From positions 1 to 55,658 of the forward strand of contig CALDZJ010000045.1 in NCBI GenBank assembly GCA_937944055.1: a DNA stretch of 55,658 nt, written 5' to 3'. Both the position numbers and the translations under genes were made by a program. Source of the DNA: an uncultured Verrucomicrobiales bacterium. GTDB taxonomy: Bacteria; Verrucomicrobiota; Verrucomicrobiia; Verrucomicrobiales; Akkermansiaceae. Every line of letters starts with the position of its first letter. Position 1 is the stretch's first letter. A model generated the notes under the pieces. The model was not told the origin of the DNA. It did no database searches and saw nothing but the letters and a program-made list of their open reading frames with translations. Shown here in pieces: positions 1 through 55,658 of this stretch.

Positions 1-178
1 CAGTGGCCGGATTTTCGGGTCCGCCTCAATTCCTGTATTTTGCCGAGAAATGAAACATCGCTGAGCTTCGATTCTCGTTTCTTCGTTTCCTCCCCCCTAT
101 AGGGGAGGGAACTAGAGACGTGAAGACTCCCTGAAGTGAACTTCAGGTCAAAACTGAAGATAACGAAATTCAGGTTGA

Positions 179-201
179 TGATTTTTCACAGGGAAAAATC
201 A
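179..201 (-). terminator. Hairpin just past the end of the small lipoprotein operon
   Basis: A perfect 9-bp inverted repeat (TGATTTTTC / GAAAAATCA) with a 5-nt loop lies 9 bases beyond the last stop codon of the minus-strand operon. There is no U tract after it in the minus direction, so it is either a weak terminator or an mRNA 3'-end stabiliser. A second perfect palindrome (CCTGAAGT, 2 nt, ACTTCAGG) sits further on at 130-147. Nothing else was recognised in 1-209. Confidence 0.35.
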
Positions 202-209
202 CGCCGTCA

Positions 210-812
210 TCAATCCCCTAGTTTTTTAAACTCTATGAGTTCACCAATAAAAACTGCTGCCGTTTTACTTGTAAGATAGACCTCACTAAAGACCTCGCTT
301 CCTAAATCTTCCTTTTCGACGATGTAATCGACGCCTTCGACACTACTTCCGACTTGGAAAGCGGCTTGTGCAACATTCTTCACCTTAAATGCGAGCAGCC
401 ATTGATCAGAATACGATGCATCATCCTCACCAAACATAAATAAGAACTGCCCCTGTCTCCCGCCGGTCACTCGAACTTGGAAATCGTCCCATTCAAAGTC
501 CCCCGAAGTCACGGCGATGCGGTTATCTTGAGTCCGCATGACATTCAGCGAAGAAGGATGCTCGACCACGTAAAAAATCTGTTCTCCTTTATCCAAAAAA
601 TAATTTTGCTTCTCGATTAACCATTTTGAATGCCACTTAATCTCGTCAATTTTTTTTCCTCCTCCGTATTTTCTCAGTAACCGTTCGATCTCAGCATCCT
701 GTTTGTCCTTTCTTTCCTGACGGTCGATCTCCGCTTGCTCATAGGCCGAGGGTTTATCTCGACAGGAGGGGAAGATTCCCAATATGAAAATAGAAAGTAT
801 TGTCGCTCTCAT
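210..812 (-). CDS. Hypothetical lipoprotein, last gene of a coupled operon
   Basis: 200 residues. The N-terminus is a short hydrophobic signal ending FPSC, which fits a lipobox with Cys17 as the lipidated residue. It is followed by a charged helical stretch rich in Glu, Arg and Lys (about residues 20-50) and a beta-rich body with no family I recognise. The start ATG overlaps the upstream stop codon as TAATG, so translation is probably coupled to the preceding gene. It is likely exported and anchored to a membrane. Function unknown; the neighbouring KTSC lipoprotein and the small signal-bearing protein suggest a shared envelope role, which is inference. Confidence 0.7.
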   Translation of the reverse strand: MRATILSIFILGIFPSCRDKPSAYEQAEIDRQERKDKQDAEIERLLRKYGGGKKIDEIKWHSKWLIEKQNYFLDKGEQIFYVVEHPSSLNVMRTQDNRIAVTSGDFEWDDFQVRVTGGRQGQFLFMFGEDDASYSDQWLLAFKVKNVAQAAFQVGSSVEGVDYIVEKEDLGSEVFSEVYLTSKTAAVFIGELIEFKKLGD

Positions 813-1066
813 TATTTTTCTTCTTTTTTGATTTCCTTGAATTGCCCTCCTTCAAAGGATTTCCACACTTGTCCTGTTTTTTTGTCTACTAAGTAGACCC
901 AATCCCACGAATCTTTGGTATCTTGCAAAAATGACTCCGCTTCACACGCAACCCCACCAGCTGCTGCGGCACTGATGGTGTAACGATTTGCAGACGACGT
1001 TATATGGGCTGATAGGATGATACCTCCCGTAATGAGGAGGGATGATGCGAGAATTATTTTTTTCAT
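812..1066 (-). CDS. Small membrane or secreted protein, middle gene of operon
   Basis: 84 residues. An N-terminal hydrophobic segment (about residues 4-24, after MKK) looks like a signal peptide or membrane anchor, followed by an Ala-rich stretch and a C-terminal half containing VYLVDKKTGQVWK, a short beta-strand pattern of a kind often seen in small secreted bacterial proteins. Its start ATG overlaps the upstream stop as ATGA and its own stop overlaps the next start as TAATG, so all three genes are translationally linked. No function assigned. Confidence 0.6.
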   Translation of the reverse strand: MKKIILASSLLITGGIILSAHITSSANRYTISAAAAGGVACEAESFLQDTKDSWDWVYLVDKKTGQVWKSFEGGQFKEIKKEEK

Positions 1067-1476
1067 TTTTTCAGTTTGAGATGAGTGGACTTATTTCCCT
1101 TAATTTCTGACTCGTAAAATCGGTTAGCACTCGGAGCATTTTTAAAGTCTGTCCAGAGGGATTTCGGAACGCGGTGATAGAGGTAGCCTTTGCGCTTGCT
1201 GCTCTGAAAATGAATGAGCATGAATTCCCCTTCAGGGAAATAAACCATCTTGTGAATAAGCGAGCTATCCGGTGTTACCGTTTCCTTGCGGTAGTTTTTT
1301 TGCACCCATTTTGTAGCCTCCGCGTAGGTGGTGATTCCTTCACTCGCAAAGGGTTCAGGTGCGCCCTTGCAACTAGGCAATAGAGAGCCTGTGATGAGGG
1401 AGAGCGAAAGCAGCCATAGAAAGGAGCAATTTATGATTTTCGTTTGGAAGGACTTTATCATTTTGTGTTTTTCCAT
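1063..1476 (-). CDS. KTSC-domain lipoprotein, first gene of operon
   Basis: The N-terminus is a signal peptide ending LLPSC, a good lipobox. The C-terminal half matches the small KTSC fold: a hydrophobic strand pair, then YLYHRVPKSLWTDFKNAPSA and a terminal aromatic/Ile-Lys-Gly motif, in the family's usual order (Y-x-VP, then A-S, then F-x-x-x-I). KTSC domains are about 60 residues, often fused or carried by phage and mobile DNA; their biochemical role is not settled. I chose the ATG at 1476 because AGGA lies 6-7 bases upstream; ATGs at 1482 and 1461 are in frame. It is coupled (ATGA) to the next gene. Confidence 0.75.
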   Translation of the reverse strand: MEKHKMIKSFQTKIINCSFLWLLSLSLITGSLLPSCKGAPEPFASEGITTYAEATKWVQKNYRKETVTPDSSLIHKMVYFPEGEFMLIHFQSSKRKGYLYHRVPKSLWTDFKNAPSANRFYESEIKGNKSTHLKLKK

Positions 1477-1574
1477 CACCATTCCTAACGGCTACCACCA
1501 TTCTAGTCGGTTACATGAAATACTAGTGAGCTATTCGGTAAAATGGAGTGGTTTCTTGCTGTTTTTAGCCAAAA

Positions 1575-2268
1575 TTAGTAGCCTCTTTCTAGTAGGCGTT
1601 TCGATGCCTCCCGTCTCATGAGCCTCGTCTGTTCCTCAAGTTGGTCTGCCTGTCTTTTCAACTGTTTATTTCTCTCCCAATCGGCGTTGTCACGAGTGGA
1701 TGGTGAATAAGAACTTCTTTGACGCCTCGCATTGGAGATGGCTCTAGCACGATTTTTTGCCCGTTCACGCATTTCCTGAAAATACTTTGCTTCATTTAAT
1801 ATTCTGTTTCCGTGAATTTTGTTTGCTGCGGCAAAAGTTTCGGTAGAGCTAGAGAGGTATGTTAGATCAAATCGGCCACTTTGCCGCCCAATAGTCGATG
1901 TGGGTATCTGATATTCTCCCACGATTTTATTGCCACGAACCGCACCTGAAAATTGAATCCGATTCGTCACTCCCGATCTAGGCTTCAGAGCAATTCTAAC
2001 TACGCTAGAATTAAGAACTCCTACACACGAACCAGAACCGTGCAAGGGATCACCGATGGTGAACCTCCCCTCAAAGTAGCCCGAATTTTCATCGTATTTT
2101 TCGACAATCAAACCTGCCCGCCCCGTCCCCCCCATTTGACGTATTTGTGACGGTACCCAACCAAACTCCTTTAGAGAAAATCATAGGGTTAGCTTTTTCG
2201 ACCGTAGCACAAGAGTTTAGCAAAAGAGAAAGGAGGAGAAGGTGTGAAAGGAGGAAAAGGTGTTTCAT
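1575..2268 (-). pseudogene. Secreted lipoprotein gene broken (or phase-switched) at a G7 tract
   Basis: Two overlapping minus-strand frames together make one sensible protein of about 230 residues. The first part begins at ATG 2268 with a signal peptide ending LLNSC (lipobox) and reads KGVWLGTVTN before a run of seven G at 2127-2133. The second frame carries on from the same place with alternating beta-strand motifs (YFEGRFTI, GAVRGNKIVGEYQI, SGRFDLTYL) resembling a small beta-barrel, then a C-terminal Arg/Gln/Glu-rich coiled coil. Six G would restore one continuous frame; seven G stops it 18 codons later. It is either a real frameshift mutation, a slippage-based switch or an assembly error. 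No Shine-Dalgarno site is obvious before 2268. Function unknown. Confidence 0.65.
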
Positions 2269-2319
2269 CGGATAGAACATTATTTTAGACACGGCTCTCA
2301 TGAGCCTAATGGGGCCTAC

Positions 2320-2346
2320 GCGCCATTTATAGTGCGCCATAAATGG
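2320..2346. promoter_or_regulatory. Operator-like palindrome between divergent genes
   Basis: CCATTTAT at 2323-2330 and ATAAATGG at 2339-2346 form a perfect 8-bp inverted repeat with an 8-nt spacer. The same stretch holds a direct repeat GCGCCAT at 2320 and 2334. It lies between the minus-strand lipoprotein (start 2268) and the plus-strand XRE regulator (start 2373), the usual place for an autoregulatory operator. Binding by that regulator is inferred from position only. Confidence 0.4.
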
Positions 2347-2372
2347 ACGAACAAGGCGATAAAAAATGAAGG

Positions 2373-2606
2373 GTGAAACCTGACCCTGAAAAAGAAATCG
2401 TTATCCGTGTCTGTGAAGTTTTAACAGCTCAACGAGAATCCAAGGAAATCTCGCAGAGAAAACTTTCTGAACTCACTAGCCTCTCACCAACTGGCCTTCG
2501 TCACATCGAAAGCGGTGAAACGAGTCCAACTCTATTTTCACTCCTGAAAATCTGCGATGCTTTGGATTTGAAGCTGTCAGATTTGCTAGCAGAAAATGGA
2601 CGCTAA
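2373..2606 (+). CDS. XRE-family transcriptional regulator
   Basis: 77 residues, almost all a Cro/CI-type helix-turn-helix domain: SQRKLSELTSLSPTGLRHIE carries the two HTH helices, then SGETSPTLFSLLKICDAL and a final helix. This is the HTH_3 pattern of small DNA-binding repressors. The start is GTG at 2373; the ATG at 2366 opens only a five-codon frame, so it could be a leader peptide. It is divergent from the lipoprotein genes and separated from them by a palindrome, so it probably controls them and itself. Such stand-alone XRE genes are common in accessory DNA. Confidence 0.85.
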   Translation: MKPDPEKEIVIRVCEVLTAQRESKEISQRKLSELTSLSPTGLRHIESGETSPTLFSLLKICDALDLKLSDLLAENGR

Positions 2607-2927
2607 AAGGAGAGTGCCTCGACAGTGGCATTCCCAAGGTCTCCTTAGTGCGGAGGGACTGAAGGCCGTCAACAGTAGCCAATAACATGGGCAAATAAGC
2701 TCTTTGCTCATTACGGGGGAAGCTCTGGAAATGTGTGTGGATGTTTTTCTCGTATCACCTACAGAGTCTCAGGCGTTTTCTCTGAGCTACCCTCCACGAC
2801 CCTCCTCTTGTTTATGCTGGAAGGTTCCATGCCCCCCTTCCATTCCACCTAGTGACACCGTGGCACGTAGGCACAAGAAAGCCTCACTCGTAACAGAGTG
2901 AGGCTTGGGAGGCTAAGAACTGGAGTC
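2607..2927. other. Intergenic stretch with no recognised gene
   Basis: 321 bases between the XRE gene and a small minus-strand gene. Open frames here show no signal, domain or start-site support. Apart from the hairpin at 2879-2906 nothing functional was recognised. Confidence 0.5.
2879..2906 (-). terminator. Probable terminator for the gene at 2928-3173
   Basis: GCCTCACTC and GAGTGAGGC pair perfectly over 9 bp with a 6-nt loop, flanked by AA/TT. Read on the minus strand the stem is followed by TTTCTT, a moderate U tract, and it starts 22 bases after the stop codon of the upstream minus-strand gene. Confidence 0.55.
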
Positions 2928-3173
2928 TTAGAAGAAACACCAGCGAACGAGGACAAGGACAACTAGGACAATCAACAGCAATCTGGCAACTTTGTGCCGC
3001 CTAGTTGACTCTAGGCGATTTCTTGCCAGCTTGTCAATGGTTGGCGATTCTAGATCGGGGCGGGCGGATTTGTCACGGTGTATAAAGTCTGGTTTCATCG
3101 TGGTCTGTTTAATTTCGAATTTCACACCAACAGGGAGAACACTTTTCCCATGAGGATCAATCTTTCTTGCCAT
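2928..3173 (-). CDS. Small tail-anchored membrane protein, unknown
   Basis: 81 residues. The first 60 are hydrophilic and charged; the last 20 (VARLLLIVLVVLVLV and a final aromatic end) form a single transmembrane helix at the extreme C-terminus, preceded by Arg-Arg-His-Lys. That topology would leave the N-terminal part in the cytoplasm. A terminator-like hairpin follows directly, which supports a real transcription unit. No known family, and the ribosome-binding site is weak (AAGAGA close to the ATG). Confidence 0.5.
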   Translation of the reverse strand: MARKIDPHGKSVLPVGVKFEIKQTTMKPDFIHRDKSARPDLESPTIDKLARNRLESTRRHKVARLLLIVLVVLVLVRWCFF

Positions 3174-3201
3174 AGTCTCTTGCGCGAAAATTCACAAAAA
3201 G

Positions 3202-3672
3202 TCAATAACGCTCTCTTATGTCCTTTTCGTGCCATGATCCTGCAAATTTACAGAGATTGTGTGTGTGTGATTGTAAAAAAATTACATTATCATCAGGCAA
3301 ACCGTTTTGAATATGGAGCAAGGAGACTTTTGCGTCATCCGTCACGTTCTCAATTCGTTCTTCTAAGAGATTTTTCACCGCTTCGATTTTCTTTTCCTTG
3401 TCGGCTTCAATTTTCGCAAATCGTCTCTCCTCGACTTTGGAAAACTCGTAGAAACCGCTCGCGATGCCCCTCACTACCTCATCCACTTCCGCCCTTGTGA
3501 CCTCAACCCACATTGACCGCTTGGCCTTGGACTCGAACCGCTTACCAGTCACTCTTTCCAGCTCTAGAATCGCAGTCTTTGCCTCATCATCCCAACGGTC
3601 TCGACTCACACCCTCGACACTGGAGACATTGAACGTAAACAGAAAAAGCAAAGGGATGGGGAAATCCCTCAT
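3202..3672 (-). CDS. Hypothetical protein with possible signal peptide and coiled coil
   Basis: 156 residues. The N-terminus (MRDFPIPLLFLFTFNVSSVEG) looks like a short signal peptide. The middle, about residues 25-115, is strongly charged and helical (repeated Glu/Lys/Arg with heptad-like Val/Ile/Leu) and probably forms a coiled coil. The C-terminus ends with a His/Cys-containing tail. No family recognised. It lies in the AT-richer accessory stretch beside the initiator tRNA. Codon pattern and the long open frame support coding, but no ribosome-binding site stands out. Confidence 0.5.
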   Translation of the reverse strand: MRDFPIPLLFLFTFNVSSVEGVSRDRWDDEAKTAILELERVTGKRFESKAKRSMWVEVTRAEVDEVVRGIASGFYEFSKVEERRFAKIEADKEKKIEAVKNLLEERIENVTDDAKVSLLHIQNGLPDDNVIFLQSHTHNLCKFAGSWHEKDIRERY

Positions 3673-3683
3673 TGGGGGAAAAG

Positions 3684-3819
3684 TCTATTGCCCCATCCGT
3701 TGCCCCGTCCCCGCATCTTTTTTACGGAATGGCATCTATGAAGAATGGTTCCGAGTCCACAAACTCAAGGTTCAGCACCGGAAATGAAAAAAACACGGGG
3801 CAATGAAGGGGGCAATAGA
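3684..3819. repeat. 25-bp imperfect inverted repeat flanking 86 bp
   Basis: The left arm at 3684-3708 (TCTATTGCCCC then ATCCGTTGCCCCGT) and the right arm at 3795-3819 are inverted copies matching at 22 of 25 positions. Each arm itself contains two TTGCCCC-like words. The 86-bp core has no gene I recognise. The element lies about 100 bp from the 3' end of the initiator tRNA, so it may be the edge of an integrated element or a recombination or regulatory site; this is inference. Confidence 0.6.
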
Positions 3820-3884
3820 TCGTGTTAAAAGCCGTATTTAGGCTGTATTTAAGCGAATCTCGGGCCTTGGCCCCTGAAAAGGCG

Positions 3885-3917
3885 AAAGCCCTAGAACCTT
3901 TATGGCTCTAGGGCTTT
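3885..3917 (-). terminator. Terminator of the initiator tRNA gene
   Basis: AAAGCCCTAGA and TCTAGGGCTTT form an 11-bp perfect stem with an 11-nt loop starting 4 bases after the tRNA CCA end on the minus strand. The A/T flanks give it the shape of a rho-independent terminator, also usable in the plus direction. Confidence 0.7.
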
Positions 3918-3920
3918 CAT

Positions 3921-3997
<77 letters not shown>

Positions 3998-4169
3998 ATT
4001 TGTAAACCACCTCCTGCGAGGCGGGCGCAAGCTAGGATGAAATCTGGGGCAGAACAAGGTTTATTTTGATGAAATTTACGACTCATTTTTGATGAGGAGC
4101 TTTTTTTGCTCTTTTCGCTCTTTTCGCTTTAAGGTTTTAAATTTCCAGATTTCTGCTTTTCCTCCCGCC

Positions 4170-5588
4170 ATGATTCCGAATGTCCTCGCCGAACGATATG
4201 CAGCCGCCCAAATTAGAGAAATCTGGTCCCCCGAGGGGCGCATTCTCTTAGAGCGGGATTTCTGGATCTCGGTGCTAAAGGCGCAGAAGTCTCTTGGCTT
4301 AGAAATCCCTGAGGAGGCGATCGCAGCCTATGAGGCGGTGAAGGGCGAGGTCAATCTGGCGGCGATCGATGAGCGCGAGCGCATCACGCGGCATGATGTG
4401 AAGGCCCGGATCGAGGAGTTTAATGAACTGGCAGGGCACGAGCACATCCATAAGGGGATGACTTCCCGCGATCTTACCGAGAATGTGGAGCAGCTCCAAG
4501 TTTACCGCTCGCTGGAGGTGATCCGTGATAAGAGCATCGCGGTGATGGCCCGGATGTCCGAGCGGGCCTCCCAATGGCAGGAACTGATGATTACGGCGCG
4601 CACTCATAATGTGGCAGCCCAGCCGACGACTTTTGGAAAACGCCTCGCAATGTTTGGAGAGGAAGTGCTGAGCTCTTTTCACCAGGTTGAGGCTCTCCTC
4701 CACTCTTATGCGGTGCGTGGCCTGAAGGGTGCGGTGGGGACTCAGATGGATCAGGTCTCACTCTTCGATGGTGATACTGAGAAGGTGGCGGCCTTAGATG
4801 AGCAAGTGCGTGAGCACCTCGGCCTGCCGAGGGCCTGGACAAATGTTGGCCAAGTTTACCCTCGTTCGCTAGATTTCCGAGTGGTCAGTGCTCTGGTAGA
4901 TCTCGCTTCTGGTCCGTCATCGCTCGCTAAGACTCTGCGCCTGATGGCGGGGCATGAAACTGCTTCTGAGGGATTTGCAAAAGGCCAGACAGGTTCATCT
5001 GCGATGCCTCATAAGATGAATTCTCGGTCCTGCGAGCGGGTGAATGGCTTTCATGCGATTTTGAAAGGCCACCTTAGCATGGCTTCTAATTTGGCAGGTG
5101 ATCAGTGGAATGAGGGTGATGTTTCTTGCTCGGTGGTGCGCCGCGTGATGCTGCCGGATGCCTTTTACGCGATCGATGGGCTCTTTGAGACTTTCCTAAC
5201 CATTCTGGATCAAATGGATGCTTATCCTGCCGTGATTGAGAAGGAGAATGCGCATTATCTCCCCTTCCTTCTTACCACGACTATTATGATGGAGGCGGTG
5301 AAGGCGGGAGTCGGCCGTGAGACGGCTCATGCGGCGATTAAGGAGCATGCTTTAGCGACGGTGAAGGACCTGAGAAATGGCACGGCTTCAGAAAACAACC
5401 TCCTTCAACGACTCGCTGATGATGAGCGCTTGCCGCTGGATCAGGCTTTGCTTTCAGGGATTTTGGAGGCTAGTCGTCACAATGTTGGCCAGGCTCAGAT
5501 TCAGGTGGAGCAGTTCAAGGCGGTGATCGATTCACTGAAAGCGGCCCATCCCAAGGCGGCGGACTACAGCCCGGGATCGATTTTGTAA
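4170..5588 (+). CDS. purB: Adenylosuccinate lyase
   Basis: Catalyses two steps of purine synthesis: release of fumarate from SAICAR to give AICAR, and from adenylosuccinate to give AMP. From the ATG at 4170 the product is 472 residues, normal for the longer purB type. The N-terminus MIPNVLAERYAA with EIWSPEGRILLERDFW is typical, and the fumarate-lyase signature GSSAMPHKMNSRSCERV lies near residues 275-291. An open frame extends 27 codons further upstream, but that part is unlike the family. The gene is markedly G-rich on its coding strand, unlike plus-strand genes right of 12 kb. It stands alone, with no purine genes nearby. Confidence 0.96.
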   Translation: MIPNVLAERYAAAQIREIWSPEGRILLERDFWISVLKAQKSLGLEIPEEAIAAYEAVKGEVNLAAIDERERITRHDVKARIEEFNELAGHEHIHKGMTSRDLTENVEQLQVYRSLEVIRDKSIAVMARMSERASQWQELMITARTHNVAAQPTTFGKRLAMFGEEVLSSFHQVEALLHSYAVRGLKGAVGTQMDQVSLFDGDTEKVAALDEQVREHLGLPRAWTNVGQVYPRSLDFRVVSALVDLASGPSSLAKTLRLMAGHETASEGFAKGQTGSSAMPHKMNSRSCERVNGFHAILKGHLSMASNLAGDQWNEGDVSCSVVRRVMLPDAFYAIDGLFETFLTILDQMDAYPAVIEKENAHYLPFLLTTTIMMEAVKAGVGRETAHAAIKEHALATVKDLRNGTASENNLLQRLADDERLPLDQALLSGILEASRHNVGQAQIQVEQFKAVIDSLKAAHPKAADYSPGSIL

Positions 5589-5730
5589 AAAACTGACTAT
5601 CAATCACTTGACAAGAAGTTTTGTCCTTAATTAACATCCTCATATCAAAGATAAATATCGTTTTCAGGCCTTTCGCCGAGCCAGTATTCTTTTCATTTTA
5701 GCTTATCTCTCGCTCTTCGCCTCGGCGGGA

Positions 5731-6111
5731 ATGACGGTGTATCTCTTCATTCACGGGAGCCAGGAGATTGTGTTCCCCTTCGCTGTGACTTTGGGCATTT
5801 CCGCTCTCCTTTGGTTCTTTGTTTTGCTTATTTCAGGGACTTGCCGCTGTCAGCTTTGCCAAGTTCCCACGATGCGCCCATTGAAATGCACCCGCCATCA
5901 GAAGGCGAAACCTCTTCTCGGCAGCTACCGGCTGCGCATCGCGCTTTCCGTGGTCAGCAAAGACTCGTTGAGATGCTGCTACTGTGGTGAATACTTCAAA
6001 CTCAAGCCGAAGATTCTGCCCAAAGTTGAGCCCATTCCGGAGCTCGTCACGGCCCCTCGAAGGAGATCGATCAGCTCTCGGGCTCGACAAATCCCCGCAA
6101 AACGCAGTTAA
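5731..6111 (+). CDS. Membrane-anchored zinc-ribbon protein, paralogue of 30875-31390
   Basis: Residues from the ATG at 5731 give one membrane segment, then a cytoplasmic domain with Cys pairs CQLC and CCYC about 45 residues apart, a likely zinc ribbon, and a basic tail. The protein at 30875 has the same plan (two membrane helices, CPLC, then CMYC) and similar spacing, so they are paralogues. The frame stays open upstream to 5635 and encodes a second hydrophobic helix (RRASILFILAYLSLFASAG) matching the paralogue's first one, yet no ATG, GTG or TTG occurs there. The true start may be a rare codon (ATC 5644 or ATT 5686) upstream. Function unknown. Confidence 0.65.
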   Translation: MTVYLFIHGSQEIVFPFAVTLGISALLWFFVLLISGTCRCQLCQVPTMRPLKCTRHQKAKPLLGSYRLRIALSVVSKDSLRCCYCGEYFKLKPKILPKVEPIPELVTAPRRRSISSRARQIPAKRS

Positions 6112-6121
6112 ATGACTGCTC

Positions 6122-6688
6122 ATGAAAGTCGCCACCGCTTTGATCGCTGGCGCGATATTAGGTGCGGTGATCGTGATCATCACTTACTTTTACCTCTCAT
6201 CGCGCGAAGCTGGAGACGAGACGCTCACCTTGAGCTTCTCGGAAGCTGAAATTCAGGAGAAGATCGGGAAAGACTTCCCGAAGGATGAGAAGATCCTCGA
6301 TTACATTCCCGTCGTGATTGAGGAACCGACGGTGAAATTCCTCGGGGACAGCGAGCGGGTCCAACTCTCCGTGAAGGCGATTCTTTCCATCCCCTTTGTC
6401 ACTAGCGAGGAGGTCATCGGAGTTTTTACCAGCTCGATCCGCTATGAATCAGAAGATAAGACTCTACGAATCTCTGACCTCACGGTGGAGAGCATCCGCA
6501 CGAGCCGGCTTCCTGAAAAATTCGAGGAGCCCATCCGGCTGGCCTTGACCGCGGCGGCGCGGAAATACCTTGATGATCACATCGTCCACCAGATTAAGCC
6601 AAAGGACATTCCGCGCGCGATGGCTGAAATGCTTTTACAGAAAATTAAGATCAGGAGCGGGCGGCTAGAAGTCATTTTAGGCTTGTAG
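6122..6688 (+). CDS. DUF1439 (YceB-like) membrane-anchored protein
   Basis: 188 residues. Residues 5-26 form a single membrane anchor or uncleaved signal; the rest follows the DUF1439/YceB pattern, with LTLSFSEAEIQEKIGKDFP at the start and a long periplasmic beta-rich body that in relatives forms a lipid-binding-like half barrel. In Escherichia coli YceB is a lipoprotein of unclear role; here there is no lipobox Cys. It begins 10 bases after the preceding zinc-ribbon gene stop, so the two are likely cotranscribed. Envelope location is well supported; the ligand is unknown. Confidence 0.75.
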   Translation: MKVATALIAGAILGAVIVIITYFYLSSREAGDETLTLSFSEAEIQEKIGKDFPKDEKILDYIPVVIEEPTVKFLGDSERVQLSVKAILSIPFVTSEEVIGVFTSSIRYESEDKTLRISDLTVESIRTSRLPEKFEEPIRLALTAAARKYLDDHIVHQIKPKDIPRAMAEMLLQKIKIRSGRLEVILGL

Positions 6689-6727
6689 GACATTTTTACG
6701 GCATTTCTGCCTCTTTCCGACATGGAG

Positions 6728-6754
6728 TTGACAGTCAGGAATCGCTCGCTTAAT
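6728..6754 (+). promoter_or_regulatory. Candidate promoter of ndk
   Basis: A perfect TTGACA at 6728-6733 is followed after 15 bases by CTTAAT (4 of 6 to the -10 consensus). This would start transcription only a few bases before the ndk ATG at 6765, giving a very short leader. Spacing is shorter than ideal. Confidence 0.35.
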
Positions 6755-6764
6755 CAATGCCTCT

Positions 6765-7196
6765 ATGTCTCAAGAAACGACTCTCATCCTTTTCAAGCCT
6801 GACGCTGTTAAAAAAGACCTCGTCGGAACCGTCCTCGCTCGTTATCAGGCGGAGGGATTTAAGATCCAAGGCATCAAGATGATGACCCTTTCTGATGATG
6901 TTCTGGCCGAGCATTATTCTCACATTGCTGAAATGCCTTTCTTCCCCTCGGTGCGTGGATTCATGCAGGAGTCTCCCGTGGTGGCGCTCGCGCTGAGTGG
7001 TGATGATGTCATTACGCGGGTACGTGACCTCCTTGGACCCACTGACTCTAAGGCTGCCGCTGCGGGAACGATCCGTGGTGACTTTGGGGAAAAGAATGAG
7101 GAGTCTATGATGCGGAATGTTTGTCACGCTTCGGATAGCCCAGAGGCGGCTCAGGCAGAGCTTAAGCGCTTCTTCAATGAGGGTGAGCTTTTCTAG
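6765..7196 (+). CDS. ndk: Nucleoside diphosphate kinase
   Basis: Transfers the gamma-phosphate of ATP to nucleoside diphosphates through a phosphohistidine. 143 residues, the usual length. The N-terminus TLILFKPDAVKK is the family's KPD motif, and the active site NVCHASDS places the phosphorylated histidine at residue 121. The RGDFGEKNEES segment is the usual nucleotide-binding loop region. It is followed by a strong terminator and preceded by a candidate promoter, so it looks monocistronic. Confidence 0.97.
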   Translation: MSQETTLILFKPDAVKKDLVGTVLARYQAEGFKIQGIKMMTLSDDVLAEHYSHIAEMPFFPSVRGFMQESPVVALALSGDDVITRVRDLLGPTDSKAAAAGTIRGDFGEKNEESMMRNVCHASDSPEAAQAELKRFFNEGELF

Positions 7197-7284
7197 GCTT
7201 TAAGAACGCTGAGCGCTCATCCTTGCGCGCTCTCACCCGCGCCATTTTTCATTCATCCTCAGTCAGTGACTCTTGATGAATCAG

Positions 7285-7308
7285 CCACCCTGATGGGTGG
7301 TTTTTTTT
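7285..7308 (+). terminator. Rho-independent terminator after ndk
   Basis: CCACCC and GGGTGG pair across a 4-nt loop (TGAT) and are followed directly by eight T, a textbook intrinsic terminator. Confidence 0.85.
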
Positions 7309-7382
7309 GAGGGAGTGGTGGGGATTGTTTATCCAGAAATTGCAAAGGTTGTGAGTGGGGAAAGGTCAGCTAATTCTGCGAC

Positions 7383-8705
7383 TTACGGACGGAAGGCGAA
7401 GGTCAAATCAGCGGTGTAAGAAATTTCATTCACAGGCATGCGGCGCGGGGTGGCGTCCCCTTCCCAGCTTTCGAGAAAGATCACCTCCTTCCTCTCATCA
7501 TTATAACCAATGATGACGGAAGCGTGGAGTGGTGAACGTTTTTTCTTAGAGGGGAGAGCGGCTTCATCTGGGCGGTCAAATTGACGATCGTTTCCGCGCA
7601 AAACATCGCGTGTGATTTGGCTATGCAAGCGGTCACGCGCTTGGTCCCAGCGACGCCACACAATGACGGGCATTCCGGCGCGAAGTGAGCGCCGCACGGT
7701 CTCATGATCATAACGGCTGCTACGATCTAGCTTAAAGCGGGCCTCCTTAGCGACCGAGCTGTAAAGACCTAGCATATCTGAACCGGCTGAGGAGCCAGTA
7801 TTTTGAAATTTCCCGGCAACTGCTAGCCAATCTTCATCAAGGTGTAAGCCCATGTAACGGGCGACCATGACGAGGGTGTTTAGGCCGCAATAGGGACGGA
7901 AGCCTTGCGGGACGACTGATACGCCCTTGAGGAAAAGGTCCCCTCTTTCATTTTTAGTGACGTTCTCTTCTAGGCGCTTCAGGCGCTCTCTCTGGCTGAG
8001 CGATTCTTGGCTCTGGTCCAGCCATGTCTTAGCCCGCTGCTCCCCTTTTAAGAGACTCACACGAATCAGGCGACCGGGCGCTTGGAGAAGCCGAACCGTG
8101 AGGCCTGATTTCTGATGAAAGTAGTCCCTAAACGAAGCGCGCAGATCTCTGGTGCGCCCGCGCTTCGCCTCCTTAGGGTGCTCATCGATCTCCCTAAGCT
8201 TACGGAGTAAAGTTTCGGAGGCATCTTGGTAGAGTTTTGAGAAATCAGCATTTTTCTGCGCGATCCTCTTTTGAATTTCCTGGGTCCCCTGCTCGCGACT
8301 CATTCCAGCTGGGAGCCGCTGATCGAGGTAGCCAAAATAGGAGCCTGCATCGACAAAGGTGATATGGAGTTCTTCTAAATTTTCCTCACGATGTGCGGAG
8401 CGGATCAAGAGGGCATCGAGCCCGAAGACTTTTGGCCGGGCTCTGAGGTATCCGCCTTGAGTCTGGGCCACCCCGGCCTCAGCCACCCATTGCCCGGGGA
8501 GAGTCTCAGAGCCATCCCAGATCCCGGAGGCGAGCAATATCTCGGTGAGGTCCTCACCATCCAGTGGGCTCTCATTCTGAACCAGCCCACCCAGGATTGC
8601 ATTCGGGAGAGCGCATGCGGGGCTGACTAAGCCCAAAAGTAAAATAGGCAGAAGAAGCGGCGCGGGCAGAAGAGGGAGAATGGACCGCACAAAAACGACT
8701 GACAT
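7383..8705 (-). CDS. Secreted C39-like papain-fold peptidase
   Basis: About 440 residues from the ATG at 8705 (a GTG at 8735 is an alternative). The signal peptide runs to about residue 32 (LLGLVSPACA). Residues about 35-260 are a helical N-terminal part without a recognised domain. The C-terminal 170 residues match the C39_2-like cysteine peptidase fold: PQGFRPYCGLNTLVMVARYM carries the nucleophilic Cys, and SPLHASVIIGYNDERKEVIF the His, followed by the usual strand FLESW. The order is like papain-type bacterial peptidases acting outside the cytoplasm. It lies 68 bases past the OmpH cluster on the same strand, so a part in envelope protein processing is possible. Confidence 0.7.
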   Translation of the reverse strand: MSVVFVRSILPLLPAPLLLPILLLGLVSPACALPNAILGGLVQNESPLDGEDLTEILLASGIWDGSETLPGQWVAEAGVAQTQGGYLRARPKVFGLDALLIRSAHREENLEELHITFVDAGSYFGYLDQRLPAGMSREQGTQEIQKRIAQKNADFSKLYQDASETLLRKLREIDEHPKEAKRGRTRDLRASFRDYFHQKSGLTVRLLQAPGRLIRVSLLKGEQRAKTWLDQSQESLSQRERLKRLEENVTKNERGDLFLKGVSVVPQGFRPYCGLNTLVMVARYMGLHLDEDWLAVAGKFQNTGSSAGSDMLGLYSSVAKEARFKLDRSSRYDHETVRRSLRAGMPVIVWRRWDQARDRLHSQITRDVLRGNDRQFDRPDEAALPSKKKRSPLHASVIIGYNDERKEVIFLESWEGDATPRRMPVNEISYTADLTFAFRP

Positions 8706-8773
8706 AGCATAAGGGATATGCACTCGGTGGCGCACCCTCGCAATGAAAATCTTAGAAGAGGAATGGGAAGCTC

Positions 8774-9394
8774 TTACTCAGCGCTCTTTTTTTCTCCTTC
8801 CGAGTTTTCTTCCGAGCTGGAGGCATCTTTATTGATGAGCTCGAGGATGAGGCCGGTAAGGTCCGTGGCATCTTTGGCAAAGGCTAAGATGGGGACTTGG
8901 GCTCCGCTGGATCCGGAGCGGTCAAAGATGAAGTCATAGCCACGCTCATCGCCAGTCTTCTGGATGATGGCCATGATTTCTGAACGCAAGTTCGTGAATT
9001 CGAGCTTAGCTTTCTCGGCCAGTGCTGCTTGCTTGCGCTTGAGCCACTCTTGGCGCTCCTTGGCGAGGGCTTGGACTTCTTGGCTCTTGGAACCGGCCTT
9101 TTTAAAGAGCTCTTCCTTCTTATCACGGCTTAAGGAGGGGTCCTCCCCTTGCTGCTGGAGCTTCCGGACTTCCTTGACGAGGGCATCGATCGTGGTCTGG
9201 CGCGTCTTATCTTCCTCTTGAATGCGATCTTGGTATCCTTCGAACTCCGTTCTGGTATTCGCGGTTTTATAGAAATCATTCAGGAGTTTCTGCATGTCAA
9301 CGGTAGCGATCTTATCAGTCTCCTCCTGAGCGGAGAGAGAGGTGAGGAGAGCCGTGGAGATTAAAAATGCGGTGATGACTTGGAGAGCTTTCAT
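8774..9394 (-). CDS. OmpH/Skp-like periplasmic chaperone (paralogue 4)
   Basis: 206 residues. A cleavable signal ends near SLSAQ. The mature start KIATVDMQKLLNDFYKT is the Skp/OmpH first strand plus helix, followed by a long charged helical hairpin (about residues 50-150, the chaperone's tentacle), and a closing strand YDFIFDRSG with VPILAF. Skp holds unfolded outer-membrane proteins in the periplasm. A Ser/Glu-rich tail of about 20 residues is extra. It is the last of the four paralogues around lpxD on this strand, 25 bases from its upstream neighbour. Confidence 0.85.
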   Translation of the reverse strand: MKALQVITAFLISTALLTSLSAQEETDKIATVDMQKLLNDFYKTANTRTEFEGYQDRIQEEDKTRQTTIDALVKEVRKLQQQGEDPSLSRDKKEELFKKAGSKSQEVQALAKERQEWLKRKQAALAEKAKLEFTNLRSEIMAIIQKTGDERGYDFIFDRSGSSGAQVPILAFAKDATDLTGLILELINKDASSSEENSEGEKKSAE

Positions 9395-9419
9395 AGTGAT
9401 ATGGAGGTGGATTACTGCT

Positions 9420-10022
9420 TTATTCAGCGGAATCAGAGGCCCCTTGATTCAGCTTCGCTAGGACGCCGGCCGTGATGTCCTGCTTATTGCGAACGTAAAC
9501 TAAGAAGGGAACTTGATTGGTGGTGAGGCCTGACTCGTCAAAGACGAAGTCGGCATCTTGGGTGGCGGCGTAGGCATTCACCGATTCAATCACTTGAACC
9601 CGGATCTCATCCATCAGGCCGACCATTTTTTGATTCAGAGCGCGGCGGCTCCGAGCTAAGAACTCCTTCCGCTCTTCTTGGAGGGCCGCAAGGGTGGATT
9701 GCCGATCATTGGCGACCTTCGCGATCGATTTCTTCTTCTCTGCCGAGAGGGAGGGATCTGTGTATTCTTTCTGTAGTTTACGCAGTTCCTCGACGAGTGC
9801 TTGGATGGAGGAAACTCTTTCCGTATCGAGTTTACGGATGTTCTCCATCTCTACTTTTTCCTCCTGCTCAGCCGCTTTGGTTTTGTGATACTCGTTCAGG
9901 AGGGTCGTCATATTGACGGTTGCGACTTTGAACTGCTCGGCAGTCGCAGAGAGCGCCATGCCTAAGGAAAGAAGGGCTGGCAAAATCGTGGAGGTAATAC
10001 GCTGAGATGGGGATTTTTTCAT
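9420..10022 (-). CDS. OmpH/Skp-like periplasmic chaperone (paralogue 3)
   Basis: 200 residues: signal peptide to about residue 28 (ALSATA), then FKVATVNMTTLLNEYHKT, a long coiled helical hairpin rich in Glu, Lys and Arg, and a closing strand DFVFDESGLTTNQVPFLVYV. Each part has its counterpart in the other three paralogues, but the sequences differ strongly outside the N- and C-terminal strands. It lies directly downstream of lpxD (46 bases). Presumed role is binding outer-membrane protein precursors; division of labour among the four is unknown. Confidence 0.85.
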   Translation of the reverse strand: MKKSPSQRITSTILPALLSLGMALSATAEQFKVATVNMTTLLNEYHKTKAAEQEEKVEMENIRKLDTERVSSIQALVEELRKLQKEYTDPSLSAEKKKSIAKVANDRQSTLAALQEERKEFLARSRRALNQKMVGLMDEIRVQVIESVNAYAATQDADFVFDESGLTTNQVPFLVYVRNKQDITAGVLAKLNQGASDSAE

Positions 10023-10068
10023 AATCGAGATCTGTTTATTTCTGTAAGTGGTGACTGGGGGGAGGCTG

Positions 10069-11127
10069 TCATTCCGGAAGTGATTGCTCCAGCTTCTTTT
10101 TCAGCTCACGGATTTCTGCTTTTAACTTCGGGAGGCGAGAAAGTGCCGCCATTTTAGCGAGTTCCTCCTTCATCGGGCGAGCCGGCGTGCCCATGTGGAC
10201 TCCCGGCTGAGTGATATTTTTCAAAAGGCCACTTTGGGCGGAAAGGATCGCTTGGTCGACAATCTCTAAATGTCCCGAGACGCCAGCTTGCGCGGCAATT
10301 GTGACGTAATTCCCTAAGCTTGAGCTCCCGGCCACCCCGCTCTGAGCGACAACGAGGCAGTGTTTTCCAATTCTAACATTATGGGCGATTTGCACCAAGT
10401 TATCAACCTTCGTGCCTTCTCCGATGATAGTTTTGCCAAAGCGGGCCCGATCTAGGCAGCTATTCGCACCGATTTCCACATCATCCTGAATTTCCACGAT
10501 CCCGACTTGAGGGACTTTTTGGTGCCGTCCATCTTCTAGGTCGAAGCCGTATCCGTCTGAGCCGATCACGCAACCGGGCTGGAGAATGACACGGTCCCCG
10601 AGCGTGCAGCGCTCACGAATGATCACTCCGGGATGCAGGAGACAGTCACGCCCGATGGTGACTTCCGCTCCGATCATGCACCCCGGCCCGATGCTACTGC
10701 CATCACCGATCACCGCTCCTTTCTCGATGACCACTCCGGCCGCGATCTTGACCTTAGACGGGTCTAGTTCCACCCCTTCTTCGAGGTGAGCAGCCGGTGA
10801 GATGCCGGGTATGAAGGGATTAATCTGCTGTTGAAAGTGATCGATGACTTTCGAGAAGGCTCTGGAAGGATTCGCGACTGGAATGAGCTGGCAAGCGGCA
10901 GGCGCTGGCAATCCTCCTTCAGCGACTCCTGTAGCGATTCCCTCAGGGACTAGCACGGCTCCGGCGGCGGTTTTCTCTAGGTGGGAACCATACTTTGGGT
11001 TCCCTAGAAAGCTAATCTCGCCCGGGCCGGCTTCATCGAGCGCCCCGATTCCAGTATACACAGCCTCATTCTCACCATTCGCTTTCGCTCCGATGAGAGT
11101 GTGCAATTGTTGCCAACTCAGAGACAC
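10069..11127 (-). CDS. lpxD: UDP-3-O-acylglucosamine N-acyltransferase
   Basis: Adds the N-linked hydroxyacyl chain to UDP-3-O-acylglucosamine, the third step of lipid A synthesis in the cytoplasm. 352 residues, normal length. The first 95 residues are the uridine-binding domain ([12 protein letters not shown]-like [17 protein letters not shown]), then left-handed beta-helix hexapeptide repeats ([17 protein letters not shown] and onward), the catalytic His at about residue 249 in the [10 protein letters not shown] segment, and a C-terminal helix ending [10 protein letters not shown]. skp-lpxD adjacency is usual in Gram-negatives; here lpxD sits between two pairs of OmpH-like genes, without lpxA or fabZ. 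Confidence 0.95.
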
Positions 11128-11148
11128 CTGAAGGAATTCTAAGTTGGC

Positions 11149-11730
11149 TTACTCGCCTTTTCCTGATCCCTCATTGATTTCCTCAATAAGTGAGTCGGTG
11201 AGGTCGGTGGTCTCCCGAGCGTGAATGACGAAGGGGATTCCTTGGTTACTCTTACCGGAAGCATCAAGAATGAAGTCGTAATTCCCCTCTTTGGCCCGCT
11301 CATTCACTGAGCGTTGGATTTCCACCAAGATTCCGCGCATCTTTTTTCTCATCTTTTCAGTGAGGGCGCGATTTTTGCGCTCAAGGTACTCAGTTCTCTC
11401 TCGCTCTTTTGACTTACCATCTTGTGCGAGTCTGCGGGATTCCTCGTTTAAGCTGCGGCGCTGCTTTTCTCCCAAATTTGCAGAAGAGAGTTGATCGCGG
11501 ATTTCCTGAAGGCGGGCATCAATCTCCCGAATCCCCGAAAGCTTGTTGTTATTATCTTTCTGAATACGAGCTCTCTCAATGTTCACATCGCGCTGCACTT
11601 CGGCCGTTTTATGATACTCGTTAAAGAGTTTTTCCATTTTGACGGTGGCAATCTTAAGGCGCTGCTGAGCGCCTAGTGATGACGAGAGAATGAGGAGTCC
11701 AGCTACAATGAGAAAAAGAAAAGATTTCAT
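11149..11730 (-). CDS. OmpH/Skp-like periplasmic chaperone (paralogue 2)
   Basis: 193 residues with a signal peptide (SSLGAQ at about residue 21), the strand-helix LKIATVKMEKLFNEYHKT, a charged helical hairpin with many Arg, and the closing strand YDFILDASGKSNQGIPFVIH. It precedes lpxD by 21 bases and follows another paralogue, so all are likely one transcription unit. The [NQ]E-aromatic-[HY]KT motif near mature residue 15 is shared by all four copies and appears to define this subfamily. Confidence 0.85.
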   Translation of the reverse strand: MKSFLFLIVAGLLILSSSLGAQQRLKIATVKMEKLFNEYHKTAEVQRDVNIERARIQKDNNNKLSGIREIDARLQEIRDQLSSANLGEKQRRSLNEESRRLAQDGKSKERERTEYLERKNRALTEKMRKKMRGILVEIQRSVNERAKEGNYDFILDASGKSNQGIPFVIHARETTDLTDSLIEEINEGSGKGE

Positions 11731-11790
11731 GACGAAGAGTTCAGGATGTTAGTAGAGTTTAGTGGGCATTCGGTGAAGGATTGTAAGAGC

Positions 11791-12405
11791 TTAGCGCTTT
11801 GGGTCAACATTGGCTTCACCCTTATTTAGCTCAGCAATGACCGCGGATGTGATGTCGACCAAAGCCTTACCACCAAGCACGGGGGGGATTTGATTCGTGG
11901 AGGTTCCGGAGAGGTCGAATACGATGTCATAGCCGCCCTTTTCAGCGTAAGCCTCTACGAATCTCTGAATCTCGCCAAGGAGCCCCGCCATGGTGTTCAT
12001 CATATCCCGGTTAAGCTGCTGATTATTAGCATTGTGACGGTCGATCCGCTCTTGATTGATCTTATTACGATCCGCGACCATTTTGGAAATCCGCTCTTCT
12101 TCGGCTTTTCCCTCCTCTCCGCTGAGGTTTTGGGCCTGCCCTTTTTTGCTCTCTTCGGTGAGCCTCATATCGACCTTCCTCACCTCAGAGCGCATTTGCC
12201 GATCCGCCTTCTGGATCCGAATCCGTGCCTCATTGATCTCTTTTTCAGTCCGAGCAGTCTTGTGGAATTCTTGAAAAACCCGCTGAATATCGATTCCCGC
12301 CATCTTAAAATCCCCCGTCTCCTGCCCAAAGGCAAGACCGGACATGCTAGAGAACGTGAGAACAGACAGGAAAAGAAAAAGAGTCAAACGGGGGAGATTT
12401 TTCAT
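11791..12405 (-). CDS. OmpH/Skp-like periplasmic chaperone (paralogue 1)
   Basis: 204 residues. Signal peptide to about GLAFGQ, then FKMAGIDIQRVFQEFHKT, a long charged helical hairpin, and YDIVFDLSGTSTNQIPPVL with a final helix. It is the first gene of the minus-strand envelope cluster and is divergent from panC with only 35 bases between the two starts, so promoters must be overlapping or lie within coding DNA. The same ten-base word TTAGATGATC occurs twice around this gap, possibly by chance. Confidence 0.85.
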   Translation of the reverse strand: MKNLPRLTLFLFLSVLTFSSMSGLAFGQETGDFKMAGIDIQRVFQEFHKTARTEKEINEARIRIQKADRQMRSEVRKVDMRLTEESKKGQAQNLSGEEGKAEEERISKMVADRNKINQERIDRHNANNQQLNRDMMNTMAGLLGEIQRFVEAYAEKGGYDIVFDLSGTSTNQIPPVLGGKALVDITSAVIAELNKGEANVDPKR

Positions 12406-12440
12406 AGCACTTTTAGATGATCTTGTGGACAGTCCCTTAG

Positions 12441-13289
12441 ATGATCACTCGAAGCGCTGACGTCAACTCTGTAAGGAAATTGTTGCAGAAAACCGCCCGC
12501 CCGCTCGCCCTCGTGCCCACGATGGGAGCCCTTCATGAAGGTCACCTCCAGCTCCTGCGAGCCGCCCGCGCCAAAGTCGGGCCGCAAGGCACGGTCGCGA
12601 TCTCGATTTTCGTGAACCCGATCCAGTTCGATAAAGCCTCCGATTTAGAGAACTACCCTCAACCCATCGAGGAGGATCTCGCCCTCTGCGAGGCTGAAGG
12701 GGTGGATCTGGCTTTCACCCCGGAAAGAGAAAGCCTCTACCAAAGCGACCACTCCGTCATCGTGCAAGAAAGCCTCCTGACGAGGCATCTCTGCGGAGCA
12801 AGCCGAACGGGGCATTTTGATGGCGTCCTCACCATCGTTCTCAAGCTCTTCAATATCCTCCAGCCAGATTTCGCGATCTTTGGCCAAAAAGACTTCCAGC
12901 AACTTGCTCTCATCCACCGCATGGTCCGGGACCTCAATCTCCCCGTCTCAGTGATCGGCCACCCCACCGTTCGGGCAGCAGACGGACTCGCTCTCTCCTC
13001 AAGAAACTCTCGCCTTCAGGCCCACGAGAGAGCTGATGCGGCGCGCATCCGCCGTGCCCTCCTCGCTGCGCGTGATCTCCGCACTAGCGGAGAGCAAAAC
13101 CCCCAAATCTACCTCAATGCGGCACGCCACCACCTCCTCATCGACTGCCCAGAGAGCTTCTCGATCGATTACCTCGAGCTTGTCGATGCCGAGACCCTCC
13201 AACTGGTCCCTACGGTCACCAAGCCAAGCTTCCTTGCCACCGCCTGCTTTTACGGAGGAGTCCGCCTCATCGACCATATCGCTCTCTAG
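12441..13289 (+). CDS. panC: Pantothenate synthetase
   Basis: Joins D-pantoate and beta-alanine using ATP through a pantoyl-adenylate, the last step of vitamin B5 synthesis. 282 residues, normal length. PTMGALHEGH near residues 26-35 is the HxGH-type nucleotide-binding motif of this cytidylyltransferase-like fold; FGQKDFQQL is the family's second signature, and SSRNSRL the KMSKS-like loop. No panB or panD is adjacent. The coding strand is strongly C-rich, as in other plus-strand genes to its right. Confidence 0.96.
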   Translation: MITRSADVNSVRKLLQKTARPLALVPTMGALHEGHLQLLRAARAKVGPQGTVAISIFVNPIQFDKASDLENYPQPIEEDLALCEAEGVDLAFTPERESLYQSDHSVIVQESLLTRHLCGASRTGHFDGVLTIVLKLFNILQPDFAIFGQKDFQQLALIHRMVRDLNLPVSVIGHPTVRAADGLALSSRNSRLQAHERADAARIRRALLAARDLRTSGEQNPQIYLNAARHHLLIDCPESFSIDYLELVDAETLQLVPTVTKPSFLATACFYGGVRLIDHIAL

Positions 13290-13390
13290 AGACCCTTAAA
13301 ATTGTCAAAAAAAACACCCCCTCGTTGAGTCGGAGATTTTTCTGATAAAATGCCCCTTGCTCCACTGCGCCACCCCTCTAAACTGCTCCT

Positions 13391-13573
13391 ATGTATTTAC
13401 GTATTCTCCTCGCCCTCAGCACACTTTCCCTCTTTTCCTGCGTCAGCCCTAAGCTCACCGAAAGACGACCCATCCCTCCTCGTGGCTCAGATGAAGCAGG
13501 CTCACAGCCTTGGAACATCCCTCAAAGCGGCGAAGGTGCCGGCGCACTCGGCGGCCTGCTCGAGAGGCGCTAG
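13391..13573 (+). CDS. Small lipoprotein
   Basis: 60 residues. The N-terminus ends LSLFSC, a clear lipobox with Cys17 as the lipidated residue. The mature part is short, Pro/Gly-rich and probably unstructured (GSQPWNIPQSGEGAGALGG). It is encoded 23 bases before the kinase gene and may be cotranscribed with it. Two shadow frames overlap it; this one is chosen for its export signal. Function unknown. Confidence 0.6.
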   Translation: MYLRILLALSTLSLFSCVSPKLTERRPIPPRGSDEAGSQPWNIPQSGEGAGALGGLLERR

Positions 13574-13596
13574 ACCCACGCAGCCACCTATCCCAC

Positions 13597-15915
13597 GTGA
13601 GCGACACCCCACCTGATGACCCCATCTACGAAGCCTGTGAAGGGTGCTCGGAACTTCTAGACGTCTCCAGCTTCAGCCCTTGCGAGAGCGCGATTTGCCC
13701 AATCTGCTCTGCTGAAACACGAGTAAAGCGCAACTTCGGCGGCTACCAACTAGAACGGCGCTATGCAGTCGGCGGCATGAGCGTGATTTTTATTGGCCAT
13801 GATACGACACTCGATCGCAAAGTCGCTATCAAGGTCCTCAACGAGGAGCATTGCCATGATGAAGTCCGCATTCAGGCCTTTGAAAACGAGGCCCGTCTCA
13901 CCGCTCAAGTCAGTCACCCTAACGTCGTCAAAATCTACGCGGTGGGCCGCGCTTACGGACGCTTTTACCTCGTCATGGAGCTGCTGGAGGGACGCAGCTT
14001 TGAAGCCATCATGTCGGAGCGTGGCGCACTCCCGGAGGGTGAGGTTTTAGAAATCGCCACACAAGTAGCGGCCGGCCTTCGTGCAGCGAAGGAAGCTGGC
14101 ATGATCCACCGCGATGTGAAACCGGGCAATATCCTCATCGATGGAGAAGGGCGCGCCCGTCTCGTCGACTTCGGCCTCGCTCTCCTCACCCAAAACGGCA
14201 GCGCCCAAGCTGAAGAAATCTGGGCCACTCCATTCTACGTTCCCCCAGAGGTTTTAGCGCGCGGAGTCGAAGACTTACGCAGTGATATCTACGCCTTCGG
14301 AGCCACACTTTACCACGCTCTCGCTGGCCGCCCCCCCTTCGAAACCACCTCCACTTCTAATCAAGTCCTGCACCGCGCCAAACAGACCATTCCACGGCTT
14401 TGTCAAGTCGCCGACTGGGTCAGCCCCCGCACCGGGGAAGTCATCGACCGCATGATGGCCTTTAAAACAGAAGATCGTTGGGGCAGCTATCAAGAGCTCA
14501 TCCAAGCGATCGAAAAAGCCCGCCTCAACACCGGCCAAACTCCCGCCCCCCGCATCCCTACCCCCCATACTCTCCCCTCTCCCAAAAAACGAAAAAGCGG
14601 AGGCGCGGCAGCCCTCGGCCTCGTCTTCAGCATCATCGCCATCGCAGCTGGCCTCGCCTTTTGGAAGCCCTGGCAAAGCACGAAAGACGGGGCGGGATCT
14701 CTCAGCAGCGACCCTTCTCAGCCGCCTGCAGACTCACAAAAGCCCCCCCTTTTCAGACCGAGCGTAACTCAAGATGAACAGCTCACCCAAGCCTGGCAAA
14801 GCGCTCGCGCTTCCCTCACCCAAGGTCACTTCACCCAAGCGAGCGAAGCTCTCCAAGCCCTTTCCCAAAAAACAAAACTCTCAAGGAAAAGCCGCGCTTG
14901 GGCCTCTCTCGAGGCGAGTGCCAATGCCTTCCTCGATGGCGAGCCCGGCCGCGCCCGTCGCCTCGCCGCGAACTCCCTCACCCTGATCAAAGGCGCCGAC
15001 GGCACAGATCCAGACGTCCTCAGCCTTCGCCGCTTCGCTCAGACTCTCCGCCGCCCCTCTCTCCCCGCCACCTCCGATCTGCAAGATCCCCCAAGCTCCC
15101 TCACCCAGGCCCTCGGCACCTTCACCATCGCCCTCAAACTCTGGGAACAAGGACGATGGGAAAGCAGCCTCCCCCTCTTCGCAAATGTCCGTAGCGCCTC
15201 GCTCCCTCAAGACTTTCATTGGTTTCAGCACTATCAAAACCTCGCCGACACCTATCTCGCCGATGGCCAGATCCTCGCAAAGCTCAAAGACCTCCCCGCC
15301 CCCCAAAATGCCGAGGAAGCCAACGCACAAATCGAAGAATTCACCCTCGCTCTTAAAAAATTACGCACAAAAGGACGCGCCATTTATAACCTCCGCGCCC
15401 GCCAAGCTTACCTCGCCCGACTTCGGAAAAACTTCCAAAAAGGCCCCACTCAGGCAGCCGCCTTAAAATGGCCAGACCTTCTCCCCATTCTCATCGAGCA
15501 AGGAAAGCGCTGCCACTTCTCAGACATCGCCACCACCCTCGCTGATCCGCCTCCAGATGCCCCCGCTAACGCAATCTGGGCTTGGAAATTTCTCGAAAAA
15601 GAAGCCAGCGCTTTTCTCACTGAACTCTCACAAAAACGCGGCTGGTCTGCCGAAAAAAAAGATGGGAGCATCGTCACCCCAACCTCCGGAAATCCCCAGG
15701 GACTGATCCTCGGAGATGGCACCCTCATCCCTTGGTCCGAGCTCAAGCCCCAGGCCCTCATCGCACAACACTCAGGCCCAACTCTACAAGCCATCGCCTT
15801 TGCCCAACTCCTCGGCCTCAGCTCAGTCGCAGAACAAAAAGCGGAACAGCTTGCAGAAGAAAATCCCGCTTTCCTCCGCGACTGGAAGCGCGTCATCATT
15901 GGCAGCTCGCAGTGA
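13597..15915 (+). CDS. Hanks-type Ser/Thr protein kinase with N-terminal zinc ribbon and extracytoplasmic tail
   Basis: 772 residues from the GTG at 13597. Residues about 14-45 hold two Cys pairs (CEGC and CPIC), a small zinc ribbon. The kinase domain follows: Gly-rich loop, VAIK with Lys79, HRDVKPGN with Asp173, DFG Asp191, a PPE motif and a normal C-lobe, so it should be active. After a Pro-rich linker a single membrane helix lies near residues 337-357, and about 410 residues of TPR-like helical sequence follow outside the cytoplasm. The layout suggests sensing of an envelope signal and phosphorylation inside. The upstream frame to 13510 overlaps the lipoprotein gene and is not favoured. 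Confidence 0.9.
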   Translation: MSDTPPDDPIYEACEGCSELLDVSSFSPCESAICPICSAETRVKRNFGGYQLERRYAVGGMSVIFIGHDTTLDRKVAIKVLNEEHCHDEVRIQAFENEARLTAQVSHPNVVKIYAVGRAYGRFYLVMELLEGRSFEAIMSERGALPEGEVLEIATQVAAGLRAAKEAGMIHRDVKPGNILIDGEGRARLVDFGLALLTQNGSAQAEEIWATPFYVPPEVLARGVEDLRSDIYAFGATLYHALAGRPPFETTSTSNQVLHRAKQTIPRLCQVADWVSPRTGEVIDRMMAFKTEDRWGSYQELIQAIEKARLNTGQTPAPRIPTPHTLPSPKKRKSGGAAALGLVFSIIAIAAGLAFWKPWQSTKDGAGSLSSDPSQPPADSQKPPLFRPSVTQDEQLTQAWQSARASLTQGHFTQASEALQALSQKTKLSRKSRAWASLEASANAFLDGEPGRARRLAANSLTLIKGADGTDPDVLSLRRFAQTLRRPSLPATSDLQDPPSSLTQALGTFTIALKLWEQGRWESSLPLFANVRSASLPQDFHWFQHYQNLADTYLADGQILAKLKDLPAPQNAEEANAQIEEFTLALKKLRTKGRAIYNLRARQAYLARLRKNFQKGPTQAAALKWPDLLPILIEQGKRCHFSDIATTLADPPPDAPANAIWAWKFLEKEASAFLTELSQKRGWSAEKKDGSIVTPTSGNPQGLILGDGTLIPWSELKPQALIAQHSGPTLQAIAFAQLLGLSSVAEQKAEQLAEENPAFLRDWKRVIIGSSQ

Positions 15916-15951
15916 GAAAACAGGCCAGCTCCCTCTGCGAACTCCGCCCCA

Positions 15952-18498
15952 TCACGCCCCCTCCCAATTATGCTTCGGGTAGCGTCCCGCCAGATCTTTC
16001 TTCATCTGCGCGAAGCCCCGCTCCCAAAACCCCGGCAAATCACTCGTAACCTGCCACGGCCGCTGATTCGGAGCCAAAATTTTCACCACCAACGGATGCC
16101 CATTTGCAATCACCGGCGTCTCCTTCACCCCATAAAGTCGCTGCACTTTCTCCTCACACCACGGCTCACTTCCCAGCGCATAAAGCACCCGCGTATTCAC
16201 TCCATTGATCAAGGTGATCTTCTCTGGCGCGAAGGATTCCACCGCCTGCTTCTGCGGAGCAGATAACCACTCGCTCAGCACTCGCCAAGGGTCCCGCTCC
16301 CGCACCTCTTTGAAAGTCGTCGCGCCCGCACAAATTTGCGCAATCGCCATCTCACGATCCCCCTCATCAAAGCCCGGCAACTCTAACTCCGGCATCGCCG
16401 CGCTCAAAAAAGCCAACCTCGCAATCCACTTCTCCACCTTCGCATCCCATTTTTTCAAAACCAACTCCCCCGCGATCACCCGCTCAGCCAGCAAGCCTCC
16501 CGCCAAATCTGCATCAACCTCCCCCCCTCGTTTCTCCTCCAATACCAAGCCTCGAAAACTCCGCTGCTTCACCGCCACCACCCGACGCACTCCCTCATCA
16601 AAAATCACATTCTCACTCTCCTGAATCTCCCCCGCCGGAATCCAAGACTCATCAATCTCCACCCCGCGCGAAAGAATCACCGTCCGTTCCCGCCCCTCCA
16701 CTTCCAAAATCTCCGCCGCCAGAAAAAGCGGCGACTGCCTCACCACCGACTTCGCATGCAGCTTCCCCCTTCGCCCACCCACCACATCGCAAACCACACT
16801 CCCCTGATCTCGACGCACCGCCAAGCGATCCCCAAACGCTCGTAACATCGCCTTCGCACAAGCCTCTCCCCTCTGCCGAAAATCCGGCTCCTTAATCCGC
16901 GCCCCGCGCTTCTGCATCAATCTCCCCAGCTGCTGAAAATTCTTCCACGTCTCCCGCGCCCCACGCGCTAAAACCCCCATCCCCTCACACTCCCTTGGCC
17001 GAAAATCAGCCTGCTTCGCCGACCACATCGCCAACCACTCCGCCGCAAAATCATTCTTCCATCCCGGCTCCCCTTCCAAAACATCCACCCACTTATTCCC
17101 ACGATCCCCCCGCTTAAAAATCCCCTCACCCTGAACCGCCGCCGCCACAAAAAGCACCTCACCTAGACAATCCACCCCCGCATGTACGAGAGACGCTAGA
17201 CGTGGATGCAAAGGCAGCCGAGACATCTCAGCCCCCGCCTCCGTCAATTCACCACCCTCCAATGCTCCCAACCAATGCAGCAAATCCTCCGCCTCTTCCT
17301 GCCGCGCTTTCTCCGGCGCATCCAACCACCGAAACTCCCCCACCTCACCCACGCCCAACTTCTTCAAAAACAAAACTGCTTCCGCCAAGTCCACTCGCCT
17401 CACTTCTGGCGTCTCAAATTCCGCCCGCCCCCGATGATCCGTCTCACTCCACAACCTCACACATTTTCCCGGCCCCGTCCGCCCTGCACGCCCCGCCCGC
17501 TGCTCAGCCGAGGCCCGCGCAATCTTCTCGATGCGCAATGAATCAAATCCCCGTGACACGTCATAACTCGACTGCCGCACCAAACCTGAATCCACCACCA
17601 CCTTCACCCCCTCAATCGTCACCGAAGTCTCCGCGACATTCGTCGATAAAATCACCCGCTTCGATCCATCGGCTTTGATCGCCGCCTGCTGCGCCGACGG
17701 GCTCAATGACGAATAAAGTGGCAAAATTTCCCAGCCCTTCATCGCCGAGGTATTTTCCAACAAACCGTGAGACTTCCGAATCTCATGCATCCCCGGCAAA
17801 AAAACCAAAATCCGATCTCCTCCCACGAGCTCCTTCGCCTCCACTTTCACCGCCGCCACTACCCGATCCCACACCTCCTCGTGCCGATTCATCCCCCTTC
17901 GCCCCACCGGCTTCCCACCACGATGCTCCACCTCCACCGGAAAAAGCCTCCCCCCTGTCTCCACCATCTCGCAAGGCTCCAGATACTCCCTCAAGCCCCC
18001 CTCCTCCAAAGTCGCCGACATCACCACCACTCGCAGATCCTCCCGCGAGCTTTCCTGTAACTCTAAAACCCGCGCCAAAGATAAATCAGAGGAAAGACGG
18101 CGCTCGTGAAACTCATCAAAAATCACCGCACCCACCCCTTCCAACTCCGGATCATCCAGCAACATTCGCTGCAAGACCCCATCCGTCACAAAGAGAATCT
18201 CCGTCTCCGGCCCCGCCTTACTCTCAAATCGAATCGCGTACCCCACCCCTTTTCCCAAAGGCGTCCCCAACTGCCGCGCCACAAATTCCGCCAGTAACCT
18301 CGCCGCCATTCGTCGTGGCTGCACCACAATCACCTGCCCCTCGACCTCTCCCCGCAGCATCGTCGGCACCGTCGTCGACTTACCAGAACCCGTTGGCGCC
18401 TTCAGCAAAAGTCGCCCCTGCTCCGCCCGCATCGCGGCCCGAATTTCCCCTTCCACCTCATGCACTGGCAACTTCACCCCTGCACAAAAACACCCCAC
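15952..18498 (-). CDS. hrpB: ATP-dependent helicase HrpB
   Basis: DExH-box helicase of the HrpA/HrpB group. 848 residues, usual length. Walker A APTGSGKST at residues 34-42, DEFH in motif II, SATL in motif III, and helicase C motif VI QRAGRAGRTGPG; then HA2 and the HrpB C-terminal domain, which ends with the family's typical PNQRPWQVTSDLPGFWERGF. The cellular role of HrpB is poorly known; RNA processing is assumed. It is convergent with the kinase gene and divergent from tatA. The coding strand is very G-rich, leaving the + strand C-rich. A GTG at 18477 is an alternative start closer to the family norm. Confidence 0.93.
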   Translation of the reverse strand: MGCFCAGVKLPVHEVEGEIRAAMRAEQGRLLLKAPTGSGKSTTVPTMLRGEVEGQVIVVQPRRMAARLLAEFVARQLGTPLGKGVGYAIRFESKAGPETEILFVTDGVLQRMLLDDPELEGVGAVIFDEFHERRLSSDLSLARVLELQESSREDLRVVVMSATLEEGGLREYLEPCEMVETGGRLFPVEVEHRGGKPVGRRGMNRHEEVWDRVVAAVKVEAKELVGGDRILVFLPGMHEIRKSHGLLENTSAMKGWEILPLYSSLSPSAQQAAIKADGSKRVILSTNVAETSVTIEGVKVVVDSGLVRQSSYDVSRGFDSLRIEKIARASAEQRAGRAGRTGPGKCVRLWSETDHRGRAEFETPEVRRVDLAEAVLFLKKLGVGEVGEFRWLDAPEKARQEEAEDLLHWLGALEGGELTEAGAEMSRLPLHPRLASLVHAGVDCLGEVLFVAAAVQGEGIFKRGDRGNKWVDVLEGEPGWKNDFAAEWLAMWSAKQADFRPRECEGMGVLARGARETWKNFQQLGRLMQKRGARIKEPDFRQRGEACAKAMLRAFGDRLAVRRDQGSVVCDVVGGRRGKLHAKSVVRQSPLFLAAEILEVEGRERTVILSRGVEIDESWIPAGEIQESENVIFDEGVRRVVAVKQRSFRGLVLEEKRGGEVDADLAGGLLAERVIAGELVLKKWDAKVEKWIARLAFLSAAMPELELPGFDEGDREMAIAQICAGATTFKEVRERDPWRVLSEWLSAPQKQAVESFAPEKITLINGVNTRVLYALGSEPWCEEKVQRLYGVKETPVIANGHPLVVKILAPNQRPWQVTSDLPGFWERGFAQMKKDLAGRYPKHNWEGA

Positions 18499-18592
18499 TG
18501 CTCAATTCGCACGTCAGATTTCTTGAAATGTCTCCGTCAGAAGCTCCGTTTCATCCCTTGCCTCCCTTCCTAATCCCAACTAACCTCCAGCC

Positions 18593-18841
18593 ATGATTTC
18601 AAATCTCGCCTTTCTCGGAACTCTTGGAACTCAAGAGATGGTCCTCATTTTCCTCATCTTGCTCCTTCTCTTCGGTGCCAAAAAACTCCCACAACTCGCA
18701 CGAGGAATCGGCAAAAGTGTCGGAGAATTTCGCAAAGCGCGTGAAGAATTCGAAGACGAAATCCGCAAAGGCGGTGAAGAAATCGACGCAGAAGAAGCCG
18801 TCACCAAGGCCGCCGGCACCGAAAGCCGCAAAGACTCATGA
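18593..18841 (+). CDS. tatA: Twin-arginine translocase subunit TatA/E
   Basis: 82 residues. One N-terminal membrane helix (EMVLIFLILLLLFGAKKLPQ) with the conserved FGAKKLPQLARGIGKS hinge and amphipathic helix, then an acidic C-terminal tail, exactly the TatA plan. TatA forms the pore for folded, cofactor-bearing proteins. tatC is not in the window. Its end overlaps the next gene's start by 4 bases (ATGA), so the two are coupled. Confidence 0.92.
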   Translation: MISNLAFLGTLGTQEMVLIFLILLLLFGAKKLPQLARGIGKSVGEFRKAREEFEDEIRKGGEEIDAEEAVTKAAGTESRKDS

Positions 18842-19965
18842 TCTCTCTCTCACAAGGCCTCCTTCAAAACGCTCCGCGGATCATTCTCGGGGCGTTTTTT
18901 CTAATCTCCTCCTGCCAAGAAGACTCCACTCCCGCCCCCCACATACCCGAAAAACCAGCAAAATCCACCAGCCCTCCCGCTCACGAAAGTAAAGAGGAGA
19001 CAAGCGAAGAGAACGGCGAAGAGAAAAGCGAAGAAACAAGCGCAGAGCCAGGGAAAGAAGAACCCCGCACCGCGCTCAGTGAGTCCGCTCCACTCAGTGA
19101 GCCCGCTCCACTCAATAAGGAATCTGCCTCTCAAGACATCCGCTTCCTCTCCTATAACCTCAAAAACTACCTCACGATGGACATCATCCGGAAAGGCGGA
19201 GTGAGGGAAAAACGGCCAAAAGACCCCACTGAAATCGCGGCCCTCATCGCCATCATCACTCACGAAAGACCATCCATCTTAGGCCTCTGCGAGATTGGCA
19301 CGCTCGCCGACCTCACCGATCTCCAGTCCCGCTTAAAAGATGCGGGCATTGACCTCCCCCACCGCATCCACGCTGGCGGCTTCGACCAAGTCCGCCGCCT
19401 CGCCATCCTCTCCGCCTACCCCATTCTCGAAAACCGCTCAGAAGAGATTTTGCCCTTCCAGATTGGCGACTTCGAGCGCCACATGGGGCGCGGCATCCTA
19501 AGCGCCCTCATCGACCTCCCCAGCGGCCCCACCCACTTCATCGGCCTTCACCTCAAGTCAAAACGGCCCATTAAAGACATGGACCAAGCCCAAATCCGCC
19601 TCAATGAAGCCCGCCTCGCCAAAGCCCACTGTGACGCCATTCTCGCCGCCCATCCCGCCGCACGCTTAGTACTCTACGGGGACATCAATGACACCCGCAG
19701 AACGCCCCCTATCTCTACCCTAATGGGCCGCTCCAACTCTAAAACACACCTCAGTGACATCTTCGTAAAAGACTCCCGCGGCCACCTCTGGACTCACTAT
19801 TGGTCCTATCAACAACAGTACGCCCGCTTCGACTACGTCTTCACCTCCCGCTCCCTCATCCCAGAAATTGACATGGAAAACTCCTACATCAGCGATCACG
19901 CGCGCTGGGAAGAAGCCTCAGATCATCGCCCCATCATGGTCACCTTTAAAGGGCCCGCAAAATAA
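18838..19965 (+). CDS. Exo/endonuclease/phosphatase-family lipoprotein
   Basis: 375 residues. The signal peptide ends FLISSC, a lipobox. Residues about 30-100 are a low-complexity Glu/Ser/Lys/Pro linker, then the EEP fold: FLSYNLKN (metal-site Asn), LGLCEIG (Glu), GLHLKSKR, LYGDINDT (Asp/Asn), and SDHRPIMV (catalytic Asp-His). All metal and catalytic residues are present, so it is probably an active membrane-anchored phosphodiesterase or nuclease. Substrate cannot be told from sequence. Coupling with tatA is by a 4-base overlap. An 18-bp tandem duplication lies in the linker. Confidence 0.85.
   Translation: MISLSQGLLQNAPRIILGAFFLISSCQEDSTPAPHIPEKPAKSTSPPAHESKEETSEENGEEKSEETSAEPGKEEPRTALSESAPLSEPAPLNKESASQDIRFLSYNLKNYLTMDIIRKGGVREKRPKDPTEIAALIAIITHERPSILGLCEIGTLADLTDLQSRLKDAGIDLPHRIHAGGFDQVRRLAILSAYPILENRSEEILPFQIGDFERHMGRGILSALIDLPSGPTHFIGLHLKSKRPIKDMDQAQIRLNEARLAKAHCDAILAAHPAARLVLYGDINDTRRTPPISTLMGRSNSKTHLSDIFVKDSRGHLWTHYWSYQQQYARFDYVFTSRSLIPEIDMENSYISDHARWEEASDHRPIMVTFKGPAK
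19075..19110 (+). repeat. 18-bp tandem repeat inside the lipoprotein linker
   Basis: Two copies of CTCAGTGAGYCCGCTCCA differ at one base and encode a repeated LSE[SP]AP in the flexible linker. The unit is a multiple of three, so the frame is kept. Confidence 0.8.
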
Positions 19966-20072
19966 GCTCATTTTTCCGGGAATAAATAAGTTCGGGCACA
20001 TTTTCCCGCTTATGCTAAGCTCCTCAAATGGCGCGGAAATAATTCCACTCACGCCACAAACGAAAAAAAACA

Positions 20073-20408
20073 ATGAAAACCAAAATCACCATGATTGCTG
20101 CCTTCGCAGTTCTCTCTGCAGGTGCCATGGCCGCTCCCGGAGCTGCCGGCATCACACAGACTGCTGAAGTTGTCGCTGCCGATGAAAAAACCGTCACCCT
20201 CGTCGTCTCAGGCCTCGTTTGAGCGGGCGGATGCTCAAGAAAAGTGCAGGCTGCACTTAAAAGCGTTAAAGGAGTCTCGAAAGTCGTTGTCGGAAAAAAA
20301 TCCGGAACCAGCGCAGACACCACCGTCACTGCTAATAGCTCCGTAAAAGTCGGAGACATGATCGCAGCCCTTAAGGAAAAAGGCTTCGGTGCCAAAGTAA
20401 AAGGCTAA
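20073..20408 (+). CDS. Probable selenoprotein: secreted heavy-metal-associated (HMA) domain with in-frame UGA
   Basis: Read through a TGA at 20220-20222 (codon 50), the frame gives a 111-residue protein that ends in a normal TAA. Residues 1-20 are a signal peptide (VLSAGAMAA). The rest is MerP/HMA-like: TVTLVVSGLV, then UGA, then AGGCSRKVQAALKSVKGVSK and a final helix KVGDMIAALKEKGFGAKV. The UGA falls on the first Cys of the HMA metal motif in its C-x-x-G-C variant. A 7-bp hairpin with a GGC loop starts 19 bases after the UGA, the place of a bacterial SECIS. Both halves belong to one domain, and a strong terminator follows. The alternative is a nonsense mutation or a sequencing error at TGC/TGT. 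Confidence 0.7.
20242..20258 (+). promoter_or_regulatory. Candidate bacterial SECIS hairpin
   Basis: AAGTGCA and TGCACTT pair perfectly over 7 bp around the loop GGC. The apical G lies 27 bases after the in-frame UGA, within the window where bacterial SECIS loops beginning with G are found. The sequence is also coding, as bacterial SECIS elements are. Confidence 0.55.
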
Positions 20409-20453
20409 CAGACGAAGAGGCTTCACAGCCAAAAAATCTTAGAATAATTTAAC

Positions 20454-20491
20454 AAGCCCCCACCCTGCCCACGCAGAGTGGGGGCTTTTTT
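20454..20491 (+). terminator. Rho-independent terminator after the HMA protein gene
   Basis: AGCCCCCAC pairs with GTGGGGGCT over 9 bp and is followed by six T. It lies 46 bases past the TAA stop. Confidence 0.88.
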
Positions 20492-20584
20492 CATCCCACT
20501 CCTCCCCACCTCCACTTACCCAAAAGAAGGCCTCCCTCTAAAAAAAGAGTTCAGAATTTTCCTCCACCCCCTTAAACCCCAGCC

Positions 20585-21730
20585 ATGCCTCACACCATCA
20601 CAGTTCTCCCGGGCGACGGAATCGGACCAGAAGTCATGGACCTCGCCCTCCATGTCCTAGACGCCGCCGCCGCAAAATTCGACTTCCAAATCTCCCGCTC
20701 CACCCACCTCGTCGGCGGTGCCGCACTAGATGCCACCCAGAACGAGACCCCGCTGCCACAAGAAACCATCGCCGCTTCTGAACAGGCCGATGCCATCCTC
20801 TTCGGCTCCGTCGGCGGCCCAAAATGGGAAAATTTACCCCCAGACATCCAACCTGAACGCGGCGCTCTCCTCCCCCTCCGCAAGCACTTCGGCCTCTTCG
20901 CCAACCTGCGCCCCGGCTCTTGTCACCCCTCCCTCACCCACGCCTCTCCCGTAAAAAACGAACTCATCCCAAATGGCTTTGATGTTCTCTGCGTCCGTGA
21001 ACTCACCGGCGGGATTTACTTTGGCACTCCCAAAGGCCGTGAAGAACGCAATGGCGAGCCCGTCGCCTTCGACACGATGGTTTATAAAAAATCGGAAATT
21101 GAAAACATCCTCCACGTCGCCTTCAAAGCCGCCCAAGGCCGTGATAAACGCCTCACCTCGGTTGACAAAGCGAACGTCCTCGCCACCTCCGTCCTCTGGC
21201 GTGAAACCGCAAACGAAATCGCCGCGCAATACCCTGACGTCACAATGGATCACCTCTACGTGGACAACGCCGCCATGCAACTCGTAAAGCGCCCAGACTC
21301 CTTCGACGTGATCGTCACTGAAAACCTCTTCGGCGACATCCTCTCCGATGAAATGGCCATGATCTCCGGCTCCCTCGGCATGCTCCCTTCCGCCAGCCTC
21401 GGCAACATGAAAGATGATGGCCTCTACTTTGGCATGTATGAGCCCTCCGGCGGCTCCGCACCAGACATCGCCGGAAAAGGCATCGCCAACCCGATCGCAC
21501 AAATCCTCTCCGTCTCAATGATGCTGCGCTACTCCCTCGGAGAAACTGCCGCCGCAGACGCCATCGATCACGCCGTCCAAGCCACCATCGACTCCGGACT
21601 CCGCACCGGCGACCTCTTCACCGGCGCAGAAGGAGAAAGCAAGGTCAACACGATCGAAATGGGCACCGCCATCTTAGCCCATCTCGACAAGGTTAGCCCA
21701 TCTCGACAAGGCCCCCTAAGCCCTCGCTAA
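20585..21730 (+). CDS. leuB: 3-isopropylmalate dehydrogenase
   Basis: Oxidises and decarboxylates 3-isopropylmalate in leucine synthesis, NAD-dependent. 381 residues, slightly long. [14 protein letters not shown] at the start, [41 protein letters not shown], and [20 protein letters not shown] (the isocitrate/isopropylmalate dehydrogenase signature with metal-binding Asp) are all present. The C-terminus is altered: a 19-bp tandem duplication at 21674-21711 shifts the frame after LDK, replacing a short end (LDKAP) with 10 or so extra residues. Activity is probably unaffected. No leuA, leuC or leuD is nearby. Confidence 0.96.
21674..21711 (+). repeat. 19-bp tandem duplication at the leuB 3' end
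   Basis: TTAGCCCATCTCGACAAGG occurs twice without any gap or mismatch. The unit is not a multiple of three, so the second copy is read in another frame. Deleting one copy would bring a TAA directly after AAGGCCCCC. Confidence 0.95.
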
Positions 21731-21770
21731 AAAAAAGACCCCAGAAAAAACACCCTCACCTTAAAGCAGA

Positions 21771-21799
21771 CCCGCCATCGAAAGATGCGCGGGTTTTTT
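21771..21799 (+). terminator. Rho-independent terminator after leuB
   Basis: CCCGC-CATC pairs with GATG-GCGGG around a GAAA tetraloop, with one bulged base, followed by six T. Confidence 0.8.
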
Positions 21800-21822
21800 C
21801 TCCCCCCCCCCCTCAGCACAAA

Positions 21823-22470
21823 TCACCTCCCCCCGATCCAAGCGATCGCCCCCGGGATGATCCGGCGCCACGCCATCGCACGGACCAGACTCGCCAGCGT
21901 CTCCCCCTCAGATTGTCGAGCCACCAGAGCCGTCTCCTCTAACATCTCCCCCACCGTCTTTGCCGCAGCCCTCTCCACCGGAAGCGTGAACCATAAAAAA
22001 AGCGTCGCCATCCCCAAAATCGCCGCAATCAGAGACAATGCAAAAGAAGCCGAAAGCCGCCCCATCACCATCGCAAAAAACATCACAATCGTCGTAAAGG
22101 CCGGCATCGCAGAACCAAATTTCACCGCCCACGTCCGCCAGCCGACCACCTTCGCCTGCTGACGCGCCATCAAGACCATCCCCGCCAAAAGCCCAGCCTC
22201 CGCCACATCACGCGCTCGCCGTGACTCCGCCAAGCCGGGAGAAAGCACCAAACGCTCCGGCCCCAGCACCAAGAAAGGGCGCGATTTCACCTGTAAATCC
22301 ACCCCCTCAGCTCGCCCCTTTTTAAAAATCCGCTCCACAAACTCCGCCCCCGTCAGAGACAACTCAGCCCCCCCATCCCTCCGCAGCAAACGATCACAAA
22401 AAAACTTGCGAGCCATAAAGGCCGCAAAAACCGGAACCAAGCCCAAAAGGAGAAGAAATTTCACGATCAT
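21823..22470 (-). CDS. YugP-family membrane protein lacking the zinc-protease motif
   Basis: 215 residues with an N-terminal membrane helix and two more near residues 125-165. Its order matches the YugP/zinc metallopeptidase membrane family: a short SLTGAEFVERIFKKG start, a small strand region, a central helix after a run of Ser/Arg, two adjacent membrane helices, then FTLPVERAAAKTVGEML, the family's TLPVE motif, and a final helical pair. However the catalytic HEVGH of active members is replaced by a hydrophobic GLLAGMVLM stretch with no HExxH anywhere. It is therefore probably a non-catalytic paralogue. It is convergent with leuB and divergent from the OmpA-family gene. Confidence 0.65.
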   Translation of the reverse strand: MIVKFLLLLGLVPVFAAFMARKFFCDRLLRRDGGAELSLTGAEFVERIFKKGRAEGVDLQVKSRPFLVLGPERLVLSPGLAESRRARDVAEAGLLAGMVLMARQQAKVVGWRTWAVKFGSAMPAFTTIVMFFAMVMGRLSASFALSLIAAILGMATLFLWFTLPVERAAAKTVGEMLEETALVARQSEGETLASLVRAMAWRRIIPGAIAWIGGR

Positions 22471-22569
22471 TGATTGCCAAGACTCTCTCTTTTAATCCCT
22501 CACTTTTGAATTTCATTTTTCGTCTTTTTATCCAGACTCCGCCCCCACACCTCAAAAACACCTTACCTT

Positions 22570-23721
22570 ATGGCACAAGAATCAACAGATCAGCAGCCCC
22601 AGCCTCAAGTCACCCCTGCATCGAATCAAAACCTCATCGTAGGCATCATCATGGGCGCCGTCGTTCTCCTCTTACTCCTGCTCGTCATCAGCCAGCAGTT
22701 TAACAAGAACAGTCTGCCAAAAGAAAACAAAGAACTCGCTCAACTTAAGCAAGACATCAGCGAGAGAGAAGCCCGCTCAGAGGCTCTCCGCTACTCCGGA
22801 ATCGGCGGAATCTCTCAAAACCCCGATGCCCTCATCTCCCAAATCAAATCAGACACTGACGCCCTAGGCCGCCTCCTAAATGCCAGCGCCAGTGACGCCG
22901 CCATGCTCCGCACCGCTCAGGATAACGCCGCCGCCATGAGCCGCCGTAACACCGACCTCCAAAACCAACTCCGCCAATACCAAGCTGCCGCCTCCCGCGT
23001 CGCTGGACTAGAATCCGAGCTCGCCAATCTCCGCCAAGCCCTCGCTGGCTCAGTCGATAAAAGCTCCGCCGACTCACTGCGCGAGCAACTCTCCCTCGCC
23101 CGCCTAGAGCGCGACCGCCTCCAAAACGAGCTCGCCCAGCTCCGCAACAGCCAAGGCAACATGGTCGACCGGAACACCCACGCCCTCACCCTCGCCGAGG
23201 TCCAAGAACTCCGTGATGCGAACGCCTCCCTCCGCGCCGAAAATCAACGCCTCCTCGCAGACAGCGCAGGGAACAAGCTCTTCGTCACCAAAGATAACCT
23301 CTCCCCGCGCGCCGTCGCCCTCTACCGCGAATTAAAACGGATTGAGGCAGAGGACTACCGCGCCCGCCCCCAGACCTACAACCGCATCGACTCACAGCTC
23401 AACGCCAGCGTCGGCGGCTCCGTCACCTTCTCCACCGGAAAAGCAAACATCGCCCGCGAACATGAAGCCCGCCTTAAAGATATGGCCCTTGCCGCTCCAG
23501 AGAACTCCTTCTTCCTCGTCGTAGGATACGCCTCCCCATCTGGCGACTCCATGTCGAACCAAGAACTCTCCTCCCAGCGCGCCACCCGCGTCGCCTCCAT
23601 GGTCAACTACCTTAAAAAGAAAGGCCAAGCTGTCCAAGCCGTCTACCTCGGCGAAGGAAACCGCTTCGGCCCCAAAGACGGCCCCAACCAAGTCTGCGAA
23701 GTCTGGGAAATCCGCCCCTAA
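22570..23721 (+). CDS. OmpA-family protein with N-terminal membrane anchor and coiled coil
   Basis: 383 residues. A hydrophilic Gln-rich start, one membrane helix at about residues 22-42, a long coiled coil (about 55-245; repeated Leu/Gln/Arg/Glu), then a C-terminal OmpA/MotB-like peptidoglycan-binding domain: VTFSTGKANIAREHEARLKD, FLVVGYASPSGDS, and NQELSSQRATRVASMVNYLK, which contains the usual Asn/Arg contact motif. It should sit in the inner membrane and span the periplasm to the cell wall, like MotB or TolR-type proteins, but no motA or tolQ partner is adjacent. The + strand is strongly C-rich here. Confidence 0.85.
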   Translation: MAQESTDQQPQPQVTPASNQNLIVGIIMGAVVLLLLLLVISQQFNKNSLPKENKELAQLKQDISEREARSEALRYSGIGGISQNPDALISQIKSDTDALGRLLNASASDAAMLRTAQDNAAAMSRRNTDLQNQLRQYQAAASRVAGLESELANLRQALAGSVDKSSADSLREQLSLARLERDRLQNELAQLRNSQGNMVDRNTHALTLAEVQELRDANASLRAENQRLLADSAGNKLFVTKDNLSPRAVALYRELKRIEAEDYRARPQTYNRIDSQLNASVGGSVTFSTGKANIAREHEARLKDMALAAPENSFFLVVGYASPSGDSMSNQELSSQRATRVASMVNYLKKKGQAVQAVYLGEGNRFGPKDGPNQVCEVWEIRP

Positions 23722-23729
23722 GCTCAAAA

Positions 23730-23770
23730 CGCTCCCACCAAAAATCGAACCTAGATCTAAGGTTTAGGAA
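23730..23770 (-). repeat. Partial copy of the tRNA-Arg gene (3' half)
   Basis: 41 bases match 23903-23943 inside the tRNA-Arg gene at 38 positions, including an unbroken 28-base stretch. They cover the acceptor 3' strand, T arm, variable loop and 3' half of the anticodon arm. The two copies are direct repeats 173 bases apart, as left by site-specific integration or a small duplication. The 132-bp spacer contains three short hairpins (GCGAAG/CTTCGC, GCCTGTC/GACAGGC, AACCC/GGGTT) and no gene. Confidence 0.85.
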
Positions 23771-23899
23771 TGCCACCCGCGAAGTCTCTTCGCGCAACAT
23801 CAGCGTGAGCAACGCGAACCACTCCGCATGGCCTGTCTTGACAGGCAAACCCGTTCAGGGTTTCCCATCACCACCCAAAATCCGAGAAACATTAGACAG

Positions 23900-23974
23900 T
23901 GGCGCTCCGACCAGGAATCGAACCTAGATCTAAGGTTTAGGAAACCCTTGTTCTATCCGTTGAACTACCGGAGC
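23900..23974 (-). tRNA. tRNA-Arg (CCU) with encoded CCA
   Basis: 75 bases fold as a cloverleaf. The acceptor stem GCTCCGG pairs with the opposite strand ending TCGGAGC (last pair G-U), the discriminator is G, CCA is encoded, and the anticodon loop is UUCCUAA, so the anticodon is CCU reading AGG. A partial direct copy of its 3' half lies 130 bases away at 23730-23770. Confidence 0.95.
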
Positions 23975-24092
23975 GGTTCACAGGAAATACCCTGTCAGAT
24001 TAAAAAGCGCAAGCCGTGGTTACTAGCACTTTACCGTTCACCCCCGCAGCTTACAACTTGTATGGCCCTTCATTCCTGATACCCTGCTCGCT

Positions 24093-24920
24093 ATGCTATT
24101 TCGCGTCAGTATTCTTATCTTGGGATTAATACAATTGACCCTCGCCCAATCCACCCAGTCCACCGGGGCGGGCAAGACGAACAAGGCGGACCAAAATCGT
24201 TACCTCCGCATCTTACCCCTTGGGAACATGCACCTTCCTGATGAAAAACTCATAAATGGCATCAGAGAATTACAGCCCCCAAAACCTGGCGAAGCTCCTC
24301 CCAGCACCTTAGCCCCCCAAGGAGAAATCGCCCAAGAAAAGCCCCTCAAAATCACGATCGATTCCCCATCACGTTTTGCGGCCTTCGGGCCAGAGGTGAA
24401 AGAAGTCAAACTCTTCGATGCCAAGGAAGCTGGCCAGCTTTGGTTCCAATTCCCAACTCCAGCCTTGCAAAGATCCCTAGCAGTGCTCTATCGAGATCAT
24501 CAGAAACTCGACTGGCGTCACATGAAGTCCCTCATCTTGAAAGATGATGCACTCGCCTTCCCTCTCGGCGCTGCACGCTTCGTCAATGTCTCTGATCGCA
24601 GCTTACTTCTACAGTTCACTTTCCGAAAAAAAGGAAAAAGCCTGACTTCTGAAAAAGGGAGATTAAAGCCCGGCCAATCATACCTCCGACGGCTTTCCGC
24701 TGGCGGTGAAAAAGTGAAAATCATGATCATCAACTCGGGAGAAAACCTCTTACTTCGTGAAGAAATGCTCAAACCAGATCAGAAGCAGCGAATTCAGTAT
24801 TTCTTCTATAAAAATAGCCTGAAAAAGGCACCAAAACCGGTCCGAGTGGTAACCTTCCCGGAGAAAATTCCTCCTCTCCCTCTGCTCAACCTCACCGCGC
24901 GCGCGAAAAAAGCAGAATGA
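24093..24920 (+). CDS. Secreted hypothetical protein
   Basis: 275 residues. Signal peptide to about residue 19 (LIQLTLAQ). The mature protein has a Pro-rich segment (about 60-90) and a beta-rich middle with RFVNVSDRSLLLQFTFRKKG and KVKIMIINSGENLL, then a basic C-terminal part. It has no catalytic motif I know; conserved secreted proteins with a similar strand pattern occur in Verrucomicrobiota, which is a family impression only. It is followed by 164 bases and then gap; coupling with gap is unlikely. Confidence 0.6.
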   Translation: MLFRVSILILGLIQLTLAQSTQSTGAGKTNKADQNRYLRILPLGNMHLPDEKLINGIRELQPPKPGEAPPSTLAPQGEIAQEKPLKITIDSPSRFAAFGPEVKEVKLFDAKEAGQLWFQFPTPALQRSLAVLYRDHQKLDWRHMKSLILKDDALAFPLGAARFVNVSDRSLLLQFTFRKKGKSLTSEKGRLKPGQSYLRRLSAGGEKVKIMIINSGENLLLREEMLKPDQKQRIQYFFYKNSLKKAPKPVRVVTFPEKIPPLPLLNLTARAKKAE

Positions 24921-25084
24921 GCATTCCGCAGCTTCTCAGAGCGCGTTGAAACCTCATTCAGCCCGTTGAACTAATTGTCGATCGTGTGAACCTTGACGGA
25001 GAAGGGGCCCGCCTGCATACTGACGCCGTTTTCCTTCCATGCAGGATCGGAGAACCAAGCAACCCTAATTACTAGGACAAACCC

Positions 25085-26086
25085 ATGGCAAATTATGCAA
25101 TTAACGGATTCGGCCGTATTGGTCGGATGGTGCTTCGCTCCATGAGCGATACAGAACTCAAAAAAGTCGTCGCGATCAATGATCTCACCGACAATAAGAC
25201 CCTCGCTCACCTCCTCAAATATGACTCCTCTCAGGGGCAATATGAGCGTGAAGTCTCATATGACGACGAGTTCATCATCGTCGATGGGCATAAAATTCAC
25301 GCCACTGCTGAACGCGACCCTGCTAAGCTCCCATGGGGTGAATGGAATGCTGATGTCATTCTCGAGTCCACCGGATTTTTCTGTAGCCGTGAAGGCGCCT
25401 CTCAGCACATTTCCGCCGGGGCTAAGAAAGTTCTCATTTCTGCTCCCGCGACTGATCCAGACCTCACAATGTGTCTTGGCATCAACGACCAAGAATATGA
25501 TCCCGCGAATCACCACATCGTCTCAAACGCCTCCTGCACCACAAACTGTCTCGCACCACTCGCCAAGGTTCTCCATGACAAATGGGGCCTTAAGCGGGGC
25601 TTTATGTCCACCATTCACAGCTACACCGGTGACCAACGCTTACTAGACACGCCACACGGTGACCTCCGTCGCGCACGCTCCGCTGCCGTCAATATCATCC
25701 CTTCATCTACCGGAGCCGCCCGCGCCATCGGCCTCGTCATTCCAGAGCTGAACGGCAAACTTAACGGAGGCTCCTTCCGTGTTCCCACTCCTACCGGCTC
25801 ACTGACCGACCTCGTAGCCGAGCTAAACACGGAAGCCACCGCTGAAGAGATCAATGCCGCCTTTAAAGAAGCTGCCGCAGGCCCCCTGAAGGGCGTCCTT
25901 AAATACAGTGAAGATCCCCTCGTTCTCCAAGACATCGTCGGTGATCCGCACAGCTCAATCTTCGATGCAGACCTCACCGCCGTCATCGAGGGCAGCATGG
26001 TCAAAGTCTGCTCATGGTATGACAACGAGTGGGGCTACTCAAACCGCGCTGGTGAAGCCCTCCAGATGCTCGGAGATTCCCTCTAA
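25085..26086 (+). CDS. gap: Glyceraldehyde-3-phosphate dehydrogenase, type I
   Basis: NAD-dependent oxidation and phosphorylation of glyceraldehyde-3-phosphate in glycolysis. 333 residues, normal. NAD-binding [15 protein letters not shown] at the start, catalytic Cys151 in [12 protein letters not shown], the [21 protein letters not shown] loop ending with substrate-binding residues, and [11 protein letters not shown] at the C-terminus. AGGA lies 8 bases before the ATG. A strong terminator follows, so it appears to be transcribed alone; no pgk or tpi is adjacent. Confidence 0.97.
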
Positions 26087-26110
26087 GAATCTACGTCTCT
26101 TTTTTCCCTC

Positions 26111-26150
26111 AAAAAGCCCCGTCTGAGAGATCAGACTGGGCTTTTTTTTT
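26111..26150 (+). terminator. Rho-independent terminator after gap
   Basis: AAAGCCC and GTCTGA pair with TCAGAC and GGGCTTT (one mismatched position in each arm) around a GAGA loop, followed by nine T. It lies between convergent genes and, with A-rich 5' flank, may serve both strands. Confidence 0.85.
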
Positions 26151-26196
26151 GAGGACGAGTTCACAGGAAATCTCCACAGCTTCCCAGCATCCCTCC

Positions 26197-27119
<923 letters not shown>

Positions 27120-27124
27120 GACAC

Positions 27125-27613
27125 TTACTGAAAGAGCTTCCGTTGCATGGCATCTTGCCGAGACCGTTTCTCCAGAGACTGAATCTCACGAATAAATTGC
27201 CCTACATCATCAAACTGGCGATAAACTGACACATAGCGCACATAGGCCACCGGATCGATCGCATGGAGCGTGTCCATCACCTTCGCCCCGATGCTCGCAG
27301 AAGGCACCTCATTATGATGATCCTTGTGCAACTCACTCAGAATCTGATCGACCGCTCGGCCAATCACATCCATCGATACCTTGCGCTTCTCACAAGCCTT
27401 CACCAAACCGCGGAAGAGCTTCTCACGATTGATCGCCTCACGAGAACCATCACGCTTGATCACTCGTAACTCAGTCCGCTCCACCTGCTCATAAGTCGTA
27501 AAGCGGGAACCGCAATTCAGACACTTACGCCTCCGCCGGATCGAGGTCCCGTCTTTAGAAGAACGAGAATCGATGACCTTGTCTTGGAGATGTCCACACT
27601 GGATACAACGCAT
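27125..27613 (-). CDS. nrdR: Transcriptional repressor NrdR
   Basis: 162 residues from the ATG at 27613, the family's usual length; an upstream extension of 13 codons is not part of it. The N-terminus has the zinc ribbon MRCIQCGH ... CLNCGSRFTTYE, then the ATP-cone KRDGSREAINREKLFRGL and a C-terminal helical part ending RDAMQRKLFQ-like. NrdR binds ATP/dATP and represses ribonucleotide reductase genes at paired NrdR boxes. No nrd genes are in the window. Confidence 0.96.
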   Translation of the reverse strand: MRCIQCGHLQDKVIDSRSSKDGTSIRRRRKCLNCGSRFTTYEQVERTELRVIKRDGSREAINREKLFRGLVKACEKRKVSMDVIGRAVDQILSELHKDHHNEVPSASIGAKVMDTLHAIDPVAYVRYVSVYRQFDDVGQFIREIQSLEKRSRQDAMQRKLFQ

Positions 27614-27953
27614 AAAAAATTGGAGTGAGGAAAGACTCACGACTTCCGGCACCTGCCGAAAGAAAAAATCTCATCAATCTTTCCGAAAATCTCCTGCGAA
27701 GGGAAAGACTCACCCGCAAGCAGGCGAAAGCTTAAAAAATCCCCCCATTCTTCCCCTTCTCCCTCGTTTCGCCCGTAAAAATTTAAACTTCATCCACAAT
27801 CGACTGCCTAAAAATCTTCGAACTCTTTTCTAAGATTTCTAAAACAACTCGCGAATTTCCCCCTCTAAAAAATCCTTTGAAAAAACACTTGTCCCAAGTC
27901 TTTCATGATGGCAAAGATCTCCCCGCAAGCAGAGCCCCTCGGGGACATGCAAT

Positions 27954-28028
27954 GCGGGTGTAGCTCAGTGGTAGAGCGCGACCTTGCCAAGGTCGATGTC
28001 GAGAGTTCGAATCTCTTCACCCGCTCCA
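27954..28028 (+). tRNA. tRNA-Gly (GCC) with encoded CCA
   Basis: 75 bases make a cloverleaf: acceptor GCGGGTG pairs fully with CACCCGC, discriminator T, CCA encoded, anticodon loop UUGCCAA with anticodon GCC. A terminator starts 9 bases after the CCA. Confidence 0.96.
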
Positions 28029-28037
28029 TTTTTCCTT

Positions 28038-28069
28038 AAAAAGACCTCCAGCGTGCTGGGGGTCTTTTT
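28038..28069 (+). terminator. Rho-independent terminator after tRNA-Gly
   Basis: AAAAAGACCTCCAGC pairs with CTGGGGGTCTTTTT around a short loop, with one internal irregularity, and ends in five T. Confidence 0.82.
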
Positions 28070-28370
28070 GTTTAATAAGTGCTTAGTAAGTGAAGAGATT
28101 TTAACTCTCTTTTTTTTTCTGAAATTCCAGCCGCAGCAACGGAGCACATTCTTCTTATAAGACTACACCTTCTAAGGCAGAAAAATCAAACAATGACGGC
28201 TCGCCCATAACCACGTTCACCGAGCTTCACGAATGAGGCCCTAAAAACACCGCCCCCACTGTATCAGATCAGCACAGATAGCCGAGCGATCACAGAGGTT
28301 GATCTTTTCAATCTCTCATGTCATTTTTATGACAGCTGAGGATTCTACTCCAGCAAGCCCCCATTTTCCA

Positions 28371-30788
28371 ATGTTCCTCCGTTCCTCTCTGCGACCTCTC
28401 ACGATCGGTCTCGTTCTGATCTGCCTCCTTCCCACGCTGGCCCTTAGCCAAGAAAGCGCAGAACAGCGCGCCTTTAAAGAAGCCGAGCGCTACTACGCCA
28501 GCGGCATCGCCCAGACTGACCGATATGAAAAAGGGCGCTACATGAACTACGTCATCGGTCTGTATAAAAAATACCTCTACAGCTACTCCCGCTCTAAAAA
28601 CGCCCCCGCTGCTCGCTTCCACCTCGGATACGCTCGCCAAACATTAGGAAAGATCGAGGAAGCCAAAAACACCTACCTTACTCTCATCAAGCGACACAAA
28701 AAAGGCCCCTTCGTGGGGAGTGGCGCCCGCCAGCTCGCCTACCTCGCCTATGTCGAAGAAGACTGGGATAACGCCGCGCGCTACTTCGGCCTCGCCGCCA
28801 ATAATCTCGCGCAAGAAAACCTCCGCCATAATGCTCTCACCAAACAAGTGCAGTGCCTCATGAAATTGAAGCGCAGCGAGGATGTCGCAGTTGCCCTGCG
28901 TAGCATCATCGACGCTGAAAAACATCCCTACCGTGATTGGGCTAGATTCATGCTCGGCTACCAATACTTCGAGGCTGACAACTTCGAGACGACGATCCAG
29001 ACACTCTCCCCCCTCCTCTCAGAAACCACCCCTAGTGACTACCGCTCCCAAGCCCTCTTCTACACCGGCCTCTCTGCCGCCGAACTCGGGCGGGACGACA
29101 TCGCGGAAAAGCACCTCCGCTCCATCCTAGAGATGCCCGTTGATCACCCCTCACTCAGCCCAGAACAAAAGAAGCACCTCGCCTCCAATAAAGGAAAGGC
29201 CCAAACCTCCCTCATGGGGCTCTACTCAATCAAAAAGGATTGGAAAACCGTCGTTGAACTCTACGAAATGGGCGACTTCCCCGTGGACACGAAAGTCGAG
29301 GGCCGCCGCAGCCTCCGCGCAGGCAACGCCTACTTCTCGCTCGATAATTTCCAAAGAGCCCGCAGCGCCTATCGCCGAGTCGATCGTGCCCTGCCAGACA
29401 CAGACACCGCCTTCCACTCCGCCTTCAAATGCCTCCAGTGTGATTACTTCCTGAAGCACCCCGGCCTCCCTGAACGCATCGATATTTTCTTTGAACTCTA
29501 TCAGAAAAAATTCCCCGGTCATCACCTCCTCCACGCTGCGCGATTCTACCAAGGAGAAAGTCTCTTTAATCTGAAGCTCTCTGAGAAAGCGGCCGTCGCT
29601 TTCAACCGAGTCACCATTAATAAACTTGATCCCTCCTACCAGCCTGAGCTCCTCTTCAAGCATGGTTGGAGTCTCAGCGATATCGGCCAGTTCGATGGTG
29701 CCACGCGCGCCTTCGGGACCTTCCTCGCCGAATACCCAGAGGACCCGCGTAAAGCCGAAGCTCTCAGCAAACGAGGAGAAGCCCACTTTGCCCTCGGTGA
29801 TTTCAATGCCGCCCTGCGTGACTTCGAGGAGATTCTCTCCATGGAAACAACCCCCATCCATCAATCATTCGCCCTTCAAGGAAGCGCTCGAGTTCTGCGA
29901 GAAGAAAAAAAATACGAGAGCATGATCACTCGCTACCGCCAGATCCTCTCCGACTTCCCCAACCTCCCGCGCGATACCATCGCAAATGCCAATTACTGGA
30001 TCGGTTGGGGCTTCTATAAACAAGAGAACTACGACGAAGCCCCCCCATACCTCCGCAAGGCACGTGACCTCGTCCCGGAATTCTACACCCAACAAGTCGG
30101 CGATCTCCTCATCCTCACCGCCTTTAATAAACGAGATAAAGCCGCGCTCCATACCGCCCTGCAAGAAGTCTTTAAAATGGCTCCCGCGAAATCTGTTCCC
30201 CCAAACATGCTCTCCTGGCTTGGAGTGCAAATGTATCATGATGGCCAGGTCGAGGCCGCCGCAGACTACCTCGAACGCGCCTCCCAACCTGAACACCCCA
30301 AACGCACAGACATCGGTATTTGGCGCATTCTCGCAAAAGCGCAAAACCGCACAAAACGCTACGAAAACGCAGAAATCACCGGCCAACTCCTCCTCAAAGA
30401 AAAACAAGAACCAAGATGGCATGCCGACGCTTACCTAGACCTCGCGGAAGCTCAACTGGGCCTCGGCAAGCTGAGCGAATCACTAGAATCCGCTAAAAAA
30501 GGACTCAGCCTAGATGCTCCCGGAGCTCATGTCGCTGGACTCAATCTCATCAGTGGAGAAATTGCCCTCCATCAAGCCCGCTGGGAAGAGGCCCTCTCCT
30601 CATTCCAGACCACCATCGCCATGGTCCCAGATGACCCCGTCCTCCAACCGCGTGCCCTTTACGCGGCCTCACTTGCCGCCGAAAAAATGGGCGATGTCAA
30701 CCTCGCTGGCGACTTCAGCGCCCGTCTTGAAAATAATTTCCCCACCTTTAAACCAAGCCTCAAATTGGCAGAAGACACGCAAGAATAA
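28371..30788 (+). CDS. Large secreted TPR protein
   Basis: 805 residues from the ATG at 28371, which precedes a good signal peptide (SLRPLTIGLVLICLLPTLA, cleavage near LALS). An upstream extension of 24 codons is not favoured. The mature protein is a continuous array of tetratricopeptide-like helical pairs, e.g. PAARFHLGYARQTLGKIEEA, QALFYTGLSAAELGRDDIAE and LAEAQLGLGKLSESLESA, with Ala/Gly/Leu at TPR positions. TPR arrays bind peptides or proteins; in the periplasm they often help assemble outer-membrane machines (BamD/YbgF-like). The specific partner is unknown. No operon partner is close. Confidence 0.88.
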   Translation: MFLRSSLRPLTIGLVLICLLPTLALSQESAEQRAFKEAERYYASGIAQTDRYEKGRYMNYVIGLYKKYLYSYSRSKNAPAARFHLGYARQTLGKIEEAKNTYLTLIKRHKKGPFVGSGARQLAYLAYVEEDWDNAARYFGLAANNLAQENLRHNALTKQVQCLMKLKRSEDVAVALRSIIDAEKHPYRDWARFMLGYQYFEADNFETTIQTLSPLLSETTPSDYRSQALFYTGLSAAELGRDDIAEKHLRSILEMPVDHPSLSPEQKKHLASNKGKAQTSLMGLYSIKKDWKTVVELYEMGDFPVDTKVEGRRSLRAGNAYFSLDNFQRARSAYRRVDRALPDTDTAFHSAFKCLQCDYFLKHPGLPERIDIFFELYQKKFPGHHLLHAARFYQGESLFNLKLSEKAAVAFNRVTINKLDPSYQPELLFKHGWSLSDIGQFDGATRAFGTFLAEYPEDPRKAEALSKRGEAHFALGDFNAALRDFEEILSMETTPIHQSFALQGSARVLREEKKYESMITRYRQILSDFPNLPRDTIANANYWIGWGFYKQENYDEAPPYLRKARDLVPEFYTQQVGDLLILTAFNKRDKAALHTALQEVFKMAPAKSVPPNMLSWLGVQMYHDGQVEAAADYLERASQPEHPKRTDIGIWRILAKAQNRTKRYENAEITGQLLLKEKQEPRWHADAYLDLAEAQLGLGKLSESLESAKKGLSLDAPGAHVAGLNLISGEIALHQARWEEALSSFQTTIAMVPDDPVLQPRALYAASLAAEKMGDVNLAGDFSARLENNFPTFKPSLKLAEDTQE

Positions 30789-30815
30789 GCGTTCATTAAA
30801 AATAACACTCGCCTC

Positions 30816-30843
30816 TCTGAGCCTCAAAATCTGAGCCTCAAAA
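30816..30843 (+). repeat. 14-bp tandem duplication after the TPR gene
   Basis: TCTGAGCCTCAAAA occurs twice in a row, starting 27 bases after the TPR gene's stop codon. Confidence 0.9.
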
Positions 30844-30874
30844 GCGAACAGAGCACCACGCAGCCCTCTCCATC

Positions 30875-31390
30875 ATGGCATCCCCCAAAAGTAAAAAATT
30901 ATCGATCCAAAGAAGATCACGCTCAGTCCCCTTCCCAAAACCATTTTGGAAAGCCGCCATCTTCAGCTTCTTCTTCCTCCTCACTGTCATCGCGCTCATT
31001 GCCTCGATCATCGTCTTTGCCATCGACCAGACCCAAAAATCAGCCTTCCTCGTCGTCGGAGTCCTCTTCTTCACCCTCTTTGTCTGGATTGTCAGCCTCT
31101 TCATCCGCCGCTCCGCAAGCTGCCCCCTCTGCCACGGCACCCCCTACTTTAACAGCGGTGCGCATAAGCACGAGAAAGCGACCAAGCTCCCCCTTCTAAA
31201 TCACGCGATCTCCAACGTCGTCCGGACCATCGTGAATCAGACCTTCCGCTGCATGTATTGCGGTCAGCCCTTCGATCTCCTCAAGCCCGTCACCAACCCT
31301 CTCTCAGGACGGAAGAAGGTCGACAAAAAAGCCCCGAAGCAGCCTCAGAGAAGACAACGGCGCAAGACCATAAAAAAGGAAATCTCCTAA
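30875..31390 (+). CDS. Membrane-anchored zinc-ribbon protein, paralogue of 5731-6111
   Basis: 171 residues. A basic N-terminus, two membrane helices (about residues 27-50 and 56-78), then CPLCHGTPYFNS with a His/Lys-rich segment and CMYCGQPFDLLKP: two Cys pairs about 47 residues apart forming a probable zinc ribbon, and a very basic tail (RRQRRKTIKK-type). The gene at 5731 has the same architecture. Similar membrane zinc-ribbon proteins of unknown function are frequent in PVC bacteria, an impression rather than a search result. The basic tail might bind nucleic acid or phospholipid. Confidence 0.75.
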   Translation: MASPKSKKLSIQRRSRSVPFPKPFWKAAIFSFFFLLTVIALIASIIVFAIDQTQKSAFLVVGVLFFTLFVWIVSLFIRRSASCPLCHGTPYFNSGAHKHEKATKLPLLNHAISNVVRTIVNQTFRCMYCGQPFDLLKPVTNPLSGRKKVDKKAPKQPQRRQRRKTIKKEIS

Positions 31391-31409
31391 GGAAAAAAAG
31401 CACTCCTCG

Positions 31410-31429
31410 CTCCTGAGCTCTCCTGAGCT
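31410..31429 (+). repeat. 10-bp tandem duplication
   Basis: CTCCTGAGCT is repeated directly (31410-31429), 20 bases past the preceding stop codon and just before the convergent antiporter gene. Confidence 0.8.
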
Positions 31430-31433
31430 CCTC

Positions 31434-32717
31434 CTAATACTCTGAGCCTCCCTCTCCGCTCGCTGGCTTAAATTGCGGCCCCATCAAGCGGGTAATCACA
31501 GGCTTTAAAGATAAGCCCTGCACCGCGATCGAAAAGATCACGATAATGTAGGTAGACATCAGGATCGCCTGCCGGGCTCCCTCACTCAGGCTCCCATCTT
31601 TTGGCAAGGCAAGCGCAAGCGCCACCGAGATTCCCCCTCGAAGCCCTCCCCAGGTCAGAATACGAATCACTCCCGGCGAAAAGGTTTTCGAGCGCTTTAA
31701 AACAAAGACCGGTAAACTCACCGCCACCATACGAGAGGCCAAGACGACCGCCACCAAGATCAAGCCAGCAAGCAAAGCCGGCACACTCCAGTCTAGGATG
31801 AAAATCTCCAAACCGATCAAAAGGAAAAGTAAGGCATTCAACACCTCATCGATCAGCTCCCAAAAAAGATCGAGGTGCTTGCGCGTCGTATCACTCATCG
31901 CCATGAGCCGCCCTTGATTACCGATCATCAAACCAGCCACCACCATTGCCAAAGGACCGCTCAAGTGCCAAGAGGAAGCCAGCTGATAACCTCCAGTCAC
32001 CAAGGCGAGTGTGATCAAGACCTCAATCTGGTAGTTATCAATCGTCTTCAGCATCCAATAAGCGAGATAACCCACCACTCCTCCGAGCACTAGACCGCCG
32101 CCCACCTCGATTAAGAAAAGCTGACTCACCGACACCACCGTCGCTTCTTCTTGCCCCAAGGCTAGCCCCACCAAAACAAGATAAACCACCACGCCCACCC
32201 CATCATTGAAGAGAGACTCCCCCGTGATCTTTGTCTCCAGCGACTTCGGCACTCCCACCTTTTTCAAAATCCCCAATACGGCCACCGGGTCCGTTGGCGA
32301 AATTAAGGAACCAAAGACAAGGCACCACAGATAAGGAACCGCTAACCCGGCCCATGAAAAGACAAAGTAGGACGCTGTTCCCACCAAGAAGGTAGACACG
32401 ATTAAGCCCGCACTCGCTAGAATAGCCACGACCCATTTCTGATCACGTAAATCCTCAAGATTGACATGCAAGGCTCCCGCAAAAAGTAAGAAACTCAGCA
32501 TCACATTCATCACCGTGCGGTTAAAATCAATCTGCGATACAAAATCATCAGCACTTTCACGGAGATCATCCCCCCCAAAAAGGAGAAGAAGAATGCTCAA
32601 ACCCAAACCAATGAGCAAAATCCCAATGCTCGTCGGTAGTTTAAAAACGCGGTGATTAATGTAGCCGAAAACAGCAGCTAAAGTGAGTAAAATTGCAGCG
32701 GTATCTAAAAGATTCAT
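31434..32717 (-). CDS. CPA1-family sodium/proton antiporter
   Basis: 427 residues, about 12 membrane helices. Family marks: SPTDPVAVLGILKKVGVP, the ion-binding ESLFNDGVGVVVYL with adjacent Asn-Asp, and TWGGLRGGISVALALALP in the second half, which belong to the NhaP/NHE branch. It should exchange Na+ or K+ for H+ across the inner membrane and help control cytoplasmic pH. It has no long C-terminal regulatory domain. It is separated by 119 bases from the preceding operon, so may have its own promoter. It is convergent with the zinc-ribbon gene. Confidence 0.92.
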   Translation of the reverse strand: MNLLDTAAILLTLAAVFGYINHRVFKLPTSIGILLIGLGLSILLLLFGGDDLRESADDFVSQIDFNRTVMNVMLSFLLFAGALHVNLEDLRDQKWVVAILASAGLIVSTFLVGTASYFVFSWAGLAVPYLWCLVFGSLISPTDPVAVLGILKKVGVPKSLETKITGESLFNDGVGVVVYLVLVGLALGQEEATVVSVSQLFLIEVGGGLVLGGVVGYLAYWMLKTIDNYQIEVLITLALVTGGYQLASSWHLSGPLAMVVAGLMIGNQGRLMAMSDTTRKHLDLFWELIDEVLNALLFLLIGLEIFILDWSVPALLAGLILVAVVLASRMVAVSLPVFVLKRSKTFSPGVIRILTWGGLRGGISVALALALPKDGSLSEGARQAILMSTYIIVIFSIAVQGLSLKPVITRLMGPQFKPASGEGGSEY

Positions 32718-32836
32718 CGTATCAAAAACTTAAATTGCATTGAGAGAGGCGAGGAAGATGAACTAAGCAGTCTTGCGACTGGCAAAGCGGAGAAAAGGAC
32801 AAGCCCCCCTCCCTACGAGCTTCCCATCATCTCTCA

Positions 32837-34258
32837 TCATGATTTACAGTGCTCACAATAGCTATGCACCAGCGCACGCGCCTCTTCTGGCACCCACTCC
32901 TCCCACTCCCCACACTCCTCGGCAAGCGTTAAAATTTCGCGTCCCGTCTTCTCCAGTAATTTTTCATCCCCGCAGCCAATATCAGAGATCATCCCATTCT
33001 TCAAAAAGTGCTGATAAAGATGCTCCAAATCTTCCGGGGCCCTAAAATTATCCGCTGTCACATACTCCCCATCCACCCGACTCCTCCAAGGATAGACCAG
33101 CAAGGAAAGTCGGTTTTTAAAGAGCCGCCCGAAGGACTCTAAAATCCCCCCCTCTAGATTTTCTGACCACTTCTTCTTGAAGAGCTCATTGAGCAACCCG
33201 ATCGAGAGGACCATCCCAATCGGCTCACGGGTATAAAGCCGCAAGGTCTTAGCAACCCGATGGAATTCAGGGCAATTCGAAACCATCACCACCTTGCCGA
33301 GGGCTTGCAAGGCATCTGCCCGGTCCAGAAATGAGAGCAGATCCACCTGACCATCTCGTAGCAGATTACTCAGTGACACCTCACACACCTCACGGCAAGG
33401 CCGCGCCCCCTCACACACTCCCGGAGGCGGGAAGACCGTCGCCGCTTGACTTAGCATATCGAGATGCACATTCGTAACCGGCAAAAAACTACCACGCAGA
33501 ACCAAAAGAGGGGTTTTGTAAAAAGCCTCGGCCGCCTGAACCACCTCACCATCTGGCATGAAGACCGTCGCCGGCGTCATCCCTTGCCTCACCAACTCCA
33601 AGGCACAAATCCGGTTATCCACCATTGCGAAGGGCTCTCCAAGAAACTTCAGCATATCAATCTCGACCCTCCCCGGCCCGATAAACTCGGTCAGTGAGCT
33701 GATAAACCCGCCGAGGTCCCGAGCCTGATAATAGGCAGCATCTATCAGATTAAGCCCCAAGATCCCCAAGGCCTCCATTTGATCCACATTCTCATCATCT
33801 AGAAGTCTAACGTGGAGCAAGATCGTCCCAGAGACCCGCTCCGGCTGAGCTTGATAGCGGATTGCCAACCACCCATGACACTCCGCGGTATCATTATACC
33901 CGCGCGCCCGCACCGTATTCGCGAACGCAAAAAAGCGGGACTCTTTAGCGCGGGTCTCACGGAGTCTTTCTTCGAGCAGCTCATACTCGTAGTTCACCAT
34001 ATCAAGGACCCGCTCCTGAGAAACATAGCGCTTCGTCTGCCCATATAGGGCATCACTAATCGTCATGTCATAAGCTGAGATCGATTTCGCCACCGTCCCC
34101 GCAGAGGCCGAGGTTCTGAAAAACCAATTAGCCACCTCCTGCCCTGCTCCAATCTCAGCAAAAGTGCCGTAAATAGAAGGATCGAGATTCAGCTTGAGAG
34201 CTTTCTCTTCCGGACTGGTTAAAACCGCGCTTTCACTCATAACTTTCTCACTCGCCAT
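32837..34258 (-). CDS. Conserved cytoplasmic protein of unknown function
   Basis: 473 residues, soluble. The highly conserved beginning NLDPSIYGTFAEIGAGQEVA, then GTVAKSISAYDMTISDALYG and RFFAFANTVRARGYNDTAEC, mark a widespread bacterial family that databases often label as a TonB-dependent receptor or nicotinate-nucleotide adenylyltransferase. Neither label fits: there is no signal peptide, barrel, or HxGH motif. The C-terminal part has several Cys, e.g. CEGARPCREVCEV and a final SYCEHCKS. It overlaps the upstream gene by 11 bases from ATG 34258; an ATG at 34240 with GAGAAAG upstream is an alternative. It is the third gene of the PBP operon. Confidence 0.8.
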   Translation of the reverse strand: MASEKVMSESAVLTSPEEKALKLNLDPSIYGTFAEIGAGQEVANWFFRTSASAGTVAKSISAYDMTISDALYGQTKRYVSQERVLDMVNYEYELLEERLRETRAKESRFFAFANTVRARGYNDTAECHGWLAIRYQAQPERVSGTILLHVRLLDDENVDQMEALGILGLNLIDAAYYQARDLGGFISSLTEFIGPGRVEIDMLKFLGEPFAMVDNRICALELVRQGMTPATVFMPDGEVVQAAEAFYKTPLLVLRGSFLPVTNVHLDMLSQAATVFPPPGVCEGARPCREVCEVSLSNLLRDGQVDLLSFLDRADALQALGKVVMVSNCPEFHRVAKTLRLYTREPIGMVLSIGLLNELFKKKWSENLEGGILESFGRLFKNRLSLLVYPWRSRVDGEYVTADNFRAPEDLEHLYQHFLKNGMISDIGCGDEKLLEKTGREILTLAEECGEWEEWVPEEARALVHSYCEHCKS

Positions 34259-35504
34259 CCTGAATCAGCCAACCCGTAGAGACAAGCTCCACAATTTCTA
34301 ACTGATCTTGGGAACGGGCCCCTTCCGGAAATCTGACTCTAATCATGTAGGTAGCGATATCATCATTCCTTAACTTCCGTTCTAGCTCTCTATTTTGAAT
34401 TGAGCCCCGTCTCGCATAAGCTGAAAAAGAATACTCGCTATCTTTGATTTCTAACTGATAGCAGACCCATTCCTTTTCATCAGAGAAGTCGTAATTGTAA
34501 TAGTTCCCCTTTGAAATCAGCACTCTTAATAAAAAAGGGTCTGTCGGTTTTAAGCGTCTCATCTCCTCTGGGCGATAATCGCAGTAGCCGACCCAGCTTT
34601 CCCAATCCACCTTGTAGTAATCTTCCCCCTCTTCTTCAAAACGCTCGACCGTAATCGGATAATTCAGAAACTGCCCCGTCTGCACCGTCGCGATCATAAA
34701 GGGTCTGCGAAAAGTCACGGAGGATCGGTTGATCAGGTTCAGCCCCTCGGGCTCGAGCTCTTCCCCCTGATAATATCTCAGCATCATCGGCCTCACCCTT
34801 TCAGGATCACGCACCCACTTGACTCGTTCACTCAAGGTGGATGAATCTAAAAACTCACGTAACACGAGTTCGATTTTAGCAATGTCAAATTCCTCATGTC
34901 CATCGACTGATTCAATCGCCGAATCAACCCCGTTTTCATCCCGATAGCGGCTCTCGGAGTCGAACTCCAGAATCGCATCCAGCTCCGCCTGCGCAGCGAC
35001 ATCCCCCAGCACCGTTTTACCGCCCTCTTTCTCAGCGATTTCACTATTTTTCACATAGAAAATCCCACCAGCAATCATCAAAAATGCGCACATCACCCCA
35101 CCCCAAAGAACGAAGGAGGAAGGACCACTTTCCTTCTCCTCTTCCACGCTCTCCTCCCAATCAATCTGATTCACTCCCCCGACATAGAGACGCTTGCGGT
35201 TTTGATAGGCTTCCTCCTGCTCTGCTAGCTCCTCCTCACTCATCTGCTTTGCCTCCGAGATCTTCTCAAGGAGGACAGAAGTCGTTTCTTCTACCTGCTC
35301 TTCAGAGGGAGTCTCGCCCAGCGTCGAGCTCTTGATAGGAAGCCCTTCTGCCTCCCTCGTTTCCTCAGGAACCCGAATCACCGATTGGCAGGTGGGACAG
35401 TGCCCAGCAGAACCAATTTGCTCTTTTTTTAGCCGGAATAGGCCAAAGCACAGGGGGCACTGGTAGGGAACCCAACGATTCTTAGTAGATCCTACACTCA
35501 TCAC
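34248..35504 (-). CDS. Zinc-ribbon, single-pass membrane protein
   Basis: 418 residues. At the N-terminus YQCPLCFGLFRLKKEQIGSA and HCPTCQSVIRVP give two CxxC pairs, a small zinc ribbon of the MJ0042-like kind. An acidic linker of about 80 residues follows, then one membrane helix at about 131-150 (SSFVLWGGVMCAFLMIAGGI), and about 265 residues in the periplasm with no known domain. Such layouts in PVC bacteria link a cytoplasmic zinc ribbon to an outside domain. Start overlaps the preceding PBP stop by 4 bases (ATGA). Function unknown. Confidence 0.75.
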   Translation of the reverse strand: MMSVGSTKNRWVPYQCPLCFGLFRLKKEQIGSAGHCPTCQSVIRVPEETREAEGLPIKSSTLGETPSEEQVEETTSVLLEKISEAKQMSEEELAEQEEAYQNRKRLYVGGVNQIDWEESVEEEKESGPSSFVLWGGVMCAFLMIAGGIFYVKNSEIAEKEGGKTVLGDVAAQAELDAILEFDSESRYRDENGVDSAIESVDGHEEFDIAKIELVLREFLDSSTLSERVKWVRDPERVRPMMLRYYQGEELEPEGLNLINRSSVTFRRPFMIATVQTGQFLNYPITVERFEEEGEDYYKVDWESWVGYCDYRPEEMRRLKPTDPFLLRVLISKGNYYNYDFSDEKEWVCYQLEIKDSEYSFSAYARRGSIQNRELERKLRNDDIATYMIRVRFPEGARSQDQLEIVELVSTGWLIQDGE

Positions 35505-38002
35505 TCTGATTCTGCAGCGGCGGCGGCCTGACTCGGTCGCGGCAGATCAAAGCGCGGAGGCCTAGGTAATTTTAAGAGAGCTTCTCGCTCACCACTCACT
35601 CGATCCTCCACAATGATGGCACTCTCATACTGCCAAGCCTGCGCGTCAGCATCCTTAATCCCCAAGGTTGGGGTCTCACTATTGTAAGGATCGAAGCCGA
35701 GAAGCAGTGGTGCTTTTGCCTTAATCGGAATCGCATTGATCGTTTCATTCGTGGGCCCTTGCTCAACGAAAGCCTGAATATCGATCCCACCACCGTGCAC
35801 TGCACAGATTCCCATCTCCTCTCCCTTTCTGAGAAATTCAGAATAGCTCGTAGAGCGGAAACTTAGCTCACCGGTCTCCGGATTCTCCACTGATTCATTA
35901 CAGTAGCGAGTCGGTCTCATGCCCGAGACTCGACAAACCGCCACCTTCTCGACCGAGTTTGGAGGTGAAATTTCACTCCCAGCAAAGGACGGTTGAGAAG
36001 CGTTCATCACCTCTTGCCAGATTGGGAAAGCGACATCTTTTGCGAATGCTGACTTATGGATCGCCTTGCGCCCCCCGTCATAAAAGCCCACCCACACAGC
36101 GCAAGTGATCCGGCTATTATAGCCAGCCATCCACGCATCAGAAAAACCATAAGGAGTCCCTGACTTACCGCCCCCCAGCAGGAGACTCGGATTGAGGTCC
36201 TTTGAAACATTCTTCAAATTTCCCGTTCTCATGACATCATTCAAGACACTGTGAACTTGGAAGGCCGTGGCATCAGAGCAAGCCTCACGCGTAACCGGAG
36301 CGAGACTATCGCTTTTTAAAGGGTAAACGATCTTCCCCTCGATATCGCGAATCTCCCGAATGTAACGCTTAGCGGCGATCCGGCTCCCCCCGCGAGGAAA
36401 GGCCGAATAAGCTGAAACCACCTCATTCATGCTCACTTTATCAAAGCCCACCAAAGTCCGGTTCAGCACCTTGTCAGTCGGCAGATCAAAGCCAAAGCTC
36501 TCACCTGTTTTTACCACGTTTTTGACTCCCACCTGTTGGCCCAACTCTACCGTGGCGGCAATTTTAGAAACCCCCAAAGCGCGCCGCGAGGTGATCTCCC
36601 CCTCATATTCAGGATCCATAATCTCCATGCCCCACTCCCCGACGACTCCCTCCAAATCCCCGCCGACTTGTAACTTCCGCACATCCATCTGTTCGTCGAC
36701 CACCAAGGTCGCTGGATGCCGCCCATTCTCGAAGGCTGAAGCATAAACGAAGGGGAAAAAACCCGTCCCTAGCGGGCGGCGACCACTCACGATAAAATCA
36801 TACTGAGAGTGCGCATAGTCACGGCCACCGACGTGCGCGATGACCTCGCCAGATTCATGATCCATCATCAGGATCGCGCCCTGTAAATACTTCAGCCGCC
36901 CCTGCGAGCGCTCATAGTCACCATGCTTCGCGTGAGTGTATCCTGGCGTATTCTCCACCTCATCTAAGTGCCGTGCTAAGGCATCCTCCGCAGTGCGCTG
37001 AACTCTCGCATTAATGGTCGTGCGGATGGTATATCCGCCCCGCGATAGCGCCTCCTCTCCCACCAAATCCCGCGCCTGCTTCGCGACCAACTCGTAGAGG
37101 TATGACTTCCCTCGGCGGATCGGCACCGGGTTTACCACCACGGGCTTAGAAATCATCTGATCCCGTTCCTCATTCGTGATCATTTGCTCTAAAGCCATCC
37201 GGCGCAGCACGTGGTCACGGTTCGTCTTATTCTCATCGAGATTTCTCAGCGGTGAGATCCGGGTCGGGTTTTTTAAACAAGCCACGATCGAGGCACACTC
37301 GGAAATCGAGAGATCCTTCGGCTCCTTTCCAAAATATCCCAGAGCGGCAGACCTCACTCCATAGTAACCTGAGCCGAACGGCACCAAATTCAGATACATT
37401 TCGAGGATCTTAGCCTTCACAGCCTTCTTTCCCGCGGCCTCATCACCCGGGAAATCTAAACGCATCTGCTCTAGAAAATGCTCCTCGATCCTCAGCGCCA
37501 CGAAGGCCTCGATGATCTTTCGCTCGTAGCCTGACCAATCATTCCGGCGCTCCTCCCCTAAGAGGTCAAAGGACTTACGCGCGAGCTGCATTGTGATCGT
37601 TCCTGCTCCCTGCGTCACACTCCCGCTCTTCACATTCAGATATGCGGCACGCGCCACCCCAGTCCAATCAACCCCATTATGTTCATAAAATCGCTGATCC
37701 TCCTGCGCCAAGACCGCATTCACAAAAACAGGCGGGATATCCTTCAAGGGGATTGAAAAGCGGTTTTCCACAAACATCGTCCCCAGCTCATGCCCAGAGC
37801 GATCGTGGATGAAACTCATTTCCTCCTTCTCGCCCACGCGCTCCATCTCATAATCATTCGCAATATCCCGATACGGATCCAGCTTGGCATTTCCGATAAT
37901 CGCCACTAGCACCAGCAAGACCAAGCAGATCAGGGAAAAGATCCAAAATCCCCTTCGCTTAAAAAACCAAGGCCTTATCTTCTTGTTCTCTCGTCCAATC
38001 AT
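35501..38002 (-). CDS. Class A penicillin-binding protein with a degenerate transpeptidase domain
   Basis: 833 residues. Membrane anchor at about 18-42. The glycosyltransferase (GT51) domain is intact: AQEDQRFYEHNGVDWTGVAR has the catalytic Glu, GAGTITMQLARKSF and RKIIEAFVALRIEE follow, and ILEMYLNLVPFGSGYYGV closes it. In the transpeptidase domain the SxxK box is replaced: GTGFFPF has Thr413 at the nucleophile place and Phe416 instead of Lys. The SxN motif reads S479-K-I. Only the KSGTPYG motif (Lys613) is normal. So it should polymerise glycan strands but probably cannot cross-link peptides, nor bind penicillin covalently. It starts a three-gene operon, head to head with a methyltransferase gene. 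Confidence 0.9.
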   Translation of the reverse strand: MIGRENKKIRPWFFKRRGFWIFSLICLVLLVLVAIIGNAKLDPYRDIANDYEMERVGEKEEMSFIHDRSGHELGTMFVENRFSIPLKDIPPVFVNAVLAQEDQRFYEHNGVDWTGVARAAYLNVKSGSVTQGAGTITMQLARKSFDLLGEERRNDWSGYERKIIEAFVALRIEEHFLEQMRLDFPGDEAAGKKAVKAKILEMYLNLVPFGSGYYGVRSAALGYFGKEPKDLSISECASIVACLKNPTRISPLRNLDENKTNRDHVLRRMALEQMITNEERDQMISKPVVVNPVPIRRGKSYLYELVAKQARDLVGEEALSRGGYTIRTTINARVQRTAEDALARHLDEVENTPGYTHAKHGDYERSQGRLKYLQGAILMMDHESGEVIAHVGGRDYAHSQYDFIVSGRRPLGTGFFPFVYASAFENGRHPATLVVDEQMDVRKLQVGGDLEGVVGEWGMEIMDPEYEGEITSRRALGVSKIAATVELGQQVGVKNVVKTGESFGFDLPTDKVLNRTLVGFDKVSMNEVVSAYSAFPRGGSRIAAKRYIREIRDIEGKIVYPLKSDSLAPVTREACSDATAFQVHSVLNDVMRTGNLKNVSKDLNPSLLLGGGKSGTPYGFSDAWMAGYNSRITCAVWVGFYDGGRKAIHKSAFAKDVAFPIWQEVMNASQPSFAGSEISPPNSVEKVAVCRVSGMRPTRYCNESVENPETGELSFRSTSYSEFLRKGEEMGICAVHGGGIDIQAFVEQGPTNETINAIPIKAKAPLLLGFDPYNSETPTLGIKDADAQAWQYESAIIVEDRVSGEREALLKLPRPPRFDLPRPSQAAAAAESE

Positions 38003-38096
38003 GATGTCTCAAAAACCAGCTGATTTATCCGGCCTTCAACAAGCGTTTTCATACCCTCGATTTTCCTCGGAAGCAACTCCCGACTTAGAGGCCCTC

Positions 38097-39146
38097 ATGA
38101 TCTCTGAGATCAAAAAATCTGGCCCCATTCCCTTCTCAGATTATATGGCCCGCTGCCTCTACCACCCAGAGCTAGGATACTACGCCCGCCCCGAGGCTGT
38201 CACGGTCTCCAAAGAGGGCGATTTTATCACCAGCGTTTCAGTCGGACCCCTCTTCGGGAAACTTCTCGCCCTTCGCCTTCACCGTTTCTGGCTCGCTAAT
38301 GGCAGCCCACCTTCCTTTTCCATTCTCGAACTCGGCGCGCACGATGGCTCACTCGCCTGCGATCTTCTCGCCGCCGCCTCTCAAATCGATCCCGCTTTCT
38401 CAAAGGCCCTCTCCTACCTCATCAGCGAGCCCCTTCCCTCCCGCCGCGCCCTACTCCAGTCCACCCTCAGCGATAAAGCACGCATCATCAGCCACCCAGC
38501 TGAAGCCCGCTACGACATCGGAGCCCTCGTCGCAAATGAAGTTCTCGATGCCCTCCCCGTCCCTCTCTTGCTATTCTCACAGCAACAATGGCATGAAGTC
38601 CTCGTCACCGTCACCGATGGCAAACTTGACTGGGACAGCCGCCCCACAAATCCCAGCAGCGCTGGCCTCCCTGACCTCACCCTCTCCCAAGACTACCCAG
38701 AAGGATACCTCACCGAGGGGCCTCCCGCCCTGCACCACTTCCTTAGCCCGCTCAGCGAGTGCTTTGAAAAAGCCCTCTTTCTCTGGGTCGATTACGGGCT
38801 CGATGCGGCATCCCTCTACCATCCCGCCCGCAGTGCAGGCACCCTGCGCTGCTTCCACAAGCACCGCTCAAACGTCCACCCTCTCGATCGACCCGGCGAG
38901 CAAGACCTCACGGCCGATGTCAACTTCAGCGCCGTCGAGCAAGCTGCCTCCCAGCTCGGACTCCAAGCCCATCCCATTCTCAACCAGAGCCGCTACCTCA
39001 CCCACTGCGCGAAGGACTGGCTCCTCAGCCAGCCCTCCCCAAAAGAAATTAGCCAATTCCAAACCCTCACCCACCCCTCACAATTCGGGAACCGCTTCTA
39101 CGCCCTCGAGCTTACCAAAGGCGAAGTCCTCCGCGCCTTCCCTTAA
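38097..39146 (+). CDS. MidA/NDUFAF7-like SAM-dependent methyltransferase
   Basis: 349 residues from the ATG at 38097, which has AGAGG five bases upstream and where family similarity begins (ISEIKKSGPIPFSDYMARCL). In-frame ATGs at 38001 and 38004 would add 32 residues and make the start overlap that of the divergent PBP gene. Motifs: LYHPELGYYARPEA, GDFITSVSVGPLFGKLLA, the SAM-binding ILELGAHDGSLACDLL, VANEVLDALPV and LWVDYGLDAAS. NDUFAF7 methylates an arginine of complex I subunit NDUFS2; bacterial members are less studied. No nuo genes are here. Confidence 0.88.
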   Translation: MISEIKKSGPIPFSDYMARCLYHPELGYYARPEAVTVSKEGDFITSVSVGPLFGKLLALRLHRFWLANGSPPSFSILELGAHDGSLACDLLAAASQIDPAFSKALSYLISEPLPSRRALLQSTLSDKARIISHPAEARYDIGALVANEVLDALPVPLLLFSQQQWHEVLVTVTDGKLDWDSRPTNPSSAGLPDLTLSQDYPEGYLTEGPPALHHFLSPLSECFEKALFLWVDYGLDAASLYHPARSAGTLRCFHKHRSNVHPLDRPGEQDLTADVNFSAVEQAASQLGLQAHPILNQSRYLTHCAKDWLLSQPSPKEISQFQTLTHPSQFGNRFYALELTKGEVLRAFP

Positions 39147-39153
39147 CGGAACT

Positions 39154-39183
39154 GAACGCAGGCGGGGGGAACGCAGGCGGGGG
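39154..39183 (+). repeat. 15-bp tandem duplication after the methyltransferase gene
   Basis: GAACGCAGGCGGGGG occurs twice in a row, beginning 8 bases after the stop codon. Confidence 0.9.
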
Positions 39184-39310
39184 CAAGATCAGAGACAGCG
39201 TCCCCCCCAAAGAAAAACACCGCACATAAAACGCAGCACTTTAGAAAAAACCCGCGATCCTAAATTTAGAATCCCGGGTTCTGAAATCACTCGCGCCGCA
39301 ATTGGACCTG

Positions 39311-40993
39311 CTAATTCACGCCCAAATTCACCTCCAAGCCGGGCAGGGCATTTTTCAACTCATCTGCCCCCTCAGCGGTCACATCGGTCCGCCCAAGAAA
39401 GATTTTTTTCAAATTCCCCAGCGGCTTTAACTTCATCAAGCCAGCATCGGTGACCCGCGTATCGAAGAGGTTCAGAAACTCTAGCTGCTCTAAATTCGCC
39501 ACCGCATCTAGCACCGCATCACCCAGCTCAGTCTCCTTAAGATCTAGCTTCAGCAAGTTGGGCATTTTTGAAAGCTGCTCGATCACTTCCGCCTCACTCA
39601 CGGCGGCTCCAGCAAGATCTAGCGAGGTCAAAGCAGCCGCCACAGGCGATAATTTTCCCAAAATTTCATCATCCAGTTTTTCCCGCAAGCTCACCGCCGT
39701 GAAGGCGAGATCACTGGATTCCTCTGAGACATAATCGATCGCAACTTGGAACTTCTCATCTTCCTTCAGACTGTTCAGAGAAGCCTCCACTGCCTCACGC
39801 TTCGCCGTTTCCTCCGCTTCCGCGCGGGCTTTCTCCGCCGCTCCCTTCTCCTCCATCGCCTTTCGCTCATCTGGGCTGATCAGCTTAGCAGCCGCATCGA
39901 GGATATTTTGAGGGGCTCCCATCTCAGCGAGCGTCTGGTCTTCCAGCGTCTCACTGGCCGGAATGTTCTTCACCCACCAAGTCAGCAGCTCGATCTCATG
40001 GGCCTCCATCTGCTTCTTCTTAGATGGTGGCATGTGCATATCGTCATCCATCGGAAGATTCATCACCTCAATCATGTAGCTCTTCTCAGGATCACCCGGC
40101 ACGAGGGTCCGGTATTCATCACCATCTTGGCTATCTCCTCCGATCAAGAGGTTCTCATAAGTGTCCATGTAGAGCCCGCCCTTGCTCTTGCCCGCCTCCT
40201 CCGAGTGACAGTAAAGGCACTTCGTATCCATAATCGGGAGCATCACTTCCGCGAAAGCGAGGCGATCTTTCGGTAACTTCACCGCCCCATCATCTGCCTC
40301 CTCTTTTTGCTCGATTTTTTTATCTTTCTCCTTCTCGGTCTCCTTAGGCTTTAAAATATCGAGCCCCTTCAGAGTATTTAAGACCGGATCCGTCTTGTGA
40401 ACTTTCACCCCACCGAGGTGCGCACCATAACCCATCACACCAGCCGCCCCGAAGAGCAGGAGGCCATAAATCGGACCGCGCGCGCCACTGCGATTCCCCC
40501 AAATCTTCGCCAGCAAGGCCAAACCTAAAATCGCCACAAAGATAATGCCCAACCACATATGCTGGAACCACGCATCATCCCAACTCTCGGCCTTCATTCC
40601 GCCGATCTTCAAATCTACAAAACCCGTCACACAGGCAAAAGCTCCCGTAATAAATCCTAAAAACAAGCCCACCCCAGTCATCGGGCGATAACGCCCAAAG
40701 GACATCCAGCGGCACATCTCCATCACCATCGTTAAGAAGACAATCCCGATCGGTAAGTGCAATATCACCGGATGATACTCACCAATATTCTCCGTCCACC
40801 ACTCCGGCGCCTCAAGCAAACCCGCCAAAGGCTCACGATCACCAAAAAATGGCATTAAAACCAAGCCGAGACTCACCGACAGGACAAATATGCTTAGGAA
40901 AATCGGGCCGACGATTCCTGGCTTCTCAGCGAGTTGCTCCTCCGCAACTTGATTTGCAACGTCTTCAGGGTGAATTTGAGTGCTTTCTTCCAT
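39311..40993 (-). CDS. DUF2231 membrane protein fused to planctomycete-type cytochrome c and leucine-rich repeats
   Basis: 560 residues from the ATG at 40993 (an earlier ATG at 41047 is less likely). Order: membrane helix (about 30-50); DUF2231 four-helix bundle with EYHPVILHLPIGIVFL, whose His is a likely heme or metal ligand; an acidic/Lys linker; a PSCyt1 cytochrome c domain with heme site CLYCH and distal Met region MNLPMDDDMHMPP; a charged Ala/Glu coiled stretch; and a C-terminal set of leucine-rich repeats (LLKLDLKETELGDAVLDAV, LEFLNLFDTRVTDAGL). This resembles the planctomycete/verrucomicrobial c-type cytochrome family. It is a membrane-bound electron carrier or sensor of unknown partner. 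Confidence 0.85.
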   Translation of the reverse strand: MEESTQIHPEDVANQVAEEQLAEKPGIVGPIFLSIFVLSVSLGLVLMPFFGDREPLAGLLEAPEWWTENIGEYHPVILHLPIGIVFLTMVMEMCRWMSFGRYRPMTGVGLFLGFITGAFACVTGFVDLKIGGMKAESWDDAWFQHMWLGIIFVAILGLALLAKIWGNRSGARGPIYGLLLFGAAGVMGYGAHLGGVKVHKTDPVLNTLKGLDILKPKETEKEKDKKIEQKEEADDGAVKLPKDRLAFAEVMLPIMDTKCLYCHSEEAGKSKGGLYMDTYENLLIGGDSQDGDEYRTLVPGDPEKSYMIEVMNLPMDDDMHMPPSKKKQMEAHEIELLTWWVKNIPASETLEDQTLAEMGAPQNILDAAAKLISPDERKAMEEKGAAEKARAEAEETAKREAVEASLNSLKEDEKFQVAIDYVSEESSDLAFTAVSLREKLDDEILGKLSPVAAALTSLDLAGAAVSEAEVIEQLSKMPNLLKLDLKETELGDAVLDAVANLEQLEFLNLFDTRVTDAGLMKLKPLGNLKKIFLGRTDVTAEGADELKNALPGLEVNLGVN

Positions 40994-41155
40994 AAGTAAG
41001 GTTGGTCGATAATTTACGAGGGGGACCGTCCCAGTCTTTCGATTCACCCTCTTTTATCAACTCTAAACCTAGCTTAAATGATCCACAACTTCCCCAGCTA
41101 GCTCCCGCAGTCAAAAAACCTTGGATTCCCACCCCAGCTCAGATCATCCTCCGGC

Positions 41156-41695
41156 ATGGGCGACATCCCTCCATTCTTCCACTCACTTGAGCATGATAAG
41201 CCCTTCAGCTCTTGCCTCACTTGCGAGCTAGCGTTCCAAGAAATCGACAGCCCCTACACCATCACCAAGGTCTTCAAAGGCCCCGAATGCGTCTTTGAAT
41301 ACGCGATGTGCCTCCCCTGCCGACAAAAAATGGCCGAGAGCTTTTCAAAGGAATCCCGCCAACGCATCACAGCATTTTTTGAAAACAGCGAGGCCCTCTC
41401 AACTCGCTCGCAAGAACTCGCAGACTCAGAGGACCATCATGAATGGACCAAGCACTGCGCCACCTGCCGCACCCCTTTGGCTGAAATCATCGACTACTCC
41501 GTCGCCTGCATGGGATTCGGCCCTGACATGGTTTACAACCCCTTCCCCATGATGATCTGCTCAAACTGCGAGGAAAAAGTCCAAGAACGCCTCTCAAAGT
41601 CGACCCGTGATCAGTGGGATAAATTCATCTTCGATCGCTTCGAGGGCCCCCCTGCCGATGCTCTAAAGCCCGATGGCGTGCCCATCCTCGTCTAA
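41156..41695 (+). CDS. Soluble protein with two CxxC-pair modules
   Basis: 179 residues. Two similar modules: SSCLTCELAF ... CLPCRQKM in the first half and KHCATCRTPL ... ICSNCEEKV in the second, each followed by a helix ending with Ser-rich charged text (SKESRQRITAFFEN and SKSTRDQWDKFIFD). The equal order and the 100-residue spacing suggest an internal duplication giving two zinc sites. No membrane segment. It lies divergently from the cytochrome fusion and 41 bases before der. Function unknown; a metal or nucleic acid-binding role is possible. Confidence 0.7.
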   Translation: MGDIPPFFHSLEHDKPFSSCLTCELAFQEIDSPYTITKVFKGPECVFEYAMCLPCRQKMAESFSKESRQRITAFFENSEALSTRSQELADSEDHHEWTKHCATCRTPLAEIIDYSVACMGFGPDMVYNPFPMMICSNCEEKVQERLSKSTRDQWDKFIFDRFEGPPADALKPDGVPILV

Positions 41696-41736
41696 ACCTT
41701 GCTTTTGCCCGCTTCTCGCCTAAGCCTCACCCCGCC

Positions 41737-43131
41737 ATGCCCACCAGTCCATTTCAGGTCGCTATTGTCGGTCGCCCCAATGTCGGGAAATCCGCCCTCT
41801 TTAACCGTCTGGCCGGGCGACGTATCGCCATCGTCCTAGATCAGCCAGGGGTCACGCGGGACCGCATCGCCGCCCCCTGCTCTCTCACTGAGACGCCCTG
41901 TGAATTGATCGATACGGGAGGAATTTGCGCTTTTGATAAAGACGGCTTCTCCGATCAAGTCACCTATGAGGCCCGCATCGCGATGGACTCCGCCGACCTC
42001 ATCGTCTTCGTGGTCGATGCTCGCGCAGGCATTAACCCGATCGATGAGGAAGTCGCCCAGCTCCTCCGCAAATCAAACCCCAATGTCATCCTTGTCATGA
42101 ACAAGGCTGACAGCGCCGACCATGACAACACCGCCTCGGACTTCTCCCGCCTCGGCTTCGGTAACGGCATGCCCACCTCCGCCGAACACGGACGCGGCAT
42201 CCAAGATCTCCTCGACCGGATCGATGACGAGCTCTCGAAACTCGAAGCCAAGGAACAGGCTGAAATCGATGAAGACGAACTCAAAGACGGCCTCAAGATC
42301 GCAGTCGTCGGGAAACCAAATGCCGGAAAATCCTCCCTCATCAATGCCATCTTAAAAGACGAACGCACCATGGTCTCCGAAATTGCCGGCACCACTCGCG
42401 ATGCGGTCGATATCCCCTACATCTGGGGAGATGAACGGCACAACCTCATCGACACCGCAGGCCTGCGCAAGCGCTCCAGCATGGAAGACTCCATCGAGGT
42501 CTTCTCCGCGATGCGCAGCGAGCGCTCCATCCGCCGCGCCGACATCTGCCTCCTCGTCGTCGACCTCGCCGCCGGAGTGGCCGCGCAGGATCGTAAAATT
42601 GCCCGCATGATTCAGGATGAGAAAAAACCCTGCCTCATCATCGCCAACAAGTTCGACCTCTTCCACCCCGAGGGCCAAAAATCCGCCCGACTAGAAGCCG
42701 CAGAAGAGCACCTCCGCAAGGAACTCTTCTTCCTCAACTACGCCCCCTTCGTCTGCGTCTCCGCCATGAAAGGCCACGCCATCCAGCACGTCTTTAAAAC
42801 CATCAGCCGCATCCGCGACAACGCGCAAGAAGTCATCGGCACCGGCCCCCTCAACCGCCTCCTTCAAAACGCCTTCGCCAAAACCCCACCGCCCGAGCAC
42901 AAGCGTCATAAAAAACGCCTGAAGCTCTTCTACGGCACCACCGCCGTGAACGACCGCTACCAAGCGATCCCCGTTCCCGAGTATGTCCTCTTCGTCAATG
43001 ATAAGCACCTCATCGTCGAGTCCTACCAAAACTACCTTGTCAACCAGATCCAAGACAAACACCCCACCGATGGCCTCCCCATCCCCATCTCCTTCCGCTC
43101 ACGCAGTAAAAAAGACCGCTTAAATCGCTAG
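41737..43131 (+). CDS. der: GTPase Der (EngA), ribosome assembly
   Basis: 464 residues with two tandem GTPase domains. First: VGRPNVGKSALFNRL (G1), GVTRD, DTGG, NKAD; second: VGKPNAGKSSLINAIL, AGTTRD, DTAG, NKFD; then the KH-like C-terminal domain ending with VPISFRSRSKK-like text. Der is essential and acts late in 50S subunit maturation. The spacing to the next gene (16 bases) suggests a der-HD-helicase transcription unit. Confidence 0.97.
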   Translation: MPTSPFQVAIVGRPNVGKSALFNRLAGRRIAIVLDQPGVTRDRIAAPCSLTETPCELIDTGGICAFDKDGFSDQVTYEARIAMDSADLIVFVVDARAGINPIDEEVAQLLRKSNPNVILVMNKADSADHDNTASDFSRLGFGNGMPTSAEHGRGIQDLLDRIDDELSKLEAKEQAEIDEDELKDGLKIAVVGKPNAGKSSLINAILKDERTMVSEIAGTTRDAVDIPYIWGDERHNLIDTAGLRKRSSMEDSIEVFSAMRSERSIRRADICLLVVDLAAGVAAQDRKIARMIQDEKKPCLIIANKFDLFHPEGQKSARLEAAEEHLRKELFFLNYAPFVCVSAMKGHAIQHVFKTISRIRDNAQEVIGTGPLNRLLQNAFAKTPPPEHKRHKKRLKLFYGTTAVNDRYQAIPVPEYVLFVNDKHLIVESYQNYLVNQIQDKHPTDGLPIPISFRSRSKKDRLNR

Positions 43132-43147
43132 CCCATCCTGCGCGCCT

Positions 43148-43804
43148 ATGGACGAAGCCCACTGGACTCCACTTTTCCGCACCTTTCTTGCCAAGCAGGA
43201 AGACGGTGACCCAGCTCATGATCTACAACACATCGAGCGCGTGGTATTGAACACTCGCCGCCTCGCTCAGGCTGAAAATCTCGGCCTCGAAGTCCTCCTC
43301 CCCGCCGCTTGGCTGCACGATTGCCTCCACGTCCCGAAAGACTCCCCCCTCCGCTCAAAAGCCTCCGTCCTCGCTGCCGATCACGCCACCAGCTTCCTCC
43401 GTAAGCACCACTACCCCAGCGAGCATTTCTCAGCGATCCACCACGCCATCGAGGCTCACAGCTTTTCCGCGAAAATCACCCCACGTAGCCTTGAGGCGAA
43501 GGTCCTGCAAGACGCGGACCGCATCGATGCCCTCGGAGCGATCGGCCTGAGCCGCTGCCTCATGCTCGGCGGCCACATGGGCTCCTCACTCATGAGCCCC
43601 CATGACCCATTTTGCGAATCTCGGACACCCGATGACGCGAACTTCTGCGTCGATCATTTTTTTAACAAGCTCCTCACGCTCGAAAGTACGATGCAAACCG
43701 TAGCTGGCCGTGCCTTAGCAAAAGAGCGGACGGATTACCTCCGCCAATTCCTCGCACAACTCAAAAAGGAGACCCGCCTCGACTCCTCCACAAAACAAGC
43801 CTAA
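43148..43804 (+). CDS. HD-domain phosphohydrolase (YedJ-like)
   Basis: 218 residues. The HD signature is complete: DPAHDLQHIERVV gives the first His, AAWLHDCLHVP the His-Asp pair, HAIEAHSF a further His, and LQDADRIDALGAIG the final Asp. This pattern belongs to small HD hydrolases such as YedJ, which act on nucleotides or related phosphoesters with a divalent metal. It follows der by 16 bases and precedes a helicase C-domain gene by 13. Substrate unknown. Confidence 0.9.
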   Translation: MDEAHWTPLFRTFLAKQEDGDPAHDLQHIERVVLNTRRLAQAENLGLEVLLPAAWLHDCLHVPKDSPLRSKASVLAADHATSFLRKHHYPSEHFSAIHHAIEAHSFSAKITPRSLEAKVLQDADRIDALGAIGLSRCLMLGGHMGSSLMSPHDPFCESRTPDDANFCVDHFFNKLLTLESTMQTVAGRALAKERTDYLRQFLAQLKKETRLDSSTKQA

Positions 43805-43817
43805 GCTCGCTCTCGCC

Positions 43818-44435
43818 ATGGCCGCCTGCTCGCAATCGATTTACGAAGTCTTTGACCACCAAAAGACCGACCTCCTCCTCCATCTCTTCACCGCAGCGGA
43901 AGGCGAGCAAAAGACCCTCGTCTTCGTGCGGAGCCGTGAACAACTCCAAGCAGTCACCACCGCACTCATTCATGCCGGAGTAGCGGCAGACTCCATCTCA
44001 GGAACCAAGAAACCAGAACTCCGCGAACGCGCTCTGCGGGAACTCCTCGCCGGAGAGCTCAGCGTCATCATCGCCACCGAGGCCACGCTGCGCGAAAGTG
44101 ACCTCCGCGGCATCGCTCAGATCATCCACTATGATCCCCATGAGCTCGATGCCGACTACCTCGCCCGCCTCGAAAGCACCCGCGATGAGGTCAGCACCTT
44201 CATTTCACAAAATGATCAAAAAGCCCTGAAATCTCTGGAGGAACTCATCACCACTCCCCTCCCTCGCAAACAAGCAGCCGGATTCATCTATGACAAGCAG
44301 CCTCGCAAAATCCGCGGCCCCATTAAGAAAACCCACGCCGCTAATAAGACGAATTCCAAGCCGCTCCAAAATAAAAAGCCCAAGCTAAAAAACAAAGGCC
44401 CCCGCCGCAAAACCGGCCGCACCCGCAAACGTTAG
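43818..44435 (+). CDS. Stand-alone helicase C-terminal domain with basic tail
   Basis: 205 residues. Residues about 15-140 match only the second RecA-like lobe of DEAD-box helicases: LVFVRSREQL (motif IV), a short LRELLAGELSVIIATEA (motif V region), and IIHYDPHELDADYLARLEST where motif VI should be. The first lobe (Walker A, DEAD) is missing and the arginine fingers of motif VI (HRIGRTGR) have become ARLESTRDE, so it cannot hydrolyse ATP alone. The last 60 residues are Lys/Arg-rich. It may be a nucleic-acid-binding remnant or accessory subunit. It is the third gene after der. Confidence 0.75.
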   Translation: MAACSQSIYEVFDHQKTDLLLHLFTAAEGEQKTLVFVRSREQLQAVTTALIHAGVAADSISGTKKPELRERALRELLAGELSVIIATEATLRESDLRGIAQIIHYDPHELDADYLARLESTRDEVSTFISQNDQKALKSLEELITTPLPRKQAAGFIYDKQPRKIRGPIKKTHAANKTNSKPLQNKKPKLKNKGPRRKTGRTRKR

Positions 44436-44438
44436 CAC

Positions 44439-44493
44439 GCTTCCTTTGCTTCCTTTGCTTCCTTTGCTCCCTTTGCTTCACCTTGCTTCCTTT
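44439..44493. repeat. 9-bp tandem repeat (GCTTCCTTT) between convergent genes
   Basis: About six copies of GCTTCCTTT and variants (GCTCCCTTT, GCTTCACCTT) fill the gap between the helicase-domain gene and the end of smc. The tract begins 4 bases past a stop codon. It is too short and too irregular to be a CRISPR array. Confidence 0.85.
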
Positions 44494-44523
44494 CCAGAGA
44501 ATGCGAAGCCGCCCCTCTTTTTT

Positions 44524-47500
44524 TTAAGCATCAAGCTTGAGAGCCGCTTTTTGGGCAGCGGATTTCGGGCCCGCTCCCTTCGCTGTTTCACTGGTGAGAC
44601 GCATGCCCACCGGCTTTGAAACGCCGAACTCCTCCATCGTGACGCCATACATCACATCGGCCCGCTCCATGGTCCGCTTCGAGTGGGTGACGATGATGAA
44701 CTGACTCTGATCGATAAAGGTATCCAGCACTTTTAAGAAGCGCCCAATGTTGGATTCATCAAGTGGAGCATCAAGCTCATCAAGGACACAGAAAGGGCTG
44801 GGCTTCACCATGTAAATCGAGAACAGCAGAGCCACCGCCGTCATAGAGCGCTCACCGCCGGACATGAGAGAGATTGACTGCAGCTTTTTCCCCGGGGGCT
44901 TGGCTATCACTTCAATGCCACATTCCAGCGGATCACTCTCATCTTGCAGGATCAAATCGGCCGTAGCCTTATCACCGAAGAGTTTCTTAAACATCGACTT
45001 AAAGTTCTTACTCACCGCATGGAAGGTCTCGGCGAAGAGACGCTCTGATTCGGTGTTAATACGGTCGATGATTTCGAGGAGTTTCTCCTTCGAGTTCACG
45101 AGGTCATCGTGCTGATTCTTCGTGAAGGTATGGCGCTCTTCGAGCTCGTCGAACTCCTCAATCGCATCGAGATTCACCGGCCCCATTGAGTCAAGGCGGC
45201 GCTTCAAGTCCGCCACGATCGCTTCTACAAATTCCCAGTCTGGGTTCTTCTCGCCAGCGAGATTTGCGATCACCTCCTCTTCAATGTCCTCATCGCTCAC
45301 GGTCTCGATCTCATCATTTAAGACCTCTTCTCCATCGACGCTCGCTTGAATTTCGTAAGCCTGCTTGGCGCGGCCCTTCTTCTCGGTCGCCTTGCGCTCA
45401 TTAATGCACGCGATCAAGGCATGAGCATCCGAGCGGAAGAGGGTCAGATCGATCTGATGGCGCTCCATTGTGGAGTCGATGAGGTTTTCTAAACGTAGAT
45501 CCAGCTTCGTGCAGGCCACCTCCTCTTTACTGATTTGACTAAGGACCTTGCTCTGACGGCTCCGGAGCTCCGAGAAGGCCGCTTCCGCCTCTTCAATCCC
45601 ACGGGCTAAAGCCTTGCGTTGCTCATCGGAGCTCTTGAGTTCCTCACTGAGGCTGACCACCTCCGCTTGGTATTTCTCCACATCGCGGTGGAGTTCCTTA
45701 TTCTCAGACTCCCCTTGCTCAATGCGCTCCTTGGCCGCAGAAATCTCATTCTTCCGGCGGGCATTCAGCTCGGCGAGCTCGCGGATCCGCCGGCTCATCG
45801 GGTCTTGCTCACGGGCTGCTGAGTCGCGAGCTTGCTTCTCCACTGCCAGCGCGGTGCGGGCCTCATTTGCCTGCTCGCGGGCCTCATTTTCACGCTTCGC
45901 TGCCTCTTCCACCCGGGTCGAGAGCTTGCGCGAATCATCCTCCAGAGCGGTGAGGCGCTCACGAGCGCGGGCCAGTTCATTTTCGAGAGCCGCGCGGCTA
46001 TCCGTCGCGGTCTTCTCACGGCCTCCAAGCTCCTCCCGCTCCCACTGGTTATTCCCGACCTTGGACTCGATGCTATCTGCCTCGCGCTTCGAGAGCTTCA
46101 GCTGACCTTGCAGAGTGGAGTCCTCCACTCGGTGGCGCTGCAAGCGATCTTTAGCCTGCTCTAATTCTTCACGCAGCTCCTTCGTGCGAGAGTCACAATC
46201 GAGGATGTGTTGTTCCGCCGCTTTTTCCGCTAGCGAGAGTTTTTTCACCTCGATCAGGAGGGCCTCAATCTCGTTCCGGCGCTTCAGCAGGGAGTTATCT
46301 TTTCCACCACTGGAGCCACCACGCAGGATCCCTTCTGGGCTTAAAATCTCGCCCGCGTACGTCACGTAAGTGAGGTCTGGATAGTCAGAACGCAACTTCA
46401 GTGCCACGCGGCGCTCAGGGACGATGAGCACCTTAGAAAGAAGATGCTCCATGAGGCCGGTGAACTTGGCATCCACCGTCACCACATCGAGCGCCCAAGC
46501 TGCCGCTCCTTCTGGCAGAGCCTCGATCTGAGTCCCCTTCGAGACGGGCAAGAGACTCTCGGGCAAGATTGCGGCGGTGCCTTTCTTACCATCGACAAGG
46601 CGATCAATGATGGAATCTGCCAATTCCTCATCCCGCACGATGATCGCTTGGAGATGCTGCGAGAGAGCTGACTCCACCGCGACCGCATACTCATCTGGAG
46701 CCTTCAAAGCACCTCCGAGAAGCCCGCTAATGCCGGGCTTGATGAGATCAGGATCATTAAGCCCCTTCAGGACGGCTTGGGTCCCTTTTTCAAGCCCCTC
46801 GCCACTTTCTACGAGCTGCTTTAAGACCTCGAGCCGGGAGCTCTTTTGCGAATGCGCGCGGTTCGCCTCAGAGGCCGCCTTACGGGCTAAATCTAGTGAA
46901 CCTCGTACTTCTTCAAATTCCCGCTGCATTTTCTCCCGGGCCTCTTCTAAGCTCGGGAGAGTTTTTTGATGATCCTCCAGAAGCTTGATGAACTGATCCC
47001 GCTCGGCGAGCGCCTTCGCCTGCTCAGCGCGAAGGCGTTCAGACTCTTCTTCAAGCTGCTTCATGCGCTCCTTATTCCCCTCCATCTGGCTGAGGGCGCT
47101 CTCGATCTTCGCTTGTGAGCTGGCGATGATTTGCTGCGTGGCATTAGCCTCTGCTCGGGCACGGCGGAGTTGGTTCTCAATCTCCTGGCGTTCCTTGGCA
47201 AGCTCCGCGGAGGCCTCTTGGCGTGCTTGAGCCTGTGATTCTTTATCAGAAATACGTTTCTCTAAATCTTGGAGGGATGCTTGGCTCTGCTGGAGAGACT
47301 CTTGCTGCTCCACGAGGCTCGAATCGGTCGAGGCGATGTCTTTTTCATTTTGCTCGAGGCGCTCGGCGAGTTCCCCCTTGCGCTCATCGTTAAAGGCAAT
47401 GCGATTTTGCGCGGCGGAGATCGCATTCTTTTTATCCGAAAGCCGCTGACGGAGGGCGGAGAGCTGGGCATCGAGAGCCTGCGCCTTGTCACGCGCATTC

Positions 47501-48309
47501 ACCACAGCGGCCTCCTTTTGGGGGAGATCAGCCTCAAGCGTATCGCGATTTTTAAAAAGAGATGAGAGTGAGACGAGGAGTTCTTCACGCTCCGCAGTGA
47601 GCCGCTGCCAGAGACGATGGCTCAGATGAGTGTCAAGAATCGTGACATCTTTCGCAAGGGCCTGGTAGCGACGAGCCTTTGAGACCTGACGCTTGAGCGA
47701 ATTCATCCGGCGTTCTTGCTCAGCGAGGACATCCGAAACGCGGAGAAGGTTCCCCTCGGTGTATTCTAGCTTCCGTAACGCTTCTTTTTTCTCCTTCTTA
47801 GACTTGGTGATGCCTGCCGCTTCTTCAAAAACTTGGCGACGATCTTCCGGCTTCGCAGAAAGAAGCATATCAATCTTTCCCTGCTCCATGATGGAGTAGG
47901 AAGAACGCCCGATTCCGGTGTCCATGAAAAGGTCCCCAATGTCACGCAAACGGCAGCGGGTGTTGTTAATGAGATACTCTGACTTCCCATCGGCAAAAAC
48001 GCGGCGCGTGATCGAGACTTCATGATAGTCGGTCTTCAGCGCTTCCTCGCAATCAGCCAAAGTGAGGGTGACCTCCGCCATGCCCAATTTCTTACGCTTC
48101 TCGGATCCATTAAAAATAACATCGGCCATTTCTCCACCGCGCAGAGCCTTCGCAGACGTCTCGCCGAGCACCCAGCGGATCGCATCCACCACATTCGATT
48201 TTCCGCAACCGTTCGGGCCGACGATTCCGGTCACTCCTTCCGCGAATTCAAAGCGGGTTTTATCGGCGAAAGATTTGAAGCCGTGGATATCGAGAGATTT
48301 GAGATACAT
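44524..48309 (-). CDS. smc: Chromosome segregation protein SMC
   Basis: 1261 residues, normal length. The N-terminal ATPase part has FKSFADKTRFEFAEGVTG and Walker A GPNGCGKSNVVDAIRWVLGE; a long coiled coil follows; the hinge lies at about residues 520-670 (GISGLLGGALKAPDEYAVAV); a second coiled coil leads to the ABC signature LMSGGERSMTAVALLFS and Walker B CVLDELDAPLD. SMC folds and separates the chromosome with ScpA and ScpB, which are not here. A charged loop with many Glu/Asp (about residues 1000-1020) interrupts the return coil. Convergent with the helicase-domain gene. Confidence 0.97.
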   Translation of the reverse strand: MYLKSLDIHGFKSFADKTRFEFAEGVTGIVGPNGCGKSNVVDAIRWVLGETSAKALRGGEMADVIFNGSEKRKKLGMAEVTLTLADCEEALKTDYHEVSITRRVFADGKSEYLINNTRCRLRDIGDLFMDTGIGRSSYSIMEQGKIDMLLSAKPEDRRQVFEEAAGITKSKKEKKEALRKLEYTEGNLLRVSDVLAEQERRMNSLKRQVSKARRYQALAKDVTILDTHLSHRLWQRLTAEREELLVSLSSLFKNRDTLEADLPQKEAAVVNARDKAQALDAQLSALRQRLSDKKNAISAAQNRIAFNDERKGELAERLEQNEKDIASTDSSLVEQQESLQQSQASLQDLEKRISDKESQAQARQEASAELAKERQEIENQLRRARAEANATQQIIASSQAKIESALSQMEGNKERMKQLEEESERLRAEQAKALAERDQFIKLLEDHQKTLPSLEEAREKMQREFEEVRGSLDLARKAASEANRAHSQKSSRLEVLKQLVESGEGLEKGTQAVLKGLNDPDLIKPGISGLLGGALKAPDEYAVAVESALSQHLQAIIVRDEELADSIIDRLVDGKKGTAAILPESLLPVSKGTQIEALPEGAAAWALDVVTVDAKFTGLMEHLLSKVLIVPERRVALKLRSDYPDLTYVTYAGEILSPEGILRGGSSGGKDNSLLKRRNEIEALLIEVKKLSLAEKAAEQHILDCDSRTKELREELEQAKDRLQRHRVEDSTLQGQLKLSKREADSIESKVGNNQWEREELGGREKTATDSRAALENELARARERLTALEDDSRKLSTRVEEAAKRENEAREQANEARTALAVEKQARDSAAREQDPMSRRIRELAELNARRKNEISAAKERIEQGESENKELHRDVEKYQAEVVSLSEELKSSDEQRKALARGIEEAEAAFSELRSRQSKVLSQISKEEVACTKLDLRLENLIDSTMERHQIDLTLFRSDAHALIACINERKATEKKGRAKQAYEIQASVDGEEVLNDEIETVSDEDIEEEVIANLAGEKNPDWEFVEAIVADLKRRLDSMGPVNLDAIEEFDELEERHTFTKNQHDDLVNSKEKLLEIIDRINTESERLFAETFHAVSKNFKSMFKKLFGDKATADLILQDESDPLECGIEVIAKPPGKKLQSISLMSGGERSMTAVALLFSIYMVKPSPFCVLDELDAPLDESNIGRFLKVLDTFIDQSQFIIVTHSKRTMERADVMYGVTMEEFGVSKPVGMRLTSETAKGAGPKSAAQKAALKLDA

Positions 48310-48442
48310 GAGAGTCTAAAGGTGAAATTTAAGGAAGAAGGCGGCCTTCTCTGGGGGGAGGGCTAGCCTAAAACTCTCGAGCCGACGCGGCAAGACGCCT
48401 CCCAACAAACAACCATATATTGCGTCAGACCACCAAAACAAC

Positions 48443-48457
48443 ACCACATGTTGTGGT
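48443..48457. promoter_or_regulatory. Short palindrome between smc and SMP-30 gene
   Basis: ACCACA and TGTGGT form a 6-bp inverted repeat with a 3-nt spacer, followed by TTCGAGTTTTTTGG. It could be the terminator hairpin of the minus- or plus-side or a regulator site in front of smc; evidence is weak. Confidence 0.25.
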
Positions 48458-48513
48458 TTCGAGTTTTTTGGAAAAGCGAAGGAAATAGCAAATTTCGCCT
48501 TCTGAGCGCCGCG

Positions 48514-49362
48514 CTATGCGCCAAAGCTCGCCGCCGCTAGCCCCTTCACCCCGAGCCCCTTAATCACGAAAACCCTCCCCGCATGCTCTTCTTTCTCGCT
48601 TTTATGAAGGCCGGTGGTGACGTAAAGATCCGCTAAATCAGGCCCGCCAAATGTGCAGGCCGTAGTTTCCAAGCAAGGAAGGCCAACCCGCAGCACCTCG
48701 TAGCCGCTTTCCGGATCAAAGCTCGTGACGCAGGCCCCATGACAAAAGGCGATCCAAAGATGGCCCTTGTCATCGATCGTCATGCCATCAGGCGAGCTCT
48801 CGATATGATTTAGAGCCACCACGCGGCGAGCATTTGTCAGAATCCCCTCCGCATAATCAAAAGCGAGCACCTCCTTCTTGGGAGTATCGATATAATAACA
48901 GGTCTTGCCATCCGCGCTCCAGACAATGCCGTTCGAATTCGTGACTGGCCCATAGGCCTTGCTAACCTCTAAATCAGGAGAAAGGCGGTAGAGATCGGCG
49001 TCCCCCTCCTTCTTCACAAGACTGATCGTCCCCGCAAAAAAGTGCCCATCCGGCGAGCACTTCCCATCATTAAATCGATTATTCTCCTTCTCTGCTTCCG
49101 GATCCGCAATCGCAGTAAGCTCACCACTTTCCTCGTCGAGGAAGAAAAAACCATGGTCTCCGGCAGCCAAAAACCCCCCGCTCTTACGCGGCACGACGGT
49201 TCCCACGCGCTGACCGACGTCCCAAATCCGCTCGTCGCCGCTCAGCGGATCAAAGGAAATGACTTTATGCGACTCGATATCGACATAAACCAGCCGCCCT
49301 TCCACCCAAATTGGGCCTTCTCCCCAAGTCGCCCGATACGTTCCAAGTGGCTCAACTGTCAT
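48514..49362 (-). CDS. SMP-30/gluconolactonase-family hydrolase
   Basis: 282 residues forming a six-bladed propeller. Family marks: GEGPIWVEGRLVYVDIES at the start (metal-binding Glu), NRFNDGKCSPDGHFFAGTIS (Asn and Asp ligands), TNSNGIVWSADGKTCYYIDT, SSPDGMTIDDKGHLWIA and CTFGGPDLADLYVTT. The four metal-binding positions are kept. Members hydrolyse sugar lactones such as gluconolactone, or other esters, with a divalent cation. Gene stands alone between smc and the glycosyltransferase gene. Confidence 0.92.
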   Translation of the reverse strand: MTVEPLGTYRATWGEGPIWVEGRLVYVDIESHKVISFDPLSGDERIWDVGQRVGTVVPRKSGGFLAAGDHGFFFLDEESGELTAIADPEAEKENNRFNDGKCSPDGHFFAGTISLVKKEGDADLYRLSPDLEVSKAYGPVTNSNGIVWSADGKTCYYIDTPKKEVLAFDYAEGILTNARRVVALNHIESSPDGMTIDDKGHLWIAFCHGACVTSFDPESGYEVLRVGLPCLETTACTFGGPDLADLYVTTGLHKSEKEEHAGRVFVIKGLGVKGLAAASFGA

Positions 49363-49477
49363 GGCTCCAAGAAATCTCCCTCAAGGAGCTTTGTCGAGAA
49401 ATTCACCCTCTTTTGTGATCTTTAAATACTTAGTTCTTTGTAATTTTTAATACGAGGCCGTTACAATCACGACCTCC

Positions 49478-49491
49478 GTCAAGGTCTTGAC
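49478..49491. promoter_or_regulatory. Palindrome overlapping a TTGACA box upstream of the glycosyltransferase gene
   Basis: GTCAAG and CTTGAC form a perfect inverted repeat with a 2-nt centre. The right half contains TTGACA at 49487-49492, which could be a -35 box, though no clear -10 follows at the right distance. A regulator site is possible. Confidence 0.25.
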
Positions 49492-49573
49492 AATGCAGGG
49501 AATAGTTGGCACCCCGAGGCGTCCCCGACAGCTTAACAGCTCCCTTTTTCTCCTCTTTCCCCCTACCCACTTT

Positions 49574-51076
49574 ATGTCACAAGGTATCTCTTCCTGGATC
49601 TGGTTCGGCCTCTACACCACCGTCCTCCTTGGCCTCGCCGGATACGGCTTCCACCGCCTCACCATTCTTTATCTCTACTTCAAGCATGGCAAGGACCGCC
49701 CCATTCCGGATCGGGAATTTGAAGAAATGCCCCTCGTCACGATCCAACTCCCCGTTTTTAACGAAATGCATGTGGTTGACCGCCTCCTCGATGCAGTCGC
49801 AGCGCTCGATTACCCGCAGGACAAGATGCAGATTCAGCTGCTCGATGACTCCACTGACGAGACTGTTGAGATTTCAAAGGCTGGAGCGGCACGGCTCCGG
49901 AAACGCGGATTCGATGCCGAGTGCATCCACCGCACAGACCGCACAGGCTTTAAAGCAGGCGCTTTGGAAAATGGCATGAAAGTCGCCAAGGGAGATTACA
50001 TCCTCATCCTTGATGCGGACTTCGTTCCTAATTCCGACCTCCTCCAAGAAACGATCCACCACTTCACGAATGATCAGATCGCCCTCGTTCAGACACGCTG
50101 GGGCCACCTCAATCGGAACTATAATGCCCTCACCCGTGTCCAAGCCCTCTTCCTAGATGGTCACCTTGAACTTGAGCAAACAGCCCGGAATCGCTCCGGC
50201 CGCTTCTTCACCTTCAACGGAACGGGCGGAATCTGGCGGAAGGCCGCGATCGAAGACGCCGGCGGTTGGGAGCACGACACCCTCACCGAGGACATGGACC
50301 TGAGCTACCGCGCTCAACTGAAAGGCTGGAAGTTCATTTTCCTCAAAGAAGTCGAAACCCCGGCCGAGCTCCCCGTCGATATGGCCGGCTTTAAAAATCA
50401 GCAACATCGCTGGACAAAAGGCTCCATCCAATGCTGTAAAAAATGCCTCCCCTCCATTTGGAAGAGCAAATACTCCCTCGCGATTAAGCTGGAGGCCACC
50501 GCTCACCTCACCGCGAACTACGCCTACCTCCTCCTCATCGCTCTCTGCTTCCTCATCTTCCCCAAGAACCAATGGGGACCAGACTTCGGCCAATGGGGGA
50601 ACTTGCTCATCAATGCCCCCATCTTCTTTTTCTCCTCCATGTCCATCGTCTTCTTCTATGCGGTGGCCCAAAAGTCCCTCAATCCTAAAACTTGGCTCAA
50701 AGAGATCTGCTACCTCCCACTCCTCCTCGCGCTGGGCATCGGCATGGCAGTTAATAATGCCAAAGCCGTGATCGAGGCCATGCTCGGGCATGAGACCAGC
50801 TTCGTCCGCACCCCGAAGTACGGCATCGAGGGAACCCAGAAAAAAGAAATTAAAAAGAGCGGATACAAGGCCCTTAAAAGCCTCACTCCCATTGTAGAAC
50901 TCCTCTTCGGCTTCTTTTTCCTCTTCGTAGTGCTAGAAGCTGCCTTCTCAGGGAATTGGCCTTCGGCTATCTTACTGCTTCCATTTCCTGTCGGTTTCTT
51001 TTATACTTCTTTAAATTCAATAGGACAGATGCATTATTTACTGCAATTTTTGCCCTTCCGTTCTAAGAAGAATTAA
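49574..51076 (+). CDS. Family 2 glycosyltransferase, cellulose-synthase-like
   Basis: 500 residues from the ATG at 49574; the upstream frame to 49487 shows no family similarity. One N-terminal membrane helix, then the catalytic domain with LLDDSTDETVE, LILDADFVPN (DxD), LTEDMDLSYR (TED) and QQHRWTKGS (QxxRW), followed by four or more membrane helices. This is the processive beta-glycan synthase pattern (bcsA/icaA-like, without PilZ domain). Product could be a glucan or mannan. It is encoded just before an L,D-transpeptidase, so an envelope or capsule role is likely. Confidence 0.9.
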   Translation: MSQGISSWIWFGLYTTVLLGLAGYGFHRLTILYLYFKHGKDRPIPDREFEEMPLVTIQLPVFNEMHVVDRLLDAVAALDYPQDKMQIQLLDDSTDETVEISKAGAARLRKRGFDAECIHRTDRTGFKAGALENGMKVAKGDYILILDADFVPNSDLLQETIHHFTNDQIALVQTRWGHLNRNYNALTRVQALFLDGHLELEQTARNRSGRFFTFNGTGGIWRKAAIEDAGGWEHDTLTEDMDLSYRAQLKGWKFIFLKEVETPAELPVDMAGFKNQQHRWTKGSIQCCKKCLPSIWKSKYSLAIKLEATAHLTANYAYLLLIALCFLIFPKNQWGPDFGQWGNLLINAPIFFFSSMSIVFFYAVAQKSLNPKTWLKEICYLPLLLALGIGMAVNNAKAVIEAMLGHETSFVRTPKYGIEGTQKKEIKKSGYKALKSLTPIVELLFGFFFLFVVLEAAFSGNWPSAILLLPFPVGFFYTSLNSIGQMHYLLQFLPFRSKKN

Positions 51077-51097
51077 CCCAAGCTCACTCCAATTCCT

Positions 51098-51721
51098 ATG
51101 CGCTCATTCAAATCGATTGCACTCATCTTTCTCTCGGTCCTCCCTTTGTTCCTCGCAAGTTGCGGCTCTGCCCCACCTGTCGACCGGACTAACCAAATGG
51201 TCGTGAGCGTTCGTGACCAAAAGATGCTTCTCGTAAGAGACGGCAAGCCCGTTAAGGCCTACCCCGTTTCCACCTCTAAATTTGGCCTCGGAAGCCAGAA
51301 CGGCAGTAACCGCACCCCACTTGGCAACCACGTCATCGCTAAAAAAATCGGCAGAGGTGCACCAAAAGGAGCTGTTTTCAAAAGCCGCCGCCGCACCGGT
51401 GCGATCGTAAAGCCCAACACTCCCGGTCGTGATCCCATCGTGACACGCATCCTCTGGCTCAGTGGGCGTGATAGCCATAATCGGAACACCTTCGGCCGCT
51501 GCGTCTACATCCACGGAACCCCCGCAGAATACAAAATCGGGAGTCCCGCTTCCTACGGCTGCATCCGCATGAAGTCCAATGACGTCATTGACCTCTACCG
51601 CCGCGTCGGCGTCGGCTCCGGAGTAAAAATCATTCGTGGATCACTCGACACCACAAAAGCAGGCCGCACCTATTATGCCCGCAGAGGTGGCAGGCTTCGT
51701 GCTAACGCCACGCGGTGGTAA
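51098..51721 (+). CDS. L,D-transpeptidase (YkuD-type) lipoprotein
   Basis: 207 residues. Signal peptide ends FLASC, a lipobox. The YkuD domain has NRTPLGNHVIAKKIGRGAP and the active site HGT (His139) ... SYGCIRM with nucleophile Cys155. It makes 3-3 peptidoglycan cross-links or attaches proteins to the wall. The tail is Arg-rich and basic. It follows the glycosyltransferase by 21 bases. It could complement the PBP of this window whose transpeptidase domain is disabled, which is inference. Confidence 0.93.
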   Translation: MRSFKSIALIFLSVLPLFLASCGSAPPVDRTNQMVVSVRDQKMLLVRDGKPVKAYPVSTSKFGLGSQNGSNRTPLGNHVIAKKIGRGAPKGAVFKSRRRTGAIVKPNTPGRDPIVTRILWLSGRDSHNRNTFGRCVYIHGTPAEYKIGSPASYGCIRMKSNDVIDLYRRVGVGSGVKIIRGSLDTTKAGRTYYARRGGRLRANATRW

Positions 51722-54449
51722 ACAGCCCACCGCCCCCCCGTCAGTGCCATCGAAACTCGATTCATCAATCCTAAGCGAGCTGTCTCCTCAAGAGCGGCTC
51801 GCTTTTTTAAAGGCTCATATCTCCGAGCTTAATCAGACCCTCCACCAACGTCATCTTGCCGGAGAAAACGGTCTAGCTCATGCCCAGGCCCGCAGCGCAT
51901 TCACTGATGAGCTGATCACCACCCTCTTCCACACCTTCTCAAAAGGCGAAGACTTCCCCACCCTCGCCCTGCTCGGGAACGGCGGCTATGGCCGCGGCAT
52001 CATGAATCCCGGCTCCGACATTGACCTCCTCTTTCTCACCTCCTCTTCATCAAAAAAAATCCCGAAGCGAGTTTCCGCAATCATTGAGGAAATCCAACAC
52101 CTCATCTGGGACCTCGGCTTTAAGTTCTTACCCGCCACTCGCTCCATCTCAGAATCAATCGCAGAAGCAAAAGCGGAGCCGCAATCACGCACCGCCCTAT
52201 TAGACTCCCGCCTCATCGTAGGCTCCAGCAAGCTCTTCGAGAATTTTCAAACCCGCTTCCGTAAAAGCTGCATCGAAAAAGAGAAAGCCCTCTTCTTCCA
52301 AGAACGCAGCCAAGACGTGATCAAACGCCACGCCAAATGGTCCCACACCGTCTTCTTACAAGAACCCAATCTAAAAGAAAGCCCAGGCGCCCTGCGGGAC
52401 TATCATAATCTCGACTGGATCATAGATGCTGAAGCCGGCACCCGGTCAATGACCGAGCTCGTCTCACGCCGGATCCTCAGCCGCCTCGCCCGCCGCGAGC
52501 TCAAAGACGCCTTTTACTTCCTCCACCGCGCCCGCAATGCCCTCCACTACCATGACAAAGGCACCGACATTCTCACCCTGCGCTTTCAAGGCCTCATCGC
52601 CAATGAATTCGGCTACCCAGAGAAATCCATCCTGCGCCGGATCGAGTCCTTCATGCGCGACTACTACACACACGCGCGCAACGTCCATAACCATACAAAA
52701 TCCGTCTTCGAGATCTTCGAGCTACAGCACTCTGAGACCGCGAGCCACGGCCTCCGCTCCAAGCTCTCCTTCGGCCTCATCAAGAGAAAGCCAAAGTCGC
52801 TCGACGACTATACGATCCGTAATGAGCGGCTCTTCCCTCGTCGTAAAACGATCTTTGAAGAGAATCCTGACCGCCTCCTCAGCCTCTTTCTCCACTGCCA
52901 AAAGCACGATGTCAGCCCCTCGCCCACCCTGCGTAAATTAATCAAAGAGAACTGGAAGCTCATTGATCAATACTTCCGGAACCGAGTCGCCAACCGTAAT
53001 GTCTTCCGAGAAATCTTAGAGAAAAAAGGCCAAGTCGCCCGCATCCTCCGCCTCATGCACCGCTCCGGAGTGCTCGGCCGCTACCTGCCCGAATTCGGCG
53101 CTCTAGATTGCCTAGTCCAGCACGAGTTCTTCCACCGCTACACCGCAGATGAGCACACCCTGCGCTGCATTGATCAGCTAGACGCTCTCGTTGATGATGA
53201 AGACCCGCGCTCCGCAATCTACCGTGATCTTTTTCTAAAACACCCAGATCCTTACGCCCTCTACATCGCCCTCATTCTGCACGATACCGGCCGCGCCGAG
53301 AACGTCCGCGAGCACATCGATGGCTCTGCAATTCTCGCCGCTCGGCTCTGCAAGCGCCACCAAATCACCGGTGGACGCCGCTCTCTCATCATGTTCCTAG
53401 TGGACCACCACCTCACCCTGTGGCGCTTCGCGACAAAGAAGAACATCGATGATCCTGAAGTGATCCAAGAATTTGCCGAGCTCATGCAGGACCGGCATCG
53501 GCTTGATGCCCTCCTCCTCTTCACCTTCGCTGACTCGAATGGCACGAACGAGGAAGCCTGGTCACCGTGGAAAGAAACCCTCATTCTACAACTCTACCGC
53601 AATACCAGCGAGTTTCTCCGCCAAGGAAAAGCCGCGACCACAGAAGGAATCAACAGCGAGGTGCGGGAATCGCTCGCCGAAATCAAAGCGGGGCTCAAAG
53701 AAAAATACCACGAACTCTTCGACGAGCATGCCAAGCACATGCCTAAGCGCTACTTCCGCTACCGTAGTAAAAAGAGCATTAATAAGCACGTCATCGCCCT
53801 CTGGCAATACATCGACCGCCGAAAACGCCGCCCGGAGACCCCCTTCGAGTGCGCTGTCCAATGGATCGAGCATCCTAAATTCGGTTACAGTGAACTCATT
53901 ATCGCCGCCGAAGATCAGCCGGGACTATTGGAAAAAATTTGCTGCACCCTCGCAGCACACCAGCTCAACATCCTCTCCGCCGATGTTTACACCCGCCCAG
54001 ATGGCATCGTGCTAGATCTCTTCCGCGTCTGCACTGATGAGCTCAAGGCCGTGACAGGAAGGGAAAAGCAAAAAGCCGTCGTCGCCACCCTCTACGAGAT
54101 TAACGGGCAGGAAAATTACGATCCCGCCAAGTATCTAAAAAAGAAAGTCAACTTCCTGAAGCCTGAGAAAGAACAAATCGTAGACTTCCCAGTCCGAGCT
54201 TGGATCAGCAATGACCTAGACCCTCACTTCACCGTCATCGAACTACAAGCACTCGACCGCATTGGTCTCTTGCACGATGTTCTGCGCACCGTGAATGAGC
54301 ACGGCCTCAACACCGTCCACTCACGCATCTGCACAGAAAAAGGAGCAGCCCTAGACTCGATCTACGTCAGCACGAAAGACGGCGAGAAACTGACAGACCA
54401 AGGCCCCTTAGATCAACTCCAAGAGGCCTTGCGCGAACTGATCCGCTAA
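51675..54449 (+). CDS. glnD: Bifunctional uridylyltransferase/uridylyl-removing enzyme
   Basis: Modifies PII signal protein in response to glutamine. About 925 residues. N-terminal nucleotidyltransferase with GNGGYGRGIMNPGSDIDLLF (metal Asp pair), then the GlnD linker, HD domain with FFHRYTADEHTLRCID and ALILHDTGRA, and two C-terminal ACT domains (LIIAAEDQPGLLEKICCTLA and VIELQALDRIGLLHDVLRTV). Start is uncertain: ATG 51675 (or 51636) overlaps the upstream gene; GTG at 51744 lies 22 bases after that gene's stop. No glnB or glnA in the window. Confidence 0.93.
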   Translation: MPAEVAGFVLTPRGGKQPTAPPSVPSKLDSSILSELSPQERLAFLKAHISELNQTLHQRHLAGENGLAHAQARSAFTDELITTLFHTFSKGEDFPTLALLGNGGYGRGIMNPGSDIDLLFLTSSSSKKIPKRVSAIIEEIQHLIWDLGFKFLPATRSISESIAEAKAEPQSRTALLDSRLIVGSSKLFENFQTRFRKSCIEKEKALFFQERSQDVIKRHAKWSHTVFLQEPNLKESPGALRDYHNLDWIIDAEAGTRSMTELVSRRILSRLARRELKDAFYFLHRARNALHYHDKGTDILTLRFQGLIANEFGYPEKSILRRIESFMRDYYTHARNVHNHTKSVFEIFELQHSETASHGLRSKLSFGLIKRKPKSLDDYTIRNERLFPRRKTIFEENPDRLLSLFLHCQKHDVSPSPTLRKLIKENWKLIDQYFRNRVANRNVFREILEKKGQVARILRLMHRSGVLGRYLPEFGALDCLVQHEFFHRYTADEHTLRCIDQLDALVDDEDPRSAIYRDLFLKHPDPYALYIALILHDTGRAENVREHIDGSAILAARLCKRHQITGGRRSLIMFLVDHHLTLWRFATKKNIDDPEVIQEFAELMQDRHRLDALLLFTFADSNGTNEEAWSPWKETLILQLYRNTSEFLRQGKAATTEGINSEVRESLAEIKAGLKEKYHELFDEHAKHMPKRYFRYRSKKSINKHVIALWQYIDRRKRRPETPFECAVQWIEHPKFGYSELIIAAEDQPGLLEKICCTLAAHQLNILSADVYTRPDGIVLDLFRVCTDELKAVTGREKQKAVVATLYEINGQENYDPAKYLKKKVNFLKPEKEQIVDFPVRAWISNDLDPHFTVIELQALDRIGLLHDVLRTVNEHGLNTVHSRICTEKGAALDSIYVSTKDGEKLTDQGPLDQLQEALRELIR

Positions 54450-54491
54450 AAAAAATTAGGAAAAGATCAGTGAAATCAGTCAGACTGTGAA

Positions 54492-55658
54492 TCAGGCAGA
54501 TGTCGACTCAGCCATCGCCGCCTCGATCTCCTCCACCGTCGTCGGAAAATTCGCGAACATATCGATATTCTTTTCCTCTCCGATGATGACATCATTCTCA
54601 ACTCGAACTCCGAGATTCTCCTCACGGATATAAATACCGGGCTCAATCGTGAAGACCTGCCCCACGGCATATGGGGAGTTTGGTGGGCTCACGTCATGGA
54701 CATCGAGACCAATGTGATGAGAGATTCCGTGCATGTAGTATTTCTTCACCAAAGGCTTCGTCTCATCCTGCTTCTTCGCCTCCTCAGCATCAATCAAGCC
54801 CAGCCCGATAAGCTCCTTCTCCATGATTTCATTCACCTGGTTCTGGTAGTCCAGCGGCTTTGTCCCGGGGCGCAGAATATCATTCGCAGCCCACATCACG
54901 CGGACCACCGCCTCATAGACTTCTCTTTGGCGTGGCGTGAATTTCCCATTCACAGGAACGGTGCGCGTCATATCAGCATTCCAGTTTCCATATTCCGCGC
55001 CGACATCCATCAAGACCATCTGGCCATCTTCACAAATCTTGTCGTTTTCCAGATAGTGCAAGGCGCAAGCATTTTTCCCAGAACCGATGATCGGAGAATA
55101 CGAAAATCCGCGGGATTTATTACGGACGAATTCATGCAGATACTCCGCCTCGATCTCCCACTCACCCACTCCAGGCTTGATGAATTTTAACGCTCTACGG
55201 AAGCCTGCCTCGGTGATGTCGATCGCTTTTTGAAGGAAGCGGATCTCCTCTGGATCTTTGCACATCCGCAGCTCCTGAAGGAGTAAAGCGACCCGCTCAT
55301 AACGATGGAGCGGGTAGCGTTCTTGGCAAGCTCGGATGAAGCGGCGATTGCGAGTCTCCACCGTGATATCGGCGCGTGGATGCTCATTGCTATGAAGACT
55401 CAGGATCTTCATTTGCGGAGCCAGATTATGGAAGACACCATCGAAGGTATCGACCCACCTCACATTCTTAATGCCAGAGACCGCAGTGGCCTGCTCTTTG
55501 GTCAATTTTTCACCCTCCCAAACTGCGATGTGCTCCGAAGTTTCGCGAACAAAGAGAATCTCACGCTCAGACTCGACAGGAGCATCTGGGCAAAGAACGA
55601 GAACAGTCTCCTCTTGATCGACCCCAGTGAGGTAGAAGAGGTCATTGTTCTGGCGAAA
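54492..55658 (-). CDS. Aminopeptidase P-family metallopeptidase (partial, runs off the window)
   Basis: The frame continues to the window edge; at least 389 residues are present, beginning FRQNNDLFYLTG, the N-terminal (creatinase-like) domain. The M24 pita-bread domain follows with metal ligands in LMDVGAEYGNWNADMTRTVP (two Asp), HGISHHIGLDVHD (His), FTIEPGIYI (Glu) and VRVENDVII (Glu). This is the Xaa-Pro aminopeptidase / PepP type and all five ligands are present, so active. Convergent with glnD, 40 bases apart. The true start lies outside the window. Confidence 0.94.
   Translation of the reverse strand, partial: FRQNNDLFYLTGVDQEETVLVLCPDAPVESEREILFVRETSEHIAVWEGEKLTKEQATAVSGIKNVRWVDTFDGVFHNLAPQMKILSLHSNEHPRADITVETRNRRFIRACQERYPLHRYERVALLLQELRMCKDPEEIRFLQKAIDITEAGFRRALKFIKPGVGEWEIEAEYLHEFVRNKSRGFSYSPIIGSGKNACALHYLENDKICEDGQMVLMDVGAEYGNWNADMTRTVPVNGKFTPRQREVYEAVVRVMWAANDILRPGTKPLDYQNQVNEIMEKELIGLGLIDAEEAKKQDETKPLVKKYYMHGISHHIGLDVHDVSPPNSPYAVGQVFTIEPGIYIREENLGVRVENDVIIGEEKNIDMFANFPTTVEEIEAAMAESTSA

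Follow-up and report, generated by a model that had tools for sequence, protein, structure and literature searches.

A probable selenocysteine at the metal site of a small, apparently exported HMA/MerP-like protein from Akkermansiaceae

The window analysed here is the whole stretch of 55,658 nucleotides, positions 1-55658 of one contig in the draft genome of an uncultured Verrucomicrobiales bacterium (2.59 Mb, 92% complete, 0.03% contaminated). It contains a short gene for an HMA-like protein whose reading frame is crossed by a TGA at the metal site, and the question raised by this locus is whether that TGA is an error, a stop, or a codon for selenocysteine (Sec) and, if the last, what the selenocysteine would do there. 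The evidence brought together below makes it very probable that the gene, which has relatives among marine Verrucomicrobia, encodes an exported selenoprotein with the HMA/MerP fold, in which UGA50 is decoded as selenocysteine with the help of SelB and a hairpin.

The gene, its frame and its predicted fold

The features of the locus are collected in Table 1. On direct reading the frame is accurately rendered in a preliminary description that was made from the sequence alone, with the TGA as codon 50 of 111 residues and a TAA at the end. The codons of the metal site, TGA GCG GGC GGA TGC, read U-A-G-G-C, and hence the TGA replaces the first cysteine of the site; the residues around it are GLV-U-AGGC-SRKVQAALKSVKGV. 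The assignment of the UGA to the first metal-site cysteine, also made in the preliminary description, agrees with an alignment to HMA domains in the PDB, where the Sec50 position falls on the first cysteine of CxxC. The position of the motif therefore stands, but its form has to be amended to U-x-x-x-C, one residue longer than most HMA CxxC sites. Within the window, TGA terminates 10 of 30 long open reading frames, so the genetic code is standard, and a genome-wide reassignment of UGA was rejected on the same count.

Table 1. Features of the selenoprotein locus, with positions in the window
Feature	Position	Strand	Remarks
Coding sequence, putative selenoprotein	20073..20408	+	111 residues if the TGA is Sec50; ends in TAA
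ATG start	20073-20075	+	Direct sequence reading
Probable signal peptide MKTKITMIAAFAVLSAGAMA	20073..20132	+	AxA-type cleavage site by eye; similar hydrophobic N-terminus in relatives
HMA-like domain, residues ~38-109	20184..20399	+	Sub-cut-off Pfam HMA match; AlphaFold fold; Foldseek match to 1osd
In-frame TGA, codon 50, putative Sec50	20220-20222	+	Conservation in relatives; aligned to the first CxxC cysteine of PDB HMA domains
Cys54 (TGC), partner of Sec50 in U-A-G-G-C	20232..20234	+	Invariant in 24/24 alignment rows
Bacterial SECIS-type hairpin, 7 bp, loop GGC (20249-20251)	20242..20258	+	Pairing, covariation, synonymous conservation
TAA stop	20406-20408	+	Direct sequence reading
Probable intrinsic terminator, arms AGCCCCCAC/GTGGGGGCT and T run	20455..20491	+	By eye

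The terminator of the preliminary description can be kept as a probable one. Positions 20455-20463 pair by eye with 20478-20486 and T's follow, but a consensus terminator scan gave a 5-bp version at 20468-20482, and 1.6 such matches are expected by chance in the region. A consensus scan for a sigma-70-type promoter found no match in 19900-20600. An antisense open reading frame of 123 aa on the minus strand (20024-20395) covers the selenoprotein gene and recurs in 9 of 24 neighbourhood sets; it was rejected as a real gene, the simplest reading being that it is probably a codon shadow of the coding strand.

The AlphaFold model of the protein has a mean pLDDT of 71.5, with residues 1-35 below 50. 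Its order of elements (strand 38-46, helix 54-63, strands 68-77 and 80-88, helix 93-102 and strand 106-109) is the beta-alpha-beta-beta-alpha-beta arrangement of HMA domains with the metal loop before helix 1, and the best Foldseek match in the PDB is the oxidised form of MerP (1osd; E 3.6e-4, TMt 0.86). The predicted fold is thus that of HMA/MerP. At the level of sequence the likeness is more distant, as the protein with C in place of U scores 20 bits with Pfam HMA (PF00403), below the gathering cut-off of 24.8. A sequence profile finds domains of ATP7B, CopA, MerP and CopZ, and in the two alignments listed the site of the window protein is one residue longer than CxxC. The N-terminus is signal-peptide-like, with an AMA-A cleavage site judged by eye.

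The same codon among relatives

The searches covered Verrucomicrobiota-type relatives, and 56 domain copies with the TGA and a cysteine four residues on were found in 43 genomes, made up of 51 copies in 41 genomes and five more that add two genomes. Only matches with the TGA and with the cysteine at +4 were taken into the table of 51, so that both are selection rules; in the same way, U and cysteine are each invariant in a 24-row alignment whose rows were all picked for having the TGA. The motif variants among the 51 include UAGGC, UASGC, UAAGC, UPSGC, UGVGC, UGASC and UPNGC. Copies with U-x-x-x-C come from five genera of the window's family (g1, g2, g9, g28 and g32) and from one other family (f2) of the same order. 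A protein search of 58 genomes gave matches in 32 at E <= 0.001, and each of the strongest 21 (E < 1e-16) holds one TGA and no other stop. A contig scan, covering largely the same genomes, returned 12 loci, all 12 in the U form, including one in Rubritalea profundi SAORIC-165.

Wider searches with a profile of the 24 members gave tallies that include Cys-type HMA domains: 49 of 145 genomes in the family (E <= 1e-6), 56 of 386 in the order (E <= 1e-8) and 59 of 387 in the phylum (E <= 1e-6). Among the phylum matches listed, four contain a TGA, namely the window gene and three others (G124, G307 and G367) in which the TGA is an ordinary stop after a CxxC domain. At 29 of the phylum loci (L082-L110) a cysteine takes the U position, with CxxC in 28 and CxxxC in one. 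This last locus (L084, genome G342), from another family of the phylum, is a Cys form with the same spacing, CAVGC within GMSCAVGC, in an exported-looking protein of 90 aa. When it was used as the query, 11 of 288 genomes gave matches at E <= 1e-6, the best non-self match reaching 37.8 bits against 179.8 for itself. A plasmid search gave no match among 72,556 records, and a second pattern match in the window's own genome (G000:C60) was dismissed as chance since its frame is full of stops.

Several kinds of match were left out of the 51. Those with cysteine at the U position are in many cases P-type ATPases, as judged by open-frame length and by eye, and six exported-looking Cys-type proteins of the same family (L163-L168) are double HMA domains with CxxC. 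Three others (L125, L108 and L183) have an ordinary TGA stop after a CxxC domain. The canonical UxxC spacing is found in three HMA-like frames, L123 (G053:C126, GVTUGGC), L124 (G024:C23, GMTUAAC) and L181 (G034:C3, GVVUGGC); L124 keeps a GTGCAG-TCT-GCAC hairpin three bases closer to the TGA, and L123 folds into a different one. A further exported-looking double-domain frame, L182 (G034:C5), has TGAs in frame at two sites (GGGUGAANKVRAAL and GATUAITNGKARAAL), neither of which has the second cysteine. Finally, L040 (G021:C27) is a decayed family fragment without the motif, in a genome that is 97% complete and has selA, selB and selD over cut-off, and it appears to represent loss of the gene in G021.

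The family also has variant architectures. L111 (G100:C47) and L122 (G053:C31) are single frames in which two HMA domains are combined with two in-frame TGAs. A copy of the hairpin stands behind each TGA, and the products are apparently double-Sec proteins. Two adjacent but separate U-form genes occur as tandem copies in genus g9 (L112, G107:C32; L113, G126:C188). In genus g1 there is a second, lipoprotein-like U-x-x-x-C paralogue (L162, G022:C299; L119, L120 and L121) with UPGSC, UPGGC or UPNGC, and several distant members likewise look like lipoproteins by eye, with a cysteine after the hydrophobic stretch.

Constraint on the frame is similar on the two sides of the TGA. For those 19 genes of the 51 that stand closest to the window gene (171 pairs), pN/pS is 0.29 in the 16 codons upstream and 0.30 in downstream codons +1 to +19 with the hairpin codons removed. 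In four comparisons over the whole gene, each of the window gene with one relative, the ratio was 0.21-0.41 before the TGA and 0.33-0.44 after it, so that the downstream part is constrained, but no more strongly than the upstream part. In 49 of the 51 copies no further TGA occurs before the next TAA or TAG; of the exceptions, L072 has one just past the domain that is probably its stop, and in L111 the second TGA belongs to the second U-domain. Translation of the frame past the TGA is therefore strongly supported by these comparisons.

The preliminary description had proposed that the two halves form one domain without decay and had asked which residue homologues carry at this position. The near-equal ratios and the undecayed relatives bear out the former, and the answer to the latter is UGA in 43 genomes and cysteine in distant relatives. 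Relatives with the same stop and further decay were absent, L040 being the one exception seen. The same TGA in 43 genomes, as read from assemblies, also argues against the read-level error that had been considered. Judged from this comparative evidence, the TGA is real, and neither an error nor a sign of decay.

The hairpin and the selenocysteine machinery

The hairpin downstream of the TGA, AAGTGCA-GGC-TGCACTT, starts 19 nt after it, and the loop starts 26 nt after it. The bacterial SECIS model, as it is given in PMC13188914, calls for 4-16 bp in the stem, for a loop that has 3-9 nt, starts 16-37 nt from the UGA and includes a G in its first two positions (mostly as GG or GU), and for a minimum free energy of -7.5 kcal/mol or lower. 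The 7 bp, the GGC loop and the 26 nt all lie within these ranges, and the energy is -14.7 kcal/mol over 56 nt and, at the edge of the limit, -7.4 for the 19-nt hairpin alone. Compared with shuffled sequences, the 56 nt from the TGA have a folding-energy z of -1.29, with 16 of 200 shuffles as good, and the 19-nt hairpin has a z of -2.54, with two of 200 as good. The strength of the hairpin lies in its conservation, not in its energy.

This conservation is seen at synonymous sites. Among the 19 genes pS is 0.000 in the six codons that the hairpin runs through (+7 to +12, K V Q A A L), compared with 0.500 for the rest of the downstream codons and 0.584 for the upstream ones. Among the 51 copies the valine at +8 is encoded by GTG in 49 of 49 cases, compared with 16% GTG among 208 nearby valine codons of the same genes, and the alanine at +11 is encoded by GCA 49 times and by GCG twice, both of the latter rows having GCG at codon +8 as well.

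Pairing was followed in 47 distinct genes (four duplicate 60-base rows having been removed) that were picked by protein, TGA and cysteine and not by hairpin, so that the hairpin recurs at the same offset in relatives chosen without regard to it. The loop starts with G-G or G-U in all 47, and 97.3% of the 329 stem cells pair (nine do not), as against 18-51% when the partners are slid by one to three columns. Two-sided changes are found at the top of the stem, where A-U becomes G-C (CAG/GCT to CGG/TCC) in seven rows with G-U in four, and elsewhere as U-A to C-G in two rows and A-U to U-A at the stem base in one; the rows are related, and these changes are therefore not independent events. The covariation score is 0.159 compared with 0.101 in shuffles, none of 500 shuffles being as high, and the three pairs with a two-sided change were reached in 13 of 500. 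The count of pair types was no better than shuffling (163 of 500). In the five copies outside this alignment 33 of 35 cells pair, and G-C and C-G are added at the outermost pair. On these grounds it is strongly supported, from comparison of sequences, that the hairpin is a SECIS element. The 7-bp GGC hairpin 19 bases from the TGA, which had been put forward as such in the preliminary description, is confirmed as a structure, fits the published model on checking, and has gained strength as a SECIS candidate through its conservation and covariation.

The selenocysteine genes that the preliminary description had suggested looking for are all present in the organism's own genome above cut-off: selA at 486 bits (cut-off 268), selB at 307 (242), selD at 380 (125) and tRNA-Sec at 59 (47). 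The Rfam tRNA-Sec model is by itself unspecific, with matches in 14 of 14 controls and over cut-off in five of them; ARAGORN calls the gene a tRNA-SeC with anticodon tca, and finds a normal tRNA-Cys (gca) near it. The selD gene lies on the window's contig but outside the window (95847-96776; L127) and has an in-frame TGA of its own, with a predicted 8-bp hairpin whose GUC loop starts 33 nt after that TGA.

A tabulated U-x-x-x-C copy is carried by 24 of the 58 genomes. By hand count, 22 of these have selA over cut-off, 21 selB, 21 selD and 18 tRNA-Sec. Many of the gaps, though not all, fall in incomplete genomes: selB and tRNA-Sec are missing over cut-off from G008 (88% complete), selD and tRNA-Sec from G020 (93%) and tRNA-Sec from G026 (97%). 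Where selA is lacking, in 21 genomes, the gene is present in just two, G001 (86% complete) and G022 (72%), each of which has selB and selD above cut-off.

Taken together, these observations suggest how the protein would be made. SelB would bind both Sec-tRNA-Sec, with its UCA anticodon, and the hairpin, and so decode UGA50 as selenocysteine, a step that is strongly supported by computation. The chain would then continue to the TAA and, to judge from its N-terminus, be exported by means of the signal peptide. Both the insertion itself and the export are steps that we infer.

Role of the protein, rival readings and known systems

Once in the cell envelope, the domain would present Sec50 and Cys54 (U-x-x-G-C) in its metal-binding loop, where, to go by the fold and the closest families, the pair may hold a soft metal ion. 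If the protein is indeed a selenoprotein, its role is rather more probably than otherwise the binding or buffering of soft metals outside the cytoplasm, where a selenolate-thiolate pair would hold Hg(II), Ag(I) or Cu(I). Among family models, those that come nearest describe metal chaperones, MerP and metal-binding selenoproteins, and distant relatives have cysteine at the U position.

The main rival is a redox role, in which Sec50 and Cys54 would form a selenenylsulfide and the protein would work in the envelope on peroxides, disulfides or selenium compounds, as a reductase and not as a binder of metals. Such a role would be in line with the 2008 ocean survey, where 33 of 51 selenoprotein families are given as thiol-oxidoreductase homologues or Trx-like (PMC2398784). 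The first fold match is, moreover, to MerP in its oxidised form, and the neighbourhoods looked at showed no genes for metal resistance. The predicted fold is nevertheless HMA and not thioredoxin-like, and the nearest family models are those just named for metals, which leave a redox function unlikely, if still a serious contender.

The neighbourhood can be described from 48 loci (1.9-10 kb, own and duplicate records included), of which 17 have a LeuB-like gene, so labelled by eye; as far as labels show, all 17 are in genus g1. Ten neighbour proteins from other loci comprised two TPR proteins, one each of MFS, vWF_A, pseudouridine synthase, peptidase M23, aldolase and DAHP synthase, and two without an assignment. 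No metal-resistance or other metal genes were seen at the neighbour loci looked at, and the surroundings of the gene thus lend the metal role no support.

The remaining rivals concern the codon rather than the function of the protein. Insertion of selenocysteine is generally incomplete, so that a truncated and a full product may both occur, and the TGA could be imagined as a regulated stop whose main product is an exported peptide of 49 residues, the full protein being made only when selenium is plentiful. This is very improbable, since most of the domain lies beyond the TGA, in sequence that is itself under purifying selection. Slightly less credit is due to decoding without selenium, in which a variant tRNA or leaky readthrough would put cysteine or some other residue at the UGA. 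The cysteine found at this position in distant relatives would suit it, but the genome has the full selenocysteine set, a UGA-containing selD and the SECIS-like hairpin, whose synonymous sites would not be frozen by readthrough, and ARAGORN calls the UCA tRNA as SeC with a normal tRNA-Cys (gca) near. A pseudogene or an assembly error turning a cysteine codon into TGA, which would account for a single in-frame TGA in a single genome and might recall the decayed fragment in G021, is rejected as next to impossible given the same TGA in 43 genomes and purifying selection on both sides of it.

The preferred reading remains that of an exported selenoprotein, probably a binder of soft metals. A broader proposal may be drawn from it, which we hold only tentatively. 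Akkermansiaceae and some relatives in the order may export lineage-specific selenocysteine metal traps in single, lipoprotein-like and double-Sec tandem forms, nearly all with U-x-x-x-C, in which selenium would hold soft metals rather than catalyse and the supply of selenium would set soft-metal tolerance in seawater. Six codons would then be locked jointly by a helix of the protein and by the SECIS hairpin.

Apart from enzymes in which selenocysteine is a metal ligand, most known selenoproteins are redox proteins. Such ligation in enzymes is described for molybdenum, tungsten or nickel (PMC1088965). If the present reading is true, a selenocysteine placed in the loop with which a small exported protein carries metal would extend the known uses of selenium. 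Genes of this kind would easily be missed, since callers that end at the UGA leave a fragment of 49 residues. The presence of the gene in Rubritalea profundi SAORIC-165, a named strain, makes both the insertion of selenium and the affinity for metals directly testable, and a hairpin conserved at synonymous sites offers a well-defined SECIS for studying recognition by SelB.

Among known systems, the model with the best NCBIfam E-value for the window protein is UxxU_metal_bind (NF041115), which is listed as a UxxU selenoprotein in a table of a 2026 review. Its profile covers the HMA-like part with selenocysteine at the metal site, yet the window protein scores 35.4 bits against a cut-off of 95. 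Unlike NF041115, which has two selenocysteines (UxxU), the window protein has one, together with a longer U-x-x-x-C loop and a signal-peptide-like N-terminus; over all 24 alignment members it is the CopZ model, NF047957, that gives the lower best E-value. The second selenoprotein model, so designated by name, is the MerT/CopZ fusion-like heavy metal transport selenoprotein (NF045683), whose CopZ-like part matches with 19.7 bits against a cut-off of 375. This is by name a fusion, of 235 positions with a MerT-like part, whereas the window gene encodes a stand-alone domain of 111 aa.

The Cys-type families are related in a similar manner. MerP (TIGR02052) shares the fold and the periplasmic place, at 26.8 bits against a cut-off of 92.55, and CopZ (NF047957) shares the fold, at 30.8 bits against 85. 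Both differ from the window protein, which has selenocysteine for the first cysteine and one extra residue in the metal loop. No mer genes were present among the neighbours looked at.

A third precedent comes from the Global Ocean Sampling survey of 2008, in which a row of Table 2 (PMC2398784) gives a 'Mercuric transport protein MerP' selenoprotein with two sequences from one sample and no Cys homologues. It is likewise a MerP-like selenoprotein from the ocean, and, judged by that table row, the pair may belong to the family of the window protein. Literature searches found no description of a U-x-x-x-C family, with the survey's 'MerP' compared by its table row only. The view in the preliminary description that selenocysteine in a secreted metal-binding chaperone would be unusual holds, but it is not unprecedented, given NF041115, NF045683 and the survey's 'MerP'. 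HMA-type selenoproteins were thus already known, and what appears to be new, as far as sequence comparison goes, is the variant with one selenocysteine in U-x-x-x-C, far below the cut-offs of both models, to which the ocean pair may belong; it is set apart from the known HMA selenoproteins by its low scores, its single selenocysteine and its different spacing.
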